The translations under genes and the position numbers were made by a program. DNA of 64,000 nt from Candidatus Poribacteria bacterium (GTDB taxonomy: Bacteria; Abyssobacteria; SURF-5). The stretch spans positions 1-64,000 of the forward strand of contig JACRIR010000207.1 in NCBI GenBank assembly GCA_016215705.1, in the 5' to 3' direction. The notes under the pieces were generated by a model that searched no databases, was not told the DNA's origin, and saw only the letters and a program-made list of their open reading frames with translations. The stretch's first letter is position 1, and every line of letters begins with the position of its first letter. Of this stretch, positions 1 through 64,000 are shown piece after piece.

Positions 1-20
1 CCAAATGGTAATAGCCATTT

Positions 21-127
21 GTCATTCTGAGCGAAGGGCCGCAGGCCCGAGCGAAGAATCTCTGTCTATAGGTCGCAAATTTGCAGGAAAACGAGAGATT
101 CTTCGTCGCTTCGCTCCTCAGAATGAC
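21..127. repeat. GTCATTCTGAGCGAAG inverted-repeat element
   Basis: An imperfect long inverted repeat. The left arm begins GTCATTCTGAGCGAAG and the right arm ends CTCCTCAGAATGAC, with GAAGAATCTC/GAGATTCTTC nested inside. A small extra palindrome, GGGCCGCAGGCCC, sits in the left arm. Close relatives occur at 36606-36687 and, as a single arm, near 30057-30085. No gene is evident in this part of the window. Confidence 0.75.
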
Positions 128-270
128 AATCCTGACAGCATGAAGCGCAATTTCATTCGGGAAACACGCCGTGAAGAGAGAAGGCAAAAGGAATAAAGTC
201 CAAGGTTCAAGGACCTGGAAAAGAGGAAATGGGCAATCCGCTCTCGGATTTTGGATTGGAATCCCGCGGG

Positions 271-309
271 AAAATTGGGGACACGATGAGGCATCATGTC
301 CCCGATTTT
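271..309. repeat. GGGGACAC palindrome (REP-like family A)
   Basis: A near-perfect palindrome built on GGGGACACGATG and CATCATGTCCCC with AAAAT/ATTTT ends. It belongs to the roughly 40-bp family found about ten times in this window. This copy differs from the others in its AT ends. Confidence 0.7.
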
Positions 310-366
310 CCCCAGGGTCGAGGAAGCGGGGAAGATCGAAAAGTGAAGTGTGAAAGGGCTTCATGG

Positions 367-422
367 CAGGTTTGATTGGCAGCCGTATTGCTTACAGGTT
401 TGATTGGCAACCGTATTGCTTA
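367..422. repeat. Tandem 28-bp duplication
   Basis: Two adjacent 28-bp units, 367-394 and 395-422, each starting CAGGTTTGATTGGCA and ending CCGTATTGCTTA. They differ at a single base. The surrounding stretch (about 310-600) shows no coding potential that I can support. Confidence 0.85.
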
Positions 423-609
423 TTAGCTGGTGTTCCCTCGAATATTCGGGAAACGGCAGAAAAATTTGCACTTGCCAAAGACATGCGTCACCTAGGCATG
501 CAAAATTTGCGCAACACCCTTCTTCTCGATTGATGACGGAGGCGATAAGCGTTCATTAGACAGAGATTTAAGCGGGGTCGGGAAAAGGCCTGAGATGCGC
601 TATTTTTTC

Positions 610-639
610 TTGACAACCGCTTTCTTATTATGCTAATAT
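610..639 (+). promoter_or_regulatory. Likely sigma70 promoter of the Wood-Ljungdahl cluster
   Basis: TTGACA at 610-615 and TAATAT at 634-639, separated by 18 bp. They lie about 220 bp before the fhs start. The implied leader of roughly 210 nt is unusually long and contains no obvious ORF. I did not recognise a known riboswitch in it. Confidence 0.5.
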
Positions 640-858
640 TCAATTTGGCGTGGAGGAAGTGCTGTATCGTCCTTCCATTAGCAGTGGCGAAAGTCCAAGC
701 AATGGCCTACCCCGGTCTTTTGGGCTTTCTCTATTGTTCGGTCGTTTCCACTCGCACGTTATGAATCCAGCGGGTGAATTGCGAAAAATCTAGGATCATG
801 AGAAGTAGAGTGAAGTCAACGAGAGTGTGAAATCAGCGAAGCCAAAGAGGAGGAACAG

Positions 859-2574
859 ATGGCAAAGGCAAAGAAAATCAAGAGCGACATTGAGATAGCG
901 CAGTCCATCAAGCTTAAGCCCATCGAAGAAATCGGCGCGATGATGGGACTGAAACGAGAGGATCTCGAGCTCCACGGCGATTACATCGCCAAGATCAAAC
1001 TCGAGGTCGCCGACCGCCTGAAGAAGAAGCCGAACGCAAAATACATCGATGTCACAGCTATTACCCCGACGCCTCTCGGCGAAGGCAAGACGGTAACAAC
1101 CCTCGGCACCGGCCTGGCCCTGAACAAGATCGGCAAGAAGGCTATCATAGCGATTCGTCAGCCCTCGATGGGCCCGACGTTCGGCATCAAGGGCGGCGCT
1201 GCGGGCGGGGGCTATTCGCAGGCGCTTCCAATGGAAGACTTCAATCTGCACATGACGGGCGACATCCACGCCGTAACGATGGCCCACAATCTGGTGGCCG
1301 CCTATCTCGACAATCACCTCCAGAAGGGCAACGCCCTCAATATAGACCCGTTTACCATCACGTGGAGGCGAGTCATGGACGTGAGTGATCGGGCGCTCAG
1401 ACACATTGTGACCGGGCTCGGAGGAAAGGCCGACGGCGGCATCCCGCGCGAGACTGGGTTTGACATCGCGGTTGCTTCCGAAGTGATGGCCATTCTGGCC
1501 TTGACGACCAGCTTGAAAGACATTCGCCAGCGACTTGGCCGCATTGTGGTGGCATTCACCAAGGACGGCAAACCGGTGACTACGGAGGATTTGAAGGTTG
1601 CGGGCGCAATGGCCGTGTTGATGAAGGACGCTATCAAGCCCAACCTGATGCAGACCACGGAGCATACCCCCGTCCTCGTTCATGCCGGCCCGTTTGCGAA
1701 TATCGCTCACGGCAACAGCTCGATTCTGGCCGATATGATCGGCATCAAATCATGCGAGTACCTCGTTACTGAAAGCGGATTCGGCGCGGACATCGGAATG
1801 GAGAAGTTCCTCAATATAAAGTGCCGCATGAGCGGCTTCGTTCCCGACGCCATCGTGCTCGTGTGCACCGTGCGCGCGCTCAAAATGCACAGCGGCAAAT
1901 TCAGGGTCGTTGCGGGCAAACCGCTTGCTCCCGAGCTCATACAGGAGAACCTCAAGGCGATCGAGGAAGGCATCTGCAACCTCGAGAAACACATCGAGAA
2001 CATCAAGCTGCACGGGCTCGAGTGCGTTGTCGCCATAAACAGATTTGCGACGGACACCAACAGCGAAATCAAATTCATCAAGCAGTGCGCTGAGAAGGCG
2101 GGCGCTCTTGCGGCAGTGCCGAGCGAAGTGCATGCCAAGGGCGGCGCCGGCGGGACCGAACTGGCTCGCGCCGTTGTTGCCGCTGCGGAGAAGAAAAAGA
2201 ACTTCAAGTTCCTCTATCCGCTCGACATGCCCATCAAGCAGAAGATCGAAACGATTGCCACGAAAGTGTACGGCGCAAGCGGCGTGGATTACCTGCCGTT
2301 GGCGAACGAGCAGATTGAGCGTTATACTAAACAGGGGTTTGACAAACTGCCCATCTGCATGGCCAAAACACACCTGTCCTTGTCCCATGATGCGAAATTG
2401 AAGGGTCGTCCGAGCGGGTTCAGACTGCCCATCCGCGAAGTGCGCGCTTCCGTCGGAGCAGGGTTCCTTTATCCTCTGTGCGGAACGATGAGCACAATGC
2501 CGGGGTTGCCTTCCGTGCCTGCCGGCGAAGCGGTGGACCTTGACAAGAATGGCCGTGTAGTGGGGTTGTTCTAG
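859..2574 (+). CDS. fhs: Formate--tetrahydrofolate ligase
   Basis: ATP-dependent condensation of formate with tetrahydrofolate to 10-formyl-THF, the first THF step of the methyl branch of the Wood-Ljungdahl pathway, in the cytoplasm. The 571-residue length is normal for the family. The family nucleotide-binding segment TPTPLGEGKT lies near residue 70, followed by the conserved region RQPSMGPTFGIKGGAAGGGY. The start is the ATG preceded by GAGGAGG. It heads a same-strand series of Hdr, FolD, MetVF and Acs genes, which supports a dedicated C1 role rather than only purine synthesis. Confidence 0.97.
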   Translation: MAKAKKIKSDIEIAQSIKLKPIEEIGAMMGLKREDLELHGDYIAKIKLEVADRLKKKPNAKYIDVTAITPTPLGEGKTVTTLGTGLALNKIGKKAIIAIRQPSMGPTFGIKGGAAGGGYSQALPMEDFNLHMTGDIHAVTMAHNLVAAYLDNHLQKGNALNIDPFTITWRRVMDVSDRALRHIVTGLGGKADGGIPRETGFDIAVASEVMAILALTTSLKDIRQRLGRIVVAFTKDGKPVTTEDLKVAGAMAVLMKDAIKPNLMQTTEHTPVLVHAGPFANIAHGNSSILADMIGIKSCEYLVTESGFGADIGMEKFLNIKCRMSGFVPDAIVLVCTVRALKMHSGKFRVVAGKPLAPELIQENLKAIEEGICNLEKHIENIKLHGLECVVAINRFATDTNSEIKFIKQCAEKAGALAAVPSEVHAKGGAGGTELARAVVAAAEKKKNFKFLYPLDMPIKQKIETIATKVYGASGVDYLPLANEQIERYTKQGFDKLPICMAKTHLSLSHDAKLKGRPSGFRLPIREVRASVGAGFLYPLCGTMSTMPGLPSVPAGEAVDLDKNGRVVGLF

Positions 2575-2615
2575 GGTTGGATGTCTATTCGGAGACATGA
2601 TGAAGCATGGTCAGC

Positions 2616-2654
2616 TTATTCGGGGACACCTTGCGGCAAGGTGTCCCCGAATAA
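2616..2654. repeat. GGGGACAC palindrome (family A)
   Basis: Palindrome with arms TTATTCGGGGACACC and GGTGTCCCCGAATAA around TTGCGGCAA. It sits between fhs and hdrC. A degenerate relative (TTCGGAGACATGATG) lies just upstream near 2589. Confidence 0.85.
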
Positions 2655-2678
2655 TCGCGTGTTTCGCAGGAGTATTTG

Positions 2679-3230
2679 ATGCAAGCCAAGGAGATAGCGC
2701 AGAGCCAACTCGACTCGAAATTGCTTGAGGAAATAGAGAACAAGACGCACACGAAAGTGTCGGCTTGTTTCCAGTGTCTGAAATGTTCGAGCGGATGTCC
2801 TCTCGCTTACGAGATGGACTATCTCCCGGCACAGATCATTCGCATGGTCAATATGGGGCTTCGCGACGAAGTCCTTCGAAGTCGGACGATTTGGGTGTGC
2901 GCGTCGTGCGAAACATGCACGACGCGCTGCCCGAACGATATTGATATCGCGCACGTGATGGATGCGTTGCGCGAGACCGCGCTGCGCTCGGGTAAGGCCG
3001 AAACCGAGGAGAATCTCAGGCATTTCCATGAGGCATTCCTCTCTGCGATCAAGACATGGGGGCGTGTTCATGAGCTCCAGATGATAGGAATGTACAAGCT
3101 CAAGACGGGCCGGTTCATGGAGGATGCAGACATAGGCAAGGAGATGTTCAAGCGCGGCAAGATAAAGCTTCTTCCGGAAACGACCAGAGGGAGAAGAGCG
3201 GTCAAGAGGATATTTAAGAAGACCTCATAA
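2679..3230 (+). CDS. hdrC: HdrC-like heterodisulfide reductase subunit
   Basis: A 183-residue iron-sulfur electron-transfer subunit with two [4Fe-4S] motifs: CFQCLKCSSGCP near residue 30 and CASCETCTTRCP near residue 72. This spacing is typical of HdrC. Together with HdrB and HdrA downstream it should form a soluble HdrABC module that moves electrons to or from ferredoxin. I chose the ATG over the adjacent upstream TTG because it gives better spacing from the GCAGGAG Shine-Dalgarno. No membrane segment is visible. A 40-bp palindrome separates it from fhs. Confidence 0.92.
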   Translation: MQAKEIAQSQLDSKLLEEIENKTHTKVSACFQCLKCSSGCPLAYEMDYLPAQIIRMVNMGLRDEVLRSRTIWVCASCETCTTRCPNDIDIAHVMDALRETALRSGKAETEENLRHFHEAFLSAIKTWGRVHELQMIGMYKLKTGRFMEDADIGKEMFKRGKIKLLPETTRGRRAVKRIFKKTS

Positions 3231-3424
3231 GAACGGTTTGGGGGTTTGAGGGTTTGGGGGTTTGACAGTTTGAGGAGATCGCTTCGCTCCGCAATAACAA
3301 GAAGAGCAATGCAAAAGGAAGTGTTTTTCCTCCGGGGTCTTCAAAATTCAGATTTGGGGTTCGGTGTGCAGACGAGGGATCCAAATGTGAATTTTGAAGG
3401 CCTGATCCCGGAGAGAGGTAACTC
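3231..3424. repeat. Intergenic G/T-rich heptad repeat and SINE-like fragment
   Basis: Between hdrC and hdrB. Positions 3237-3276 are runs of GGTTTGG / GGGTTTGA, the reverse orientation of the AACC heptamer family seen elsewhere. GATCGCTTCGCTCCGCAATAAC follows, a relative of the GAGCGAAG element. No gene is seen. Confidence 0.6.
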
Positions 3425-4297
3425 ATGAAAGTAGCATACTATCCTGGTTGTTCACTTCACGGAACCGCAGAAGAATACGATGAATCCACTCAGATGGTTT
3501 GCGAAGCGCTCGGCATCGAACTGAAGGAACTCGACGATTGGAGTTGCTGCGGCGCGACATCGGCGCATTGCACGAACGACAAGCTCTCGGTCGCACTCGC
3601 CGCACGCAATCTCGCGCTGGCGGAGAAAGGCCAACACAAGACCCTTACCGTCCCGTGCTCGGCTTGTTTTCAGCGGCTGAAAGCGGCCGATTATAGGATG
3701 CGGGAAGACAAGCAACTCGCAGGCGAGATAGTCTCTCTCATCGAGATGCCTTATGCCGGAAACATCGAGGTGCTGCAGATCATCCAGATTCTTGCGCAAC
3801 CTGAAATTGTCGAAAAGATCCGCGTGAGTGTCAAAAAGCCGCTGAAAGACCTCAAGAGCGTCTGTTATTACGGTTGTCTGACGGTGCGCCCGCCCAAGGT
3901 GACGAAGGTCGGCGATTACGAAGACCCAATGTATATGGACGTTCTCATGGAGACCGTCGGCGCTGACAACAGGTTCTGGTCGTACAAGACCGAATGTTGC
4001 AGCGGCGGCCTTGCAATGGCGCGCTCGGATATCACCAAGCGTCTCAGCGGCGTATTACTCACGATGGCCGATGAGGCCGACGCCGAATGCGTGGTTGTGA
4101 GTTGTCCGATGTGTCACGCGAACCTGGACACGCGTCAGAACGCCTTGCTGGCGGAGGGGAAGATTCCCCGGAAAATGCCGATTCTTTACGTAACGGAGCT
4201 TCTGGCTTTGGCAATGGGTATAAAGGAAGTCGGGGCTTTGTGGTCCAAACATCTGGTGGACCCGCGGCCCCTTCTCTCGTCGAAGGGGCTCGCTTAG
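3425..4297 (+). CDS. hdrB: HdrB-like heterodisulfide reductase subunit (CCG protein)
   Basis: A 290-residue protein with two cysteine-rich CCG domains. The first is YYPGCSLHG at residues 5-13 with SCCGATSAH near 40. The second has CYYGC near 140, ECCSGG near 188 and CPMCH near 222. In HdrB this type of cysteine set holds noncubane [4Fe-4S] clusters at the disulfide or thiol active site. The start has GAGAGAGGT upstream. It lies between HdrC and HdrA, so a HdrABC complex is the natural assignment. Here it is probably tied to MetVF rather than to CoM-S-S-CoB, which is inference. Confidence 0.92.
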   Translation: MKVAYYPGCSLHGTAEEYDESTQMVCEALGIELKELDDWSCCGATSAHCTNDKLSVALAARNLALAEKGQHKTLTVPCSACFQRLKAADYRMREDKQLAGEIVSLIEMPYAGNIEVLQIIQILAQPEIVEKIRVSVKKPLKDLKSVCYYGCLTVRPPKVTKVGDYEDPMYMDVLMETVGADNRFWSYKTECCSGGLAMARSDITKRLSGVLLTMADEADAECVVVSCPMCHANLDTRQNALLAEGKIPRKMPILYVTELLALAMGIKEVGALWSKHLVDPRPLLSSKGLA

Positions 4298-4301
4298 GAC
4301 G

Positions 4302-4352
4302 CTTATTCGGGGATCCCGCCTCAGGCGGGACCGCATCGTGTCCCCGAATAAG
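4302..4352. repeat. Composite GGGGACAC palindrome (family A variant)
   Basis: Outer arms CTTATTCGGGGA and TCCCCGAATAAG flank an inner hairpin CCCGCC/GGCGGG plus a half copy of the usual centre. The same composite design recurs at 25708-25757. It sits between hdrB and hdrA. Confidence 0.75.
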
Positions 4353-4399
4353 CTGGGTTTTTCGATTATTATGTTTCTTCAGTCTTGGAGTGAAATAAG

Positions 4400-7300
4400 A
4401 TGAGTAGCAAAGGGAATGCCGGTAATGGCGATGTTGGCGTCAGCCGCAAGGTCGGCGCCGTGATGGTGGTTGGCGGAGGCATCGGCGCAATGCAGGCGTC
4501 GCTGGATCTTGCAAACGCCGGATTCAAGGTTTACCTGGTTGAAAGAACGCCTTCTATCGGCGGGAGGATGGCGCAACTCGACAAGACGTTCCCGACGAAC
4601 GACTGCTCGATGTGCACCATCTCGCCGAAACTTGTCGAGTGTGGCAAGCACCTCAACATCGACCTCATTACCTATTCCGAAGTGCAATCGATCGAGGGGA
4701 CGGCCGGCAATTTCACCGCCAAGGTCTTGTGCAAGGCCAAATCGGTTGACTACAGCAAATGCACAGGCTGCGGGCTCTGCCAGGAAAAGTGCCCCACAAA
4801 GGTCGACAGCGAGTTCGAGGCCGGCATCGGCAAGCGCAAAGCCATCTATGTCCCGTATCCCCAGGCTGTGCCGAACAAGCCGGTGATTGACCGCGAACAC
4901 TGCATGAAGTTCACCAAGAACAAGTGCGGCGTTTGCCAGAAGAAGTGCCCGACCGGCGCTATCAATTACGAAGATCAGGACAAAATTATCGAGTTGAAAG
5001 TGGGCGCCATTATCCTTGCCCCCGGCTACGATCCCGTCGACCCGAAGCTCAGGCCGGAGTACGGCTTTGGCCGTTACAAGAACGTTGTCACGAGCCTTCA
5101 GTATGAGCGCCTCTTAAGCGCTTCCGGACCGACACAGGGACACATTCAGCGGCCTTCCGATCAAAAGGCGCCTCATAAGATAGCGTGGATACAATGCGTC
5201 GGCTCGCGCGATGCCCAATGCGGAAACGAATATTGTTCATCCGTCTGCTGCATGTACGCGACCAAAGAGGCGATTATGACCGCCGAACACGAGAAGGGTG
5301 TTGCGTGCTCGATTTTCTTCAATGATATTCGGGCATTCGGGAAAGGGTTTGAACGTTATTATATCGGCGCCGAGAAGGACAGCGGCGTCAAGTACATACG
5401 CGGCATCGTCTCGACTGTCAGAGAGATGCAGCGCACCAAGAATCTGCTGGCCAGGTACGTCTCGGACGACGGCGAAATAAAAGAGGAAGAGTTTCAGCTT
5501 GTCATCCTGTCGGTCGGTCTCAGACCGTCAAAGGGATCAAAAGAACTCGCCGAGTTGGCCGGCATAAAGCTCGACAGCCACGGCTATGCGCTTACATCCA
5601 CGTTCCGCCCGAACGAGACCACGCGCGCCGGAGTGTTCGCTCTCGGCGCGTTTCTTGCCCCGATGGATATCCCGGAGACCGTGATGACCGCGAGCAGCGC
5701 GGCTGCTGCTGCGGCTGAACTGGTTTCCGAGGAGCGCGGCTCGCTTGTCGCTCAGAAAGAATACCCCTCGGAGCGCGATATTATGGGCCAAAAGCCGAGG
5801 GTGGGCGTATTCGTGTGCCGCTGCGGCACGAATATCGCGCGAGTCGTGGACGTGCAGAAAGTGGTCGAATACGCCAAGACGCTGCCGCACGTCGAGTTTG
5901 CCACCGAATCACTTTTCACCTGTTCGACGGACTCACAGAAAACCATCAGCAAAGCCATCGAGGAGCACAACCTCAATCGCGTAATTGTGGCGGCGTGCAC
6001 GCCTGCCACTCACGAGCCGCTCTTCCAGGATACGCTCAAAGAAGCCGGCTTGAACAAGTTTCTGTTCGAGATGGCGAACATTCGCAATCAATGTTCATGG
6101 GTCCACGAAGACCCTGTGATGGCTACCGAAAAATCGAAGGACCTCGTCCGGATGGCGGTTGCGCGTGCCCTTAAACTCGAGCCCATCAAACAGTTGCAGT
6201 CGCCCGTGACCGCGAAGGCGCTCGTGATAGGCGGGGGATTGTCCGGCATGACTGCCGCCCTCTCACTCGCTCGCCAGGGATTCGAGTCGTATCTCGTGGA
6301 GAGGAGCCCGAAACTGGGCGGCTACCTGAACCGTCTCCAGTACACGCTCGAAGGCGATAACACACAGGAATGGCTCAAGAAACTTGTGGGCGAGGTGGAA
6401 AAAGAGAAACGCATCAAGGTCTTCACTGACGCTGAAGTCACCGAGTTCTCCGGCCACGTCGGCAATTTCCACGCTGCCGTCAAGACGGCCAACAAGACCG
6501 AGAAAGTGGACGCTGGCGCAGTAATTGTCGCCACCGGCGCTCAGGAATATCAACCCACCGAATACCTGTATGGCAAAAGCCCGAACGTGCTCACGCAGCT
6601 CGAGCTCGAGGAAAAAATTGCCAAGGAGCCCGAAGCGCTCCGCAATGCGAATACGGTCGTGATGATACAGTGCGTGGGCTCGCGCGACGATGAGCACATG
6701 TACTGCAGCCGCGTATGCTGCGGTCAGGCGGTCAAGAATGCGCTACGACTCAAGGAACTGAATCCGGCGGCGAAGATATTCGTGCTTCATCGAGACATAC
6801 GCACGTATGCGTCAAAAGAACTTGCATACAAGAAGGCGCGTGAGAAAGGCGTGCTCTTCCTGAGATATAATCCGGAGCACAAGCCGGAGGTCGCGCAGAC
6901 CAACGGCAAACTGAGCGTGAGGGCTCAGGACGTGAGCATCGGCGCAATCATCGACATCAAGCCCGATATCGTCGTTCTGAGCGCCGGCATAAAGCCCCAC
7001 GAGACCAACCCCACGCTGGGATCGTTGCTGAAAGTGCCGCTCGACAGAGACGGCTTCTACCTCGAAGCGCACCTGAAGTTGAGGCCGCTTGATTTCTCGA
7101 GCGAGGGTATCTTCCTCTGTGGCCTGGCGCACTCGCCGAAATACATCGAAGAGAGCGTCGCGCAGGCGCGAGGAGCAGCTTCGCGCGCCGCCAGTCTCTT
7201 GTCGAAAGATTTCCTCACGGTGGGCGGCGTCATATCGGTCGTCAACCCCGAAAAATGCGTCGCATGTCTCACGTGCGTTCGCGTGTGCCCGTATGGCGTG

Positions 7301-7468
7301 CCTGCGTTCAAGGATGAAGAGGGCGCAGTGTACATCGAGCCGGCCTCATGCCAGGGGTGCGGCATCTGCGCCGGGGCGTGCCCGAACAAGGCGATCGAGG
7401 TGCAGCATTACAAGGACCGTCAGGTTGTCGCAAAGTGCAAGGTTTTATGCGAAGTCTCGAAGACCTGA
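4400..7468 (+). CDS. hdrA: Double-length HdrA-like flavoprotein/polyferredoxin
   Basis: A 1022-residue fusion of two HdrA-like units. Unit 1 has a dinucleotide-binding GGGIGAMQASLDLA near residue 17, the HdrA-type cysteine segment CSMCTISPKLVECG near 68 and [4Fe-4S] motifs CTGCGLCQEKCP and CGVCQKKCP. Unit 2 starts near residue 470 with VGVFVCRCGTN, has GGGLSGMTAALSLA near 615, and ends in two ferredoxin motifs, CVACLTCVRVCP and CQGCGICAGACP. HdrA carries the bifurcating FAD in characterised HdrABC-MvhAGD systems. Whether both halves carry FAD here needs a structural model. It is followed by the MvhD-like gene. The start is the ATG after GGAGTGAAATAAG, a moderate Shine-Dalgarno. Confidence 0.93.
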   Translation: MSSKGNAGNGDVGVSRKVGAVMVVGGGIGAMQASLDLANAGFKVYLVERTPSIGGRMAQLDKTFPTNDCSMCTISPKLVECGKHLNIDLITYSEVQSIEGTAGNFTAKVLCKAKSVDYSKCTGCGLCQEKCPTKVDSEFEAGIGKRKAIYVPYPQAVPNKPVIDREHCMKFTKNKCGVCQKKCPTGAINYEDQDKIIELKVGAIILAPGYDPVDPKLRPEYGFGRYKNVVTSLQYERLLSASGPTQGHIQRPSDQKAPHKIAWIQCVGSRDAQCGNEYCSSVCCMYATKEAIMTAEHEKGVACSIFFNDIRAFGKGFERYYIGAEKDSGVKYIRGIVSTVREMQRTKNLLARYVSDDGEIKEEEFQLVILSVGLRPSKGSKELAELAGIKLDSHGYALTSTFRPNETTRAGVFALGAFLAPMDIPETVMTASSAAAAAAELVSEERGSLVAQKEYPSERDIMGQKPRVGVFVCRCGTNIARVVDVQKVVEYAKTLPHVEFATESLFTCSTDSQKTISKAIEEHNLNRVIVAACTPATHEPLFQDTLKEAGLNKFLFEMANIRNQCSWVHEDPVMATEKSKDLVRMAVARALKLEPIKQLQSPVTAKALVIGGGLSGMTAALSLARQGFESYLVERSPKLGGYLNRLQYTLEGDNTQEWLKKLVGEVEKEKRIKVFTDAEVTEFSGHVGNFHAAVKTANKTEKVDAGAVIVATGAQEYQPTEYLYGKSPNVLTQLELEEKIAKEPEALRNANTVVMIQCVGSRDDEHMYCSRVCCGQAVKNALRLKELNPAAKIFVLHRDIRTYASKELAYKKAREKGVLFLRYNPEHKPEVAQTNGKLSVRAQDVSIGAIIDIKPDIVVLSAGIKPHETNPTLGSLLKVPLDRDGFYLEAHLKLRPLDFSSEGIFLCGLAHSPKYIEESVAQARGAASRAASLLSKDFLTVGGVISVVNPEKCVACLTCVRVCPYGVPAFKDEEGAVYIEPASCQGCGICAGACPNKAIEVQHYKDRQVVAKCKVLCEVSKT

Positions 7469-7636
7469 AAAAGGCGAAAGGTTTTCCCTTTACAACCAAC
7501 TGCGCTGCGGACGCGGTCGGAAGCTCAGAATGACGGGTGGCGCGTTGGTTTTGGATGCTTTGATAATCGGATCATGACCCCGACGTGACATAAGAAAAGC
7601 GGTGTTAGGCCGTGCAGATGATGGAGGAGAGAGAAT

Positions 7637-8158
7637 TTGGAAGGGCTGGGTTTTGCGCCAAAAATCGTTGCTTTCTGCTGCCAGTATTGCGCGTACAACG
7701 CAGCGGACCTGGCCGGCTCCATGAGACTGCAATACTCGCCCTACGTGCGCATCATAAGGCTTTTGTGCACGGGCAAGATTGACAGTCTTTATATCCTCAA
7801 GGCATTCGAGGAAGGGGCCGACGCAGTATTCGTCGCCGGGTGACTGGAAGGTCAATGCCATTTCCTGGAAGGAAATCTAAGAGCAAAGAGAAGGGTTGAG
7901 TACACCAAGAAGCTTCTTGCGGAAGTCGGCATCGAGCCCGAGCGGCTCGAGATGTTCAACATGTCGGCCTCAATGGGACCGAAGTTTGCCGAGACAGCCG
8001 ACGAGATGACCGAGCGGGTGCGAAAACTTGGTCCTAGTCCGCTCAAAGGGATTCGACAACCGGAGAGGGCCGCAGGCCCGAGTGTCGCAGATACGGGCGC
8101 AGCCGCAAGTGTTACTACCACGGGCGTCAGCGACAAAGGTGAGGGAGAAACCAAATGA
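7637..8158 (+). CDS. mvhD: MvhD/HdrD-delta-type subunit, probable selenoprotein (TGA at 7841 = Sec)
   Basis: Reading through an in-frame TGA at 7841-7843 gives 173 residues that match the MvhD [2Fe-2S] subunit end to end. FCCQYCAYNAADLAG lies near residue 13, RIIRLLCTGK near 40, then VFVAG-U-LEGQCHF with Sec at 69 where the family normally has Cys, then the conserved MFNMSASMGPKFAE. MvhD passes electrons between a hydrogenase or reductase partner and HdrA. The start is TTG with GGAGG 9 bases upstream; no better ATG exists. A stem-loop 17 bases after the TGA fits a bacterial SECIS. The stop overlaps folD (ATGA). The last 35 or so residues are low-complexity and include the repeat-derived palindrome GGGCCGCAGGCCC. 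The alternative is a nonsense mutation in a TGC/TGT codon. Confidence 0.88.
7860..7876 (+). promoter_or_regulatory. Candidate bacterial SECIS hairpin of mvhD
   Basis: A perfect 6-bp stem, ATTTCC paired with GGAAAT, closes a TGGAA loop. The loop starts 22 nt after the TGA at 7841-7843, and G is the second loop base. This agrees with known bacterial SECIS rules (short apical loop with an early G, about 16-37 nt from the UGA). Confidence 0.7.
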
Positions 8159-9045
8159 CAGCGAAGATCATCAGTGGCAACAAAATAGCTGAAGAGATGC
8201 GCGCCGAGATGAAGATTGAAATCGAGCAATTGAAGTCAAAGCACAACCTCGTTCCCGGTCTGGCAGTCGTTCTTGTCGGCGAAAACCCCGCATCCGTGGT
8301 GTATGTGCGCAACAAGAAGAAATCCTGCGAAGAAATCGGCATCAACTCGTACGAACACAAACTTCCGGCGGACACTTCTGAAGAGAAGCTGCTCGCCCTC
8401 GTTGACAAGCTCAATGCCGACGACAGCGTTCACGGAATCCTTGTTCAACTGCCGCTCCCCAAGCAGATAGATGAAAACAAAGTCTTGAATAAGATAATTC
8501 CGACGAAAGATGTCGACGGTTTTCACCCGTTCAACGTGGGCCGCATGCTTGTCGGCGACCCCATCTTTCTTCCGTGCACGCCGCACGGAGTCCAGCAGAT
8601 GTTGATTCGCAGCGGAGTCAAGGTTGAAGGCAGCCACGTTGTTATCGTAGGGCGCAGCAACATCGTCGGCAAACCCGTTGCGGCCATTCTCGTGCAGAAG
8701 GCGAAGGGCGCGGACGCGACCGTCACTATTTGTCACTCGCGCACGAAGAATCTGCCTGCGGTAACGCAGCTTGGCGATATCCTCATAGCGGCCATCGGGG
8801 TGCCGGAGTTCGTCAAGGCCGACATGGTCAGGGAGGGCGCGGTCGTCATTGACGTCGGCGTCAACCGTGTCGAAGACAAGACGAATCCGAAGGGATTCAA
8901 GCTCGTCGGCGACGTCGATTTCGAGGCTGTGAAAGCAAAGGCGAGTGCTATTTCGCCGGTTCCGGGCGGCGTGGGGCCCATGACCATTACGATGCTGCTC
9001 CACAACACGATTCGGGCCGCAAAGCTCAAGCACAACATAGCCTGA
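8155..9045 (+). CDS. folD: Bifunctional methylene-THF dehydrogenase/methenyl-THF cyclohydrolase
   Basis: Interconverts 10-formyl-, methenyl- and methylene-THF, the middle steps of the methyl branch. The 296 residues are the normal FolD size. The catalytic region VVYVRNKKKSCEEIG near residue 43 contains the expected Tyr and Lys. LVQLPLPKQI near 98 and GRSNIVGKPVA near 172 (the dinucleotide site) are family signatures, and PVPGGVGPMTITMLL closes the protein. The ATG overlaps the stop of the MvhD-like gene, which indicates translational coupling. Confidence 0.97.
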   Translation: MTAKIISGNKIAEEMRAEMKIEIEQLKSKHNLVPGLAVVLVGENPASVVYVRNKKKSCEEIGINSYEHKLPADTSEEKLLALVDKLNADDSVHGILVQLPLPKQIDENKVLNKIIPTKDVDGFHPFNVGRMLVGDPIFLPCTPHGVQQMLIRSGVKVEGSHVVIVGRSNIVGKPVAAILVQKAKGADATVTICHSRTKNLPAVTQLGDILIAAIGVPEFVKADMVREGAVVIDVGVNRVEDKTNPKGFKLVGDVDFEAVKAKASAISPVPGGVGPMTITMLLHNTIRAAKLKHNIA

Positions 9046-9122
9046 AGTGTTGCGAGTATTACAGTTTTGAGCCGGTTTTCCTGGTAAAATAAAAGCTGGT
9101 GCTTTATGGAGGCTAGACGTCA

Positions 9123-9791
9123 GTGATAGTAGGCGAAAGAAAACCTTTGAGCGAAATCCAAGAGATGCTCAAGGGATACAAAAAGGTCATGGTGCTCGGG
9201 TGCCGCACTTGCGTCGCTGTTTGCATGGCAGGCGGTGATAAGGAAGTGGAACTTCTCGGTTCACTTCTGCGAATCGCCGCCACGAAAGACGGCAGCCGAC
9301 TCGAAGTCGTCGAGGATGCGGTCGAGCGACAGTGCGACAGGGAATATATCGAACCGATAAGGGAAAAAGTCGCGGCATGCGACGCGGTTCTCTCGATGGC
9401 GTGCGGCTGCGGCGTGCAGTTCATGGCCGAGCTGTATGCGGACAAACCGGTGCTCCCGGCCATTAACACGAATTTCATCGGGGTGACCGAAAGCACGGGT
9501 GTATGGACGGAACGATGCGGCCAGTGCGGCAATTGTGTGCTCCACTTGACCGGCGGCATCTGCCCGATAGCGCGCTGCTCGAAGTCGCTCCTGAACGGCC
9601 CATGCGGCGGCTCGCAGAACGGAAAGTGCGAAATCAGTCCCGACGTGGATTGCGGATGGCAGCTTATATACAACCGTATGAAACAGTTGGGACAATTGGA
9701 AAAACTCGCAGAGGTGATCCCCGCCAAGGACTGGACCACCAGCCGCGACGGAGGCCCTCGAAAAATAGTCAGGGAGGACGTGAAGATATGA
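9123..9791 (+). CDS. metV: MetV, zinc-finger/Fe-S partner of methylene-THF reductase
   Basis: 222 residues of the methylene-THF reductase C-terminal (MetV) family. The N-terminal part has LGCRTCVAVCMAGGDKE near residue 25 and SMACGCGVQ near 91. The C-terminal part is a cysteine cluster, CGQCGNC, CPIARC, GPCGG and CEISPDVDCGW, expected to hold Zn or [4Fe-4S]. In acetogens MetV forms a complex with MetF. The start is GTG with GGAGG 10 bases upstream. The stop overlaps the ATG of metF by four bases (ATGA), strongly suggesting a stoichiometric pair. Confidence 0.93.
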   Translation: MIVGERKPLSEIQEMLKGYKKVMVLGCRTCVAVCMAGGDKEVELLGSLLRIAATKDGSRLEVVEDAVERQCDREYIEPIREKVAACDAVLSMACGCGVQFMAELYADKPVLPAINTNFIGVTESTGVWTERCGQCGNCVLHLTGGICPIARCSKSLLNGPCGGSQNGKCEISPDVDCGWQLIYNRMKQLGQLEKLAEVIPAKDWTTSRDGGPRKIVREDVKI

Positions 9792-10720
9792 AGGCGGGCA
9801 GCAATCTCGAGCGAATTCTGACCGAAGGCAAGTTCGCCGTGACGGCCGAACTCGGCCCGCCTAAAAGCGCCGACGCCGAAGTCATCCGGAAAAAGGCCGA
9901 CTTGCTGAAGGGTAAAGTTGACGCCGTAAACATAACCGACAACCAGACAGCGATTGTGCGCATGTCGAGCATCGGCGCCGCAAAGCTGGCGCTCGACAAA
10001 GGCATTGAGCCGATCATGCAGATGGTCTGCCGCGATCGCAACCGCATTGCGATGCAGAGCGACATCCTGGGCGCGTACGCGCTCGGCATTCGCAACATGC
10101 TCTGTCTCACCGGCGACCACCAGAAGTTCGGCAATCATCCGACGGCGAAGAATGTTTTCGACCTGGATTCGATGCAACTCCTCGACATGGTGAAGCGAAT
10201 GCGGGATAACAAGACATTTATGTGCGGCGACGAAATACGCAACTCGAAGAAGGCGCCGGTCGTCGAGCCGAAGCTGTTCATCGGGGCTGCCGAGAACCCG
10301 TTTGCGCACCCATACGAGTTTCGCGCGATCAGGCTGGCGAAAAAAGTGAAGGCGGGCGCCGATTTCATCCAGACACAGTGCATATTCGACCTTCCCAGGT
10401 TCAAGGAGTGGATGAAAGAAGTCGTCGACATGGGACTCCATGAGAAAGTGTTTATCCTCGCGGGCCTGATGCCGATCAAATCGCCAAAGACACTCGAGTA
10501 CATGAAGAAAAACGTGGCGGGGATGTCAATTCCCGATGCCCTAGTCGAAAGGATGAAGGGTGCAAGCGACCCGAAGGAAGAAGGCGTGAAATTCGTGGTC
10601 GAGTTGATACAGGAAGTGAAACAGATAGAGGGAATTCGTGGTGTTCACATCATGGCAGTCGAATGGGAGGAAGTCGTTCCCACGATTGTCGAGCGCGCCG
10701 GGCTTCTTCCCAGGCCGTGA
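9788..10720 (+). CDS. metF: Methylenetetrahydrofolate reductase
   Basis: Reduces methylene-THF to methyl-THF, the methyl donor for the corrinoid protein. It is a 310-residue TIM-barrel flavoprotein of the MetF family with the early catalytic Glu context VTAELGPPKSAD near residue 18, NITDNQTAIVRMSS near 51, CLTGDHQKFG near 106 and GADFIQTQCIFD near 195. It is coupled to metV. With HdrABC and MvhD upstream this resembles the MetVF-HdrABC-MvhD set described in Moorella thermoacetica, where MetF may take part in electron bifurcation. Confidence 0.96.
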   Translation: MKAGSNLERILTEGKFAVTAELGPPKSADAEVIRKKADLLKGKVDAVNITDNQTAIVRMSSIGAAKLALDKGIEPIMQMVCRDRNRIAMQSDILGAYALGIRNMLCLTGDHQKFGNHPTAKNVFDLDSMQLLDMVKRMRDNKTFMCGDEIRNSKKAPVVEPKLFIGAAENPFAHPYEFRAIRLAKKVKAGADFIQTQCIFDLPRFKEWMKEVVDMGLHEKVFILAGLMPIKSPKTLEYMKKNVAGMSIPDALVERMKGASDPKEEGVKFVVELIQEVKQIEGIRGVHIMAVEWEEVVPTIVERAGLLPRP

Positions 10721-10769
10721 TGACTGCGGCAGCATCACAGCGTCCGGGCGGAAAACGGCGGAATTGGGG

Positions 10770-10799
10770 TTGAATCGGACGGGGCGAATTTGGTATAAT
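10770..10799 (+). promoter_or_regulatory. Possible internal promoter before the CODH/ACS genes
   Basis: TTGAAT at 10770-10775 and TATAAT at 10794-10799 with an 18-bp spacer, about 70 bp before cooS/acsA. This is the only convincing promoter-like pair inside the cluster and could allow separate expression of the carbonyl branch. Confidence 0.5.
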
Positions 10800-10870
10800 T
10801 TCGTGGTTGTTAAGACCTTCCCTCACCTATTCCAGATAATCCCGGCTGATCGATTCGCAAGGAGAGTCAA

Positions 10871-12829
10871 ATGAAAGAAAAGTCGATAGACAAAGCAACT
10901 CTGCAAATGATGGAGAAGGCGAAGTGCGACAATGTCTGCACCGCATTCGACCGCGCCGCGCAGCAGGAGCCCAGATGCGGCTTCGGCGAACTTGGCGTCT
11001 GCTGCCAACAGTGCTACATGGGACCCTGCCGCGTTGATCCGTTGGGCAAGGGCGCCCAGTATGGCGCATGCGGCATTGACGCCGACGGCATCGTCGCGCG
11101 AAACATCGCGCGCAACACGGCCATAGGCGCGTCGGCCCACTCTGACCATGGCCGCGACGTCGCCCACAACCTTTACATGACCTCGCAGGGAAAAGCGCAG
11201 GGTTACGAAATAAAGGACCCGGTCAAGCTCATGTATGTGGCCGAGGAACTCAGTGTCGATACCTCGAGCGGCGACGTGAAGAAGATTGCCGCCGAAGTGG
11301 CGCATAAGTGCATGGCCGAGTTCGGCAAACAGGAAGGCGAGCTCATCATGGCTCAGCGCGCCCCTGAGAAGCAGAAGGAGCGCTGGCGCAAGCTGAAGGT
11401 CATGCCCCGAGGGGTTGACCGTGAAATCGTCGAAGTCCTCCACATGGTGCACATGGGCATGGACGCCGACTACCGCAACTTATTGATGTTCGCCATCAAG
11501 GCCGGCCTGAGCGACGGTTGGGGCGGCTCGATGATAGCGACCGATTTGACCGATATCCAATTCGGCAGCCCGAATCCGCTTCGCTCGAAGGCAAACCTTG
11601 GCGTGCTCGGCGAAAATACAGTCAATATACTGGTGCACGGCCACGAGCCCACGCTTTCCGAAATGATCGTGAAAGTGGCGCGCACTCCAGAGATGAAGGC
11701 GCTTGCGAAGAAGAAGGGCGCAGAGGACATCACGGTGGCGGGCATCTGCTGCACCGCAAACGAAATCCTCATGAGGCAGGGCGCGCCGCTCGCCGGCAAC
11801 TACCTCATGCAGGAACTCGCGATAGTCACGGGCGCCGTCGAGTCAATGGTCGTCGACGTGCAGTGCATCATGCCCGGTATCACTCAGGTGGCGCCCTGCT
11901 ACCACACGAAGATCATCACCACGAGCAAGAAGGCTCGCATACCGGGCGCTGTCCATTACCAATTCGAGGAAGAGAGAGCGGTCGACATAGCCAGGCAGAT
12001 AGTGACCGAGTCGATCGAGAACTATTCCAACCGCAAACGCGACCGTGTTCAGATTCCGAAAGAGTCGAGCGACCTGATCGCCGGGTTTACGACCGAGAAC
12101 GTGTTCTACCATCTGGGCGGCAAATTCCGGCCTTCTTTCAAACCTTTGAATGAGGGTATGATTCAGGGCCGTCTGCGTGGTGTCGTCGGCGTCGTTGGCT
12201 GCAACAACACAAAGGTCGTCCATGACTATAACCATGTGAATTTCGTGAAGGAGCTCCTCAAGCACGACGTGCTGGTTGTCACGACCGGCTGTTCAGCCGG
12301 CTGTCTCGCGAAGCATGGATTCCTGGACCCGGAGGGCGGTCTCCAGTATTGTGGAAACGGCCTGAAGGAAATCTGCGTTGCAGTGGGCATTCCGCCGGTT
12401 CTGCACCTCGGCTCATGCGTGGACAACTCGCGCATACTCACGGCGTGCATCGAAATGGTGAAAGAAGGCGGTATCGGAACCGACTTGAGCCAACTGCCGG
12501 TTGCCGGTTCTGCGCCCGAGGCGATGAGTTCAAAGGCGACCTCTATTGCATTGTACGTCGCCGCGTCCGGCATCGCGGTCCATTTCTATCCGCCTTTCCA
12601 GGTACATGGCAGCAAGAAAGTGACGGAATATCTGACCAGCGAAATGGAGAAAGACTTCGGAGCGTATTTCATATTCGAAGGCGACCCGAAGAAGGCGGCC
12701 CAGAAGATCATCGCTCACCTCGACAAGAAACGCGAGGCGCTGAAACTCAAGCCGATGATGTATCCGCCCCTTAACGGAGAAACCGACAAGAAAGCCGCTG
12801 AGAAACAGGCCGCGGTATCAAAGAGCTGA
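10871..12829 (+). CDS. acsA: Ni-Fe-S carbon monoxide dehydrogenase catalytic subunit
   Basis: A 652-residue CODH of the CooS/AcsA family that interconverts CO2 and CO at the Ni-Fe-S C-cluster. The N-terminal cysteines RCGFGELGVCCQQCYMGPC near residue 36 fit the D- and B-cluster ligands. HSDHGRDVAHN near 94 carries conserved histidines. The C-cluster cysteines are spread through GICCTANEIL, DVQCIMPG, VGVVGCNNTK, TTGCSAGCLAK and LGSCVDNSR. The start has AAGGAGAG upstream. It sits before AcsB, as expected for a bifunctional CODH/ACS. I saw no CooC-like maturation ATPase nearby. Confidence 0.96.
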   Translation: MKEKSIDKATLQMMEKAKCDNVCTAFDRAAQQEPRCGFGELGVCCQQCYMGPCRVDPLGKGAQYGACGIDADGIVARNIARNTAIGASAHSDHGRDVAHNLYMTSQGKAQGYEIKDPVKLMYVAEELSVDTSSGDVKKIAAEVAHKCMAEFGKQEGELIMAQRAPEKQKERWRKLKVMPRGVDREIVEVLHMVHMGMDADYRNLLMFAIKAGLSDGWGGSMIATDLTDIQFGSPNPLRSKANLGVLGENTVNILVHGHEPTLSEMIVKVARTPEMKALAKKKGAEDITVAGICCTANEILMRQGAPLAGNYLMQELAIVTGAVESMVVDVQCIMPGITQVAPCYHTKIITTSKKARIPGAVHYQFEEERAVDIARQIVTESIENYSNRKRDRVQIPKESSDLIAGFTTENVFYHLGGKFRPSFKPLNEGMIQGRLRGVVGVVGCNNTKVVHDYNHVNFVKELLKHDVLVVTTGCSAGCLAKHGFLDPEGGLQYCGNGLKEICVAVGIPPVLHLGSCVDNSRILTACIEMVKEGGIGTDLSQLPVAGSAPEAMSSKATSIALYVAASGIAVHFYPPFQVHGSKKVTEYLTSEMEKDFGAYFIFEGDPKKAAQKIIAHLDKKREALKLKPMMYPPLNGETDKKAAEKQAAVSKS

Positions 12830-12837
12830 CGCTAATG

Positions 12838-12893
12838 AACGGCGGCCGGCTTTCGGCCCCACGGCCTTATCGTAGGGCGGCCGCCTTTGTTCA
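12838..12893 (+). other. GC-rich hairpin between acsA and the ferredoxin gene
   Basis: Outer arms GAACGGCGGCC and GGCCGCCTTTGTTC with an inner GGCTTTCGGCC. It could be an intercistronic attenuator or a processing site. The T-run is too short for a clear terminator. Confidence 0.45.
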
Positions 12894-12924
12894 AGAAGGC
12901 TCGAACTGATGAAGGAGTGAGCCC

Positions 12925-13557
12925 ATGCCGGGAACAACAGTTGTGCGGGCAAAAATTTGCACCGCTTGTAAGACATGCGAATTGCAGTGCGCGATAGCGC
13001 ATTCGCAGTCGAAGGACCTCTTTGAGGCAATACGCGAAACGCCCTCGCCGGAGGCGCGGATAGGCCTTAAGCAGGCCAGGAAGGTAGTCGTTCCGGTGGT
13101 GTGCCGTCATTGCGAGAATCCTCCCTGTGTGGCGGCCTGCCCCGAGAAGGCTCTATATAAGAACGGAGCCGGCGCTCCGACGCTGCTCGATGCGGCCAAA
13201 TGCAACGGGTGTGGCGTGTGTATGAAGGCTTGCCCCGTCGGCGCGCTCCAAATGGACCGCGCAGGCAAGATAGTTTTGAAGTGCGATCAGTGTGTCGAAC
13301 GCCAGAAGGAAGGGCTTCTCCCCGCGTGTGTATGGGGATGTCCCACCGGCGCGCTCGAATGGCATACCGGCCGCATCCGATATGAAATTGACCCCAAGCT
13401 CTGCAAGGCGTGCGGCATGTGCATGAAGGTGTGCACGGTCGAAGCGATCACAGGCGCAAAGAAAACCCCGCACGTCATCAACGGTGAGAAATGCATAAAA
13501 TGCGGCAACTGCTTCACAGAATGCCCATTTGATGCGATAAACGTGGTGGATGTCTGA
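12925..13557 (+). CDS. Six-cluster ferredoxin (CooF/DmsB-like with extra 2[4Fe-4S])
   Basis: A 210-residue electron carrier with 24 cysteines in six quartets. The first four (CTACKTCELQC, CRHCENPPCVAACP, CNGCGVCMKACP and CDQC...CVWGCP) have the four-cluster DmsB/CooF layout. Two further ferredoxin motifs follow, CKACGMCMKVC and CIKCGNCFTECP. It lies between CODH and ACS, so it probably exchanges electrons with CODH, as CooF does. No signal peptide. The start ATG has GAAGGAGTGAGCC upstream. Confidence 0.88.
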   Translation: MPGTTVVRAKICTACKTCELQCAIAHSQSKDLFEAIRETPSPEARIGLKQARKVVVPVVCRHCENPPCVAACPEKALYKNGAGAPTLLDAAKCNGCGVCMKACPVGALQMDRAGKIVLKCDQCVERQKEGLLPACVWGCPTGALEWHTGRIRYEIDPKLCKACGMCMKVCTVEAITGAKKTPHVINGEKCIKCGNCFTECPFDAINVVDV

Positions 13558-13626
13558 GACCGCGCGTAAGATGAGTATTCCGGCCAGACGCAATGTCATA
13601 CCAATACCTATGATGGAGGTAAGAAA

Positions 13627-15804
13627 ATGTCAAAAATCGTAGCTTCGGCGGCCATTCGCGGCGCGCACTCCTGGGCGGAAGAGGCGGAGGCCGCTCTCAA
13701 GCAAGCCATAGAGTCAAAAGGCGAGAGCCAGAAGCTTGAGTTTCCGGAAACCGCTTTTTTCCTTCCCATGGCGTATTCGCTCCTGGGAATGGAAGTGAAA
13801 GACCTCGCAGGCGCGAAAAAGATAATGGCCCGCGTGCGCTCTCTTCTGCCGCCGGTCCCCAGTGAGAAAGTGTGGCTTCCCTACCTCGGGCCGACGCTTG
13901 ACGCGGGCATTGCCACGTTGCTTTCGACCGAAATGATAACGGCGCTCAGGTATCTGCGTGGCGAGCTTCCGGCGCAAGGCGACCAGGGATTTATATCGGA
14001 TACGATCCTCCGTTCGCTCGGCATCCAGTTGGTGGACGGCAGAATGCCCGGCTTTGCGGCCATTCTCGGGTCCGCCCCCACAAACGAGATAGCAGTAAAG
14101 GTCGTTCGCGAATTGCAGCAGCGGAACATTCTCGTGTTCCTCTGCGATAACAACGACGGCAAAACGATGCGCCAGCAACTCGAGCAAGAGAAGGTCGAAC
14201 TTGGCTGGGACACTTACATCGTTCCTCTCGGGTCCGATCTGGTGTCCGGCATCTATGCGCTTAACTGGGCAATGCGCGGCGCGCTCACGTTCGGTGGCCA
14301 TAAACGCGGCGAATTCGTGAAATGCCTCGAGTACCAGCGTGACCGCGTGTTCGCGTTCGGTCTCGTGTTCGGCGAAGTCACCGACCGGCGCTATGCCGTC
14401 GGCGCAGGCGCAATCAATATGGGCTTCTGCGTCATTGCCGACACCGATATACCGGAGATACGCCCGACGGGCGTGACATTGTTCGAGGCGCTCGTGCGCG
14501 AGCGGAACTATGACAAGATCGTCCCGACTTGCATTCAGACTCGTGGAGTCAAGGTCAAGGTCGAGAAAGTGCCAATACCCGTGAACTATGCGGCGGCGTT
14601 CGAGGGCGAGCGCGTTCGCAAAGAACAGCTTGCGGTCGAGTTTGGCGGCAAGGCTTCGGTGGCCTTCGAGTGGCTCCGCATGAAGTCTCTCGATCAGGTT
14701 GAGGACGGCAAAATCACCGTCGTCGGCCCCGATGTCGATACGGTTCCGGACGGAAAGTCGCTCCCCATTGCGATCATCGTGGACGTCGCCGGCCGAAAAA
14801 TGCAGCGCGACTTCGAGCCCATTCTCGAGCGCCAGATTCACCACCTGATCAATGGCGCGATGGGTGTCATGCACGTCGGCCAGCGCGATATCGTATGGAT
14901 TCGCATGAGCAAAGACGCCAAAGCCAAGGGGTTCAAGGCAAGACACTTCGGTGATATCCTCCATGTGAAGCTGCTTCAAAACTTCCCGTCCATCGCTGAT
15001 AAAGTGCAAGTAACCATATACACGAAGAAAGAAGACGTTGAAAAGCTTCTCGCCGAAGCGAAGAAGAGCTACGCGGAACGCGACGCGCGCGTGGCGGGTA
15101 TGACCGACGAGAGCGTAGACACGTTCTACTCCTGCACTCTGTGCCAGTCATTTGCCCCGAGTCACGTTTGCATGATCAGCCCGGAACGACTCGGTCTTTG
15201 CGGCGCATATAACTGGCTCGACGGCAAGGCCGCGTTCGAAATCAATCCCACCGGCCCGAACCAGCCCGTCGTCAAGGGAGAGACGATTGACCCGGTGAAA
15301 GGTCAATGGGACAACGTCAATAAATTCGTATATCAGAAGTCCAGCAAGAAGATCGAGAAGTTCAACGCTTACTCGCTGATGGAAAGCCCGATGACGTCCT
15401 GCGGCTGCTTCGAGTGCATCGTCGCGATCGTGCCCGAAGCGAACGGCGTGATGATCGTCAACCGTGAATACAACGGGATGACCCCAAGCGGTATGACCTT
15501 CTCCACGCTCGCCAGCACGACGGGCGGCGGTTTGCAGACCCCGGGATTCCTCGGAGTCGGCAAGCTTTATGTTACCAGCAGGAAGTTCATATCGGCGGAC
15601 GGCGGTCTGGCCCGTGTTGTCTGGATGCCGAAAGACCTGAAGGAAACGGTGCGCGAACGTCTCGAAGCGCGCGCCAAGGAAGTCGGGCTCGACGATTTCT
15701 TGAATAAGATCGCCGACGAGACAGTCTGCGACAACGCAGGCGATCTGCTTCCGTTCCTTGAGAAGGTCGGCCATCCGGCGCTTACGATGCCGCCGATGTT
15801 CTAA
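13627..15804 (+). CDS. acsB: Acetyl-CoA synthase (CODH/ACS beta subunit)
   Basis: Joins CO, the corrinoid-bound methyl group and CoA to acetyl-CoA at the Ni-Ni-[4Fe-4S] A-cluster. The 725 residues match bacterial AcsB, which has an extra N-terminal domain that contacts CODH. The A-cluster region is near residues 500-600: YSCTLCQSFAPSHVCMISPE, LGLCGAYNW and TSCGCFEC, containing the conserved cysteines and the Cys-Gly-Cys that binds the distal Ni. GGAGGT precedes the ATG. It is followed by a 13-bp stem hairpin and acsC. Confidence 0.97.
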   Translation: MSKIVASAAIRGAHSWAEEAEAALKQAIESKGESQKLEFPETAFFLPMAYSLLGMEVKDLAGAKKIMARVRSLLPPVPSEKVWLPYLGPTLDAGIATLLSTEMITALRYLRGELPAQGDQGFISDTILRSLGIQLVDGRMPGFAAILGSAPTNEIAVKVVRELQQRNILVFLCDNNDGKTMRQQLEQEKVELGWDTYIVPLGSDLVSGIYALNWAMRGALTFGGHKRGEFVKCLEYQRDRVFAFGLVFGEVTDRRYAVGAGAINMGFCVIADTDIPEIRPTGVTLFEALVRERNYDKIVPTCIQTRGVKVKVEKVPIPVNYAAAFEGERVRKEQLAVEFGGKASVAFEWLRMKSLDQVEDGKITVVGPDVDTVPDGKSLPIAIIVDVAGRKMQRDFEPILERQIHHLINGAMGVMHVGQRDIVWIRMSKDAKAKGFKARHFGDILHVKLLQNFPSIADKVQVTIYTKKEDVEKLLAEAKKSYAERDARVAGMTDESVDTFYSCTLCQSFAPSHVCMISPERLGLCGAYNWLDGKAAFEINPTGPNQPVVKGETIDPVKGQWDNVNKFVYQKSSKKIEKFNAYSLMESPMTSCGCFECIVAIVPEANGVMIVNREYNGMTPSGMTFSTLASTTGGGLQTPGFLGVGKLYVTSRKFISADGGLARVVWMPKDLKETVRERLEARAKEVGLDDFLNKIADETVCDNAGDLLPFLEKVGHPALTMPPMF

Positions 15805-15837
15805 AGTTACTCTTACAGGGCTGTTGGTTTATCTCGT

Positions 15838-15870
15838 GGCAGACCACAAGAGAAGCGCTTGTGGTCTGCC
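15838..15870 (+). other. Strong hairpin between acsB and acsC
   Basis: A perfect 13-bp inverted repeat, GGCAGACCACAAG and CTTGTGGTCTGCC, with a 7-base AGAAGCG loop, 22 bp before the acsC start. There is no T-tract, so mRNA processing or partial attenuation is more likely than full termination. It does not belong to the dispersed palindrome families. Confidence 0.75.
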
Positions 15871-15891
15871 TCACATCAAAGGAGAGGTTAC

Positions 15892-17235
15892 ATGGCGCTA
15901 ACAGGTCTGGACATTTATAAATTACTGCCGAAAACCAACTGCGGCGAATGCAAGTCGCCAACGTGCCTTGCATTTGCGATGCGGGTGGCTCAGAAACAGG
16001 CCTCCATCGATCAGTGCCCACATGTGAGCGCCGAGTCTAAGGAAAAACTCGGCGCAGCGTCGGCGCCGCCGATACAGTTGGTAACAATCGGAGCAGGCGA
16101 CTTCAAAATCGCGATCGGCAACGAGACCGTGTTGTTCAGGCATGAAGAAACGTTCCATCATCCGGCCGGCATCGCAGTGACTGTTTCCGACAAGCTGTCG
16201 GAGGCTGAGATCGGCGCGCGCGCAGACAAGATCGTACATCTTATATTCGAGCGCGTCGGCATGAAGATTGCCGTCGATATGGCCTGCATCATGAACGACT
16301 CGGGCGATCCGGCTAAGTTCGCCGCCGCCGTGAAGATAGTCGCCCAAAAGGCCCCCGTTGCGCTCATATTGGCAAGCGACAATCCCGATTCTCTGAAAGC
16401 TGCGCTCGAGGTGTGCGCCGACAGGCGTCCGCTCCTCTGCGGCGCGAATGCGAGCAACTATCAGGCGGTGGCAGCATTGGCAAAAGAGAAGAATTGCCCC
16501 GTCGTTGCAAGGGCCAAGGGGCTGGAAGCGCTTACAGACTTGACGCAGAAGATAACAGCGGCAGGAGTAAAAGAGATAGTGCTGGAATCAGGCGCCGAAG
16601 GCGTCCGGCAGACGCTCGAAGACCTGACGAAAGCACGCCGCTACGCTCTGAGAAAGAGTTTCCGGCCGCTCGGCTATCCCATGCTGACGTGCATGATGGG
16701 CGACGGCGATTCGTTCCTTCCGGTTCTCAAGGCCGCCGCTTACATCGCGAAGTATGCGGGCATCGTGGTGACTGACGCCATCGAGCCCTGGCAGCTCATG
16801 CCGCTTCTTACGGTGAGACAGAATATCTACACCGACCCGAGAAAGCCGCTGCAAGTCGAGCCCGGAGTTCACAAGATAGGCGAGCCCGGCTCGAAAGCGC
16901 CTCTGCTGATCACGACCAATTTCTCGCTCACGTACTACACCGTCGAGGGAGAAGTCGAAGGCTCGAAGGTGGCTTCCAATATCCTGGTGGTCGACACCGA
17001 GGGCACGTCCGTCCTGACTGCCTGGGCCGCCGAAAAGTTTACGACCGACCAGATCGCGGCTGCGATGAACAAATATGAGGTCGAAGCAGTGGCCTCTCAC
17101 AAGAAAGTCATCATTCCCGGTCTGATCGCGGTCGAGAGCGGCAAGCTGCAAGAAGAGTCCGGCTGGGAAGTTATCGTCGGTCCGAAGGAAGCGTCCGGAA
17201 TCCCGTCATATCTCAAAGCCAACTGGGGCGGCTGA
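15892..17235 (+). CDS. acsC: Corrinoid iron-sulfur protein large subunit
   Basis: Gamma subunit of the corrinoid Fe-S protein, which carries the methyl group from methyl-THF to ACS. 447 residues. The N-terminal [4Fe-4S] domain has LPKTNCGECKSPTCLAFA from residue 11 and QCPH near 42. A TIM-barrel middle part follows, then a C-terminal corrinoid-binding region with NILVVDTEGTSVLTAWAAEK. The start is the ATG after AAAGGAGAGG; an upstream in-frame ATG lies inside the hairpin and was rejected. The next gene (activator) starts only 4 bp after the stop. Confidence 0.95.
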   Translation: MALTGLDIYKLLPKTNCGECKSPTCLAFAMRVAQKQASIDQCPHVSAESKEKLGAASAPPIQLVTIGAGDFKIAIGNETVLFRHEETFHHPAGIAVTVSDKLSEAEIGARADKIVHLIFERVGMKIAVDMACIMNDSGDPAKFAAAVKIVAQKAPVALILASDNPDSLKAALEVCADRRPLLCGANASNYQAVAALAKEKNCPVVARAKGLEALTDLTQKITAAGVKEIVLESGAEGVRQTLEDLTKARRYALRKSFRPLGYPMLTCMMGDGDSFLPVLKAAAYIAKYAGIVVTDAIEPWQLMPLLTVRQNIYTDPRKPLQVEPGVHKIGEPGSKAPLLITTNFSLTYYTVEGEVEGSKVASNILVVDTEGTSVLTAWAAEKFTTDQIAAAMNKYEVEAVASHKKVIIPGLIAVESGKLQEESGWEVIVGPKEASGIPSYLKANWGG

Positions 17236-17239
17236 GGCA

Positions 17240-19144
17240 TTGGCCCAATACAAAGTCACCTTCTTGCCGGAAGGCAAGGCAGTGATAGCCACATCTGAAG
17301 ACACCCTGCTTGACGCGGCTCGCCTTGCGGGCGTTTACGTTTCCTCCTTGTGCGGCGGCGATATGATATGCGGCAAGTGCCGGGTGGTCGTCAAGGAAGG
17401 GCAGGTCTTCGAGGAACAGCACATGCTGCTTTCGCGCGAGGAGGTGCGAAGCGGCTATGCGCTTGCCTGCGCAAGCCACCCGCGAAGCGACGTGGTGGTC
17501 GAAATACCCATCGAGTCGCGGATGGAAGGCAAGCAAATCGTCGTTGATGAGGACGCGCAGCGTTTCAGCGGCCTGGCCAAGGTTGACCTGGCGAAATACG
17601 AATTCGAGCATGCGCCGCTCATCGAAAAAATATACCTGGAGATACCGCCGCCGTCGCTCGAAGACAGCCTGTCGGACTTGAGCAGGCTGTTCCGCGCGAT
17701 TCGAACGCACGTGGACGTCCCCATCATGCAGACGGGCCTCAAGAACATTCGCCGTCTGCCTCAAATACTGCGCCGGGGCGACTGGAACATCACGTGCACG
17801 CTCGGCCAGCGCGGGGGCACCGTCGAGGTAATCGAAATCGAGGAAGGAGACACCTCGAACAGGAATTATGGGGTGGCCATCGACGTCGGAACGACCACCG
17901 TCGTCGTTCACCTCATTGACCTGAAGGCATCCCGGATACTCGCGACTGACGCCACCTACAACTCTCAGATAACGTTCGGAGAGGACGTTATCACGAGGCT
18001 TATCTACGCGAAAGAGGAAGTGGGCGGACGCGAGCGCCTTCATGAAGCTATCATTGGCAACATCAATATGATGATTAATAATACAACCGCCGCCGCCGGA
18101 GTGAATCTGCAGCATGTCACTTGTGCTCTATGCGCCGGCAACACTACGATGATGCATTTCCTGCTCGACCTCGATTCCTCGAACATCAGGCGCGAGCCCT
18201 ACATTCCGGCAGCCACGAACGTGCCGCCGGTCAGGGCAGTCGAGGTGGGCATCCAGATCAATCCGCGCGGGTTGCTCTACGGCGTCCCCGGCGTCAGCAG
18301 CTACGTGGGTGGCGACATAACTTCGGGCGTTCTTGCTTCGGGCATTTACCGCGCGCCTGAACTCTCGATGCTTATCGATGTCGGCACGAACGGAGAGATC
18401 GTCATCGGCAACAACGAATGGCTCGTTTGCTGCTCGGCGTCCGCCGGACCGGCCTTCGAGGGCGGCGAAGTCAAGTTCGGGATGCGAGCGACCCACGGCG
18501 CGATCGAAAGAGTGAAAGTGCTCGAGGGCGGGGAACTTGTCGAGACAGTAGTCATCGCAAACGAGAAGCCTCGGGGTATCTGCGGTTCCGGTTTGATTGA
18601 CATAATATCGGAGCTCAGACACGTGGGAGTGATCGACAGAACCGCCAAGTTTGCCGAGCCCGGCTATTGCAGCCGGCTGAGACGCACCGACGACGGCATC
18701 GAGTTCGTGCTTGCATACGCCGATGATACAGCCATAGGCCGCGATATTGTGCTCACGCAGCCCGATATCGATAATCTCATCCGTTCGAAGGCTGCCGTCT
18801 TCGCGGGCGCGTCGGTCCTCATCAAGAGCGTGAATCTCAGGTTCAGCGATTTGGAACGTGTTTATATAGCGGGCGGCTTCGGCAACTACCTCGATTTGCA
18901 CGGCGCGATCGCCATAGGACTTCTGCCTGATGTGCCGCTCGAAAAAGTCAAGTTTATCGGGAACAGTTCCCTCAATGGGGCCAAGCTCGCGATCCTTTCG
19001 CGCGAGGCGTCTCTCGAACTCGAGAACATCGCGCAAAAGATGACCTATATTGACCTGAGCAGTAACCTTAAATTCATGGAGGAATACAGCTCGGCGATGT
19101 TCCTGCCGCATACGAACTTGGAGTTGTTTCCGTCAGTGACGTAG
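17240..19144 (+). CDS. Corrinoid protein reductive activator (RACo-like, DUF4445)
   Basis: ATP-dependent activator that reduces inactive Co(II) corrinoid protein to Co(I). 634 residues. The N-terminal [2Fe-2S] plant-type ferredoxin has LCGGDMICGKC near residue 37 and ALACASHP near 74. From about residue 205 there is an ASKHA ATPase fold with AIDVGTTTVVVHLID, SMLIDVGTNGEIVIGN and VYIAGGFGNYLDL, matching the phosphate and adenosine motifs. The start is a TTG with GAGG just upstream, 4 bp after acsC. This position next to the corrinoid protein fits the role. Confidence 0.92.
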   Translation: MAQYKVTFLPEGKAVIATSEDTLLDAARLAGVYVSSLCGGDMICGKCRVVVKEGQVFEEQHMLLSREEVRSGYALACASHPRSDVVVEIPIESRMEGKQIVVDEDAQRFSGLAKVDLAKYEFEHAPLIEKIYLEIPPPSLEDSLSDLSRLFRAIRTHVDVPIMQTGLKNIRRLPQILRRGDWNITCTLGQRGGTVEVIEIEEGDTSNRNYGVAIDVGTTTVVVHLIDLKASRILATDATYNSQITFGEDVITRLIYAKEEVGGRERLHEAIIGNINMMINNTTAAAGVNLQHVTCALCAGNTTMMHFLLDLDSSNIRREPYIPAATNVPPVRAVEVGIQINPRGLLYGVPGVSSYVGGDITSGVLASGIYRAPELSMLIDVGTNGEIVIGNNEWLVCCSASAGPAFEGGEVKFGMRATHGAIERVKVLEGGELVETVVIANEKPRGICGSGLIDIISELRHVGVIDRTAKFAEPGYCSRLRRTDDGIEFVLAYADDTAIGRDIVLTQPDIDNLIRSKAAVFAGASVLIKSVNLRFSDLERVYIAGGFGNYLDLHGAIAIGLLPDVPLEKVKFIGNSSLNGAKLAILSREASLELENIAQKMTYIDLSSNLKFMEEYSSAMFLPHTNLELFPSVT

Positions 19145-19359
19145 GAGCACGCAACCCCTCTGTGCGGGTTTAATTGTGGAAGAAACGAAAGAAGCGAGAA
19201 CGACCACGTTTGTAGGGGAAGAAGAACACCCGCGTTTGTAGGGGCGACCCGGTGGGTCGCCCGCACAAAATGAGATCGTGAACCGTAGACCGTGAACCGT
19301 CTTTCTTACGGGAGAATAATCAGCGTCTTGCATATGACCAATGAGAAACGGAGGAGCTT
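19145..19359. repeat. Intergenic repeat block before acsD
   Basis: Contains a TTTGTAGGGGCGACCC / GGGTCGCCC palindrome at about 19234-19262, a partial copy of its left end near 19207, and AACCGT heptamers at 19277-19302. TCTTACGGGAG follows, an SD-like site. No gene is seen. Confidence 0.7.
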
Positions 19360-20313
19360 ATGGAAAGCGTAGTCGAAAAGTGGACCACTAAGGTGAACAC
19401 AATCACGCTTGGCGCCACCAAACAAATGGGAGGCACTCGGGAAAAAACCGTCACCGTGGGCGGTAGCAGCACTTTGCCATACCTCAATTTTGAGGGCGCA
19501 TGGCCGAATCCGCCGGCTATCGCTATCGAGATGTGGGACAGGGAGCCCGACGGCTGGCCCGAGCCTCTCGCGGACGCCTATGCCGATGTCTGGAAAGACC
19601 CGGCGAAGTGGGCAAAGCGGGCCGTAGAGTACGGCGCCGAAATGTTATGCGTTACACTCAAAGGCACGCATCCGGACTTTGGCAACCGCTCACCCGATGA
19701 GGCGGCGGGAGTGGTGAAGGATGTCCTGAAGGCCGTCGGCGTTCCGCTTATCATATGGGGCTCCGGCGACTTCAACAAGGATAACGACGTGATGCCGCGC
19801 GTCAGCGAAGCGGCCAAAGGCGAGAACTGCCTTCTCGGGACCGCAGTCGAAAAGAATTACAAAACCCTGACTGCGTCCTGCCTTGCCGATGGCCACAAGA
19901 TCATCGGTGAGTCGCCGCTCGACATCAACATCGCGAAACAGGTGAACATACTGATCTCCGAAATGGGCTTCAAACTCGAGGATATAGTGATCTTCCCCGC
20001 GACCGGCGCGCTCGGATACGGAATGGAATACAGCTACTCGATCATGGAGCGCGGACGCACAGCCGGACTCTCCGGCGACAGAATGCTCGCCCAGCCCGTC
20101 ATCTGCACCGTCGGGCAAGAGAGCTGGCGCGTGAAAGAAGCAAGGGGCTCCGAGAAAGATTTCCCGACGTGGGGCGATCTGAAGAAAAGAGGTCCGCTTT
20201 GGGAAGCGACCTGCGCGGCCACTCTTATGCAGGCTGGTGGCGAGATAGTGGTTATGCGCCACCCCGACGCAGTCAAGAGCTTCAAGAGCCTTCTAAGGGA
20301 ATTCACTGCGTAG
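19360..20313 (+). CDS. acsD: Corrinoid iron-sulfur protein small subunit
   Basis: Delta subunit of the corrinoid Fe-S protein and partner of AcsC. A 317-residue TIM-barrel. Family features are the early GGSSTLPYLNFEG near residue 34, DPAKWAKRAVEYGAEM near 82, LIIWGSGDFNKDNDVMPRV near 130 and DIVIFPATGALGYGMEYSYS near 207. ATG with GGAGG upstream. It is separated from acsC by the activator and by a repeat block but stays on the same strand. Confidence 0.96.
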   Translation: MESVVEKWTTKVNTITLGATKQMGGTREKTVTVGGSSTLPYLNFEGAWPNPPAIAIEMWDREPDGWPEPLADAYADVWKDPAKWAKRAVEYGAEMLCVTLKGTHPDFGNRSPDEAAGVVKDVLKAVGVPLIIWGSGDFNKDNDVMPRVSEAAKGENCLLGTAVEKNYKTLTASCLADGHKIIGESPLDINIAKQVNILISEMGFKLEDIVIFPATGALGYGMEYSYSIMERGRTAGLSGDRMLAQPVICTVGQESWRVKEARGSEKDFPTWGDLKKRGPLWEATCAATLMQAGGEIVVMRHPDAVKSFKSLLREFTA

Positions 20314-20533
20314 CAATCGGGGACCCGATATCGCGTCTCCAACAAACGAAAGAAGGGGCACGGCAATTGTTATCATTGCGAGAGGAGCGAAGCAATCTCT
20401 TTTCTTGGTTTGTTCCCTTTTCGCTTTTGACCTTTCGCCTTTCGCCTCTTTCTTGGGACTCTTTGACCCCGAACCATGAACCGTAAACTGTGGACTGTAA
20501 ACCGTAAACCCCTTTTCGTAGGAGGAGGAGAGA
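20314..20533. repeat. Intergenic repeat block before acsE
   Basis: Contains TATCATTGCGAGAGGAGCGAAGCAATCTC (an element of the GAGCGAAG type, about 20371-20400) and a heptamer run of AACCATG, AACCGTA and GGACTGT at 20474-20513. GTAGGAGGAGGAGAG, the acsE Shine-Dalgarno, follows directly. No gene is seen. Confidence 0.7.
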
Positions 20534-21340
20534 ATGTTTGTAATAGGCGAAAGACTCAATGGCATGTTCCTGGATGTTCGCAAGGGCATCCAAACCAAGG
20601 ACAAATCAATTATTCACAAGGTCGCGCTCGACCAGGTCAAAGCGGGCGCGAACGCGCTTGATATCAACGTCGGTCCAGCCTCCGACAAGCCGCTCGAGAC
20701 AATGGTCTGGCTCATCGAAACCGTCCAGGAAGTGACGAACATCACCCTGAGCATCGATACCCCGAAGTTCGACGTCATGAAGGCCGGACTGCAGGCATGC
20801 ACCAAAAACCCCATCCTCATGAACTCGACCAAGGGCGAAGAAGCAAAGCTCGACAAGTACATGCCGCTGGCAAAAGAATACAATGCGTCCATCATCGGCC
20901 TGTGCATCAATGAGAAGGGAATCCCGAAAGACGTGAACAGCCGCGTGGAGACTGCCGCCCTCATTGCCGCCAAAGCGATGGAGCACGGAGTCGAAATGGA
21001 TAGAGTCTATATCGACCCCATCGTGATGCCGGCCAACGTCGCGCAGGAACAGAGCAAGATCGTCCTCGAGTCCATGTCGCAGTTCCGGCTGCTCAGTGAT
21101 CCGCCGCCTCATATCGTCGTCGGCTTGAGCAACCTCGGACAAGGCGCGCGCGAGCGCGAGTTGCTTACCCGCACGTGGATCGTCATGGGCGTTTTCAACG
21201 GGCTCGACGCCGCCATCATGGACGCTGCCGACAAAGAGATGATGGATGCGTTTATCACGGCTGAATTGCTCATGAGCAAGGCGATCTACAGCGACTCGTA
21301 CATAAAGGCTTACCAGGCCAGCCATAACCACGTACAGTAA
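20534..21340 (+). CDS. acsE: Methyl-THF:corrinoid iron-sulfur protein methyltransferase
   Basis: Transfers the methyl group from methyl-THF to Co(I) of AcsCD. A 268-residue pterin-binding TIM-barrel. FVIGERLNGMF begins the protein. The pterin-site segment ANALDINVGPASDK is near residue 40, SIDTPKFDVMKAG near 72 and PILMNSTKGEE near 93. VVGLSNLGQGARERELL near 196 is also a MeTr signature. It is the last core Wood-Ljungdahl gene of the cluster. The Shine-Dalgarno GGAGGAGGAGA lies directly after a heptamer repeat. Confidence 0.96.
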   Translation: MFVIGERLNGMFLDVRKGIQTKDKSIIHKVALDQVKAGANALDINVGPASDKPLETMVWLIETVQEVTNITLSIDTPKFDVMKAGLQACTKNPILMNSTKGEEAKLDKYMPLAKEYNASIIGLCINEKGIPKDVNSRVETAALIAAKAMEHGVEMDRVYIDPIVMPANVAQEQSKIVLESMSQFRLLSDPPPHIVVGLSNLGQGARERELLTRTWIVMGVFNGLDAAIMDAADKEMMDAFITAELLMSKAIYSDSYIKAYQASHNHVQ

Positions 21341-21698
21341 GGACTGGTTCCTGGTTTCTGGTTGAAAATCGTGGGAACCAACCAAGCCGGAGGTCATTCC
21401 CGCGAAAGCTGTCCCTCGACCTGATCGGAGACTGGGAATCCATGAATGCGGTCACGACATCTTTGTAGGGGCGCAGCGTGCTGCGCCCTTTGCTTCACAT
21501 GTTACGTAGGGGCGGTTCGCGAACCGTCCCTAATTCGGGGACACCATGCCGCATGGTGTCCCCGAATTAGGGAAAACAATCACCGCCTTCAGCGCCAAGC
21601 CGGATTCCTGCCTTCACGGGAATGACATGCGGTCTTGAACTCTTTTGGATTCAACCATAAACCATAAACCCTAAACCGAGTTCCTCAGGAGGATTCCT
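21341..21698. repeat. Intergenic region packed with four repeat types
   Basis: Contains GTCATTCCCGCGAAAG (near 21393), GTAGGGGCGCAGCGTGCTGCGCCC (21464-21488), GTAGGGGCGGTTCGCGAACCGTCCC (about 21505-21530), a family A palindrome with CTAATTCGGGGACACC arms (21530-21570), a second copy of the GGGAATGAC type, and AACCATA heptamers at 21653-21682. No gene is seen. Confidence 0.75.
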
Positions 21699-22121
21699 TT
21701 GACCCCAATCAGAATCGAAACCACACTTTCAATCGTGAAACCTGATGGCTTCAAGAAACGCCTTATCGGCAAGATTATCCAGAAGTACGAAGAATCCGGC
21801 CTCACCCTCGCGGCAATCCAGCGGTTCGATCTCACGCGCGCGAAGGCCGAAGGTTTTTATTCCGTCCACAAAGAACGACCCTTCTTCCCCTCGCTCATCG
21901 AGTTCATGACCTCCGGACCCGTTGTCGTCATGGCCTGGCGCGGCGAAGGCGCCATCGACAAAGTGCGCGAAATCAACGGCGCCACCGACCCCAAGAAGGC
22001 CGCCCCCGGCACAATCCGCGCTCTCTGGGGCGAAAGCATCCAGAACAACATCGTCCACGGCTCCGACGGCTCCGGCACCTCCAAATTCGAAGTCAGTTAC
22101 TTCTTCCCCGATTTGCGTTAA
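21699..22121 (+). CDS. ndk: Nucleoside diphosphate kinase
   Basis: Phosphate transfer between nucleoside tri- and diphosphates through a phospho-histidine. The 140 residues are the usual size. The N-terminal TLSIVKPDGFKKRLIGKI carries the conserved Lys, ATDPKKAAPGTIR holds the nucleotide-site residues, and the catalytic His is in NNIVHGSDG near residue 119. The start is TTG with TCAGGAGG upstream; no ATG gives the full conserved N-terminus. It follows acsE after a 360-bp repeat block, so co-transcription is uncertain. Confidence 0.95.
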   Translation: MTPIRIETTLSIVKPDGFKKRLIGKIIQKYEESGLTLAAIQRFDLTRAKAEGFYSVHKERPFFPSLIEFMTSGPVVVMAWRGEGAIDKVREINGATDPKKAAPGTIRALWGESIQNNIVHGSDGSGTSKFEVSYFFPDLR

Positions 22122-22227
22122 CCGAAAGTCAAGAATCTGGAAGCAAACCGGCGATGGCAAGTCCTTCATCCCACTCTCCCTGAAGGAAGAAGGAGCTTGC
22201 ATCCTACATACTGCCGGTCGAGTGTCC

Positions 22228-22293
22228 GCCGATCCTGATACCAGCTAAGTATCAGGCATGAGGAGTTACAACTCATGGCCATCGCGGATCGGC
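22228..22293 (+). ncRNA. Candidate structured RNA with a three-way junction
   Basis: GCCGAT (22228-22233) pairs with ATCGGC (22288-22293), closing two internal hairpins: CCTGATAC/GTATCAGG with a 7-base loop (22234-22256) and CATGAG/CTCATG (22257-22277). All stems are perfect. It lies between ndk and the fadR-like gene, about 200 bp before the latter's promoter. I do not recognise the family, and it could simply be the trailer of ndk. The rest of 22122-22489 shows no gene. Confidence 0.35.
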
Positions 22294-22489
22294 ATTCTCC
22301 TTTTCATTGGCGGCCTCGCATGGCACATTATTTCCAGAGTCCTCGCATGGTGGCGCCACGGCTGATTTCCCTTTCGTCCATCCTGTCCATTCAGGCCATC
22401 TCGTTTTTCCAATTCGTGATGACTCTTCTTCTTTCTGTGGCCGAGTCCGATGCGTGGAAAAGCGCGCTGTCAAGGGTCTGTCAAGGGTC

Positions 22490-22534
22490 TTGACATCTCG
22501 AGAATCTTATGATACAATCTGATGGTCAGACCAT
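22490..22534 (+). promoter_or_regulatory. Promoter with FadR/GntR-type operator
   Basis: TTGACA (22490-22495), 17-bp spacer, TACAAT (22513-22518). The perfect palindrome ATGGTCAGACCAT (22522-22534) lies over the expected start of transcription. Its core TGGTCAGACCA matches the E. coli FadR-type consensus TGGTCNGACCA. The next gene encodes a FadR-family regulator, so autorepression is likely. Confidence 0.75.
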
Positions 22535-22619
22535 ATGATCCCCAAACAAAGACTGCCCATGAATTCACGATTTGGAACTTGAGTGGCGTAGAAATGAATA
22601 CCGTGCAAGAGGTGAAGTG

Positions 22620-23390
22620 ATGGCAGACTCGATCCGTTCGAAGCCGCTGGACTCTGCAAGGCAAGACAGCATCATGCAGTTCCGTCCCATAGAGAAAACA
22701 ACCATTCCGGGGGAGATCATCGACCAGATAGTTTCCATGCTCTTGACCGGAAAGGTTAAACCAGGCGATAAACTCCCGCCCGAAAGAGAGTTATGCGAGT
22801 CGCTCAACGTGGGGCGCAGTTCAGTGCGCGAAGCTCTGAAGGCGTTGGAAACTCTCGGCATAATACGACGGGACATACAAGGGACGACCATATGCGCGCC
22901 TGAAGACAATCGCTATCCCGGCCTGTCGCTAGCGGCCGGCAATGCCTCTCTCGAACAGCTCTTCGAATCAGCCAGAATCGTGGGAATGGAGGCCGCCGGG
23001 CTGGCAGCGGAGCGCGCAAGCCGGGAGGACATCGAGAGAATATCGAAAAGCATGGGAGAATCAGAGGATATGCAGAAGGCTGCCGCCATTCACCTTTCTT
23101 TTCACCGAGCCATGGTACATGCCGCGAAGAATCCGCTATTATCACAAATGTACAATATGCTCACGGCGTTGGTAGCTCAATCTCGGCAACTGTCCGCCGC
23201 GGTTCAGAGTATGGGGGAAGATGAGCGGAAGACTTTTATAAGAGATATCTTCAGTGGTCACAGAAGGATTCTCCGTGCGGTTGAATCCCATGATCCCGCG
23301 GCCGCCAAGAAAGCGATGCGAGAGCATTTTGAATGCATGGAGTCCATGGCCCTGAAAAGTGAAAAGAGAGGAAAGCACGGTCAGCGGTGA
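22620..23390 (+). CDS. FadR/GntR-family transcriptional regulator
   Basis: A 256-residue regulator. The N-terminal GntR winged helix (residues 30-95) has LTGKVKPGDKLPPEREL and LNVGRSSVREALKALETLGII, both classic for the family. The C-terminal FCD-type helical domain has the metal/effector-binding pattern HLSFHRAMVHAAKN near residue 160 and HRRILRAVESHDP near 217. The ATG at the end of AGAGGTGAAGTG was chosen over an upstream TTG. It is probably autoregulated and may control the following flavoprotein/SCP2 genes. The effector (acyl-CoA or organic acid) cannot be told from sequence. Confidence 0.9.
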   Translation: MADSIRSKPLDSARQDSIMQFRPIEKTTIPGEIIDQIVSMLLTGKVKPGDKLPPERELCESLNVGRSSVREALKALETLGIIRRDIQGTTICAPEDNRYPGLSLAAGNASLEQLFESARIVGMEAAGLAAERASREDIERISKSMGESEDMQKAAAIHLSFHRAMVHAAKNPLLSQMYNMLTALVAQSRQLSAAVQSMGEDERKTFIRDIFSGHRRILRAVESHDPAAAKKAMREHFECMESMALKSEKRGKHGQR

Positions 23391-23415
23391 AGGTCTTAAG
23401 GAACCGGCGACTGTT

Positions 23416-23489
23416 CCCTTAATTCGGGGACACGATGGCGCATCGTGTCCCCGAATTAAGGGTGCGCATCGTGTCCCCGAACTTAGGGC
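23416..23489. repeat. GGGGACAC palindrome plus half copy
   Basis: 23416-23462 is a perfect palindrome: CCCTTAATTCGGGGACACG and its complement around ATGGCGCAT. 23463-23489 is a right-half copy (GCATCGTGTCCCCGAA). It lies between fadR and the next gene. Confidence 0.8.
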
Positions 23490-23599
23490 TGTCTCTTCCC
23501 CAACTAACCGCGCGGCGGTGAGGTCGGTGTGCTGAGAATGAAGTGAGAACGACCCACAGTCAGCGGCAGAAAGAGCATTAGGCACGGAGGAAATAGTTT

Positions 23600-25192
23600 A
23601 TGGCTGACGCGAGCTTCGATGCTGTCATAATTGGCGCTGGTCACAATGGCCTGGCCCTCGGATGCTATCTCGCAAAGTGCGGATGGAGCGTCGGGATATT
23701 TGAAAAACGCCACGAAGAGGGCGGGGGGCTATGCACTGAGGAACTCACGCGCCCGGGCTTTCTGCACAACGTACACTCAAATTACCATACGCTTGTGGGT
23801 GTTTCCCCCGTGTACGAAGACCTGAATCTTTTCCAGCATGGCCTCAAATATGCCCATCCTCCAGTCCAGATGGGAAGCGTCTTCGAGGATGGCGCCGCGC
23901 TTACCATACATACCGACATGAACAAGACCTATGAGTCTATGGCGCGCTTTTCGCAGAAGGACGCTGACACATGGATGCGCCTTTACGAAGAAGTCAAGGG
24001 CTTCCTGGATTTGCTCGTAGGCGCCTTGATGTTCGCCCCGCCGATAAACCTGAACGAAATCACCAACGCGCTGACGGTTTGGGGTGTCGAAGATAAGTCT
24101 GAATTCCTGATGGCCCACCTGCGCAGTATGACCATAAACGACTTCTTGAACAAGCACTTCGAAAATGAGAGAATAAAGGCAATGCTCGCGTTTCACGCGG
24201 CGGTGTGCGCCTACAGCAACGACGTCGTCGGCCTTGCGGTTTCGTTCCCCCTCCTTGCAGGCAAAATCGACAACTGGCAGTGCTGCATAGGCGGTTCGCA
24301 CAAACTGGCGCATGCGTTGTGGTGGACGCTGCTTGCCGACGGCGGCGTGGTTTTCCCTGCTGCGCCAGTCGAGAGAATCCTGGTCCGGGATGGCCGCGCT
24401 GTCGGAGTCAAGCTGCTGGACGGCTCGCAGATACAGGCGCGCAAGCTAGTCGCAAGCAACGTTGACCTCGAGCAGACGTTCCTCAAGTTTCTTGAAGGAG
24501 AGATCAACGACTCGGGGTTCATCGGCAATGTCAAGAACTGTCGGCACAAGGATTGGTCTCTCTTCAGCGTGCATCTTGCGCTGAACGAGCCTCCCATGTA
24601 TTCTGCAGCCGAATTTGACCCCGATATCAACCAGGCTTGGGTGATGAACGTCGGCTACGAGTCGATTGCCGATCTGAACGACCACTTCAAGAGGGTTCGC
24701 CGGGGCGAGTTGGTCGATCCGAAACTCAACTGCGCCGTGAATTCGCTTTTTGATCCGACCGACGCGCCTCAGGGAAAATATACCGGCCTCATCAGACAGT
24801 TTGCCGCCTTCAAACTCAATGGAAGCGAGGAAGAGTGGGAGAGAGTGAAGGTTGAATATTCCAGGAGGTGCATCGAGAAATGGCGCGAATACGCCCCTAA
24901 CCTCGACGACAACGCCATCATAGAGTTCGCGCCGTACACGCCGAAAGACATTTCGGACAGGTTAGTGAGCATGGTCAAGGGCGACTGGATGCTGGGCGCC
25001 ATTGCGCCCGATAACCTGCTCTCTGAACGCCCATTCCCGGCGCTTTCTCAATACCGCACTCCCATTAAGGGATTATACATGTGCGGCTCGACCCAACATC
25101 CGCACGGGTATATCACTTTCGCTCCGGCATACAATGCGCTCCATGTAATAGCCGACGATTTCGGCATCGACAAATGGTGGAAACGGGTCTAG
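23600..25192 (+). CDS. Phytoene-desaturase-like NAD(P)/FAD oxidoreductase
   Basis: A 530-residue amine-oxidase/CrtI-type flavoprotein (COG1233 group). The Rossmann motif AVIIGAGHNGLALGCYLAKCG starts near residue 9, and GGLCTEELTRPGF near 45 is the flavin-adjacent loop. The C-terminal FAD segment GLYMCGSTQHPHGYITFAPAYNA lies near 490. Members saturate, desaturate or isomerise lipophilic substrates such as carotenoids or retinol. A paralogue lies at 25980, and each is followed by an SCP2-like lipid-binding protein, hinting at a shared hydrophobic substrate. A GGAGGAAATAG site precedes the ATG. The substrate is unknown. Confidence 0.85.
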   Translation: MADASFDAVIIGAGHNGLALGCYLAKCGWSVGIFEKRHEEGGGLCTEELTRPGFLHNVHSNYHTLVGVSPVYEDLNLFQHGLKYAHPPVQMGSVFEDGAALTIHTDMNKTYESMARFSQKDADTWMRLYEEVKGFLDLLVGALMFAPPINLNEITNALTVWGVEDKSEFLMAHLRSMTINDFLNKHFENERIKAMLAFHAAVCAYSNDVVGLAVSFPLLAGKIDNWQCCIGGSHKLAHALWWTLLADGGVVFPAAPVERILVRDGRAVGVKLLDGSQIQARKLVASNVDLEQTFLKFLEGEINDSGFIGNVKNCRHKDWSLFSVHLALNEPPMYSAAEFDPDINQAWVMNVGYESIADLNDHFKRVRRGELVDPKLNCAVNSLFDPTDAPQGKYTGLIRQFAAFKLNGSEEEWERVKVEYSRRCIEKWREYAPNLDDNAIIEFAPYTPKDISDRLVSMVKGDWMLGAIAPDNLLSERPFPALSQYRTPIKGLYMCGSTQHPHGYITFAPAYNALHVIADDFGIDKWWKRV

Positions 25193-25197
25193 CAGGC

Positions 25198-25701
25198 ATG
25201 CGATCCGACATGGTCAAAGTCACCATCGAACAAAGCGGCGAGCCAAGCGGGCTTGCCATGATAATGCAGCAATATTTCGAGCAGAACATCCGCGATTTTT
25301 CGTACAAAAGCCGGCAGGCCGGAAAAATCGACGGCAAAATGGCGTTTGAAGCCGTCGAGGGCGATGTCGGCGTAACACTGAGTTTCAAAGGCGAAAGAAT
25401 CGAGATAACCGACGGATGCGCCGATGACGCGGCAATGTTCGTCCGCGGTGGCATCTTTGACCTCACCGGGATTGCTACCGGCGGACCGGGAACTTTGGGA
25501 AAGGTACTGTCCGGCAAGGTGCAGGTCAGATCGGCATGGAAACATCCTCTTTTTGCGCTCAGAGTCGCCAGATTCATGCGTCTTCCAAAGGAGATGCAGA
25601 CTGGAAATGCGGCAACGATAAGGCTGACAGGATGGAAATTGGCTGCGGGCGCAGGCGCGGCGATCTTGCTGGGTTTGGCCGCATATTTTGCGATGAGATA
25701 A
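25198..25701 (+). CDS. SCP2-like protein with C-terminal membrane anchor
   Basis: 167 residues. Residues 5-140 resemble SCP2/sterol-carrier-type lipid-binding domains, with the late segment MFVRGGIFDLTGIATGGPGTLGKVLSGKVQVR in the usual position (the sequence shows 'a small amount of lipid per cavity' style packing only indirectly). The C-terminus LAAGAGAAILLGLAAYFAMR is a single hydrophobic helix, suggesting a tail-anchored membrane protein. It starts 5 bp after the stop of the upstream flavoprotein, so the two are probably translated together. An ATG 12 bases further on is an alternative start. A role in presenting lipid to the flavoprotein is inference. Confidence 0.6.
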   Translation: MRSDMVKVTIEQSGEPSGLAMIMQQYFEQNIRDFSYKSRQAGKIDGKMAFEAVEGDVGVTLSFKGERIEITDGCADDAAMFVRGGIFDLTGIATGGPGTLGKVLSGKVQVRSAWKHPLFALRVARFMRLPKEMQTGNAATIRLTGWKLAAGAGAAILLGLAAYFAMR

Positions 25702-25707
25702 CAGGCA

Positions 25708-25757
25708 TTAATTCGGGGATCCCGCCGTGGCGGGACCGCAAGGTGTCCCCGAATTAA
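25708..25757. repeat. Composite GGGGA palindrome (family A variant)
   Basis: TTAATTCGGGGATCCCGCC and GGCGGGACC, then GGTGTCCCCGAATTAA. It has the same composite form as the element at 4302-4352. Confidence 0.75.
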
Positions 25758-25903
25758 GGGAAACAGTTGCCGGTTTCTTGCGAACGTCTTACTACGCCCC
25801 GGCGTCATTGATTGTGAAAGAAAGAGTGAGCACATTGAGGCCATTGCGAGCGAAGCGATGCAAACTTTCTTCTTCTTTAAGATTCTCCCTTTCGCCTCTT
25901 TCA

Positions 25904-25957
25904 ACCCTGAACCATAAAATCTGAACCATAAACCATGAACCGTGAACCGTAAACCAT
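25904..25957. repeat. AACC heptamer array
   Basis: Seven-base degenerate repeats (AACCATA, AACCATG, AACCGTG, AACCGTA) directly before the Shine-Dalgarno GGAGGGAAGG of the next gene. Upstream at 25840-25865 is an ATTGCGAGCGAAGCGATGC element. Confidence 0.75.
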
Positions 25958-25979
25958 CTACTCGGAGGGAAGGTCAACA

Positions 25980-27596
25980 ATGGAATCGTACGATGCCATC
26001 GTCATTGGCGGCGGGCACAATGGCCTCACACTGGCCGCATACCTGCAACGGGCCGGCATGCAGACACTGCTCCTCGAGAGGCGTCACGAATGGGGCAGCG
26101 GCCTCAACACCGAGGAGGTCACGCTTCCGGGCTTTCTCCATAACTTGCACGCGCAATACATGGAATTCATCGATTATATGCCCTTCTACCATGATTTCGG
26201 ATTAGAGAAACTTGGCGCCAAGATGATCTATCCGGTCAACCAGTGCGGCATAACTTTCGCCGACGGCAGGCCGCCGATAATCGTGCACACACCCGACCAT
26301 CTCGATCTTACATATAAGAGCATCGCTCAATACTCGAAGCGCGACGCCGAAGTCTTCTGCGAGCTCAAGCGCAAGACGATGGAAGTCGACCATCTCTTCT
26401 GCACACTCTACTGGAACCCGCCCGTTCCGCCTGCAGAGGAGAGCCTGCGCAGCGGGGACGAGATAACGGCCGCGTTGCTTAAGCATCTGGGCCTCGGCAA
26501 AGAGATTCTGAGCAAATCAGTAAAAGTCGCGGTTGATGAGACATACGAGACTCCCGAACTGCGGATGATGCTCTACCGACAATCGATGGAATGGGGAATA
26601 CCGCCGGAGTGGGAAGCGAGCGGATTCGGATTCATTGTGTCCATTTGCTGGCTGATAGGCATTTGGAAGATGTGCGTCGGCGGCACTCACACGCTCAGTC
26701 ACGCAATGGAAAGCGCATGCAGGCGAGAGGGCGTCGCCATGCGCGAGAACTCGCTTGTGAAACGTATCATCGTCAAGGCCGGGCGCGCAGCGGGTGTAGA
26801 ACTGGCCGATGGAACGAAGTTTGAAGCCCGAAAAGTTGTGGCAAGCAACGCCGATCTCAAGCAGACCTTGCTTGAACTCGCGGGCAGAGAAAACCTGAGC
26901 AGCCAATGGACAAGGCGCACCGAAAACTTCAGGATAGGGCCCGACCATTGTCTTGGCACGACCGCGTTTGCCCTGAAAGAAGCGCCCGACTACAAATCCG
27001 CCAAATGGGACGAGGGCATCAACAAGACCTTCTACACTATCGTCGGTTACGAAACCCCTGACGACGTGGTTAACTACATCCGTGAGGCGACCCACGGCAG
27101 AATACCGGCTCGGCCCGGTTCCGGAACATGGGTAAACTCGCTTTGGGACCCCACACAGGCCCCGCCCGGCAAACATGCGATGACCGGCTGGTTCTTCTTC
27201 CCGAAGGCGAGTGAACTGACTCCAGCCGAATGGGACGAAGTTCGCTCAACCTATAACGAGAAGTTCAGACAACTCTGGCAGCAGTACGCTCCTAATATGA
27301 AACGCGACAACGTGCTTGCCGACGCGCTCTACACCCCTCTCGATATCGAGCGCAAAAACCTGATGCGTGAGGGATGTTTCTCGAACGGATCAATAGCGCC
27401 CGATCAGATGGGCTGGATGAGACCGTTCCCCGAGGCTTCGCAATACAGAACGGAAATCGAGGGGCTCTATCTCTGTGGTCCGTTCACGCATCCGGGCGGC
27501 GGCGTTTTCGCGGCATGCGGATACAACGCATTCAAATCCATCGCGCAGGACTATGATCTGCCAAAACTTTGGGAGCAGACCAACAGGGGATATTGA
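25980..27596 (+). CDS. Phytoene-desaturase-like NAD(P)/FAD oxidoreductase, second paralogue
   Basis: A 538-residue paralogue of the 23600 product. It has AIVIGGGHNGLTLAAYLQRAG from residue 7, GSGLNTEEVTLPGF near 43 and the C-terminal GLYLCGPFTHPGGGVFAACGYNA near 500. In the first motif, GGGHNG replaces GAGHNG. The pair probably arose by old duplication, since similarity is clear mainly at the FAD ends. It precedes a second SCP2-like gene by 35 bp. Substrate unknown. Its Shine-Dalgarno follows a heptamer array. Confidence 0.85.
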   Translation: MESYDAIVIGGGHNGLTLAAYLQRAGMQTLLLERRHEWGSGLNTEEVTLPGFLHNLHAQYMEFIDYMPFYHDFGLEKLGAKMIYPVNQCGITFADGRPPIIVHTPDHLDLTYKSIAQYSKRDAEVFCELKRKTMEVDHLFCTLYWNPPVPPAEESLRSGDEITAALLKHLGLGKEILSKSVKVAVDETYETPELRMMLYRQSMEWGIPPEWEASGFGFIVSICWLIGIWKMCVGGTHTLSHAMESACRREGVAMRENSLVKRIIVKAGRAAGVELADGTKFEARKVVASNADLKQTLLELAGRENLSSQWTRRTENFRIGPDHCLGTTAFALKEAPDYKSAKWDEGINKTFYTIVGYETPDDVVNYIREATHGRIPARPGSGTWVNSLWDPTQAPPGKHAMTGWFFFPKASELTPAEWDEVRSTYNEKFRQLWQQYAPNMKRDNVLADALYTPLDIERKNLMREGCFSNGSIAPDQMGWMRPFPEASQYRTEIEGLYLCGPFTHPGGGVFAACGYNAFKSIAQDYDLPKLWEQTNRGY

Positions 27597-27631
27597 GAGA
27601 CAAAAAACCTGCTTTTCTTAGGAGGTACGGA

Positions 27632-28078
27632 ATGGCTGAGATTTACTCGAAAGAGTGGTACGAAAAACTCAAGGCGCTCGTAAACAGCCGCGACGACATC
27701 ACCGCCCGGGCGCCTCAGGGACAGTGGCGCATATGCATCGAGATCGTCGGAGACCCTAAATCACCCTATGTGACCAAAGGGCAGGCGAAGTACTTCTTCG
27801 TCCTCTTCGACAAGGGGAAATGCCAACAGTATGAGCAGCTATCGGAAACCATGGACGGCAAAGGGCTCGACTTTCGCTTCACAGGCCCGGCCACCGTATT
27901 CGAGGAAGTCGCCGCCGGCGCGCGCGACTTCATCGAGGCCGGACTGCGCGGCGCCATCAAGATACGCGGCGACATGCGAATCTTCATGCAGAACGCGGAG
28001 CTCGCAAAAATCATAGCCGATCTCTATTCCCAACAAATCGACACCGAATGGCCGCAAGGCAAACCGCCCTACGATTGA
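27632..28078 (+). CDS. Small SCP2-like lipid-binding protein
   Basis: 148 residues, soluble, no signal peptide. The C-terminal half has LDFRFTGPATVFEEVAAGARDFIEAGLRGAIKIRGDMRIF, close to the SCP2 pattern of a gating loop followed by a conserved G-x-I-K-x-x-G-D segment. TTTCTTAGGAGGTACGG gives a strong Shine-Dalgarno. It is likely in the same transcript as the flavoprotein upstream. A carrier role for the flavoprotein's hydrophobic substrate is inference. Confidence 0.6.
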   Translation: MAEIYSKEWYEKLKALVNSRDDITARAPQGQWRICIEIVGDPKSPYVTKGQAKYFFVLFDKGKCQQYEQLSETMDGKGLDFRFTGPATVFEEVAAGARDFIEAGLRGAIKIRGDMRIFMQNAELAKIIADLYSQQIDTEWPQGKPPYD

Positions 28079-28517
28079 GAAATCCGAACCCCCAAATTCG
28101 AAGGCGGCTACTTTTTCCCGGGCCTGATAAGGGGCGTGGGATCGCAAGCGAAAGAGATGGCGCTTAATTCGGGGACACCATGCCGCATGGTGTCCCCGAA
28201 TTAAACGAACCAGTGGCTGGCTTCTCAAGCGCGCCTGACAACGTCTGCCGCGTGGTCATAGACCCAAACATAAGCAAGGCAATAGGGTCTCCCTTTCGCC
28301 TCGCACGTTTGCCTTCACCACTCATCATTCCCCATCAATCCGCAATCGTTTGTCTCCAGAGTAGAAATGGCCTTTCCCCGTGACTCCCCGTGGTCAAGAA
28401 ACAGTGAAATTCCGTTTCTTTAGCGAAGCTGGCTGGCGCGATTTGATTCTATCGCGATTCTTTGTATAATATTATCGGAAGGTAAATCCCTTGTTGGTTC
28501 AGGCGGGGATATCGATC
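28079..28517. repeat. Intergenic region with family A palindrome
   Basis: A 439-bp gap. 28164-28204 is a perfect palindrome, TTAATTCGGGGACACC and its complement around ATGCCGCAT. The rest has no convincing gene. TATAAT-like sequence (TATAATATTAT) near 28466 may be the promoter of the decayed toxin-antitoxin pair. Confidence 0.7.
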
Positions 28518-28806
28518 ATGGGTATTAGCGAACTGAGAGAAAAACGCCAAGAAATACTTCGCCTTGTCGCAAAGCACGGCGCGCGGAACATTCGTGTTTT
28601 CGGCTTGGTGGTGCGAGACGAAGCTGGGGATGAGAGCGACATTGATTTCCTTGTCGAGATTGGAACAAGGACGCAGCCTGCTTGACCTTGGCGCCCTGCT
28701 AATGGATTTGAAAGGATTACTGGATCGGGAGGTTGATGTCGTGACTGAGAATGGCATCTACTGGCTCCTTCGCCGCCGGATACTCAAGGAGGCCGTGCCT
28801 CTGTGA
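28518..28806 (+). pseudogene. MntA-type nucleotidyltransferase antitoxin, frameshifted
   Basis: The first frame reads MGISELREKRQEIL through DESDIDFLVEI. The family sequence then continues in a different frame (EQGRSLLDLGALLMDLKGLL and REVDVVTENG). The shift lies at about 28660-28675. The usual active-site GS is GL here (VFGLVVRDEAGDESDID), while the DxD is retained. In intact MntA/HepT systems this protein AMPylates the HepT toxin. Both lesions suggest the gene is dead unless a sequencing error explains the shift. Confidence 0.75.
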
Positions 28807-28964
28807 AGAAAGACCCGCGCGTCTATCTCGCTCACATCCTTGAGTGCGTCGAACAAATCATGGAATTCACCGGTGGTGGCAGGGGCGAATTCTTGCGAGG
28901 GACTCAGATTCAGGACGCTGTTAAGGCCTGGCATTCATCCTCTGGTCTGAACCATGAAACCTGA
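28803..28964 (+). pseudogene. HepT-type toxin fragment
   Basis: A GTG start overlaps the preceding stop (GTGA). About 53 residues, KKDPRVYLAHILECVEQI and then QIQDAVKAWHSS, match the N-terminal part of HepT. The usual Q-D-A-V is followed by foreign residues and a stop, and the catalytic R-x4-6-H region is absent. The FkbM gene starts inside its 3' end. It is most likely a remnant of the toxin half of the pair. Confidence 0.65.
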
Positions 28965-29742
28965 AGACATCAGCGATTACTTACGTCTGAGGAAAAGCAT
29001 AGAGAACCCGTGGGCGCTTGTCCGGCTGAGAAAACGCCGTCAGCCGCGAGAACACGGTGAGTTGTTCGAAGTGCGGTTCAGGGACGGCCGGGTCTTTTGC
29101 TTGCGGCCGGGAACCCGCGACGCACATATATTCAATCGTCTGTTCGTGAGAGACGAATACCAAATCGGAAAGAAGGATAGAACCGGGTTCGAATGCGCAA
29201 TTGACGTCGGCGGGCATATAGGGACATTCTCTTTTATGGTTGCGCCGCGCTCCCGGCGAGTACTGGTGTTCGAGCCGATTTCGGAGCATTTCGGGCTCTT
29301 GAAAAGAAACATGTCGCAATTCCCGCATGTCCAATGCGTAAATGCCGCGGTCACGGACACGAAGAAAGAATTGAAGATATACAAGCCTTGGCCCGGCGGC
29401 AAGTCTCGCTCCGGCGCCCAAACCAGACCCGCAGAAGACAATTTCGAGACGGCGTCCGGCATATCGCTCAAAGACATTTTTGTGGAATATGACGTCGAGC
29501 GGTGCGATCTTCTCAAGCTCGATTGCGAGGGCGCAGAATACGAGATTCTCTTTACCTTGCCGGACTATGTTCTGTCCCGCATTTCGCGCATTGTCATGGA
29601 GTACCATGACGATTCTCCGAAACCCAAGTCCGAATGGACTGTCGAATCGTTGCGCAAATATCTGAAAGAGAAGGGTTTCAGCGTGTTCGCAAGGGCGAGA
29701 AAGCGCAATCGCCTGGTAGGAATTATGGATTGCACGAGATAG
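28954..29742 (+). CDS. FkbM-family methyltransferase
   Basis: A 262-residue SAM-dependent methyltransferase. The SAM-binding motif I is ECAIDVGGHIGTFSFMVAP near residue 79, followed by VLVFEPISEHFGLLKRN. The FkbM signature DLLKLDCEGAEYEIL is near 184. Members O-methylate sugars or other cell-surface or secondary-metabolite hydroxyls. It begins inside the end of the HepT fragment and has no clear partner genes. No strong Shine-Dalgarno is visible, so the start is the most upstream plausible ATG. Confidence 0.85.
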   Translation: MKPEDISDYLRLRKSIENPWALVRLRKRRQPREHGELFEVRFRDGRVFCLRPGTRDAHIFNRLFVRDEYQIGKKDRTGFECAIDVGGHIGTFSFMVAPRSRRVLVFEPISEHFGLLKRNMSQFPHVQCVNAAVTDTKKELKIYKPWPGGKSRSGAQTRPAEDNFETASGISLKDIFVEYDVERCDLLKLDCEGAEYEILFTLPDYVLSRISRIVMEYHDDSPKPKSEWTVESLRKYLKEKGFSVFARARKRNRLVGIMDCTR

Positions 29743-30130
29743 GCGACTAAAGCGCAACCTTCGACCTTGGACCTCTTCCGTCTCGGGGGATTTCCATTCA
29801 GCCTTCGTCGCTTCTCATCCGCGTTCATCGGCGTGCATCGGCGGTTCCAAATGTTTTCTATTGCACGGACGCCCTTCATGCGTCACATTCTTGTCCTCAT
29901 TCAACCAGAAACTCGAAACCAGAGACCCCGCGCGCTTCGCGCGGTGTGCTATAATACCGTTACCGAACAACGGGAGGCTCTGAAAGAGTGCCTGACCGCG
30001 CTTTGGCGCGGCTAATTGCGTAAGAAAGTTGGAGCGAGGGCATGACCCATGACGTCATTCTGAGCGAAGCGAAGAATCTCGCCAAACCCTCAAACTCCAA
30101 ACCGCCAAACCTACTTTCTTAGGGAGGCTC
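29743..30130. repeat. Intergenic repeat region, possible short transcript
   Basis: Contains TCATCCGCGTTCATCGGCGTGCATCGGCGG (about 29817-29847), whose complement recurs at 33452-33482. At 29937-30015 there are a CGCGCGCTTCGCGCGG hairpin, a TATAAT-like box and a CCGCGCTTTGGCGCGG hairpin. A GTCATTCTGAGCGAAGCG element (about 30054) and AAACC heptamers (30085-30113) follow. No gene is supported. Confidence 0.55.
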
Positions 30131-31834
30131 ATGACGGTGTATCGTAAATTCTCAAGAAGAGAAGTTGTAAAGGTCATAAGCGCAAGCGCTCTACTGCCGA
30201 TTCTGTTGGACGGGCAGAGGGAGGGATTTGCGGCTGACCATAATAGCAAGCTTTCAATGAATCCACCGCTGAACGAGAATCATCCAACACATTTTGTGGA
30301 TGACTATATTCCCCGCGCTGACTCGCGTGTCGAACTGAAGAACGGGAGGTTTGTTGACGTCATAAACGGGCGCTATTTCGAGGCTGGAACGACTGTAGTC
30401 GTTGAACGCGGCAAGATTGTCGAAATATGCGGCCCACAGGACCATCCCGGCGCTGTCAAGACGGACTTCAGTATAGACCTCGAGGGCAAAACCGTCATGC
30501 CGGCGCTCTTGAACACACACTGTCATATCGGCATGACATTTCCTTCACGAGTGATGACCTTCCGCGACGTAATGCTCACCCGGCGATACCACGAACAACA
30601 GATAGCCTACAATATGACTGAATGCCTCGCTCATGGCATCACCAACATCCGGGATGTGTGGATTCCAGACCTTCGAACAACCAGATCACTCAAGGAGAAA
30701 ATCTCACGCGGAACAATGCGGGGCCCACGCATTCTGCAATCAGTAGTAGTCGGACCGCCGGGAGGATATTTTACGGGAAACGTCGGCTCAATCGACCGGT
30801 TCATGCAATCTCTCATCAGTTTTCCTTTTGTCGATTATGAGAAAACCGATGCCGGCTCCGTATTGTTTCCTGTCGATGCGACGGAGCAGCAGGTCAGGGA
30901 CGCTGTTGACAGGGCAATGGATGAGCGCGGCGCCGACTGCATAAAAATCGGCGAACAACGCGAGAATATGGTCGATTATAAGCCGACCTTGACAATCATG
31001 ACCAAGAGTCAACTGGCAGCCATCGGAGACCAGGCGCGTAAGCGGGGCCTGAAAAGCACAATTCATCATGTCTCCGTTGAATCGTTTCGTCGCGCTGTAG
31101 AGTGCGGAATATCTTCGCTTGCTCATGCCCCATTCGACGATAAGTTGACCGCGGCCGACATTGAGGCGTTCAACTCATCGGGCTGCTTCATCGAGCCGAC
31201 GGCAACCGTTGCGTATGACTTGTGCTGGAGAATCAAGGGCGACGCGATGTACGACCACCCCCAGATGGTTCGTCTGACCCGATTCAGGGCCGGCAATCTT
31301 TCAAGCCTTGCCGGCGAATATTGGATGCCCGGGTTGAGCCGGAGCGTTATGAGCGCCTCCAACAGAATTGCAGAGGGCAAGCTCAAGAGTATGGGGCTTT
31401 TCGACGTCAGAGATTTCTACAAATATTTTTCTACGGTGATCGCAGACGGCGCTGATAATGTGCGGATGCTCTACGAGAGCGGCGCCGACATGGCTGCCGG
31501 GAATGACGGTGGCGTTCCGATGGGCACTCCCGCTATGATCGGACACGAACTCAGCATGCTGGATTTCAGCATAAACATCGATTCTGACAGTAAGAAGTTC
31601 CGAGGGGCCGACGCCGTTAGAACAGCCACACTAAACAGCGCTCGCGCGCTTGGACTCGACGACCGATTCGGATCCATCGAGGTCAGCAAGATCGCTGACC
31701 TCGCGATAGTCGATGGAGACCCGCTTGAGGACCTTCACGTCATCGGCGCGCGCGTTGCGGCCCTCTTCATGGACGGCAAGCTTGTGATAGACAACTACGG
31801 GCTTCGAGTCGACCACGGAGACGCGGCCGTGTGA
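30131..31834 (+). CDS. Tat-exported amidohydrolase
   Basis: A 567-residue metal-dependent hydrolase of the imidazolonepropionase/dipeptidase-like amidohydrolase group. The N-terminus FSRREVVKVISASALLPILL is a twin-arginine-type signal, so the folded protein should be exported. The metal-binding HxH is NTHCHIG near residue 125. Further ligands are likely in STIHHVSVESF near 314, SLAHAPFDD near 332 and AAGNDGG near 455. NSARALGLDDRFGSIEVSKIADLAIVDGDP is the typical C-terminal beta-sandwich return. The start follows TTAGGGAGGCTC. Substrate unknown. Confidence 0.85.
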   Translation: MTVYRKFSRREVVKVISASALLPILLDGQREGFAADHNSKLSMNPPLNENHPTHFVDDYIPRADSRVELKNGRFVDVINGRYFEAGTTVVVERGKIVEICGPQDHPGAVKTDFSIDLEGKTVMPALLNTHCHIGMTFPSRVMTFRDVMLTRRYHEQQIAYNMTECLAHGITNIRDVWIPDLRTTRSLKEKISRGTMRGPRILQSVVVGPPGGYFTGNVGSIDRFMQSLISFPFVDYEKTDAGSVLFPVDATEQQVRDAVDRAMDERGADCIKIGEQRENMVDYKPTLTIMTKSQLAAIGDQARKRGLKSTIHHVSVESFRRAVECGISSLAHAPFDDKLTAADIEAFNSSGCFIEPTATVAYDLCWRIKGDAMYDHPQMVRLTRFRAGNLSSLAGEYWMPGLSRSVMSASNRIAEGKLKSMGLFDVRDFYKYFSTVIADGADNVRMLYESGADMAAGNDGGVPMGTPAMIGHELSMLDFSINIDSDSKKFRGADAVRTATLNSARALGLDDRFGSIEVSKIADLAIVDGDPLEDLHVIGARVAALFMDGKLVIDNYGLRVDHGDAAV

Positions 31835-31866
31835 GTATTCTGAAGCATTGCATAGCCGCCGCTCCG

Positions 31867-32367
31867 TCACCAGTTGTCTGCGAGCCCGCGCATTTTGGCG
31901 TCGGTGATGAGATATTTCATCACGCCTACGAGGTGGCCCTTTTCCGCCTCTATTATTTCTTGAAGCAGTCTGTTCTGCCCCCAGATATCAGCTATGGCAT
32001 GGTAGTAAAGAAGCGTCGCTTTCTCAAATGAAAACGCCCGCAATAGAGCGTCATCCTTTTTCTTGATTCTGTCGACGTCTTTGAAAGCCCCCTTATCGCC
32101 CATGAAGAACTCCGAGATAGAAGCAGCGGCGAGGTACTGGTATCTCGTGTCAGGTTGCTCGGCCTCGGGTTCCGGAGGAACATTTGCGAGCAGCGACCGG
32201 AACTGGCCCTCGTGGGTTACTTCGTCTTTCGCCAGTATCGAGAAAAGCTCGTTCAGCTCGGCGATTTCCTTGAACCGTTCCGACAACGTTCTGTAGAAAC
32301 CTGCGCCCAATTCCTCGGTCGTGACAGCGAGCTCGATGCTCTTTCTCAGAGTGACCGCATCCAACAT
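31867..32367 (-). CDS. Ferritin-like (rubrerythrin-type) protein
   Basis: A 166-residue four-helix protein. Helix 1 has ELAVTTEELGAGFYRTL with a candidate metal Glu, helix 2 has LAKDEVTHEGQF (E-x2-H pattern), and the later helices have ATLLYYHAIADI and IIEAEKGHLVGVMKYL (E-x2-H). This spacing is that of ferritin-like di-iron proteins. There is no rubredoxin domain. GGGAGGTTTAT precedes the ATG. It is the only minus-strand gene in the first 58 kb, convergent with the amidohydrolase gene and divergent from the selenoprotein gene. Oxidative-stress defence is likely. Confidence 0.75.
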   Translation of the reverse strand: MLDAVTLRKSIELAVTTEELGAGFYRTLSERFKEIAELNELFSILAKDEVTHEGQFRSLLANVPPEPEAEQPDTRYQYLAAASISEFFMGDKGAFKDVDRIKKKDDALLRAFSFEKATLLYYHAIADIWGQNRLLQEIIEAEKGHLVGVMKYLITDAKMRGLADNW

Positions 32368-32533
32368 ATAAACCTCCCATTCCTTTCCGCAAAGACGTTC
32401 CTCGACTGGTCAAATCACCTGCCCCATCGTAACAATAAAAAGCCGCACGGGCAATATCTGCTCCTGACAAGAGCGGAGGAGGCAGTCTCAAAGGAATGCG
32501 AAAATAGCCGGATTTCGTATTTGTTCGCGCCCT

Positions 32534-32562
32534 TTGCTCCCGTGCGGCAAATGAGGTATACT
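32534..32562 (+). promoter_or_regulatory. Possible promoter of the TlpA-like selenoprotein gene
   Basis: TTGCTC at 32534-32539 and TATACT at 32557-32562 with a 17-bp spacer, 110 bp before the start codon. Confidence 0.4.
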
Positions 32563-32672
32563 TTGTAGGCCCTTGTTGGCAGCTTAACTGCATCTCGTTT
32601 CACCGCTTTCATGCGGCCGATGTTTACCGCTGTGGTGGGGGAGAAATACAGCAACTTGAACGTGGGGGAACC

Positions 32673-33239
32673 ATGGAACACAGAATATCGAGAAGAAGGT
32701 CTGCTGTTATTTTGTTATTCATTATCGCGAGTCCAGTGTTTCTGTCGGCTGCATCGTGGTGGCCGCCGAGCATCCTCAGGAGATTTACGGTAAAGCCGCT
32801 GGCTGTCGGCGTGCAGGCGCCGCAGTTCGAGCTTGCGTCAGTCACCGGCGAGAAGGTGTCGCTTGCAGGCTTCAAAGGCAAGCCCATGCTCATCAAGTTC
32901 TGGAGCGCCGGCTGAAACTCATGTTTGCGGGAGTTTCCCGCAGTCGAGCGGACGTCCAATAGGTTTGCCGCAAATGGACTGGTCGTTCTTACAATCAGCG
33001 ACGACACTAACACGGAAAAGCTGAATGAGGTACTGAGCAGGATCAAAACCACCTTGCCGGTTCTCCGCGACAAAGAATCGAAGGTATTCAGCGCCTACCA
33101 CGTCGCTCCTCTTCCGGCGCTGTACCTGCTTGACCGCGAGCAGAAGGTATACAGCGTCTGGATCGGTCCTTCGAAAAAAAGGGAAGCCGAACTCTCGGAA
33201 AGCATCACCGCATTGCTCAATAAACAAACCGCTCCTTAG
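32673..33239 (+). CDS. TlpA-like thioredoxin-fold protein, probable selenoprotein (TGA at 32913 = Sec)
   Basis: Reading through the in-frame TGA at 32913-32915 gives 188 residues of a TlpA/ResA-type thioredoxin. There is an N-terminal membrane or signal segment (SAVILLFIIASPVFLSA), VGVQAPQFELASVTGEKVSL near 47, LIKFWSAG, then U-N-S-C with Sec81 and Cys84 in the place of the normal C-x-x-C, and LREFPAVERT directly after it. GLVVLTISDDTNTEK and the cis-Pro region HVAPLPALYLLD complete the fold. A perfect hairpin begins 10 nt after the TGA. It probably acts outside the cytoplasmic membrane as a thiol/selenol oxidoreductase. The alternative is a nonsense mutation, but homology continues on both sides with no frameshift. 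Confidence 0.85.
32926..32942 (+). promoter_or_regulatory. Candidate bacterial SECIS hairpin of the TlpA-like gene
   Basis: A perfect 7-bp stem, TGCGGGA with TCCCGCA, and a GTT loop beginning 17 nt after the TGA. G is the first loop base. Distance and shape fit bacterial SECIS rules. Confidence 0.72.
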
Positions 33240-33468
33240 TGGGTCGGCCAGATGACGTCCTCGATATTCGACCCGAGCGCCTCTTTTTTTCAAGAGGAGA
33301 TGAGATGAAAATAGTGAGTCTCAAGGAACACTCAGCGCGGCGTAGCCGCAACCAAAATGAAGGAATTCACCACCAAGTCACCAAGAAAAGAAGAAACAAG
33401 GTAACACGGATTTGGGGAAAAGAAGAAGAAGAAACAAAGGAAGTATTCTTAACCGCAGATGCACGCCG
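33240..33468. repeat. Intergenic repeats after the selenoprotein gene
   Basis: Contains a CCTCTT/AAGAGG hairpin (about 33280-33298), CACCAAGTCACCAAGAAAAGAAG (about 33371-33393) and CCGCAGATGCACGCCGATGAAC (33453-33474). These are A-rich dispersed elements. No gene is supported. Confidence 0.5.
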
Positions 33469-33978
33469 ATGAACGCGGATTTGGGAAAGAAGAAGAAAAG
33501 AAAATCACGACACAAATTCACGATTTCGAAACTGAGTAGTACAGAGTTTATCCCAACGCTGGCTATGTGGCATCACAATCAATGGGCCTATCTCAATCCG
33601 GGCGATTCCGTCGAACAACGGATCTCCTCACTCACTTCCGAATGCGGATCGGATGGAATCCCCAAAACATTTGTGGCCGTTTCAGGCAACACACTTCTTG
33701 GCTCCGCTAGTCTCATTCCGCATGATATGGACACGCGAATGGATTTATCTCCCTGGCTCGCTTCTGTTTTTGTAGACCCCGAAAACAGGAAACAAGGCAT
33801 CGGAGCCGCGCTGGTTCAGCATGTGATAAAGGAAGCAGCCAGGCTTGGCTATCAGACCATTTATCTCTTCACCGAGCCTGACACGGAAGTGTTTTACGCC
33901 CGCCTTGGCTGGTCGTTCATGGAAAGAACCGAATATAGAGGTCATCAGGAGGTGATAATGGCCATCGACACCATGTAA
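33469..33978 (+). CDS. GNAT-family N-acetyltransferase
   Basis: Up to 169 residues. The acetyl-CoA-binding motif A is ASVFVDPENRKQGIGAALVQHVIKEA (Q/R-x-x-G-x-G/A type), followed by YLFTEPDTEVFYARLGW and a typical C-terminal strand. The true start is unclear. The only upstream ATG (33469) lies inside a dispersed repeat, and the family-like sequence begins later at about TISKLSSTEFIPTLAMWHHN. The repeat may have replaced the native translation start. Substrate unknown. Confidence 0.75.
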   Translation: MNADLGKKKKRKSRHKFTISKLSSTEFIPTLAMWHHNQWAYLNPGDSVEQRISSLTSECGSDGIPKTFVAVSGNTLLGSASLIPHDMDTRMDLSPWLASVFVDPENRKQGIGAALVQHVIKEAARLGYQTIYLFTEPDTEVFYARLGWSFMERTEYRGHQEVIMAIDTM

Positions 33979-34061
33979 TTTTTTTCTTGCTCTCGTCCTC
34001 CCCATTCGGTCTCGCCCGTGGTATAATTCTTCCAAGCATAGTGGTTGAAGAAGATCGGCCA

Positions 34062-34241
34062 ATGTGTTACCGCCCCTTTAATGAATTTTCGAGTGTCGAG
34101 CGCTGTCGCATCATTTCGAACGCCGACGGAGTATTCTTACTGCCCTCTCTTGAAATCGTGAATCTGCGTCGTGATTTCTTGGGTGAGGACTACGCATGCA
34201 GGCTGCCGGAGCGTAATGGATTACTCCCCCTGCAGGCATGA
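34062..34241 (+). CDS. Hypothetical small protein
   Basis: A 59-residue ORF, MCYRPFNEFSSVERCR through ERNGLLPLQA. A TATAAT-like box (34022-34027) lies 35 bp upstream and a weak AGAAG before the ATG. No family is recognised. It could be a chance ORF in the 535-bp gap 33979-34513. A half copy of the GGGGACAC palindrome (34256-34280) and a GTAGGGGTGCG half element (about 34300) fill the rest. Confidence 0.25.
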   Translation: MCYRPFNEFSSVERCRIISNADGVFLLPSLEIVNLRRDFLGEDYACRLPERNGLLPLQA

Positions 34242-34513
34242 ATGAAGAGAATCGGTACACGATTCGACATCGTGTCCCCGATCTTCCGAGGCGCCTTGTA
34301 GGGGTGCGATTCAACCCGATTCGCGCAGTTTGGCTGCTGCCGTGTTACACCGTAAATCCTGGCATAGATTATGCGAAAAGGAACACCTGCTCAGATTCAC
34401 CCCGTCCAAGTAATGTGAGCGGGTTCCAGGATAACGAGATCAACTACTGACTTCCTAAGAGATCAGAACATTGGAAATGTGAGTTTTCTCGCCTGGAAAT
34501 GGGGAGAAAAGCA

Positions 34514-35572
34514 ATGAAGAAAGCATTCGCGCTTGTGCTGACGAATCTTTTCATAGCCGTCGTTCCCTCGACACTTATGGCTTTTCACGATGGAGGCGTT
34601 GCATCCTGCAGCGGGTGCCACATAATTCACAATAGCCAGGACGGACAGATTGTGAACGTGGTCTCAGCAAGCGATAATCCTTACCTACTTCTTCGCGGCA
34701 CGCCAAGTGACACCTGCTTGATATGTCATGCCGACTACGGGCAGAAATCCAATGACGGGCAGACGCTCGGCCCCGGAGGCGACTTCTACTGGATGACGCG
34801 CGATGTTTCCTGGAATTCGCCCGACGAGCCCGGTACCGCTACCATATATGCCCGAGAACACGGCCACAACATCGACGCTCCCGGAAACGGAATAAGACCG
34901 GACCCCGTGCTGACCAGAGCGCCCGGCGGAGATTTCAATTCCCAGTACCTCGGATGCAACTCATGTCATGACCCGCACAGTAATACCAATTTCCGCCGGC
35001 TCTATGGAGTCGGCGCAACCGAAGCGAACTACCCGGGCGGCTACAGCTTCTCCCACCCTGCGCCGACTGCAATAGGCAGCCCGCATGAGACTCGGGTAAT
35101 GGCGCCCGGCGCAGAAAACATGGGCCAACATACCGCTTACATCAGCGGCATGAGCGATTGGTGCGCCAATTGCCATAAAGATATGCACTCCGGCCTGACG
35201 AACAGAATGGTCCACCCGGCCGATGTGACTCTCGGCGCCGAAATCTCCAATAACTACAATGCGTACGTGACAACAAGCAACAAAACCGGCGGCGGATACG
35301 CAATTGCTTATCTGCCGCTTGTTCCATTTGAGGACGCTGCCAACACCACGGTCAGCTCGAGCGGAACAAGGGCAACAAGCAAAATCATGTGCCTCACCTG
35401 CCACCGCGCTCATGCGTCTCCCTATCAAAAGGCATGTCGATGGGACATGGGACAGACCGACCTGGCGGCAAGTCAACCTGCGAACGAACCGTATCTGGCT
35501 CAGTACAAGGGCAACCCCCTGGACATGACCTCGCAGAAGGACCTGTGTAACAAGTGCCATGCGAAGGACTGA
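34514..35572 (+). CDS. Six-haem c-type cytochrome
   Basis: A 352-residue exported protein. The N-terminal signal peptide is KKAFALVLTNLFIAVVPSTLMA. Six C-x-x-C-H haem sites: CSGCH near 32, CLICH near 70, CNSCH near 150, CANCH near 218, CLTCH near 293 and CNKCH near 347. The wide spacing resembles doubled-CxxCH cytochromes. I chose the ATG after GGGGAG; an ATG 15 bases upstream would disturb the signal peptide and lacks a Shine-Dalgarno. Periplasmic or extracellular electron transfer is likely. No partner genes are adjacent. Confidence 0.88.
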   Translation: MKKAFALVLTNLFIAVVPSTLMAFHDGGVASCSGCHIIHNSQDGQIVNVVSASDNPYLLLRGTPSDTCLICHADYGQKSNDGQTLGPGGDFYWMTRDVSWNSPDEPGTATIYAREHGHNIDAPGNGIRPDPVLTRAPGGDFNSQYLGCNSCHDPHSNTNFRRLYGVGATEANYPGGYSFSHPAPTAIGSPHETRVMAPGAENMGQHTAYISGMSDWCANCHKDMHSGLTNRMVHPADVTLGAEISNNYNAYVTTSNKTGGGYAIAYLPLVPFEDAANTTVSSSGTRATSKIMCLTCHRAHASPYQKACRWDMGQTDLAASQPANEPYLAQYKGNPLDMTSQKDLCNKCHAKD

Positions 35573-35626
35573 CTCCTATCGGCTAAGAATCTATGCCGTG
35601 TTAAGATATCCGTGTGGCTCACCGTT

Positions 35627-35668
35627 GATCGCTTGAGTTTCCGTGTCGATTGCTTGAGTTTCCGTCGT
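35627..35668. repeat. Tandem 21-bp repeat
   Basis: Two copies (35627-35647, 35648-35668) of a unit containing GCTTGAGTTTCCGT, differing at one base. They lie between the cytochrome and TetR genes, a gap of about 290 bp with no other feature apart from promoter A. Confidence 0.6.
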
Positions 35669-35789
35669 GCTCCCCTGCGACATCCTGCATGAAAATTACG
35701 AGGGCGTGATTCATCGTGTCCGGCTCATCCTGTTTCGCTGTGGCTATGCCGCGCTATGGTCCCGGTACTTCAAAAAGAGTAAAAAAAGC

Positions 35790-35857
35790 TTGACGGCATG
35801 TCGGAGCTATGTTATAGTTTTGTGGGAAAATATAATATTGCTATGACAACACGGAGA
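35790..35857 (+). promoter_or_regulatory. Promoter A with AT-rich operator (TetR gene)
   Basis: TTGACG (35790-35795), 17-bp spacer, TATAGT (35813-35818), then an AT-rich element ending AAAATATAATATTGCTATGACA. It is similar in place and composition to promoters B-E in this window. It lies directly before the TetR gene, so autoregulation is plausible. Confidence 0.6.
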
Positions 35858-35862
35858 GGACA

Positions 35863-36537
35863 ATGGGTGCACGAAAAAGAAGAGAAGAGGAGAGACGGGC
35901 TCGATGGGAACAGATAGTCGAAGCAGCCCGAAAGGTGTTCTGTCAAAAGGGTTATCATCATGCAACTATCAGTGATATCGAGAAGGCCAGCCGGCTGACG
36001 AGTGGCGCAATCTTCTATTACTTCAAGGGGAAGGACGAGATTTACATTGCCGCTCTCATCAAGGGCTTGCAGGACCTTCGGGACGAATTCCGGCGCGCCG
36101 TAGGCGAGCCCGGTTTAAATCCCGAGCAACAGCTTATTAATGTCGTCAACAGCTTCTTCGAGAACTATCGAAAAGAGCCCGAGTTTTTCAAGATGGCTCA
36201 GTATTACTACTTCGCTTGGGAGAACGACAAGGGACTGCGACCGGAACTCATGGAGCAGGTCAATAAAGTCACACTTGAATCTGTCTATCTAATGTTCGAT
36301 ATCCTGAAAAAGGGGAATGAAGAAGGTTATTTCTCCGTGGACCCCGTCATCGGAGTGACCAGCGTGTGGATCTTGATTGCAAACTCGGTGCATCTCACCA
36401 AAGAAAACCCCCGCGCCGCTTTTATGGGCGTAACATGGGATTATATGAAAGCCGGCATTACGGACAGCATACTCGCTATCGTGCGGGGTGGCCTGGCAAG
36501 CAAAGAGAACAGTATCATCGCCCGACAGAAGGCTTGA
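35863..36537 (+). CDS. TetR-family transcriptional regulator
   Basis: 224 residues. The N-terminal HTH (ARKVFCQKGYHHATISDIEKASRLTSGAIFYYFKGKDEI) is a textbook TetR DNA-binding domain. The C-terminal ligand-binding domain is helical and lacks recognisable effector motifs. CGGAGAGGAC precedes the ATG. It may bind the operator-like element repeated at promoters A-E, including its own. Possible targets include the molybdoenzyme operon and the wHTH/ferredoxin gene. This is inference from position and repeat pattern only. Confidence 0.9.
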   Translation: MGARKRREEERRARWEQIVEAARKVFCQKGYHHATISDIEKASRLTSGAIFYYFKGKDEIYIAALIKGLQDLRDEFRRAVGEPGLNPEQQLINVVNSFFENYRKEPEFFKMAQYYYFAWENDKGLRPELMEQVNKVTLESVYLMFDILKKGNEEGYFSVDPVIGVTSVWILIANSVHLTKENPRAAFMGVTWDYMKAGITDSILAIVRGGLASKENSIIARQKA

Positions 36538-36605
36538 GGCAAGCCAGGGCAAATTCCCGATATTCGACGATGCACGGCCTGTTGCCCAAAAGATAATAGC
36601 TATTT

Positions 36606-36687
36606 GTCATTCTGAGCGAAGCGAAGAATCTCTGTTCACAAGCACAAATTCGCAGGAAAACCAGAGATTCCTTCTCGCTTCGCTCGG
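36606..36687. repeat. GTCATTCTGAGCGAAG inverted repeat
   Basis: A second full copy of the element at 21-127. The left arm is GTCATTCTGAGCGAAGCGAAG, the centre contains CACAAATTCGCAGGAAAACC, and the right arm has GAGATTCCTTCTCGCTTCGCTC. The rest of the gap to 36870 has no gene. Confidence 0.75.
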
Positions 36688-36870
36688 AAGACCGGGCGCA
36701 GGGTCGACCGTGTTTTGGGTAGACCCCCGGCGAGCGCTCACCTTCGTGTGTTTTAGGGCCGGCCTTCTGGAAGAAGGTGCGAGCACACTGCGTTTCCAGC
36801 GCCTATCCGATTTCGTGGTTGCATCGGTCGTTGACTCGCAATAATCCACGCAGCGAAGTCGAACCGTACC

Positions 36871-36920
36871 TTGACACGGTTACGATGTCATGTTATAATA
36901 ATATCATTATAAAACATAGT
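36871..36920 (+). promoter_or_regulatory. Promoter B with TGTTATAAT operator
   Basis: TTGACA (36871-36876), 17 bp, TATAAT (36894-36899). The inverted repeat TGTTATAAT ... ATTATAAAACA overlaps the -10 and start region and recurs at promoter E. The transcript would run through a family A palindrome into the 37061 gene. Confidence 0.7.
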
Positions 36921-36985
36921 GATACTCTAATGCTGAACGGCAGGTTACATGGTGCTCGGGGTTGATAGTAATAAAGAAACAGGTC

Positions 36986-37024
36986 TTAGTTCGGGACACG
37001 ATGCCGCATCGTGTCCCCGAATTA
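36986..37024. repeat. GGGGACAC palindrome in the 5' leader
   Basis: TTAGTTCGGGACACG and CGTGTCCCCGAATTAA around ATGCCGCAT, with one G missing from the left arm. It sits between promoter B and the 37061 start, so it would be a hairpin in the mRNA leader. Confidence 0.8.
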
Positions 37025-37060
37025 AGGGGAACAATAGTCAGTTTCCTTAGGAGGCTCGTC

Positions 37061-38113
37061 ATGAGTGAGAACGTTTACGCCAGGCTTCGTGAATACCTCG
37101 ACAAGATGCCGAACGGATATCCCGCAACCGACAGCGGAGTGGAAATTCGCATACTTAAGAAACTGTTTTCGCCGGAGGACGCCGAGTTCGTGATGAAACT
37201 GACCCAACACCCGGAGTCGGCTCGCGAAATTGCCAAACGGCTTGGGATAAACGAATCCAAGACGACAGAGAAGCTGGAGAACTTGACGAGACGAGGTCTC
37301 ATCTTCAGGCTGCGAAAGGGAAAGAGTGTTCGATACAACACCGTTCAATTCCTCAGCGGCATCTTCGATTTCCAACTGCCCCATATGGACCGCGAATACG
37401 CTGAAATGATAGAAGAGTACATGCCTTCTGTCGCCAGGTCCTTGATGCCTCTCAAGACCAAGCAGGCCCGCGTTGTTCCCGTCGGCTCTGCCATCGATGC
37501 CGCCCCCGAAGTCGCAACATACAATCGCGTGCGTGAACTCGTCAAGAATCACGACCTCATCGCGGTGGCGCATTGCCGCTGCCGCAGGGAACAAGGGCTC
37601 TTGGGTCACAACTGTGATCGCCCGAGCGAGACATGCTTCTTCTTCGGAGTATGGGCGCAATACTATATCGATACCGGCATGGGCCGAGAGCTATCCAAGG
37701 ACGAAGCCATGAAACTGTTCGCCATGGCAGAGGAATCGAAGCTCGTGCTCTGTGCCAGCAATACGCAGGAACTAATGTTTATCTGTTCGTGCTGTCCATG
37801 CTGCTGCGTCGCATTCAAATTGCTCAAGCTTACGGAGAATCCGGGCGACCTTGTCCTCTCATATTACAGGGCTGCCATAAATCCTGACGTGTGCACCGCT
37901 TGCGGCGCGTGCCTCGAACGTTGTCAGATCAACGCGATTGCCGAAAAGGACGGAGTCATGGAAGTGCTGCCTGCGCGATGCATAGGTTGCGGGCTGTGCG
38001 TCTCGGCGTGTCCGACCGACGCAATCAAGCTCGAAGAAAAACGTAGACCTGCTCCCCCTGCGACGATGGGGGAATGGCACAAGAGGCTTTCGGATGAACG
38101 CGGAGTGAGTTGA
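37061..38113 (+). CDS. Winged-helix / 4Fe-4S ferredoxin protein
   Basis: 350 residues. Residues 30-100 form an ArsR/MarR-like winged helix (PESAREIAKRLGINESKT, LENLTRRGLIFRLRKGKSVRY). The middle part has cysteine clusters HCRCRREQG, NCDRPSETC and CSCCPCCC. The C-terminus is a 2[4Fe-4S] ferredoxin (CTACGACLERCQ and CIGCGLCVSACP). The mix suggests a redox-sensing regulator or a DNA-binding electron-transfer protein. I chose the ATG after TTAGGAGGCTCGTC over a longer ORF beginning inside the palindrome. Promoter B drives it. Confidence 0.82.
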   Translation: MSENVYARLREYLDKMPNGYPATDSGVEIRILKKLFSPEDAEFVMKLTQHPESAREIAKRLGINESKTTEKLENLTRRGLIFRLRKGKSVRYNTVQFLSGIFDFQLPHMDREYAEMIEEYMPSVARSLMPLKTKQARVVPVGSAIDAAPEVATYNRVRELVKNHDLIAVAHCRCRREQGLLGHNCDRPSETCFFFGVWAQYYIDTGMGRELSKDEAMKLFAMAEESKLVLCASNTQELMFICSCCPCCCVAFKLLKLTENPGDLVLSYYRAAINPDVCTACGACLERCQINAIAEKDGVMEVLPARCIGCGLCVSACPTDAIKLEEKRRPAPPATMGEWHKRLSDERGVS

Positions 38114-38246
38114 ATGGTCCATCCGTCCACAGGGAAAGCGGCAATCATGAGTGTTCGCAGAGGGGTGTGCCTTTCTTTCATAAGTAATCTGCCAGAGACG
38201 AGTTAGCCGTTCCGCAGGAAAAAATAAAATATCCACAGAATAGCCC

Positions 38247-38303
38247 TTGACAGAGTGAAGGACTTCATGATATAATAACGATATAATAAAATATAGTATC
38301 ACT
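38247..38303 (+). promoter_or_regulatory. Promoter C with ATATAATAAAATATA operator
   Basis: TTGACA (38247-38252), 18 bp, TATAAT (38271-38276), then GATATAATAAAATATAG and TATCACTATG. About 25 bp are nearly identical to promoter D at 48761-48790. The start codon of the small gene lies at the end of the element. Confidence 0.7.
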
Positions 38304-38471
38304 ATGAAACCAAATCTTGACAGCTATTTGAAAGACACGCGGCGGATGTCTGATGAAGGTATCGCGGAAAGCATGGTAAAGACCATGCCGAAGCGAGAGT
38401 TCAAGAATGCCATAGAGAATATGGGCAAATACCGAATTCCGCTGCAGAAAGTAGTAGACCCGAAACCTTAG
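38304..38471 (+). CDS. Small 55-residue protein
   Basis: Encodes MKPNLDSYLKDTRRMS through IPLQKVVDPKP; charged, no membrane segment, no family recognised. The ATG lies about 20 nt after the expected transcription start, and the leader contains no Shine-Dalgarno, so translation may be nearly leaderless or weak. Support comes from the strong promoter directly upstream, the operator shared with promoters A-E, and a large hairpin 35 bp after the stop. Promoter D has an ATG in the same place but only 8 codons follow. Confidence 0.5.
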   Translation: MKPNLDSYLKDTRRMSDEGIAESMVKTMPKREFKNAIENMGKYRIPLQKVVDPKP

Positions 38472-38506
38472 TTCTGGCTGTCCATTCAACAGGACTCCCA
38501 GCAAGT

Positions 38507-38615
38507 GCAAGGCGCAGGGGGAAAAGGCGTGAAGGCTTTCAGCACGACGGCTTCATTCATGTTCGCAGGTTAGTTTGCTGAGCCTTTCGACCGACCGATT
38601 CCCCCTGCGCTTTGC
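38507..38615. other. Long imperfect hairpin after the small gene
   Basis: Arms GCAAGGCGCAGGGGGAA (38507-38523) and TTCCCCCTGCGCTTTGC (38599-38615) differ at one base. A second inner pairing of GAAGGCTTTCAGC with GCTGAGCCTTTC extends it. It could be a terminator, a small RNA or a miniature mobile element. The rest of the gap to 38725 has nothing evident. Confidence 0.5.
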
Positions 38616-38725
38616 CTATTGGCGCCTTCGCCCTCGTCAAACTCAAAGATGTTGAGATGTTTCATTTGTGTCCAGTTCATTCCGCGGCGGCCTGCCCGAT
38701 TATAGCCGTTAGATAGGGAGCATGG

Positions 38726-39457
38726 ATGCGATACGCAATCATATGTGATGTTCATTCCAACCTTGAGGCTTTGGAGACAGTGCTCGCAGAAATAAAAAGG
38801 CAGAGAGCTGACAAAATCGTGCATCTCGGGGATATTGTGGGCTACAACGCGAACCCCAACGAGTGCATCGAGATTTTCATGGAAGAGAACATCACTTCAA
38901 TAATGGGGAACCATGATGCGGCCGCTTGCGGCCTGGATGATCCCTTATGGTTCAATCCTGTCGCGAAGGGGGCGGCGATCTGGACACGCGCCAACCTAGA
39001 CGCGAAGAAGAGAGATTACCTGCGAGGTCTTCCGGAGAAACTGGCGCTTGACAATACTCTCCTGCTTTCCCATGGGTCCCCTGAAAACCGTGACGACTAT
39101 GTCATCGATTGGATAGATGCGATGCGTCAGTTCGCCGTCATGGAGAAGATGTTAGTGAACATTTGCTTCCTCGGACACAGCCATCTTCCTGCGTTGTTCG
39201 CGCACCGCGGCCTGAACCATAACCTCGACAGATACGGCAAACACACCCTTGACGCCAATAATCGATATCTGGTGAATTTCGGAGGCCTGGGGCAGCCTCG
39301 CGACGGTGATCCGCGCACCTGCTTCGGCGTCTTCGATTCCGAACAGATGACGGTCGAATTTTTCAGGCTCAAATACGACGTCCTCAAATGTGCAAAGAAG
39401 GTCAAGAAGGCGGGTCTTGACGGGTCTCTGGCCGACAGACTGATCGAGGGTGTTTGA
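38726..39457 (+). CDS. Metallophosphoesterase (YfcE/MJ0936-like)
   Basis: 243 residues of the calcineurin-like fold: AIICDVHSNLEAL near residue 4 (D-x-H), IVHLGDIVGYN near 31 (GD), TSIMGNHDAA near 61 (GNHD), LLSHGSP near 114, and FLGHSHLPALF near 150 (GHSH). Together these build the two-metal site. Members hydrolyse small phosphodiesters or phosphoproteins. GATAGGGAG precedes the ATG; an ATG four bases upstream is out of frame. It starts the catabolic block but probably has a separate role. Confidence 0.9.
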   Translation: MRYAIICDVHSNLEALETVLAEIKRQRADKIVHLGDIVGYNANPNECIEIFMEENITSIMGNHDAAACGLDDPLWFNPVAKGAAIWTRANLDAKKRDYLRGLPEKLALDNTLLLSHGSPENRDDYVIDWIDAMRQFAVMEKMLVNICFLGHSHLPALFAHRGLNHNLDRYGKHTLDANNRYLVNFGGLGQPRDGDPRTCFGVFDSEQMTVEFFRLKYDVLKCAKKVKKAGLDGSLADRLIEGV

Positions 39458-39499
39458 TCGCGCCTCACTTCCGTTCTCTTTGTGTTGGAGGATAGTAGA

Positions 39500-39862
39500 G
39501 TGACCAAGGCATCTATGGAATGCTCAGCGGGCATTTCAAATCCGTCTATCGAGGACTGGAAGAAACGGGGGAAGCCCGTTCTGGGCTATATCTGCGCCTA
39601 CATTCCCCGCGAGCTCATTCACGCGGGCGGAATTCTGCCTTACAGGATCGGGGCAAGAGGCTGCGCCACAACGACTCAGGCCGATGCGTGGATGGCTTCG
39701 CTCACTTGTTCCTTCAGCCGGTCTTGCCTTGAACTTGCCCTCAGAGGGGAATATTCGTTCCTTGACGGTCTCATCTCCATGAACACCTGCGAGTGTATGC
39801 GCAGGATGTGCGACAACACTCAGGGAAATAATGCGCCTCAATATCATGAGGACATCAACTGA
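39500..39862 (+). CDS. HgdB/BcrC-like dehydratase N-terminal fragment
   Basis: 120 residues matching the N-terminal domain of the 2-hydroxyacyl-CoA dehydratase D-component / benzoyl-CoA reductase family: SIEDWKKRGKPVLGYICAYIPRELIHAGGILPYR, TTTQADAWMASLTCSFSRSCLELALRG and FLDGLISMNTCECMRRMCD. Three of the usual cluster-ligand cysteines seem present. The family is normally about 350-430 residues, so this is truncated. It ends 28 bp before the OYE gene. The GTG start has GGAGG 8 bases upstream. It may be a remnant or a stand-alone half protein. Confidence 0.7.
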   Translation: MTKASMECSAGISNPSIEDWKKRGKPVLGYICAYIPRELIHAGGILPYRIGARGCATTTQADAWMASLTCSFSRSCLELALRGEYSFLDGLISMNTCECMRRMCDNTQGNNAPQYHEDIN

Positions 39863-39890
39863 ACAAATAACATAGGTGACAGGGGGGATC

Positions 39891-41873
39891 ATGCCGGAAC
39901 TCGCACATCTCTTCTCACCGATTACCATCGGTAAGGTAACGATCCGCAACCGCATCTTCGCGTCCGCTCATATCCTGAATTATGCAGAGAACGGGCTTCC
40001 GTCTGAGCGGCACGCCCGGTACTACGAGGCCCGCGCGAAGGGAGGAATCGGCCTCATCATACAAGAGGGCACGGTCGTCTCGCCTCGCTCCGAATTCCAT
40101 TCTGTGATCTCACACGGCTTCAAGGACGAAATCATACCCGGCCTCCGAAGAATCAGTGAGGCCGTCCATTCGCATGGCGCAAAGCTTCTCCTGCAGTTGG
40201 CCCACGGCGGCGCGGTCGCGTCCTCATATTTCGTCGGGGGAAACATGGAGGGGTGCTCGCCGGTGCCTACTCCCGCCATTGGTGAAATACCACGTGTCAT
40301 GGATGATGAGGCTATCAGTAAGTCGGTGCAAGATCATGTTGATACCGCTCTGAGGGCAAAGGAGGCAAGCTACGACGGCGTCGAACTCCATTTCGGACAC
40401 GGCTATCTGCAGCAGCAGTTCCTTTCCCCTTATTACAATATTCGCACAGACGCCTTCGGCGGCAGTCTCGAAAACCGCATGCGCTTCGGAATGCGCATCA
40501 TCGATGCGGTCAGGAAGGCAGTTGGCGATGATTTTATCGTCGGGGTGCGCACATCGGCCGAGGAACTCATCCCCGAGGGATATACCATGGAGTTAGCAAA
40601 GCAGTTTATCCCCCTCTGGGTTAAGACTGGAAAGATAGACTTCTTCAATGTTTCAGTCGCGAATTCGACCACGATGGCTTTTGCGATACCTCCGATGATG
40701 ATCCCTCCGCGGCCCTTTGTATTCTGCGCCGCCGAGATCAAACAGCTTGTCGACGTTCCGGTCTTTACGGCGATACGTATCAATGACCCCGTTATCGCCA
40801 ACGACATCATCAAGAACAACGAAGCGGACATGGTCGCCATGACAAGAGCGACCATCTGCGATCCGGAATTGCCCAACAAGGCGAAGGAAGGGCGCCTCGA
40901 CGATATACGGCTTTGTATCGCCTGCAATGAGGGTTGCTGGGAACGGTGGGCGCGCAACGCGCCGATCACCTGCATGCAGAATCCCGAAACAGGCCATGAG
41001 GGAGTGTTTAAGATTGTGCCCGCCCCGAAGAAAAAGAAGGTTTTGGTCATCGGCGGCGGGTGCGCCGGAATGGAGGCCGCCATCGTTGCCAAGCAAAGAG
41101 GTCATGATGTGGTTCTTTACGAGAAATCCGTAGAACTCGGAGGCGCGATTCTGATCGCCGCAAAAGCCCCAAGCCGGCAGGAACTCGGCCAGGCTGTCCG
41201 CTTCTTGAAGCATGAGGTGGAGAGGCTCGGAGTCGAGGTGCGCCTGAATCAAGAGGCGACTTCCTCCGCAGTGCTCAAGGAAAGGCCGGATGCGGTAATC
41301 GTCGCAACCGGCGCCACAACGATCACGGACCCGAGACCGGATGTCGTCGGCCCCGGCTCCGCCATTGATATCCAGCCGGGAGCACATGCAGTCACGGCGG
41401 AGGATGTGCTCGAGGGAAAGGCGCAGACAGGACAGCGTGTGGTTATTGCAGACCAGCAGAACTATATGAAAGGACTCGTCACAGCAGAGTTCCTTGCCGA
41501 TAAGGGCAAAGAAGTTACGATTATCATGCCGTTGCCGCTCCGATATCTGGCAGCCAATCCATATGACATGGACGCCTCCACCCATGCGATCCAGATTCTG
41601 AACCTCAAGACAAGAAACGTGAAGCGGATCAGCGATTGCAAGGTGAAGAAAGTCAGTCCCGGCAAGGTGGTTATCGAGGACGTATTCACCCAAACGCGAC
41701 AGGAGCTCGATGCGGACACTCTCGTGCTTTCGTACTGGCGTAAGTCCGAGATCAAACTTTACGAAGAGCTCCGCGATAAAGTCAAGGAACTCTATCTGAC
41801 CGGCGACGCCCTGTCCCCGCGCCGTCTCATCGAAGCAATCCACGAAAGCTACAAGATCGCAATGAACGTTTAG
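39891..41873 (+). CDS. OYE-family enoate/dienoyl-CoA reductase-like flavoprotein
   Basis: 660 residues. The N-terminal FMN-binding TIM-barrel (1-350) has ELAHLFSPITIGKVTIRNRIF and GHGYLQQQFLSPYYN. The [4Fe-4S] site is CIACNEGCWERWARNAPITC near 345. The C-terminal FAD/NAD(P) domain has VLVIGGGCAGMEAAIVAKQRG near 385. This is the 2,4-dienoyl-CoA reductase / 2-enoate reductase / BaiCD architecture. It reduces activated C=C bonds with NAD(P)H or other donors. A paralogue lies after the racemase-like gene. ATG after GGGGGGATC. The exact substrate is not predictable. Confidence 0.9.
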   Translation: MPELAHLFSPITIGKVTIRNRIFASAHILNYAENGLPSERHARYYEARAKGGIGLIIQEGTVVSPRSEFHSVISHGFKDEIIPGLRRISEAVHSHGAKLLLQLAHGGAVASSYFVGGNMEGCSPVPTPAIGEIPRVMDDEAISKSVQDHVDTALRAKEASYDGVELHFGHGYLQQQFLSPYYNIRTDAFGGSLENRMRFGMRIIDAVRKAVGDDFIVGVRTSAEELIPEGYTMELAKQFIPLWVKTGKIDFFNVSVANSTTMAFAIPPMMIPPRPFVFCAAEIKQLVDVPVFTAIRINDPVIANDIIKNNEADMVAMTRATICDPELPNKAKEGRLDDIRLCIACNEGCWERWARNAPITCMQNPETGHEGVFKIVPAPKKKKVLVIGGGCAGMEAAIVAKQRGHDVVLYEKSVELGGAILIAAKAPSRQELGQAVRFLKHEVERLGVEVRLNQEATSSAVLKERPDAVIVATGATTITDPRPDVVGPGSAIDIQPGAHAVTAEDVLEGKAQTGQRVVIADQQNYMKGLVTAEFLADKGKEVTIIMPLPLRYLAANPYDMDASTHAIQILNLKTRNVKRISDCKVKKVSPGKVVIEDVFTQTRQELDADTLVLSYWRKSEIKLYEELRDKVKELYLTGDALSPRRLIEAIHESYKIAMNV

Positions 41874-41894
41874 GCCAGACGAAAGGAGGATTTT

Positions 41895-42740
41895 ATGGGA
41901 ATGAAAATCTGGTGGCAGAACATCTTCCCGCCGCAGGAACAGATGGAAAAGGAAATAGACCTGAAAACCCCAGTCAGCGTGGAGCATGCCAGGCAAAAGC
42001 TTCTCGAAAACTTGAAGAGGGTTAGCAGGCCGGACACGCAAGTGGACGTCTATGACCTTAAGCATTCCGCGTACATGATAGAGACTCCATATCTGGAGAT
42101 GCTCAATAACGTGTGGTTGATCGAAGGGGTTATCGAAGCCGAAAAACAGGGATACGACGCCGCAATAATCGGATGCGCGAATGACCCGGCCCTTCAGCAG
42201 GCCCGGCAGGCGGTTAATATCCCGGTGGTGGCGCCGACAGAGGCGGCGACGCTTCTCGCCTGCACACTGGGCAGCCGGTTCGGCATGATCACCGTGATGG
42301 ATGAGCTCATCGCATTCTGTGATCGCAATATTCGTAACTACGGACTGGAAGCCCGTCTCGCGCGGCCGGTCCGGGTTTTTCAGATGGGCGAGAACTGGGT
42401 GAGTTTCTTGTTCGAGATGATGATCAATCCGCAAATCATCCAGCCTCAGTTTGATGAGTTGTGCCGCGCCTGCGTAGCAGATGGGGCGGAGGTTATATTG
42501 CCCGAGTGCTGTGCGCTCAGCCCCGCCGTAACAATGCTGGGTTATCACGAGGTGCCCGGCACAGGCGTGCCTATTCTGGACGTTACCCACGCGGCGGTGA
42601 AAATGGCCGAGACGCTCGTAGACCTCAAGCGTTCGATAGGACTCGGAAAGGCCATGCGAGGTATTTATAAATCCGTGGCGCCGGAAGTGCGAGACGCAAT
42701 GCGGTCCCTCGCCGTGCCTGCTGCCGCAGCCGTCTTTTGA
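41895..42740 (+). CDS. Asp/Glu racemase-superfamily protein
   Basis: 281 residues of the Asp/Glu/hydantoin racemase fold. The two catalytic cysteines are likely in AAIIGCANDPALQQ near residue 98 and VILPECCALSP near 205. GSRFGMITVMDE near 136 is also typical. Members include racemases, maleate isomerase and arylmalonate decarboxylase. Its place between two enoate-reductase-like genes makes a double-bond isomerase or decarboxylase of an unsaturated acid more attractive than an amino-acid racemase; that is inference. Strong AAAGGAGG Shine-Dalgarno. Confidence 0.75.
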   Translation: MGMKIWWQNIFPPQEQMEKEIDLKTPVSVEHARQKLLENLKRVSRPDTQVDVYDLKHSAYMIETPYLEMLNNVWLIEGVIEAEKQGYDAAIIGCANDPALQQARQAVNIPVVAPTEAATLLACTLGSRFGMITVMDELIAFCDRNIRNYGLEARLARPVRVFQMGENWVSFLFEMMINPQIIQPQFDELCRACVADGAEVILPECCALSPAVTMLGYHEVPGTGVPILDVTHAAVKMAETLVDLKRSIGLGKAMRGIYKSVAPEVRDAMRSLAVPAAAAVF

Positions 42741-42778
42741 ATTACTGGAACCTGTCTGAAATTAGTAGGGAGACGGTT

Positions 42779-44764
42779 ATGACCGAACTCACACATCTTT
42801 TCTCACCGATAACTATCAGAAGTCTCACCATCCGCAATCGCATCTTTCAGGGGGCCCACGTGACCGGGTTCGGCGAAAACGGCCTTCCGAGCGATCGTCA
42901 CGTCCGCTATTACGAGGCCAGAGCCAAGGGAGGGGTCGGCCTCATCGTTCAGGAGGGAACAGTCGTTTCCCAGCGCTGTCAATTCCATCATAAGGCCTTT
43001 GTGCAAGGCTGGAAAGAGGAAATAACGCCTTGGCTCAAGAAGATTTCGGAAGCCGTCCATCCCCATGGAGCGAAACTCTTCTTGCAGCTCTGGCATGGAG
43101 GTTACTTCAGCTCTTCGCTCTATACCAACACTCCGGGCGTCTCCAGTTCCGAGATTCCCTCGTCCATTGTGGGCGAGGTTCCAGTGCCCCTCGATGAGGC
43201 AGCGATACTGGAGGAGACGCAGGCGCATGTTAATCTGGCTTTGAAGGCAAAAGAGGCCGGTTACGACGGCATAGAACTCAACTTCGGACATGGCTACCTG
43301 CAGCAGCAGTTCCTCTCGCCTGCGACAAACATACGAAACGACGCATATGGCGGAAGCCTGGAGAACCGGATGCGCTTCAGCATGATGGTCATATCCGCCG
43401 TGCGCAGAGCTCTCGGAGACGGTCTTGTCCTTGGCCTTCGGGCCTCCGCAGATGAGTTCATACCGGAAGGTTACACCCTCAAGGACATGAAAGAGATTAT
43501 GTCTATCTGGGCTCGCTCGGGCCTCTTGGACTACTTGAATATCACAGTGGCCACCGGCAAGACGGGCGCGTACGCTATCGCGCCTATGATGGTCCCCCCG
43601 CGACCTTTCGTCTATTGCGCCGCCGAGATTAAGCAGGTCGTGGACTTGCCGGTTTTTACCGGAATTCGGATCAATGACCCTGTCATCGCCAATGATATCA
43701 TCAAAAACAATGAGGCGGACATGGTGGCCATGGTGCGGGCGCTTCTCTCGGACCCGGAATTCGCTAACAAGGCGAGGGAAGGCCGCTCGGATGACATCCG
43801 CCTCTGCGTTGCCTGCAACGAAGGATGCTGGGCACAATGGGAGCGCCGTGAAGCCATCACTTGTATGCAAAATCCGGAAGCAGGCCGCGAAGCTACCTTT
43901 CGGATCACCCCTGCCGGGAAACCGAAGAGGGTCATGGTCGTGGGTGGCGGATGTGCCGGAATGAAGGCCGCCGTCGTGGCCAAACAGAGAGGGCATGATG
44001 TGCGCCTTTACGAAAAGACTGCGGAATTGGGAGGCGCGATTCTTATTCCGGCAAAGGTCCCGAGCCGGCAGGAACTCGGCCAGGCCGTCCGCAATCTCAA
44101 GCGCGAAGTGGAGCGACTCGGCATCCCGGTATCCCTGAACACGGAAGTCACAGCGGACATGGTGGCCAAAGAGAAACCCGACGCAGTAATCATCGCCACG
44201 GGCGGCTCTGCCATCCCCGATCCCAGACCGGACGTCGTGGGGCCGTGTGCGGCTATTGAGATCGCGCCCGGAACCCATGTGGTGACCGCCGAGGATGTTC
44301 TGGAAGGTCAGGTTCAGACCGGCCGGCGAGTCGTGATCGCGGATCAGCAAAACTTCATGAAGGGGCTCATCACGGCAGAGTTCCTCGCGGACCAGGGCAA
44401 GGACGTCACCCTCGTCATGCCCATTTCGATACGGCTCACTTCAGCCAATGCGTACGATATTGACATTCCCACGCTCGGAATCCAGACGTTGAACATCAAG
44501 ACAAAGGGTGTCAAGCGCATCCATGACTGCGAAGTCAAGAAGGCCGGGCCCGGCAAGATCGTACTCAAAGACGTCTTTACCGAGCAAGTCCAGGAGCTGG
44601 ACGCAGACACTCTTGTGCTTTCTTACTGGCGCAAGGCCAACGTCAAACTCTACCAGGAACTCCAAGGAAAGGTCCCGGAGCTTTATCGCATCGGAGACGC
44701 TCTTGCGCCGCGCAGGCTCATCAACGCCGTCTACGACGGCTACAAGGTCGCCATGGAGGTTTGA
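42779..44764 (+). CDS. OYE-family enoate/dienoyl-CoA reductase-like flavoprotein, paralogue 2
   Basis: A 661-residue close paralogue of the 39891 product with the same domains: ELTHLFSPITIRSLTIRNRIF, the [4Fe-4S] site CVACNEGCWAQWERREAITC and the FAD motif VMVVGGGCAGMKAAVVAKQRG. Differences cluster in the barrel (for example LWHGGYFSSS against LAHGGAVASS), suggesting a different substrate or a heteromeric pair. The start is the ATG after AGGGAGACG; a longer ORF beginning in the previous gene was rejected. EtfAB follows, a likely electron acceptor or donor. Confidence 0.9.
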   Translation: MTELTHLFSPITIRSLTIRNRIFQGAHVTGFGENGLPSDRHVRYYEARAKGGVGLIVQEGTVVSQRCQFHHKAFVQGWKEEITPWLKKISEAVHPHGAKLFLQLWHGGYFSSSLYTNTPGVSSSEIPSSIVGEVPVPLDEAAILEETQAHVNLALKAKEAGYDGIELNFGHGYLQQQFLSPATNIRNDAYGGSLENRMRFSMMVISAVRRALGDGLVLGLRASADEFIPEGYTLKDMKEIMSIWARSGLLDYLNITVATGKTGAYAIAPMMVPPRPFVYCAAEIKQVVDLPVFTGIRINDPVIANDIIKNNEADMVAMVRALLSDPEFANKAREGRSDDIRLCVACNEGCWAQWERREAITCMQNPEAGREATFRITPAGKPKRVMVVGGGCAGMKAAVVAKQRGHDVRLYEKTAELGGAILIPAKVPSRQELGQAVRNLKREVERLGIPVSLNTEVTADMVAKEKPDAVIIATGGSAIPDPRPDVVGPCAAIEIAPGTHVVTAEDVLEGQVQTGRRVVIADQQNFMKGLITAEFLADQGKDVTLVMPISIRLTSANAYDIDIPTLGIQTLNIKTKGVKRIHDCEVKKAGPGKIVLKDVFTEQVQELDADTLVLSYWRKANVKLYQELQGKVPELYRIGDALAPRRLINAVYDGYKVAMEV

Positions 44765-44767
44765 TCG

Positions 44768-45778
44768 GTGAGGGAGATATGGACCCTCGTGGAGGTCTCC
44801 GGTGAGAAGATTCTGAGAGCGTCCCAGGAAGCCCTGTGCGAAGCCGTCAGACAAGGCAGACAACTCCGCGTCAGGACAACGGCTCTGGTTCTCGGGAGCC
44901 GAATTCCCGGACAGATTCTAGAGCGGCTCGGAACATTCGGACCCGATCGCGTGTTGGTAGTTGACAACGAGGCAGTCTCATCCTTTTCACCGAATGCGTA
45001 TACGGACGCCCTTGAGCAGCTTCTGGCGGCGCACAAGCCGGATGTCCTTCTCATGGGAAGTTCAGTTCTCTCACGGGAAGTTGCCCCGCGCCTCGCCTGC
45101 AGGCTCGGATGTGGTCTTGTGACAGAGGCAACGTTCCTCAATCCGCAAGACGACGGATTTCTGGTGACGCGATCCGCTTTTCGACCCCACGCATCCATGA
45201 TCGTCTCGTTTCAGAGGCAAGGCTTGCAGATTATCACTCTGGCCGCGAAGGTTATGGACGTGGAGACGGCCGGCCCATTCTCATACGCCATCGAATACGT
45301 CACCCAGCCTCTATCCTTCACGTCTGACACGGTCCGGGTTGAAGATACGATAAAGGAGATTTCGGCGCACCTCGACCTCACAGATGCAGAAGTGATCGTC
45401 GCAGGCGGACGCGGAATGCAGAGCAAGGACCATTTCGATCTCCTCGACGAACTCGCCGAAGTTCTCGGCGGCGCAGTGGGCGCCAGCCGCATGGCCGTCG
45501 ACATGAAGTGGAGACCGAAAGAGTGTATGGTGGGTATGACCGGCAAGATTGTATCACCAGGCCTGTACGTTGCCTGCGGCATCTCCGGCGCCATACAACA
45601 TGTGATGGGCATGCAGTCCTCCGAGACTATCGTCGCCATCAATACGGACCCGCATGCGCCCATCTTTCGAATCGCGACACTCGGCATCGTGGGAGACGTG
45701 AGAGATGTACTCCCCGTCATGATCGAGTCGTTCCGCAAAGCCGGCGCGGAAGCGGAAAGGCAGGAGTATTCCGCATGA
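44768..45778 (+). CDS. etfA: Electron transfer flavoprotein alpha subunit
   Basis: 336 residues. The C-terminal FAD-binding part is classic: AGGRGMQSKDHFDLLDELAE near 215, VGMTGKIVSPGLYVACGISG near 258, and HVMGMQSSETIVAINTDPHAPIF near 280. The start is GTG with GGAGG 7 bases upstream, 3 bp after the OYE stop. The stop overlaps etfB (ATGA). It collects electrons from dehydrogenases and passes them to the quinone oxidoreductase encoded downstream. Confidence 0.95.
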   Translation: MREIWTLVEVSGEKILRASQEALCEAVRQGRQLRVRTTALVLGSRIPGQILERLGTFGPDRVLVVDNEAVSSFSPNAYTDALEQLLAAHKPDVLLMGSSVLSREVAPRLACRLGCGLVTEATFLNPQDDGFLVTRSAFRPHASMIVSFQRQGLQIITLAAKVMDVETAGPFSYAIEYVTQPLSFTSDTVRVEDTIKEISAHLDLTDAEVIVAGGRGMQSKDHFDLLDELAEVLGGAVGASRMAVDMKWRPKECMVGMTGKIVSPGLYVACGISGAIQHVMGMQSSETIVAINTDPHAPIFRIATLGIVGDVRDVLPVMIESFRKAGAEAERQEYSA

Positions 45779-46680
45779 ATGAGACGGGACTGAACATCGC
45801 CGTCCTCGTCGCGCCTGTGCATGATTGCCGGAATCCCGTTCTCATCGACCCTGTTCGAAAGCAGGTCGATCCCTCATCCCTTCACTGGATCCTGAATCCA
45901 CCCGACACTATCGCGCTGGAACAAGCCTTGAGGCTGAGGGATCGCATTCCCCGATCGGGAGTCCGAGTGGTCAGTGTTGCCCCTCCATCAACAGAGCGTG
46001 TTCTTCGAGAGTGCCTTGCCGTCGGAGCCGATGAGCTCGCGCGGTTGTGGGACGAGCGTATCGAAGAGGCGGATACCCATAGCATTGCCGCACTGTTGGC
46101 CGCCGTGATTCGCAGCGGACCGGTCGACTTGGTCTTGGCCGGATGGCGAAGTGCAGACATGGAACACGCGCAAACGGGCTCGATCGTGGCTGAACTCCTG
46201 GGGTTTCCTCAAATCACGTGTGCTCGAAGCGTCGAACCAGGCAGGGACCCGGCGCATATTCGAGTGGAGAAACGCATTCCGGGATGCCTGCTCGCAATGT
46301 CGTGCGCTCTGCCCGCTTTAGTTACCGTGGAAAAAGGCCCTCCGTTGCGGTACCCTCGGTACTCCGATCGCCGCAATGCCTGGCGCACGCCCATTCGGGG
46401 TCTCGATCTCCGAGCCATCGGTTTGACAGAAGCTCCTCAGTCCCGACTCAGGGTAGAACGCATGACACCTCCCAAGCCGAGACGAAGGAGCGCCATTGGG
46501 GACGGCGCCAACATGCCCGTCGCGGCCAGGCTCCAGCGAATTATGGCCGGGGGCGCGCAGGCAAAGAAGGAGACGAACGTCCACCGATGCCCGGACAGGT
46601 CCTCCACGCTGAAGGTTATAGAACACATACTGAAAGAAAGGTTGGTCGTGCTCCCTGAAAAGAGCGGCAACGGAAGATAG
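45775..46680 (+). CDS. etfB: Electron transfer flavoprotein beta subunit
   Basis: 301 residues. LNPPDTIALEQALRLRD near 37 and DLVLAGWRSADMEHAQTGSIVAELLG near 122 (the nucleotide and contact region) are EtfB features. The C-terminus is longer and more basic than usual. It is coupled to etfA by a 4-base overlap. The last codons and the stop lie inside a family A palindrome (46672-46714), so the C-terminal GNGR may be repeat-derived. Confidence 0.92.
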   Translation: MNETGLNIAVLVAPVHDCRNPVLIDPVRKQVDPSSLHWILNPPDTIALEQALRLRDRIPRSGVRVVSVAPPSTERVLRECLAVGADELARLWDERIEEADTHSIAALLAAVIRSGPVDLVLAGWRSADMEHAQTGSIVAELLGFPQITCARSVEPGRDPAHIRVEKRIPGCLLAMSCALPALVTVEKGPPLRYPRYSDRRNAWRTPIRGLDLRAIGLTEAPQSRLRVERMTPPKPRRRSAIGDGANMPVAARLQRIMAGGAQAKKETNVHRCPDRSSTLKVIEHILKERLVVLPEKSGNGR

Positions 46681-46714
46681 GGGACACGATGCCGCATCCT
46701 GTCCCCTATCTTCC
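46672..46714. repeat. GGGGACAC palindrome overlapping the etfB stop
   Basis: GGAAGATAGGGGACACGATG and its near complement CATCCTGTCCCCTATCTTCC. Its left arm contains the etfB stop codon. Confidence 0.8.
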
Positions 46715-46735
46715 CAAGCGAAAAGGCAAGATTAG

Positions 46736-48700
46736 GTGAACGCAACCCGCGAGATTTTTTGGAACATAAACGGCCATGGGATCATTTACTTCCTGTTTAT
46801 TCTCGCGACCATCGCGTTTGGATACGGGATATTTCGCAGATATTACCTGTGGAGGCGCGGGCGGAGCGCCAATCGGAACGACCAAAAATGGGTGAGGATA
46901 AAGCTCGCTGTGGGTCTCGTTCTTGGGCACGAACGGATACTACGCAAACGTCAAGAAGGAATAATGCACCTTCTGATCTTCTGGGGCGTGGTCACCCTGT
47001 TTGCAGGAACGATTATGGTTGCTCTCCAGGCCGATTTGGGATTGAAGGTAATGGAGGGAAGGTTTTATCTGTGCCTCAAACCGACACTGGACATGGCAGG
47101 ACTGGCAACATTAGTCGGACTTCTGATTGCTATATCTCGGCGCTATCTCAAACGGGCTGAAGGGCTGGATAACCAATCAACTGACGGAATTGTCCTTGCG
47201 CTCTTGGCTGGCATCATCGTTTCCGGCTTCATAGTTGAAGGCCTCAGAATCGCGTCAACTCATGACCAGTGGGGCACATGGTCTCCGATAGGCGTCACTT
47301 TGGCCGGTGCGCTTGGTAGTGTAGATCGAGAGAATCTCGTCGCCGCACATAAGATTCTTTGGTGGACACACGCGGCGCTGGCCCTTGGTTTCATCGGCTA
47401 TATTCCTCATTCAAAGTTGATTCATATCATAACCGCGCCCCTGAATACGTATTTCAGGTCGCTTGACGCCAAAGGGGCTATCCCCGCTCTAGACCTTGAA
47501 GATGACGCTGTCAAAAGCTTTGGAATAAATTCGCTCGAAGACTTCACATGGAAGGATTTGTTTGACGCCGACGCATGCGTCAGATGCGGCCGTTGCGAGA
47601 TTCATTGTCCCGCCCATTTGGCGGCGAAGCCTCTGTCGCCCAAGAAACTGATTCAAGATTTGAGAACTCACATGGCCGACGAAGGGCACGTGGTCGGCAC
47701 TATTGTTGAAGAAGAGGCCGTCTGGGCTTGTACCACCTGCGGAGCATGCATGGAACAGTGTCCTGTTCTTGTAGAGCATATTCCGAAGATCGTAGAAATG
47801 CGTCGAGGGCAGGTACTGATGAAAAGTAATTTCCCCTCCGAGCTGAATCTCATCTTCCGGAATGCTGAAAGCAATGGCAACCCATACGGGCTGGGCCAGG
47901 CGAAACGGTCAGAATGGGCTAACGGATTGGAAGTGGAGATAGTTTCGGAAGGTCCGGCCCCGGAGTATCTCTATTGGGTAGGATGCGCCGGCTCATTCGA
48001 CGACCGTAATCGACGTGTTTCCGCGGCCATGGCCGGAATACTGAAGCTTGCCGGTATTCATTTTGCCATCCTCGGAAATAGGGAAACATGCTGCGGCGAT
48101 TTCGCCAGAAGACTCGGAAATGAATATCTCTTCCAATCCATGGTTCGAGAGAATCTGGAAATACTAAACGGCTATGGTATCACAAAACTTGTTACCCAAT
48201 GTCCGCATTGTTTTAATACTTTGCGAAACGAATATCCGCAATACGGAGGGAATCTCGAAGTAATACATCACACTGAGTTAATCGCCCAACTGCTCAAGTC
48301 CGGAAATCTCAAAATTAAAAGCAAGCTGGGGGGAACTGTTACCTACCAGGACCCTTGTTATATCGGACGGCATAATGATATTTACGAAGCGCCTCGCGAT
48401 ATTATCGAGGCTTTGGGCGTTGAACTGGCCGAAATGCGCGGTTCCCACAATGAAAGTTTCTGTTGCGGCGCGGGTGGCGGACGGATGTGGATGGAGGAAC
48501 ACACCGGGGAGAGAATCAATGTCAAGCGAACCGAAGACGCCCTGTGCACGAATTCGCAAACCATCGCGGCTGCCTGTCCTTACTGTCTGACCATGCTGGA
48601 GGACGGCATCAAGTTTAAAGATATGAACAATAAAGTAAGAACAGTTGACTTGGCGGAACTGGTAATTGAGGCAGTTCGCGGGAAAGGGGATTTTCGGTAG
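46736..48700 (+). CDS. Membrane ETF:quinone oxidoreductase (NarI-HdrD/GlpC-type fusion)
   Basis: 654 residues. The N-terminal 230 residues hold five or so membrane helices of the NarI-like type (GIIYFLFILATIAFGYGIF, IMHLLIFWGVVTLFAG and others). A cytoplasmic part has two [4Fe-4S] motifs, CVRCGRCEIHCP and CTTCGACMEQCP, then two CCG domains (ETCCGDFARR, CPHCF; SFCCGAGGG, CPYCL). This is the DUF224-type ETF:menaquinone oxidoreductase design described in syntrophic and metal-reducing bacteria. It links EtfAB directly upstream to the quinone pool. The start is GTG, 55 bp after etfB. Confidence 0.9.
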   Translation: MNATREIFWNINGHGIIYFLFILATIAFGYGIFRRYYLWRRGRSANRNDQKWVRIKLAVGLVLGHERILRKRQEGIMHLLIFWGVVTLFAGTIMVALQADLGLKVMEGRFYLCLKPTLDMAGLATLVGLLIAISRRYLKRAEGLDNQSTDGIVLALLAGIIVSGFIVEGLRIASTHDQWGTWSPIGVTLAGALGSVDRENLVAAHKILWWTHAALALGFIGYIPHSKLIHIITAPLNTYFRSLDAKGAIPALDLEDDAVKSFGINSLEDFTWKDLFDADACVRCGRCEIHCPAHLAAKPLSPKKLIQDLRTHMADEGHVVGTIVEEEAVWACTTCGACMEQCPVLVEHIPKIVEMRRGQVLMKSNFPSELNLIFRNAESNGNPYGLGQAKRSEWANGLEVEIVSEGPAPEYLYWVGCAGSFDDRNRRVSAAMAGILKLAGIHFAILGNRETCCGDFARRLGNEYLFQSMVRENLEILNGYGITKLVTQCPHCFNTLRNEYPQYGGNLEVIHHTELIAQLLKSGNLKIKSKLGGTVTYQDPCYIGRHNDIYEAPRDIIEALGVELAEMRGSHNESFCCGAGGGRMWMEEHTGERINVKRTEDALCTNSQTIAAACPYCLTMLEDGIKFKDMNNKVRTVDLAELVIEAVRGKGDFR

Positions 48701-48729
48701 GATTCTTATTGTCTTATCGAAAAAAAGAC

Positions 48730-48787
48730 TTGACATGGGTAAGACCAAGTGTTACAATAGTGATATAATAAAATATAATTTCACTAT
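48730..48787 (+). promoter_or_regulatory. Promoter D with ATAGTGA/TCACTAT operator
   Basis: TTGACA (48730-48735), 17 bp, TACAAT (48753-48758). A perfect inverted repeat, ATAGTGA (48757-48763) and TCACTAT (48781-48787), encloses TATAATAAAATATAATT. It drives the molybdoenzyme operon. An 8-codon ORF starting ATGAAATG lies at its end, and the leader to 48911 is about 140 nt. Confidence 0.75.
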
Positions 48788-48910
48788 GAAATGTGATGGT
48801 GCTAATCCATAATTCGCGCAAGGCGGAGAGAGGTAACACTGAGGCGAATCTTTCGACCCTGTATGGATTCGGAGATTCTCTGACGGCAAGCGAGAAAGGG
48901 GAGAGCTGTT

Positions 48911-49780
48911 TTGGATAGATTTATTGTCGAAGCGAAACGCAACAAAGAATGGAATTTCCCGGTCGCTTTGAGTTTCTCGAGTGAAGGAATTGGAGCCGCG
49001 CTGTTTGCCCTCGGAGTTGGCGCGAATTCCAGGACCGGTATGATAGCAGGACTGCTCTTCGTGTTCATTGGAGCATTTGCGCTATTCCTTGACCTTGGCC
49101 ATCCCTCGCGGTTTTGGCGAGTCATCTCGAACACAACAAAGGCGTGGATGAGCCGGGGCGCTGTTTCCATGTCCGCATTGATCCTTCTGGGGGGAGTCAG
49201 CATTGCGCCAGCAGTCAGCATTTCGGATGGATTATCTGCAACCGTTAGATTCGTTGCGCTGATCTCCTCACTCTTCGTTATGTTATACGGTGGATTCCTT
49301 CTCGCGTCCATGACTTCGATTCGCCTCTGGAAGACCCTCTGGATACCGATTCTGTTTCTTGCCCATTCGATGACTTCAGCAATCGTGATCTTCGCCGGGA
49401 TTTCGGCCTTGGCCCCCGGAGGAGGTGGAATGGACCCCCGATATCGAGTCGCCGCCATGGCTTCGATGTTTGGTTGTCTCGTTGTGAGCCTGGCATACAT
49501 TTGGGCGATGTCCTCATCAAACGTTTCAACGGTCGCTTCCAGGGAATCTGTGCGTCTCTTGATTCGCGGCGATTCCATGCCTTTCTTTGTGGGAGGCGGT
49601 CTTGTTTGTGGTATTATTTTGCCTTTAGTAATCACCGCCGTCTTTCACCCGGGTTCTTCTGCGTCCGGAGGAGCCGCGTCCCTGTTGTTCCTTATCGCCG
49701 CAATCGTTCTTCGGGCGGGTGGCGATGTGAGCTTCCGCTATTCTCTTTTGAAAGCGGGAACATATGAGCCACCGCTATGA
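48911..49780 (+). CDS. NrfD/DmsC-like membrane anchor
   Basis: A 289-residue membrane protein with about eight hydrophobic helices (GIGAALFALGVGA, MIAGLLFVFIGAFALFLDLG, FVALISSLFVMLYGGFLLA and others). It resembles the NrfD/DmsC quinol-binding anchor of molybdoenzyme complexes; the conserved loop LDLGHPSRFWRV is typical of NrfD. The start is TTG after GGGGAG. The molybdenum subunit and Fe-S subunit follow, so it is probably the anchor of this three-part complex. Confidence 0.85.
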   Translation: MDRFIVEAKRNKEWNFPVALSFSSEGIGAALFALGVGANSRTGMIAGLLFVFIGAFALFLDLGHPSRFWRVISNTTKAWMSRGAVSMSALILLGGVSIAPAVSISDGLSATVRFVALISSLFVMLYGGFLLASMTSIRLWKTLWIPILFLAHSMTSAIVIFAGISALAPGGGGMDPRYRVAAMASMFGCLVVSLAYIWAMSSSNVSTVASRESVRLLIRGDSMPFFVGGGLVCGIILPLVITAVFHPGSSASGGAASLLFLIAAIVLRAGGDVSFRYSLLKAGTYEPPL

Positions 49781-49848
49781 CGACGAGGTAATCTCATTGA
49801 GGGCCGATCGGGCATCGAACAATGGCATTTGATCCGAAAGGAGTACAC

Positions 49849-52449
49849 ATGGCCACCAAGGGTTTTGATAAAGAGGCGTGGATTCCGACTTCCTGCAACG
49901 GATGCTTCAATGTCTGCGCCATCAAGGTGCATCGGAAAGATGGAAAAGTCGTAGGTGTCAAAGGCGACTCTTCGGTCTTGAGTTCGAAGGGGAAAGTGTG
50001 CGGGAAATCGATGGCGCGCGTCGCAGACCTCTACGACCCAAATCGCGTGACGGTCCCTCTAAAGAGAACCAATCCGGAAAAAGGGATAGGCGTCGACCCA
50101 AAATGGAAAGAGATATCATGGGAAGAAGCGATGACGACGATTGTCGAAAGACTCGACAAAGTCCGCAAAGATGATCCCAGAAAACTGGTGCTTGCGAATT
50201 TTGACCTATGTAATATGGCGGTCGTGAGCGGTTTTGGTGAGGGGTTCGGAACTCCCAACTACGACTTGTACAACGCCACCTATTGCGGAAGCGGTCTTCA
50301 CACGATCTTCTTTCTAACCCTTGGAACGGTCAATTCAGAGATAGACCTCGAGCGCTGTAACTATATGGTCCTCTGGGGCGCGCAATTGGGGCTCGGCGCA
50401 AACAACAACTGCATGCGCGCAATCGACAACATGGCAAAGGCGCGCAAAAGGGGTGCCCGCCTCGTGGTAATTGACCCCATCTGCGGCCATGCCGGCGCAA
50501 AAGCTGACGAATGGGTCCCGATCCTGCCGGGGACCGACGGCGCCCTGGCTCTCGGAATGGTGAACGTCTTATTGAACGAACTCGGGCTCTACGACGCGGA
50601 ATTCCTGAAACGAAAAACGAACGCCCCGTATCTCGTTCGGCCTGATGGCCGCTACGCAAGAGACCCTCAAAGTCACGAGCCATTGGTGTGGGACCCGGTA
50701 GAAAAGAAAGCCAAGCAATACGACGCAGCGGATGTGGAGGATTATGCCCTGGCGGGAGTCTATCACCTGACTGATGGAGCGTGCACTCCCGCGTTCGAAC
50801 TTCTTAAGCAGCATGTGCGAAAATATTCAGTCGAGGAGGTTTCGCGAATCACAACGGTCCCCGTAGATACGATACGGCGGATCGCTCGAGAGTTCGGAGA
50901 AGCTTCCCAGATCGGCGCCACAATCGAGATGGACGGTCAAACACTTCCGCTGCGTCCCGCCGCGATAGATTTCAAAAGAGGGGTCAACGCCCACAAGAAC
51001 GGTTACTTTAACTGTTTCTCGCTTCAACTGCTCAATATTGTGGTCGGCGCCCCGAACAATCCGGGTGGTCTGCTCGGCACGAACGCAATCGGGCCGTATT
51101 CCTTGTGGCGGGCCTATAAGGGAAAAGACGGGCTTCTCACGAACAATCATTATGAGCTTGCCCGTGGAGCGGCATTCTTTTCCCCATATCCTCCGAAGAA
51201 AGCAGCTCCTCCGGACTCTCTCAATTTGATGAGCTTGTTCCCCGCGACGGGCTTCCTTCCAGCGATGCCGCATTTTACAATGCACGACCCGGGGAAATTC
51301 CGTCTGCCATATAAGCCGTCGGCCCTGATTATGTGCCGCTCAAACTTCATCAAGAGTTACCTCGATCCGCGGGCAATCGCGGATAATCTCAAGAAGCTCG
51401 ATTTCATCCTTGCATTCGCTCGCCAAATCGATGAGGTATCCGAATTCGCCGACATCCTGTTGCCGGAAGCCCACGATTTCGAGCGATATTGGACGTTTCC
51501 CGCCAACCAGCCTCTCGGCTTTATCACGCCCGGCCCCGGCAAATGGTACGGCCAGATTGTCCAACCGGTTGTTGACCCGCCCCCCGGCGTGAGGAACTGG
51601 CTTGACGTCCTAATGGATATTGCCGAACGGCTGGGCATTCTGGCCGGGATGAACGAAGTAATAAACCGGCGCACCGGCTTTGATGTCGCGTTCGAACTCG
51701 GTGTGGCTTCCGAGAAACTTCGACCCGACAAGAAATATACCGTTGAAGAAATCTGCAAGAAGCAAGTTGAAGTTTACACCGGCGGGGTACCCTATAACGA
51801 TGAGATGTTCCGCGAGAGCGCGGCGATAGATTTCTACCCGAAGAGCATCGAGGAGTCATTCCCCGGTCCCTTCGTGGAAGGACGTATCCCCATCTATCTC
51901 GAGCATCTGATTGACGTCGGAGAAGATGTGAAGAAAGTGACAAAGAAACTGGGCATGGACTGGTGGGACACCTCCCCTTATCGTCCTCTGGCCGACTGGC
52001 GCCCGTGTCCTCCGTTCGAAAGCAAGGCGGAGGGATACGATCTGTTCCTCGCCAACAGCAAGACGGCTCTGGTCGCCCATTCGCTCAACGCAGAGAATGC
52101 CTGGATAGACGATGTCTGCAAGAGGCATCGCATGGACCATTACATTCTCGTCCACACGAGCGCCGCGGCGAAAAAAGGAATCAAGGATGGCGACATGATC
52201 TGGGTGGAGTCCGAAACAGAAGTCAGAGTAAAAGGGAAAGCGCGGGTGACGGAATGCGTCCATCCGAAAGTAGTTGGGACACTCGGTAATCTCGGCGGGT
52301 GGGCTCGTGGGAAACCGATCGCAAAAGGAAAAGGAATACATTCAAACTCGCTTATCAAGTTTGATTGGGAGATGGTCGACCCGGTCTCGGGACAAATTGA
52401 TACCTGTGCCAGGGTGAAAATCTACAAGGCAGGGAACAACAATGAGTAA
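49849..52449 (+). CDS. Molybdopterin oxidoreductase catalytic subunit (CISM family)
   Basis: 866 residues. The N-terminal [4Fe-4S] motif is SCNGCFNVCAIKV near residue 12, with KGKVCGKS completing it. Mo-bis-MGD-type segments follow: GTPNYDLYNATYCGSGLHT, YMVLWGAQLG and LVVIDPICGHAGAKADEW. The Cys in ATYCGSG is the candidate Mo ligand. There is no twin-arginine or other signal, so the enzyme faces the cytoplasm. The ATG after AAAGGAG was chosen; an ATG 27 bases upstream has no Shine-Dalgarno. It overlaps the Fe-S subunit gene by 8 bases. Substrate unknown; polysulfide/thiosulfate-type reductases are the nearest architectural relatives. Confidence 0.88.
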   Translation: MATKGFDKEAWIPTSCNGCFNVCAIKVHRKDGKVVGVKGDSSVLSSKGKVCGKSMARVADLYDPNRVTVPLKRTNPEKGIGVDPKWKEISWEEAMTTIVERLDKVRKDDPRKLVLANFDLCNMAVVSGFGEGFGTPNYDLYNATYCGSGLHTIFFLTLGTVNSEIDLERCNYMVLWGAQLGLGANNNCMRAIDNMAKARKRGARLVVIDPICGHAGAKADEWVPILPGTDGALALGMVNVLLNELGLYDAEFLKRKTNAPYLVRPDGRYARDPQSHEPLVWDPVEKKAKQYDAADVEDYALAGVYHLTDGACTPAFELLKQHVRKYSVEEVSRITTVPVDTIRRIAREFGEASQIGATIEMDGQTLPLRPAAIDFKRGVNAHKNGYFNCFSLQLLNIVVGAPNNPGGLLGTNAIGPYSLWRAYKGKDGLLTNNHYELARGAAFFSPYPPKKAAPPDSLNLMSLFPATGFLPAMPHFTMHDPGKFRLPYKPSALIMCRSNFIKSYLDPRAIADNLKKLDFILAFARQIDEVSEFADILLPEAHDFERYWTFPANQPLGFITPGPGKWYGQIVQPVVDPPPGVRNWLDVLMDIAERLGILAGMNEVINRRTGFDVAFELGVASEKLRPDKKYTVEEICKKQVEVYTGGVPYNDEMFRESAAIDFYPKSIEESFPGPFVEGRIPIYLEHLIDVGEDVKKVTKKLGMDWWDTSPYRPLADWRPCPPFESKAEGYDLFLANSKTALVAHSLNAENAWIDDVCKRHRMDHYILVHTSAAAKKGIKDGDMIWVESETEVRVKGKARVTECVHPKVVGTLGNLGGWARGKPIAKGKGIHSNSLIKFDWEMVDPVSGQIDTCARVKIYKAGNNNE

Positions 52450-53074
52450 ATATGCGATGTTCATTGATCTGGACCTCTGTATCGGCTGTAATGCGTGTAC
52501 TATGGCGTGCAAGGCCGAGCACGGCACACAGCCCGGAGTCTTTTGGGCCTTTGTCCTCGAAAAGGAAGAGGGCAAACAGCCGGATGTCAAGAGACAGTTT
52601 ATCCCCGTTCTCTGCAATCACTGCGAGAAACCGCTGTGCGAAAAAGTCTGTCCCACACGTGCGACACACCGGGACGCAAAGGGCATCGTTCTGATTGACT
52701 ACGACAAGTGCGTCGGCTGTAAAGCCTGCATCTCAGCCTGCCCGTACAATATCCGCACATACGTAAAGCGGGAGGAGTTCTATTTCCCCAACACACCTAT
52801 CCCATACGGTGTAAATGAATTGCGAGGCATCGAGGGAGTCGTCCAAAAATGCAACTTGTGTGCGGACAGGCTGAAAAACGGCCAGGAGCCTGCTTGCGTC
52901 GAGGTTTGCCCTACAAGCTGTCGGACCTTCGGCGACCTCGAAAACCCGGAAAGCGACGTTGCGAAACTGAAGAAAACCGTGAAAAGCTTTCAATTGCTTC
53001 CCGAAATGGGAACCGAACCTTCAGTGTATTATATGAGGACCGACAGAAAGCGGGCATTCGTCAGGGCCAAATGA
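52442..53074 (+). CDS. Four-cluster Fe-S subunit of the molybdoenzyme (DmsB/NrfC-like)
   Basis: 210 residues with four cysteine quartets: CIGCNACTMAC, CNHCEKPLCEKVCP, CVGCKACISACP and CNLCADRLKNGQEPACVEVCP. This is the standard layout of DmsB/PsrB/NrfC subunits. It transfers electrons between the molybdenum subunit and the membrane anchor. It starts inside the end of the catalytic-subunit gene, so the two should be made together. Confidence 0.92.
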   Translation: MSKYAMFIDLDLCIGCNACTMACKAEHGTQPGVFWAFVLEKEEGKQPDVKRQFIPVLCNHCEKPLCEKVCPTRATHRDAKGIVLIDYDKCVGCKACISACPYNIRTYVKREEFYFPNTPIPYGVNELRGIEGVVQKCNLCADRLKNGQEPACVEVCPTSCRTFGDLENPESDVAKLKKTVKSFQLLPEMGTEPSVYYMRTDRKRAFVRAK

Positions 53075-53084
53075 GGGCGTAACC

Positions 53085-54335
53085 ATGGGGCAGACCATAG
53101 CCGAAAAAATCTTCTCCGAGAAACTCTCGCGGCCCGTCAGGGCGGGAGAATACGTTATTGCGCCCATCGATTGCGCAATGCTTCATGAAGGATTCGTCCG
53201 GAGCTGGATGCAACTCATGTCCGCAGGTGTGAGCACAGTCTGGGACCCTGACAAAATCGTCGTGCTGTTTGACCACTATGTCCCCGCGCCGACCGAACGA
53301 ATGGCCTCCGCGCATATGATGGTGCGCAACGTCATCCAGGCCACGGGAATAAAACATTACTATGGCGAACGAGAAGGCATCTGCCATCAGGTCATGATCG
53401 AAAAAGGCCATGCGCTCCCCGGCGCTCTCGTTGTCGGCACCGACTCGCACACATGCAGTTACGGAGCGTTGGGCGCAGCGGGCACAGGCATCGGGACGAC
53501 CGAAATGGCCTACGTGCTGGCGCGCGGCGAGCTGTGGTTCAGAGTCCCCGAGACAGTCAAGTTCGCGCTGCGTGGCAAGCTTCCCAAAATTGTCGCCTCA
53601 AAAGATATCCTCTTGCACATTGCCGGAAGATTCGGCGTGGAAATCGCTCAGTATAAATCCGCTGAATTTGTTGGCGAAGCCGCCGATGCCATGAGCATCG
53701 AAGGGCGGATTACAATGAGCAACATGGCAGTAGAGATCGGCGCCAAGTTCGGATTCTTCAATACAGACGACAAAACATTGGAGTATCTCAAGGGGCGTGC
53801 CGCTGTCCCCTCCAGGAAACTGGCCGCCGATGCCGATGCCGCATACGCGAGCGCCTACGATGTCGACGTGAGCGACCTCGAACCTCAGGTGGCATGCCCT
53901 CATTCGGTCGGCAACGTGAAGCCGGTCCGCGAAGCGCAAGGCACGCCGGTTAATCAGGCGCTCCTCGGCTCGTGCACAAACGGACGGCTTGAAGACCTGC
54001 GGGTTGCGGCCGAAATACTCAAAGGTCGCAGCGTCAACCGCTTCACGCGCCTTTATGTGTACCCCGCCTCACGTGAAGTCTATATCGATGCGATGAAATC
54101 CGGCGTAATACAGACGCTCTCGGAAGCCGGCGCAATAATCTGCAATCCATGCTGCGGCCCCTGTTTCGGAGGGCACGCAGGCTTGCTTGCGCCCGGTGAG
54201 AGATGCATCTCCTCGACAAACCGGAACTTCAAGGGACGCATGGGAAGCGCCGATGCCGAGGTCTATCTTGCCTCGCCCGCCACCGTCGCGGCATCCGCTC
54301 TCAGAGGCGCTATTACCGACCCGAGGGAGGTGTGA
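53085..54335 (+). CDS. Aconitase-family hydratase large subunit (LeuC/DmdA-like)
   Basis: 416 residues. Fe-S ligands and active-site segments are present: VVGTDSHTCSYGALGAAGTGIG, LGSCTNGRLEDL and CNPCCGPCFGGHAG. The size fits the short LeuC/HacA/DmdA group. With the lyase gene at 54929 it suggests a hydratase acting on a 2- or 2,3-substituted malate or maleate (isopropylmalate, homoaconitate, dimethylmaleate or methylisocitrate). The small subunit starts 3 bp after the stop. The start has GGGCGTAACC upstream, a weak site. Confidence 0.88.
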   Translation: MGQTIAEKIFSEKLSRPVRAGEYVIAPIDCAMLHEGFVRSWMQLMSAGVSTVWDPDKIVVLFDHYVPAPTERMASAHMMVRNVIQATGIKHYYGEREGICHQVMIEKGHALPGALVVGTDSHTCSYGALGAAGTGIGTTEMAYVLARGELWFRVPETVKFALRGKLPKIVASKDILLHIAGRFGVEIAQYKSAEFVGEAADAMSIEGRITMSNMAVEIGAKFGFFNTDDKTLEYLKGRAAVPSRKLAADADAAYASAYDVDVSDLEPQVACPHSVGNVKPVREAQGTPVNQALLGSCTNGRLEDLRVAAEILKGRSVNRFTRLYVYPASREVYIDAMKSGVIQTLSEAGAIICNPCCGPCFGGHAGLLAPGERCISSTNRNFKGRMGSADAEVYLASPATVAASALRGAITDPREV

Positions 54336-54338
54336 TCG

Positions 54339-54830
<492 letters not shown>

Positions 54831-54881
54831 CGGATAGTGCAATATATCACAACTATTGTTCCTCTTTTGCCTCTTTTGACC

Positions 54882-54913
54882 ATGAATCATGAACCCGGAA
54901 CCATGAACCCTTT
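54882..54913. repeat. AACC heptamer array
   Basis: AACCATG-like heptamers, each 7 bases, followed by TTTCAGGAGGTC, the Shine-Dalgarno of the lyase gene. Confidence 0.7.
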
Positions 54914-54928
54914 CAGGAGGTCAACCAA

Positions 54929-55786
54929 ATGAGCTCTGACAGCCGGTTTAAGGAAATGCTTTCAAGGGGCAAGCTCATAGTGGCGCCAGGCGCATATGAC
55001 GCACTCACCGCCAAATTGATAGAAGGCGCAGGATTTGAAGCCCTGTACATGACGGGATATGGGACAGCGGCCTCAAGATTCGGATTCCCGGATATTGGAC
55101 TTCTGACGATGACCGAAATGCTCATGAACGCGCGGGCGATAGCAGACGCGGTTCAGATACCCCTCATAGCCGACGCGGACACCGGCTACGGGAACCCGAT
55201 AAATATGATTCGGACAGTTAGAGAATATGAGAGAGCCGGCGCGGCCGCCATCCACGTCGAAGACCAGGTCTGGCCCAAACGGTGCGGCCATATGAGCGGC
55301 AAGCAGGTGATACCCAAGAACGAGATGGTTGCAAAGATAAGGGCCGCCGTCGACAGCAGAAAGTCGGATGGTTTCATTATTATCGCACGCTGCGACGCGC
55401 TGGCGGTCGAAGGATGGGATGCGGCCATCGAAAGGGGCCATTCATATGAAGAGGCCGGAGCGGACGTCATCTTCATCGAAGCGCCGGAGTCGGTCGAGCA
55501 AATGAGCCGGATACCGAAGCTATTCAAAAAGCCGTGCCTGATAAACATGGCGCCCCGCACGCCTTCACTCCCGGCCAAAACCCTCGAAGAGTTTGGATTC
55601 GCCATTGCCATCTACCCCGGCATCTGTCTTGCCACCACCATCCAGACAAACATGGATTGTCTCCGGAAATTCAAAGAGGAGGGGACGCCTCCCGATTTCG
55701 GGGGATTCCTCGCGGCCTTCATACAGTTCAACCAGTTTCTCGGCGTGCCCGAATACAACGCGCTTGAGGAAAAATACAAGTCATAA
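54929..55786 (+). CDS. Isocitrate lyase/PEP mutase-family C-C lyase (Dml or PrpB-like)
   Basis: 285 residues. Signature segments: APGAYDALTAKLIEGAGF, LIADADTGYGNPINM, and WPKRCGHMSG with the catalytic Cys of the K-[KR]-C-G-H motif, so it is a lyase rather than a mutase. Substrates in the family include methylisocitrate, oxaloacetate and 2,3-dimethylmalate. Its link to a LeuCD-like hydratase pair resembles DmdAB-Dml of nicotinate fermentation, where 2,3-dimethylmalate gives propionate and pyruvate. Methylisocitrate lyase is the main alternative. Confidence 0.85.
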   Translation: MSSDSRFKEMLSRGKLIVAPGAYDALTAKLIEGAGFEALYMTGYGTAASRFGFPDIGLLTMTEMLMNARAIADAVQIPLIADADTGYGNPINMIRTVREYERAGAAAIHVEDQVWPKRCGHMSGKQVIPKNEMVAKIRAAVDSRKSDGFIIIARCDALAVEGWDAAIERGHSYEEAGADVIFIEAPESVEQMSRIPKLFKKPCLINMAPRTPSLPAKTLEEFGFAIAIYPGICLATTIQTNMDCLRKFKEEGTPPDFGGFLAAFIQFNQFLGVPEYNALEEKYKS

Positions 55787-55811
55787 GCAATTTTGAATCT
55801 TTTCTTGTTTT

Positions 55812-55848
55812 CAACCGTAAACAGTGGACTGTAAACCGTAGACCCTAA
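55812..55848. repeat. AACC heptamer array
   Basis: AACCGTAAACAGTGGACTG-type heptamers, then AACACAAGGAGATC, the Shine-Dalgarno of the next gene. It matches the array before acsE. Confidence 0.7.
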
Positions 55849-55865
55849 CACAAGGAGATCGGAAA

Positions 55866-56279
55866 ATGGATGAGATGTTGAAAGAATTCGCAACCAACGT
55901 CATGGGAATGACCGAGGAAGACCTCGCCAAAATCTCGCCCGAGATGGGAGAAGGTCTCAAGAACGCAATGCTCAATATCGGACGCTACAGGATCGTCGCC
56001 GAAGTTATTAGCTCCCAGTACTGCTTCGCTGGTCTCCAGCCGGGACAGAAGTACATACTCCAGAATGGTCCACAGCTCAACACCGCAGAAAGCACTGCTC
56101 CGGTCTGTGTTGGCGCGCTCCCCCCGCTGGCCGAGCGAGCCAACTTGTTACTCGACCGTGTATACAACAACGTCAACGTGACCGCGCCCATGGCGGGATT
56201 CCGCTGCCATGATCCAGGCATCAACCTCGGCGGGCTGGGACACGTCCAGTTCAAGGTTACAGTCGAGGAAATCGCGTAA
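55866..56279 (+). CDS. Uncharacterised protein beside the lyase
   Basis: 137 residues, soluble, no family that I recognise with confidence. Residues 40-60 have the pattern YRIVAEVISSQYCFAGLQPGQK. Further cysteines are in TAPVCVGALPPLAERAN and GFRCHDPGINLGGLGH, ending in a V-Q-F-K-V-x-V strand. The three cysteines and paired glycines could make a metal or cofactor site. It lies between the C-C lyase and the third OYE gene on the same strand, so a role in the same pathway is likely. Clear AAGGAGATC Shine-Dalgarno. Confidence 0.65.
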   Translation: MDEMLKEFATNVMGMTEEDLAKISPEMGEGLKNAMLNIGRYRIVAEVISSQYCFAGLQPGQKYILQNGPQLNTAESTAPVCVGALPPLAERANLLLDRVYNNVNVTAPMAGFRCHDPGINLGGLGHVQFKVTVEEIA

Positions 56280-56355
56280 TCCTAGGGGAACAAAGACCTG
56301 CTCCACAAATCTGACGCAATGATGGGAGTGGGATTCATTCGAGGGGGGAGCCTCC

Positions 56356-57447
56356 ATGCCTTACAAATCGGTCATGATGCCAATAACAATCCGGAACTTC
56401 ACGTTTCCCAACAGATTAGTGATGGCGCCGATGCACGTCAACCTGGCCGACGCGCATGGTCGGGTGACCGACGCGCTTATCGAATTCTACAAGCCAGTGG
56501 CGGAAAACGGCATGGGCACGATCATCGTTGGCGCAACCTCGCCTGCCCCCGGCGGCGGGTTTGGGCCCAAAGGCCTCAACGCATTCGATGATGAACATGT
56601 CCACGGGTTTTCAAGGCTGTTTCGAATGATTGCTGATCGAGGCGCAGTGCCGGGCGTGCAAATCAGTCATGTGGGTCGCCAAAACATAGTCCCGGGCGTG
56701 ACGATGGTGGCGCCTTCCGCCATCCCGGCCCCGTTTTTCGAAGGCAAAGTCCGCGAACTCACACACGATGAAGTTCTGGAGATGGAGGACAGATTTGCCA
56801 TATCCGCTTCGATGTTATGGAGTGCAGGCGCACGTTTGATCGAGATTCATTGCGCGCACGGCTTTCTGCTCAATCAGTTCATTTCGCCGGCCAGCAATCG
56901 ACGAAAAGACGAATACGGGGGCGACCTCGGAAATCGTCTGCGGATTGTGTTGAACATCCTCAGAAAGATCAGAGAACGCGTGGATCAACGCCTCATCATC
57001 TCGTGCAGAATCAGCAGCGAGGAGTTGGTAGAGGATGGAACCACCCTCGAGCAAAGCTGCGAGATTGCCTCGACACTGCTCTGGAATGGCGCAGATATCA
57101 TCCATGTGTCGGGAGGAGTGGGCTACGCGAGCGGGTTGATGTTGAAGGCCATCTCCGACGGCATATGGCTCAAGAACGCCGGAATCATCAAGAAACACGT
57201 AAGAGGCCCGGTAATTGCCGTCGGCTGTGTCAACTCCCTGACGCGAGCCGAAGAGATTCTGGACGCCGGAGCAGCCGACTTCGTGGCGATGGCTCGCGCG
57301 CTTCTTGCCGATCCTGAACTTGTTTCAAAGTCTCTGGCCGGTCGCGAGGACGAAGTCAACACTTGTATTGACTGCAACGCCTGTTACGCGATTATTTCAC
57401 CTGAATTTCCACCTGTATGCTGCACGCAGAAACCGGTTCTCTCTTAG
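56356..57447 (+). CDS. Short OYE-family NADH:flavin oxidoreductase
   Basis: 363 residues, TIM-barrel only, without the FAD/NAD domain of the two paralogues upstream. Conserved parts: NRLVMAPMHVNLADAHGRVT near residue 16, HCAHGFLLNQFISPASN near 163, RRKDEYGGDLGNR near 181, and a late CIDCNACYA near 340 that resembles a shortened Fe-S site. The last 10 residues include two Cys. Reduction of an enoate or enone is probable. GGGGGGAG lies upstream. It is the last gene of the catabolic block. Confidence 0.88.
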   Translation: MPYKSVMMPITIRNFTFPNRLVMAPMHVNLADAHGRVTDALIEFYKPVAENGMGTIIVGATSPAPGGGFGPKGLNAFDDEHVHGFSRLFRMIADRGAVPGVQISHVGRQNIVPGVTMVAPSAIPAPFFEGKVRELTHDEVLEMEDRFAISASMLWSAGARLIEIHCAHGFLLNQFISPASNRRKDEYGGDLGNRLRIVLNILRKIRERVDQRLIISCRISSEELVEDGTTLEQSCEIASTLLWNGADIIHVSGGVGYASGLMLKAISDGIWLKNAGIIKKHVRGPVIAVGCVNSLTRAEEILDAGAADFVAMARALLADPELVSKSLAGREDEVNTCIDCNACYAIISPEFPPVCCTQKPVLS

Positions 57448-57563
57448 GGGCACGCCGATCCCATCTACCGTGGGTTACGTATGAAAAAACGGGATTTTCG
57501 ATGGCGAAAGATGGATTTCCGCAAAACCAGCCCATAAATTAAGGAATTCTTGCAAGAAAACAC

Positions 57564-57640
57564 TTGACAAATGATAGACTGCATGTTATAATCTCGCTAT
57601 AAAACATAAGATTGTTGTGATATAACATAGCGTTACGATA
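57564..57640 (+). promoter_or_regulatory. Promoter E with TGTTATAAT operator
   Basis: TTGACA (57564-57569), 17 bp, TATAAT (57587-57592). The inverted repeat TGTTATAAT ... CTATAAAACA overlaps the -10 and start, as in promoter B. A second AT element (TGTGATATAACA) follows. The leader to the prepilin start is about 290 nt and carries a 13-codon ORF (57661-57702) with AGAGG upstream, possibly a leader peptide. The remaining leader shows no known riboswitch. Confidence 0.65.
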
Positions 57641-57894
57641 ATACTGCAAAAGAGGATATCATGCCGTCAAAATCCTCCGTAACTCGGCCAGAAACAGTAT
57701 GAACAAACAAACGATTGCGCCCTGACACGCCTGCCAAGAAGGGCCTGCCATCCAAACACTTCATTGAAAGGGGGGATGATTGGAACACTCCAGGGGTTTC
57801 ACCACGTCCGCCTGCAACAAGGGGTGGATGTAGTCCAGTGCAGGGGGGAAGTGAGTCGCTGCATCGGTTCTACAAGCGAAAGGAGCAGATTAGG

Positions 57895-58791
57895 ATGAGT
57901 AAAGTGTTTCGTGGTAAAAAGGGATTCACTCTTGTCGAGTTGCTGGTGGTCATAGCTATTATCGGTATCTTAGCTGCGATCCTGCTGCCGGCGCTTGCAA
58001 AGGCAAGAGAATCGGCCCGCCGTTCTGCTTGCGTGAACAACCTCAAGCAGATCGGTCTGGTGCTGGGCCTGTACGCGACCGAGAACAAAGAAATATTCCC
58101 GCCGCTTGCGAATATCTCCGAGAGGTTCCTTTGGGACGCCAATTGCCTGTATCCGGAATATCTGACGGATGCAGCCATTCTGGCGTGTCCTTCTGACCCT
58201 GAAACGAATCCCAAAACGAACTTCCGCCTGACCGTGAACACGAGCTTGAGCGACAACTCGTGGGGCGCTACAACGGCGGCCTTCAGCAAAGGCACTGTCC
58301 ATCCCGACTGTATCGGGACGCTGAGCTACGCGTATGCCGGTTATATGATCATGCAAAACAGCGAACTGGCGGGTGGTCTCACCTGCTACAAGTTAATCGA
58401 TGCGGCGTTGGCGATCAGCCTTGCGAACACTGACGGCTGGCGCGACCGCAACTTGAACCTGGCGTCCTTCGGGTTCACCGGCTCGGGCAATGCAAGAAGC
58501 AGCACCGTCAACAGACTGTCCACGAGCGTTGACAGGTTCCTCGTCACCGACATCAACACGATCCTCACCGGCTCAGAGTCCGGCTCGAGCGTGATACCGA
58601 TCATGTGGGACCAGATTTCAACAATGATCAGCGAGTTCAGCCATGTTCCGGCTGGTCAGAACGTGTTGTTCATGGACGGGCACGTCGAATTCTATCGTTA
58701 TGACAGAGCCTCGACGAAGTTCCCGGTATCTCCTCTCATGGCTGCTATTAACGGCGGCCTTGGTGACAAGACGTACGCATATTGTCCATAA
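57895..58791 (+). CDS. Type IV prepilin-like protein (DUF1559 type)
   Basis: 298 residues. The N-terminal prepilin signal [32 protein letters not shown] has the G/F-T-L-x-E cleavage site after GlyGly-like KKG. A globular domain of the DUF1559 H-x9-DG type follows, ending with [16 protein letters not shown] (the conserved FMDGHV). Such proteins are common in Planctomycetes, Lentisphaerae and related candidate phyla. GGAG lies 9 bases before the ATG; longer in-frame starts lack support. A terminator follows. Confidence 0.92.
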
Positions 58792-58838
58792 TCATACAGT
58801 GATTTGACCCAACCCCCCATGCACCATAGTAACACCAG

Positions 58839-58870
58839 AGAAGGGGAAGACCAGGAGGTCTTCCCCTTCT
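58839..58870. terminator. Bidirectional rho-independent terminator
   Basis: A perfect 14-bp stem, AGAAGGGGAAGACC and its complement, with an AGGA loop. It lies between the convergent prepilin and response-regulator genes. The following T-tract is weak. Confidence 0.8.
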
Positions 58871-58950
58871 TCTGTGTTTGGAGTACGGTCGAGAATGGCT
58901 CTTCCGGAGGCTGTCCCGTAGCTCTGTCAGAGCGAATTTATTCGCACGCG

Positions 58951-60321
58951 CTATTTCAGCCCGAACTTCTGGAGTCGGTAGCGGAGAGTGTCGCGTGAGA
59001 TGCCGAGAAGCTCGGCAGCGCGGGTCTGGTTGCCGCCGGCCATGCTCATAGCCTTGCGAATGAGTTCTCTCTCGACTTCCTCGAGAGAAAGCCCTGTTGT
59101 GGGAAACTCGTCGACAAGCTTGATCATCTGGCTTCCCTCGACAAACTGGGTTATCTCAGGTGGAAGACCTTGAACCTCAATGCGGTCGCCGGTCTCGAGA
59201 ATGAGCACTCTCTCGACAATGTTCCTTAGCTCGCGCACGTTCCCCGGCCAAGGGTATCGCTTGAGCAACTCGAGCGCCTCGGGCGAGATGCCGGTCACGG
59301 ATTTCTTGAACTCGGCGTTGAATCTGTCGATGAAGAATTGAACCAGCTTGGGAATGTCCTCCGGATGTTCACGCAACGGCGGAAGATATATGGGGATTAC
59401 CTGAAGCCGGTAGAAGAGATCATTGCGGAACCTGCCGGTCGCAACCTCGGTTTTCAAATCCTTATTTGTTGCGGCTATAATGCGGACGTCGACCGAAATC
59501 TCGACCGTGCCGCCGACTCTGCGGAATCGCTTGCTCTCGATGGCTTTCAGCAGCTTACCCTGGAGCGTGAGCGGCATGTCGCCTATCTCATCGAGATAAA
59601 TAGTGCCGCCTTCGGCAAGCTCGAACAGTCCCTTTTTCGTGGCGCTCGCGCCGGTAAAGGCGCCTTTCTCATGGCCGAAAAGCTCGCTCTCGAGCAAATG
59701 CTCGGGAAACGCGGAACAATTGATGTCGAGAAATACGGCCTCCGAGCGGTCGCTCAAGGAATGAATCGTCCGCGCAATGAGGTCCTTGCCCGTTCCGCTT
59801 TCTCCCTGAAGCAAGACGGTCGAGAACTTGCTTGCAGCAACTTTACTGACCGTCGAGAAGACGTCTTGCATCGATGCGGCATCGCCAATCAAATTCTCGA
59901 ACGCATAGCGTCCTTTCAACTCATCTTTCAAACTGGTGAGCTCGCGCTTCATCTTCGCAGTTTCAAGCGCCATCTCGATCCGGAGTTTGACGTCTTCGAT
60001 CTCGAAAGGCTTGCAAATGTAATCGACTGCGCCCTCCTTGACCGCCCGCACCGCTGTCTTTACGTCGCCCATCCCGGTCACAATGATGAAAAGCGGGCTT
60101 AAGCCTTTTTTCCTGGCTACTTCCATCACCTTGAAGCCGTCGATCCCGGGCATTTTCAAATCGAGCAAAACGGCGTCGGGCTCATGCTGCTCCATCATCG
60201 CGAGGGCCTCCTCGCCGGACGCCGCCTGCGCCGTTTCATAGCCTGCCTGCCGAAGGTCTTTCTCGAGTGACCAACGTATCAGATGTTCGTCGTCTACGAC
60301 CAGTATCCTGAACTTTCCCAT
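58951..60321 (-). CDS. NtrC-family sigma54-dependent response regulator
   Basis: 456 residues. Receiver domain with phospho-acceptor Asp54 in [11 protein letters not shown]+ domain with Walker A GESGTGKD near 173 and the sigma54-contact loop GAFTGA near 234, plus LDEIGDMP. The C-terminal Fis-type HTH is [22 protein letters not shown]. It activates sigma54 promoters after phosphorylation. It is convergent with the prepilin gene. The histidine kinase at 60919 is its probable partner, with a PilZ-like gene between. Confidence 0.95.
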
Positions 60322-60476
60322 GTGCCTCGCTCAGTCAAAACTTAAGGCCTACCCACTTGACCCTTCTCAGTCTGTCTGTGACTCACTCCCCAAAATCTAT
60401 ACTACTTATTGGGAGTAATGGAGTCAAGTGCATAGGCCCATATCCGTGGGTCAGAGAACTGTAACGCGGCTTATCT
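60322..60476. other. Intergenic region upstream of the response regulator
   Basis: A 155-bp gap with no repeats of the dispersed families and no gene. It may hold the regulator's promoter on the minus strand. I saw no clear sigma70 pair. Confidence 0.3.
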
Positions 60477-60881
60477 CTATGTCAAATCCTCCTCGAGGCA
60501 TTTGATTGTGTCAAGCAACATCAGCAGGTTCCGGCTGTCTTCCTCTCCCAGTTCCGCAAACTCCGACCCCACAATATAGAATCCGCTAGTGGCAGAGGGC
60601 TGCGTATGCATGACTCTTATTGTTGCAATCACTTCCGGTCCGACAATAGGCCGCATCTCAAAACGCAGGCGCGAGCCCTCCGACGGCTCGAAATTCGTCT
60701 CGAGGCAAATCCCCTGTGGGCACACGTTCAACAGGACCGCCCCATGTCTCTTATTGTTGTCTGATTGGATCAGGGGTGAATCAGGCCTCAAAGTGCAAGA
60801 ACAAACGAACCTGACGCAATCGAATCTGGCGCCCTTACGGAGTTCCTCTTTCGGTTGTTCATACATATCAATACTTCTCAT
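60477..60881 (-). CDS. PilZ-like domain protein
   Basis: 134 residues. The N-terminal RKGARFDCVRFV and the later AVLLNVCPQGICLET resemble the PilZ R-x3-R and D/N-x-S-x-x-G motifs, but with Cys for Ser. VGSEFAELGEED fits the last strand. It may bind cyclic-di-GMP or be a degenerate PilZ fold. Start uncertain: an internal ATG at 60866 has a better AGAAG site. It lies between the kinase and the regulator genes. Confidence 0.65.
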   Translation of the reverse strand: MRSIDMYEQPKEELRKGARFDCVRFVCSCTLRPDSPLIQSDNNKRHGAVLLNVCPQGICLETNFEPSEGSRLRFEMRPIVGPEVIATIRVMHTQPSATSGFYIVGSEFAELGEEDSRNLLMLLDTIKCLEEDLT

Positions 60882-60918
60882 CCCGGCTTGCGTTCAAAGA
60901 TTTCCAATGACGCCGTCC

Positions 60919-62826
60919 TCAATTCCTCTCGGGGGCCGCAGAGCTTGAAGCGGGCACTCCCTCCGCCATTTCCTCGCTGGCTACGGGCAGAATCACGGTG
61001 AAAGTGCTTCCTTCGTCCACCTTGCTGTCGACCAGTATCTCCCCGCCGTGGTCGCGGATGATTCCGTAACTTATCGAGAGTCCGAGTCCGGTTCCTTCTC
61101 CGGGCTCGCGGGTCGTGAAAAACGGATCAAATATCTTGTCCATTATTTCCGGCTTGATCCCCTCGCCGGTATCTTTTACGGAGGCGCGCACCAGACGGTC
61201 TTCCTTGTCTGCGCTTGTTCCGACAATCAGCTTGCCGCCTCTCGACATCGCCTTGCGCGCATTCACGATTATGTTGAGAAAAACCTGCTGTAGCTCGTTC
61301 GAGTCGCCCTTGACCGGTGGCAGATCCTCGGCAAAATGAGTCTCCACCTCGACGTTGCCCTTTTTGAGATTGCTTTGCATGAACCCGAGGGTATCTCTAA
61401 CAATGCTATTGAGATCGAGCAACGCAAAATTCTTCTCGGAGACGCGGGCGAACGTCAGCAGGCTCCCTATGATGGATTTGCATCTCCGTATTTCGCGTTC
61501 CACGTACACGAGATTCTTCTCAAAACTTTCTGCCTCCTCATCGCTGAGGTGCTTCAGGCCGCGCGCGCGCACAGCGTCCGCCAATACCTGTAGGAAGGCA
61601 TATATGCCGGCGAGCGGATTATTCAGCTCGTGGGCAAGGCCCGCAGCCAGTTCACCGATAGCGGCGAGCTTGGTGGACTGAATCAGTTTCGCCTGCGCGT
61701 CCGCCAATTGCCTTCCCCTCTCCGCCACACGCTCCTCGAGGGTCTGATTCCATCGCTCGAGCTCTTCCCTGTATTTCTTCAAGTCGGCAACCATCTTGTT
61801 AAAGGACTCGCTGAGTTCGCCCACCTCGTCACCGGTCCGGACCGGGACATACTGGTCAAGGTCGCCTTCCGCCACGGCTGCGCTTGCCCGCGAAAGTTCC
61901 CGAATTGGGCCCACTGTTCTCGACACGGTCAGAATGAAGATCGGCACAATGACTAAAAGCGTCAAGCCGACAACTATGACGGTTGTAGTAATAATGTTCC
62001 GCTTGGCCCGTGACAAGTCATCGACTGACTCGAAGATGGCAACCAGAGCTTCCTTTCTGAAATTGACGATCAAAGGAGAAAGTATCATCCTCACGGAATG
62101 ATCCCCGCAATCGAATTCCGCAAAATAAGGCACATCTTCATTCAGTATATGGCCCAGGAGTTTTGGAGTGAAAATCTTCCTGATCTCCTCATCGCATGCA
62201 TCCGGGCCGGAGCTTGATTCGACGAGCTCTCCCCGGTAATACACCTGAACCCTGTAAGCCCCCGTCTTCTGACGCAAATCCTGCAAAAACTCCTTGTCAA
62301 TCGGCCTCGACACGGTTATTACCGAGCGGCTGCCCGCGCGCCCCTCTATCGGGGCCACGGCGGCAAACTCAAGAGTTTTCTTTCCGTCCTCCAGGCGGGC
62401 GACAAGGTCGGTCGCCCTAATACCAAGCAGGCCAAGACGGTTCAGGCCGGGGTTGACCGAGGCAAGGTCGCTCCCGCCGCCTATGTTGGACAGAATCTTG
62501 TTTTCTCTTAGGAACTCCAGCAGGTAGATGATAACGAGACGGCTGTCTCTCGCTTCGGAAATGTGTCCGGCGAGACGCTCCGTATCGGCCATGAATTGCG
62601 CATAGAACGCAAGGCTTTTCTCTATGTCCACAACGATTTCCTGCGTCAGACGGATGTCGCTTTTCAGCTTATCATTGACCCTTGCCTCAACGTTGGCCGA
62701 AACCAGGTCGATCATGGTATAGATGATGAGCGCCCCTATCAGCACCATCACGGCGACAAACGGCAAGAAAATCTTGTTCAGCACCGTGTTGCTGCTTGAA
62801 AAGAATTTTTTTGTGGAATCTCTCAT
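60919..62826 (-). CDS. Membrane sensor histidine kinase
   Basis: 635 residues. Two membrane helices (VLNKIFLPFVAVMVLIGALII near 12 and IITTTVIVVGLTLLVIVPIFI near 280) flank a periplasmic sensor region of about 230 residues. A HAMP domain, a coiled segment, the His box GLAHELNNPLAGI, and the ATPase motifs LQQVFLNIIVNARKAM, DTGEGIKPEIMDKIFDPFFTT and GTGLGLSISYGII follow. I start at the ATG at 62826; the longer ORF begins inside a palindrome. Probable partner of the response regulator at 58951. Confidence 0.92.
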   Translation of the reverse strand: MRDSTKKFFSSSNTVLNKIFLPFVAVMVLIGALIIYTMIDLVSANVEARVNDKLKSDIRLTQEIVVDIEKSLAFYAQFMADTERLAGHISEARDSRLVIIYLLEFLRENKILSNIGGGSDLASVNPGLNRLGLLGIRATDLVARLEDGKKTLEFAAVAPIEGRAGSRSVITVSRPIDKEFLQDLRQKTGAYRVQVYYRGELVESSSGPDACDEEIRKIFTPKLLGHILNEDVPYFAEFDCGDHSVRMILSPLIVNFRKEALVAIFESVDDLSRAKRNIITTTVIVVGLTLLVIVPIFILTVSRTVGPIRELSRASAAVAEGDLDQYVPVRTGDEVGELSESFNKMVADLKKYREELERWNQTLEERVAERGRQLADAQAKLIQSTKLAAIGELAAGLAHELNNPLAGIYAFLQVLADAVRARGLKHLSDEEAESFEKNLVYVEREIRRCKSIIGSLLTFARVSEKNFALLDLNSIVRDTLGFMQSNLKKGNVEVETHFAEDLPPVKGDSNELQQVFLNIIVNARKAMSRGGKLIVGTSADKEDRLVRASVKDTGEGIKPEIMDKIFDPFFTTREPGEGTGLGLSISYGIIRDHGGEILVDSKVDEGSTFTVILPVASEEMAEGVPASSSAAPERN

Positions 62827-62851
62827 GCCGCCACTAGTCCTGCGAAATCGG

Positions 62852-62910
62852 AAACCCGGCTTATTCGGGGACACCATGCGGCATGGTGTCCCCGAATAAG
62901 CGCCGGTTTC
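62852..62910. repeat. GGGGACAC palindrome with extended arms
   Basis: TTATTCGGGGACACC and its complement around ATGCGGCAT, plus outer AAACC/GGTTT and GGC/GCC pairing. It is the region upstream of the kinase gene on the minus strand. Confidence 0.85.
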
Positions 62911-63071
62911 CTAGGAGCTCTTGACCCCACTGCGCGGTGTTGATTGTAAAAGAAACGCACCAGCAGCCCCAATGTCATTCCCGCGAAAGCGAGAATGACG
63001 CAGGGTGTTGCGTCTCCGGAGTTTAACCATGAACCATGAACCATGAACCGAGTTTCTTAGGAGAAACCGTG
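62911..63071. repeat. Intergenic repeats between kinase and binding-protein genes
   Basis: GTCATTCCCGCGAAAGCGAGAATGAC (about 62973-62998) is a small palindrome. AACCATG heptamers lie at 63022-63053, followed by TTTCTTAGGAGAAACC. No gene is seen. Confidence 0.7.
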
Positions 63072-64000
63072 TTATCCCGGGTTTCTCTGGTCTTCCTCCC
63101 TGAGCAGGGTCTCAGGCTTCAGGTCGATTTTCTCCAGCATCTTGTAAAGCTCGCCGTAGTCAGAGTCATTCGTCTCGACAAACTTTGTCGCATTCCCTAA
63201 CGCTGAAAGCGCCTCTCTGCCCTGAGGGTCTTGATCCATCGAGATCAGATAATGCTTTATCGCAGAGCGTATATTGAATTCAGAAGGCAGGTTCTTTGTT
63301 TCATCTTCACTGCGGGCCATTGTCTGATGGCACTCGAAACACGGAAGTTCAAGGTCCTTTCTCATCACAAAGGCATTCGATGGCGCCGGAGGAGACTGCG
63401 CCAGAATCTTGAGGTTCGACCCCATCAGATGATTCTCCCTTGCAATCATGTAGTAAATCAGGTCTTTTGCCGCTCCCACGTCCGCCTTGTTATGGAGCAC
63501 CGCGAGAATGGCGTCCTCATGGGTCCCCGTAAAATAGATATCCGAGAAATATCTCCGATAGTCGGTGATCCCATTCTTCTTGAAATAATAAAGCGGGAAG
63601 ACGTACCCTGCTGTCGTCGTCTTGCCTCCCATCACGAGACGTTTGCCCTTCATTTGTTCGAGACCCTCGATACCGCTGTCGGCGCGTACGAATATGATTC
63701 CCCTGTAGGTGGAGACGTCGCCGTAACTGGGCCGGGCGACCACCTCGACGTGCTCACGCACGGTGGTATAGGCCAGACTGCCGAGAAACGCAGCGTTAAT
63801 GTCTCCTCGCTCCAGGCTCTGGCAAGCTTCAATATACGTTGAAAAAAGCTTGAGCGTTACCGAGAATCTCTCGCCGAGCTTTTGCGACAAATAATTCGCC
63901 AGGGGCTCGTACCGCTGACTCTGAACCATCACATCTTGCTCCGGCACCAATCCGATTAGAATCTCGTATCGCTGCGGCACGTATCCGGAATTCTCTATGA
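63072..64000 (-). CDS. PhnD-like substrate-binding protein with haem c motif (5' partial)
   Basis: At least 302 residues; the reading frame stays open to the window edge, so the N-terminus and any signal peptide are missing. It has the PhnD/phosphonate-binding fold: YEILIGLVPEQD, YEPLANYLSQKLG, INAAFLGSLAYTTV, KGKRLVMGGKTTTAGYVFPLYYFKKNG, and NKADVGAAKDLIYYM. Unusually it carries CFECH near residue 226, a C-x-x-C-H haem c site. A periplasmic redox- or ligand-sensing role for the adjacent kinase is inferred. The neighbouring kinase has a large periplasmic domain. Confidence 0.75.
   Translation of the reverse strand, partial: IENSGYVPQRYEILIGLVPEQDVMVQSQRYEPLANYLSQKLGERFSVTLKLFSTYIEACQSLERGDINAAFLGSLAYTTVREHVEVVARPSYGDVSTYRGIIFVRADSGIEGLEQMKGKRLVMGGKTTTAGYVFPLYYFKKNGITDYRRYFSDIYFTGTHEDAILAVLHNKADVGAAKDLIYYMIARENHLMGSNLKILAQSPPAPSNAFVMRKDLELPCFECHQTMARSEDETKNLPSEFNIRSAIKHYLISMDQDPQGREALSALGNATKFVETNDSDYGELYKMLEKIDLKPETLLREEDQRNPG

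Follow-up and report, generated by a model that had tools for sequence, protein, structure and literature searches.

Selenocysteine (Sec) is well documented in bacterial members of the FrhD/MvhD family. In 2006, 19 bacterial cases of Sec-containing FrhD/MvhD were listed, including those of the acetogen Moorella, Carboxydothermus, and Syntrophobacter (Zhang 2006, PMC1794560). Desulfobacterium autotrophicum carries Sec in mvhD1, 2, 3, and 5 (PMC2702500), Desulfococcus multivorans has a Sec-containing FrhD/MvhD (PMC5109826), and the bacterial proteins are covered in reviews too. As to function, the [2Fe-2S] cluster of MvhD passes electrons to the HdrA flavin in the methanogen complex (PMC6019823), and pull-downs in Sporomusa revealed that MvhD contacts HdrA, HdrB, and MetF (PMC9430772). 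A complete Wood-Ljungdahl pathway has been reported for the deep-subsurface lineage Abyssobacteria SURF_17 (PMC6121073).

Here we analyzed a stretch of 64,000 nucleotides (the window) from a host genome of 5.47 Mb that is 92% complete; the genomes compared were metagenome-assembled. The window contains an mvhD gene at 7637-8158, which is very probably read through an internal UGA at 7841 as Sec to yield a product linking the HdrA flavin to MetVF in the Wood-Ljungdahl pathway. Another genome of the family, that of Candidatus Abyssobacteria SURF_17, carries the same locus (contig QZKI01000095.1). The features of the locus are as follows.

859-2574, + strand: formate-THF ligase (NF010030, above cut-off)
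2676-3230, + strand: hdrC (NCBIfam TIGR03290 CoB_CoM_SS_C, E 6e-21, below curated cut-off)
3425-4297, + strand: hdrB (TIGR03288 CoB_CoM_SS_B, E 2e-46, below curated cut-off)
4400-7468, + strand: hdrA, 1022 aa, two pyridine-nucleotide-disulphide oxidoreductase modules and Fer4 domains, without in-frame UGA
7623-7629, + strand: Shine-Dalgarno-like GGAGGAG, 7 nt upstream of the mvhD TTG (by sequence inspection)
7637-8158, + strand: mvhD (FlpD family), predicted selenoprotein of 173 residues, TTG start, terminal stop TGA 8156-8158 (translation, PF02662)
7841-7843, + strand: predicted Sec codon UGA (Sec69), at the invariant first Cys of G-C-x4-C
7860-7876, + strand: bSECIS hairpin, stem 7860-7866/7870-7876, loop GGA 7867-7869 (conservation, compensatory changes, identical-peptide control)
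8155-9045, + strand: folD, methylene-THF dehydrogenase/cyclohydrolase (ORF, identified from sequence), ATG overlapping the mvhD stop
9123-9791, + strand: metV (PF12225, E 4e-39)
9788-10720, + strand: metF, methylene-THF reductase (PF02219 MTHFR, E 3e-45)
10871-12829, + strand: CO dehydrogenase catalytic subunit (TIGR01702, above cut-off)
13627-15804, + strand: acetyl-CoA synthase, CODH/ACS alpha-beta (NF040764, above cut-off)
15859-17235, + strand: CODH/ACS gamma subunit, corrinoid protein large subunit (NF003195, above cut-off)

The hdrCBA, mvhD, metV, and metF genes are grouped at 2676-10720, in an order that recurs at another sampled locus (L058), and judged by sequence they make up the gene set of an HdrABC-MvhD-MetVF type methylene-THF reductase. 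A preliminary description of this DNA had placed mvhD next to MetVF and CODH/ACS in an HdrABC cluster; the cluster is indeed there, but folD separates mvhD from metV. A folD gene also lies beside mvhD in L058 and in the family's two further sampled genomes (L029 and L030), and it stands between mvhD and metV in the other Abyssubacteria genomes and in L064, L066, and L074 (Armatimonadetes, Poribacteria). In the window, hdrA is of the long type, with two flavoprotein modules, and lacks a Sec codon, although many relatives with a Sec-MvhD also carry Sec in HdrA.

The mvhD frame 7637-8158 holds exactly one internal TGA (7841-7843, residue 69), and GAGGAGA is likewise found upstream of the orthologues in L029 and L030. 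In the read-through protein, residue 69 is flanked as FVAG-Sec-LEGQCHFLEGNLR. A profile search with PF02662 (FlpD) matched this protein over profile positions 1 to 123 of 123 (E 2e-50), and in the family alignment residue 69 falls on the first Cys of G-C-x4-C-H, with homologues aligning without a gap. Among 26 diverse homologues, with Sec counted as Cys, positions C15, C18, C44, 69 (Sec), and C74 are invariant. MvhD/VhuD chains in the PDB match the protein with E values of 1e-38 to 3e-41 and the solved MvhD chains are 45-50% identical to it, while the AlphaFold2 prediction for it (mean pLDDT 83, core >90) overlays 5odc_D and 7bkb_F with Z 24 and 1.2 A. The full-length profile match, the fold, and the invariant cysteines all agree with membership of the MvhD/FlpD family. 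These results bear out two earlier claims, that the in-frame TGA replaces the Cys of the GC-x4-C motif and that the family sequence continues ungapped on either side. Against NF045873, the model of the methanogen F420-non-reducing hydrogenase VhuD, the protein scored 174 bits, under the curated cut-off of 215, and by this measure it would be classed as a relative of VhuD and not VhuD proper.

Could the TGA be a true stop, with a nonsense mutation or a sequencing or assembly error having left mvhD truncated or a pseudogene? Most homologues do have Cys here (97 of 112 distinct sequences), as this explanation would expect. However, TGA occupies the same mvhD codon, with the same flanking genes, in both other sampled family genomes, so that it recurs across three genera of this family and across genomes that were assembled independently; the same TGA is also found in the MetVF-linked mvhD of several other lineages. 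Comparison of the three family genomes gave a dN of 0.035-0.063 both before and after the TGA, at a dS of about 1 or more, and the low dN on both sides means that the downstream part of mvhD is under equal protein-level constraint. Sister genomes with TGC and a decaying gene had been named as the pattern that would speak against Sec; both sister genomes carry TGA, and no decay is seen downstream. In addition, the hairpin goes together with the TGA among homologues, and the genome encodes the Sec machinery. We therefore regard a true stop as highly improbable.

The hairpin begins 17 nt 3' of the TGA and can be drawn with 7 bp and a GGA loop or with 6 bp and a UGGAA loop. The preliminary description was correct in its position and G-containing loop, but its stem of 6 bp is better called 7 bp. 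The published bSECIS model (PMC13188914) calls for a loop of 3-9 nt with G in the first two positions and a stem of 4-16 bp, at 16-37 nt from the UGA; the window hairpin fits it in either form, with the GGA loop at 23 nt or the UGGAA loop at 22 nt. Over the whole window and both strands, a 7-bp Watson-Crick stem at exactly the mvhD spacing was found for 1 of 2159 TGAs, and such a stem anywhere in the permitted range for 0.7% of them. Among homologues, the perfect 7-pair stem with its 3-nt loop 23 nt past the UGA was present in 15/15 distinct TGA sequences versus 3/97 Cys sequences (Fisher 5e-16, 112 distinct sequences, relatedness uncorrected); because the TGA sequences are related and not independent, such p values overstate the independent evidence. 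The 15 comprise the window mvhD, those of L029 and L030, and 12 more, drawn from family, delta-proteobacterial, and other genomes and including the distant paralogue L048.

It might be argued that the hairpin is a by-product of conserved codons without any role, in which case Sec insertion would need something else. The amino acids HFLEGN are conserved, and the single-sequence folding energy at the window hairpin is unremarkable (z -0.22), both of which fit that argument. Nevertheless, among genes encoding the identical HFLEGN peptide, the hairpin occurs in 12/12 Sec genes and 0/7 Cys genes (p 2e-5). The stem is thus not imposed by the protein, because the seven Cys genes with the same peptide disrupt it through synonymous codons and never form it. 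Moreover, stem columns 23-33 hold UA or AU and columns 26-30 hold UA, AU, or UG, which is compensatory, and the covariation score is 0.154 against 0.034 for shuffles. Where Phe changes to Tyr (TTC to TAC), the Gly codon shifts synonymously from GGA to GGT, which restores the base pair. At this position and equal spacing the distant L048 builds another stem, ATTACCA-GTC-TGGTAAT in place of ATTTCCT-GGA-AGGAAAT. With these data, a role-free hairpin has very little left to recommend it.

Synonymous shuffling gave p 0.025 for the window sequence and 0.005-0.055 per TGA sequence. Sec and Cys genes were not distinguished by their mean 50-nt MFE z-scores, only by the positioned hairpin. The case therefore rests on conservation across lineages, because the window fold taken by itself is ordinary. 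A scan of 7600-8200 against Rfam returned no match to a SECIS family; bSECIS elements vary widely. L048 (genome G059) is a separate mvhD paralogue; its Sec occupies the site used in the window gene, and its stem is unrelated in sequence. A Cys form (TGC) from Lentisphaerota, L095, keeps a full 7-pair stem with one G-U (ATTACCT-TGA-GGGTAAT), which may be what is left of a SECIS after a change from Sec to Cys.

Searching the host genome with family models, we found all of selA, selB, selC, and selD, which answers the check proposed earlier. The selA (580 bits) and selB (371 bits) genes, both over cut-off, are neighbors on contig C228. The selD gene (391 bits; G000:C134:6943-7869) has its own in-frame TGA in the expected GGUACK motif, so SelD itself is probably a selenoprotein. 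The tRNA-Sec, with anticodon tca, lies on contig C59; a second tRNA-Sec match on C42 was rejected as tRNA-Leu(taa). The host genome has four more FlpD-family copies or fusions (C5, C112, C52), none with an in-frame TGA inside the PF02662 match, and Sec is confined to the metVF-linked copy. In a scan of the window for other TGA-interrupted ORFs, the long candidates (e.g., 44762) proved to be normal gene ends followed by the next start, and we claim no second selenoprotein gene there.

These findings also bear on whether UGA encodes some other amino acid, either by a genome-wide change (e.g., to Trp or Gly) or as Cys through tRNA-Cys(UCA) variants. Cys is the usual residue at site 69, which would suit the latter. 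Yet UGA is not globally reassigned, because TGA terminates both mvhD (8156) and hdrA (7466); the decoding tRNA present is tRNA-Sec(tca), whereas the tRNA-Cys seen has gca, and the recoding is linked to a local hairpin. We consider such a reading extremely unlikely. The Sec proposed at this TGA is supported by the sel genes, the conserved hairpin, the ungapped alignment, and the intact downstream part. On sequence grounds mvhD would be a bona fide selenoprotein gene of the bacterial type, its bSECIS a textbook one, and we infer that Sec is inserted at UGA 7841; insertion by SelB appears to be the sole reading compatible with all observations.

In the mechanism we propose, SelA and SelD would make Sec-tRNA(Sec), and SelB would bind the hairpin 17-33 nt 3' of UGA 7841 and bring the charged tRNA, while the second UGA (8156), without such a hairpin, would end translation. 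This would yield MvhD, a small electron carrier with a [2Fe-2S] cluster, in which Se takes one of the five invariant family cysteine positions. Because position 69 is invariant, Sec69 is most likely a ligand of the [2Fe-2S] cluster or located beside it. MvhD would then transfer electrons between the HdrA flavin and MetVF, and the HdrCBA-MvhD-MetVF assembly would reduce methylene-THF, or oxidize methyl-THF, in the Wood-Ljungdahl pathway. The path and direction of electrons through this MvhD, and its place between HdrA and MetVF, are suggested by analogy with the methanogen complex and Sporomusa. In Sporomusa, MvhD did not copurify with MetVF (PMC9430772), which we count against this reading.

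When 117 MvhD sequences were placed in a tree, 94 rows fell into a single well supported clade, which is largely metVF-linked, as judged from the neighborhoods inspected. Sec is scattered over the tree, requiring at least five changes, two of them forced by strongly supported branches; the alignment has 134 columns only and many forks are unresolved. The selB gene was found in 7/7 sampled genomes with a Sec-mvhD versus 5/11 with a Cys-mvhD, and one family contains both forms (G285, Sec with selB; G148, Cys without selB). The metVF-linked mvhD of Dethiosulfatarculus sandiegensis (L105:6001-6399, NZ_AZAC01000038.1) has its single TGA at CxxU and not at G-C-x4-C, with a 7-bp hairpin 20 nt past the UGA (cggacct-GGC-aggttcg). 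No relative was found among viral contigs. We tentatively suggest, at a little short of an even chance, that several gains or losses of Sec took place across bacterial phyla in the metVF-linked clade, at two alternative cluster-site cysteines each with its own SECIS, selenium thus tuning the electron carrier. In the open-licence literature we found no description of repeated Sec/Cys exchange or of two alternative Sec sites in this clade. If the suggestion is true, selenium tunes the carrier of the least understood Wood-Ljungdahl step. The natural Sec/Cys pairs in close relatives, together with the two sites, offer a way to test what selenium does at the [2Fe-2S] site.

The preliminary description implied that methanogen VhuD was the only precedent for this locus, which was overstated given the many bacterial Sec-containing FrhD/MvhD reported since 2006, and the advance is modest because Sec was already known in bacterial members of the family. 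Those bacterial proteins (PMC1794560, PMC2702500, PMC5109826) share with ours the family, the in-frame UGA, the Sec machinery, the SECIS, and the hdrA neighborhood; however, their copies are linked to hydrogenase, formate dehydrogenase, or Hdr, or their linkage is unstated, whereas the window copy lies in an hdrCBA-mvhD-folD-metVF-CODH/ACS cluster and comes from an uncultured lineage. Methanogen VhuD (PDB 9sfi_K) belongs to the same fold family and, where its G-U-x4-C aligns, carries a non-standard residue that we read as Sec, but it has a second such residue at CxxU, where the window protein has Cys, and the archaeal SECIS and decoding are unlike the bacterial ones. The MvhD of HdrABC-MvhAGD (PDB 5odc_D) has the same fold (Z 24.1, 1.2 A over 138 residues, 48% identity), with Cys at this residue and a [NiFe] hydrogenase as partner, while the neighbor of the window MvhD is MetVF. 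Finally, known HdrABC-MvhD-MetVF clusters agree with the window in gene set and neighborhood, and differ in that the window has folD between mvhD and metV and in the HdrA arrangement, which varies among organisms.
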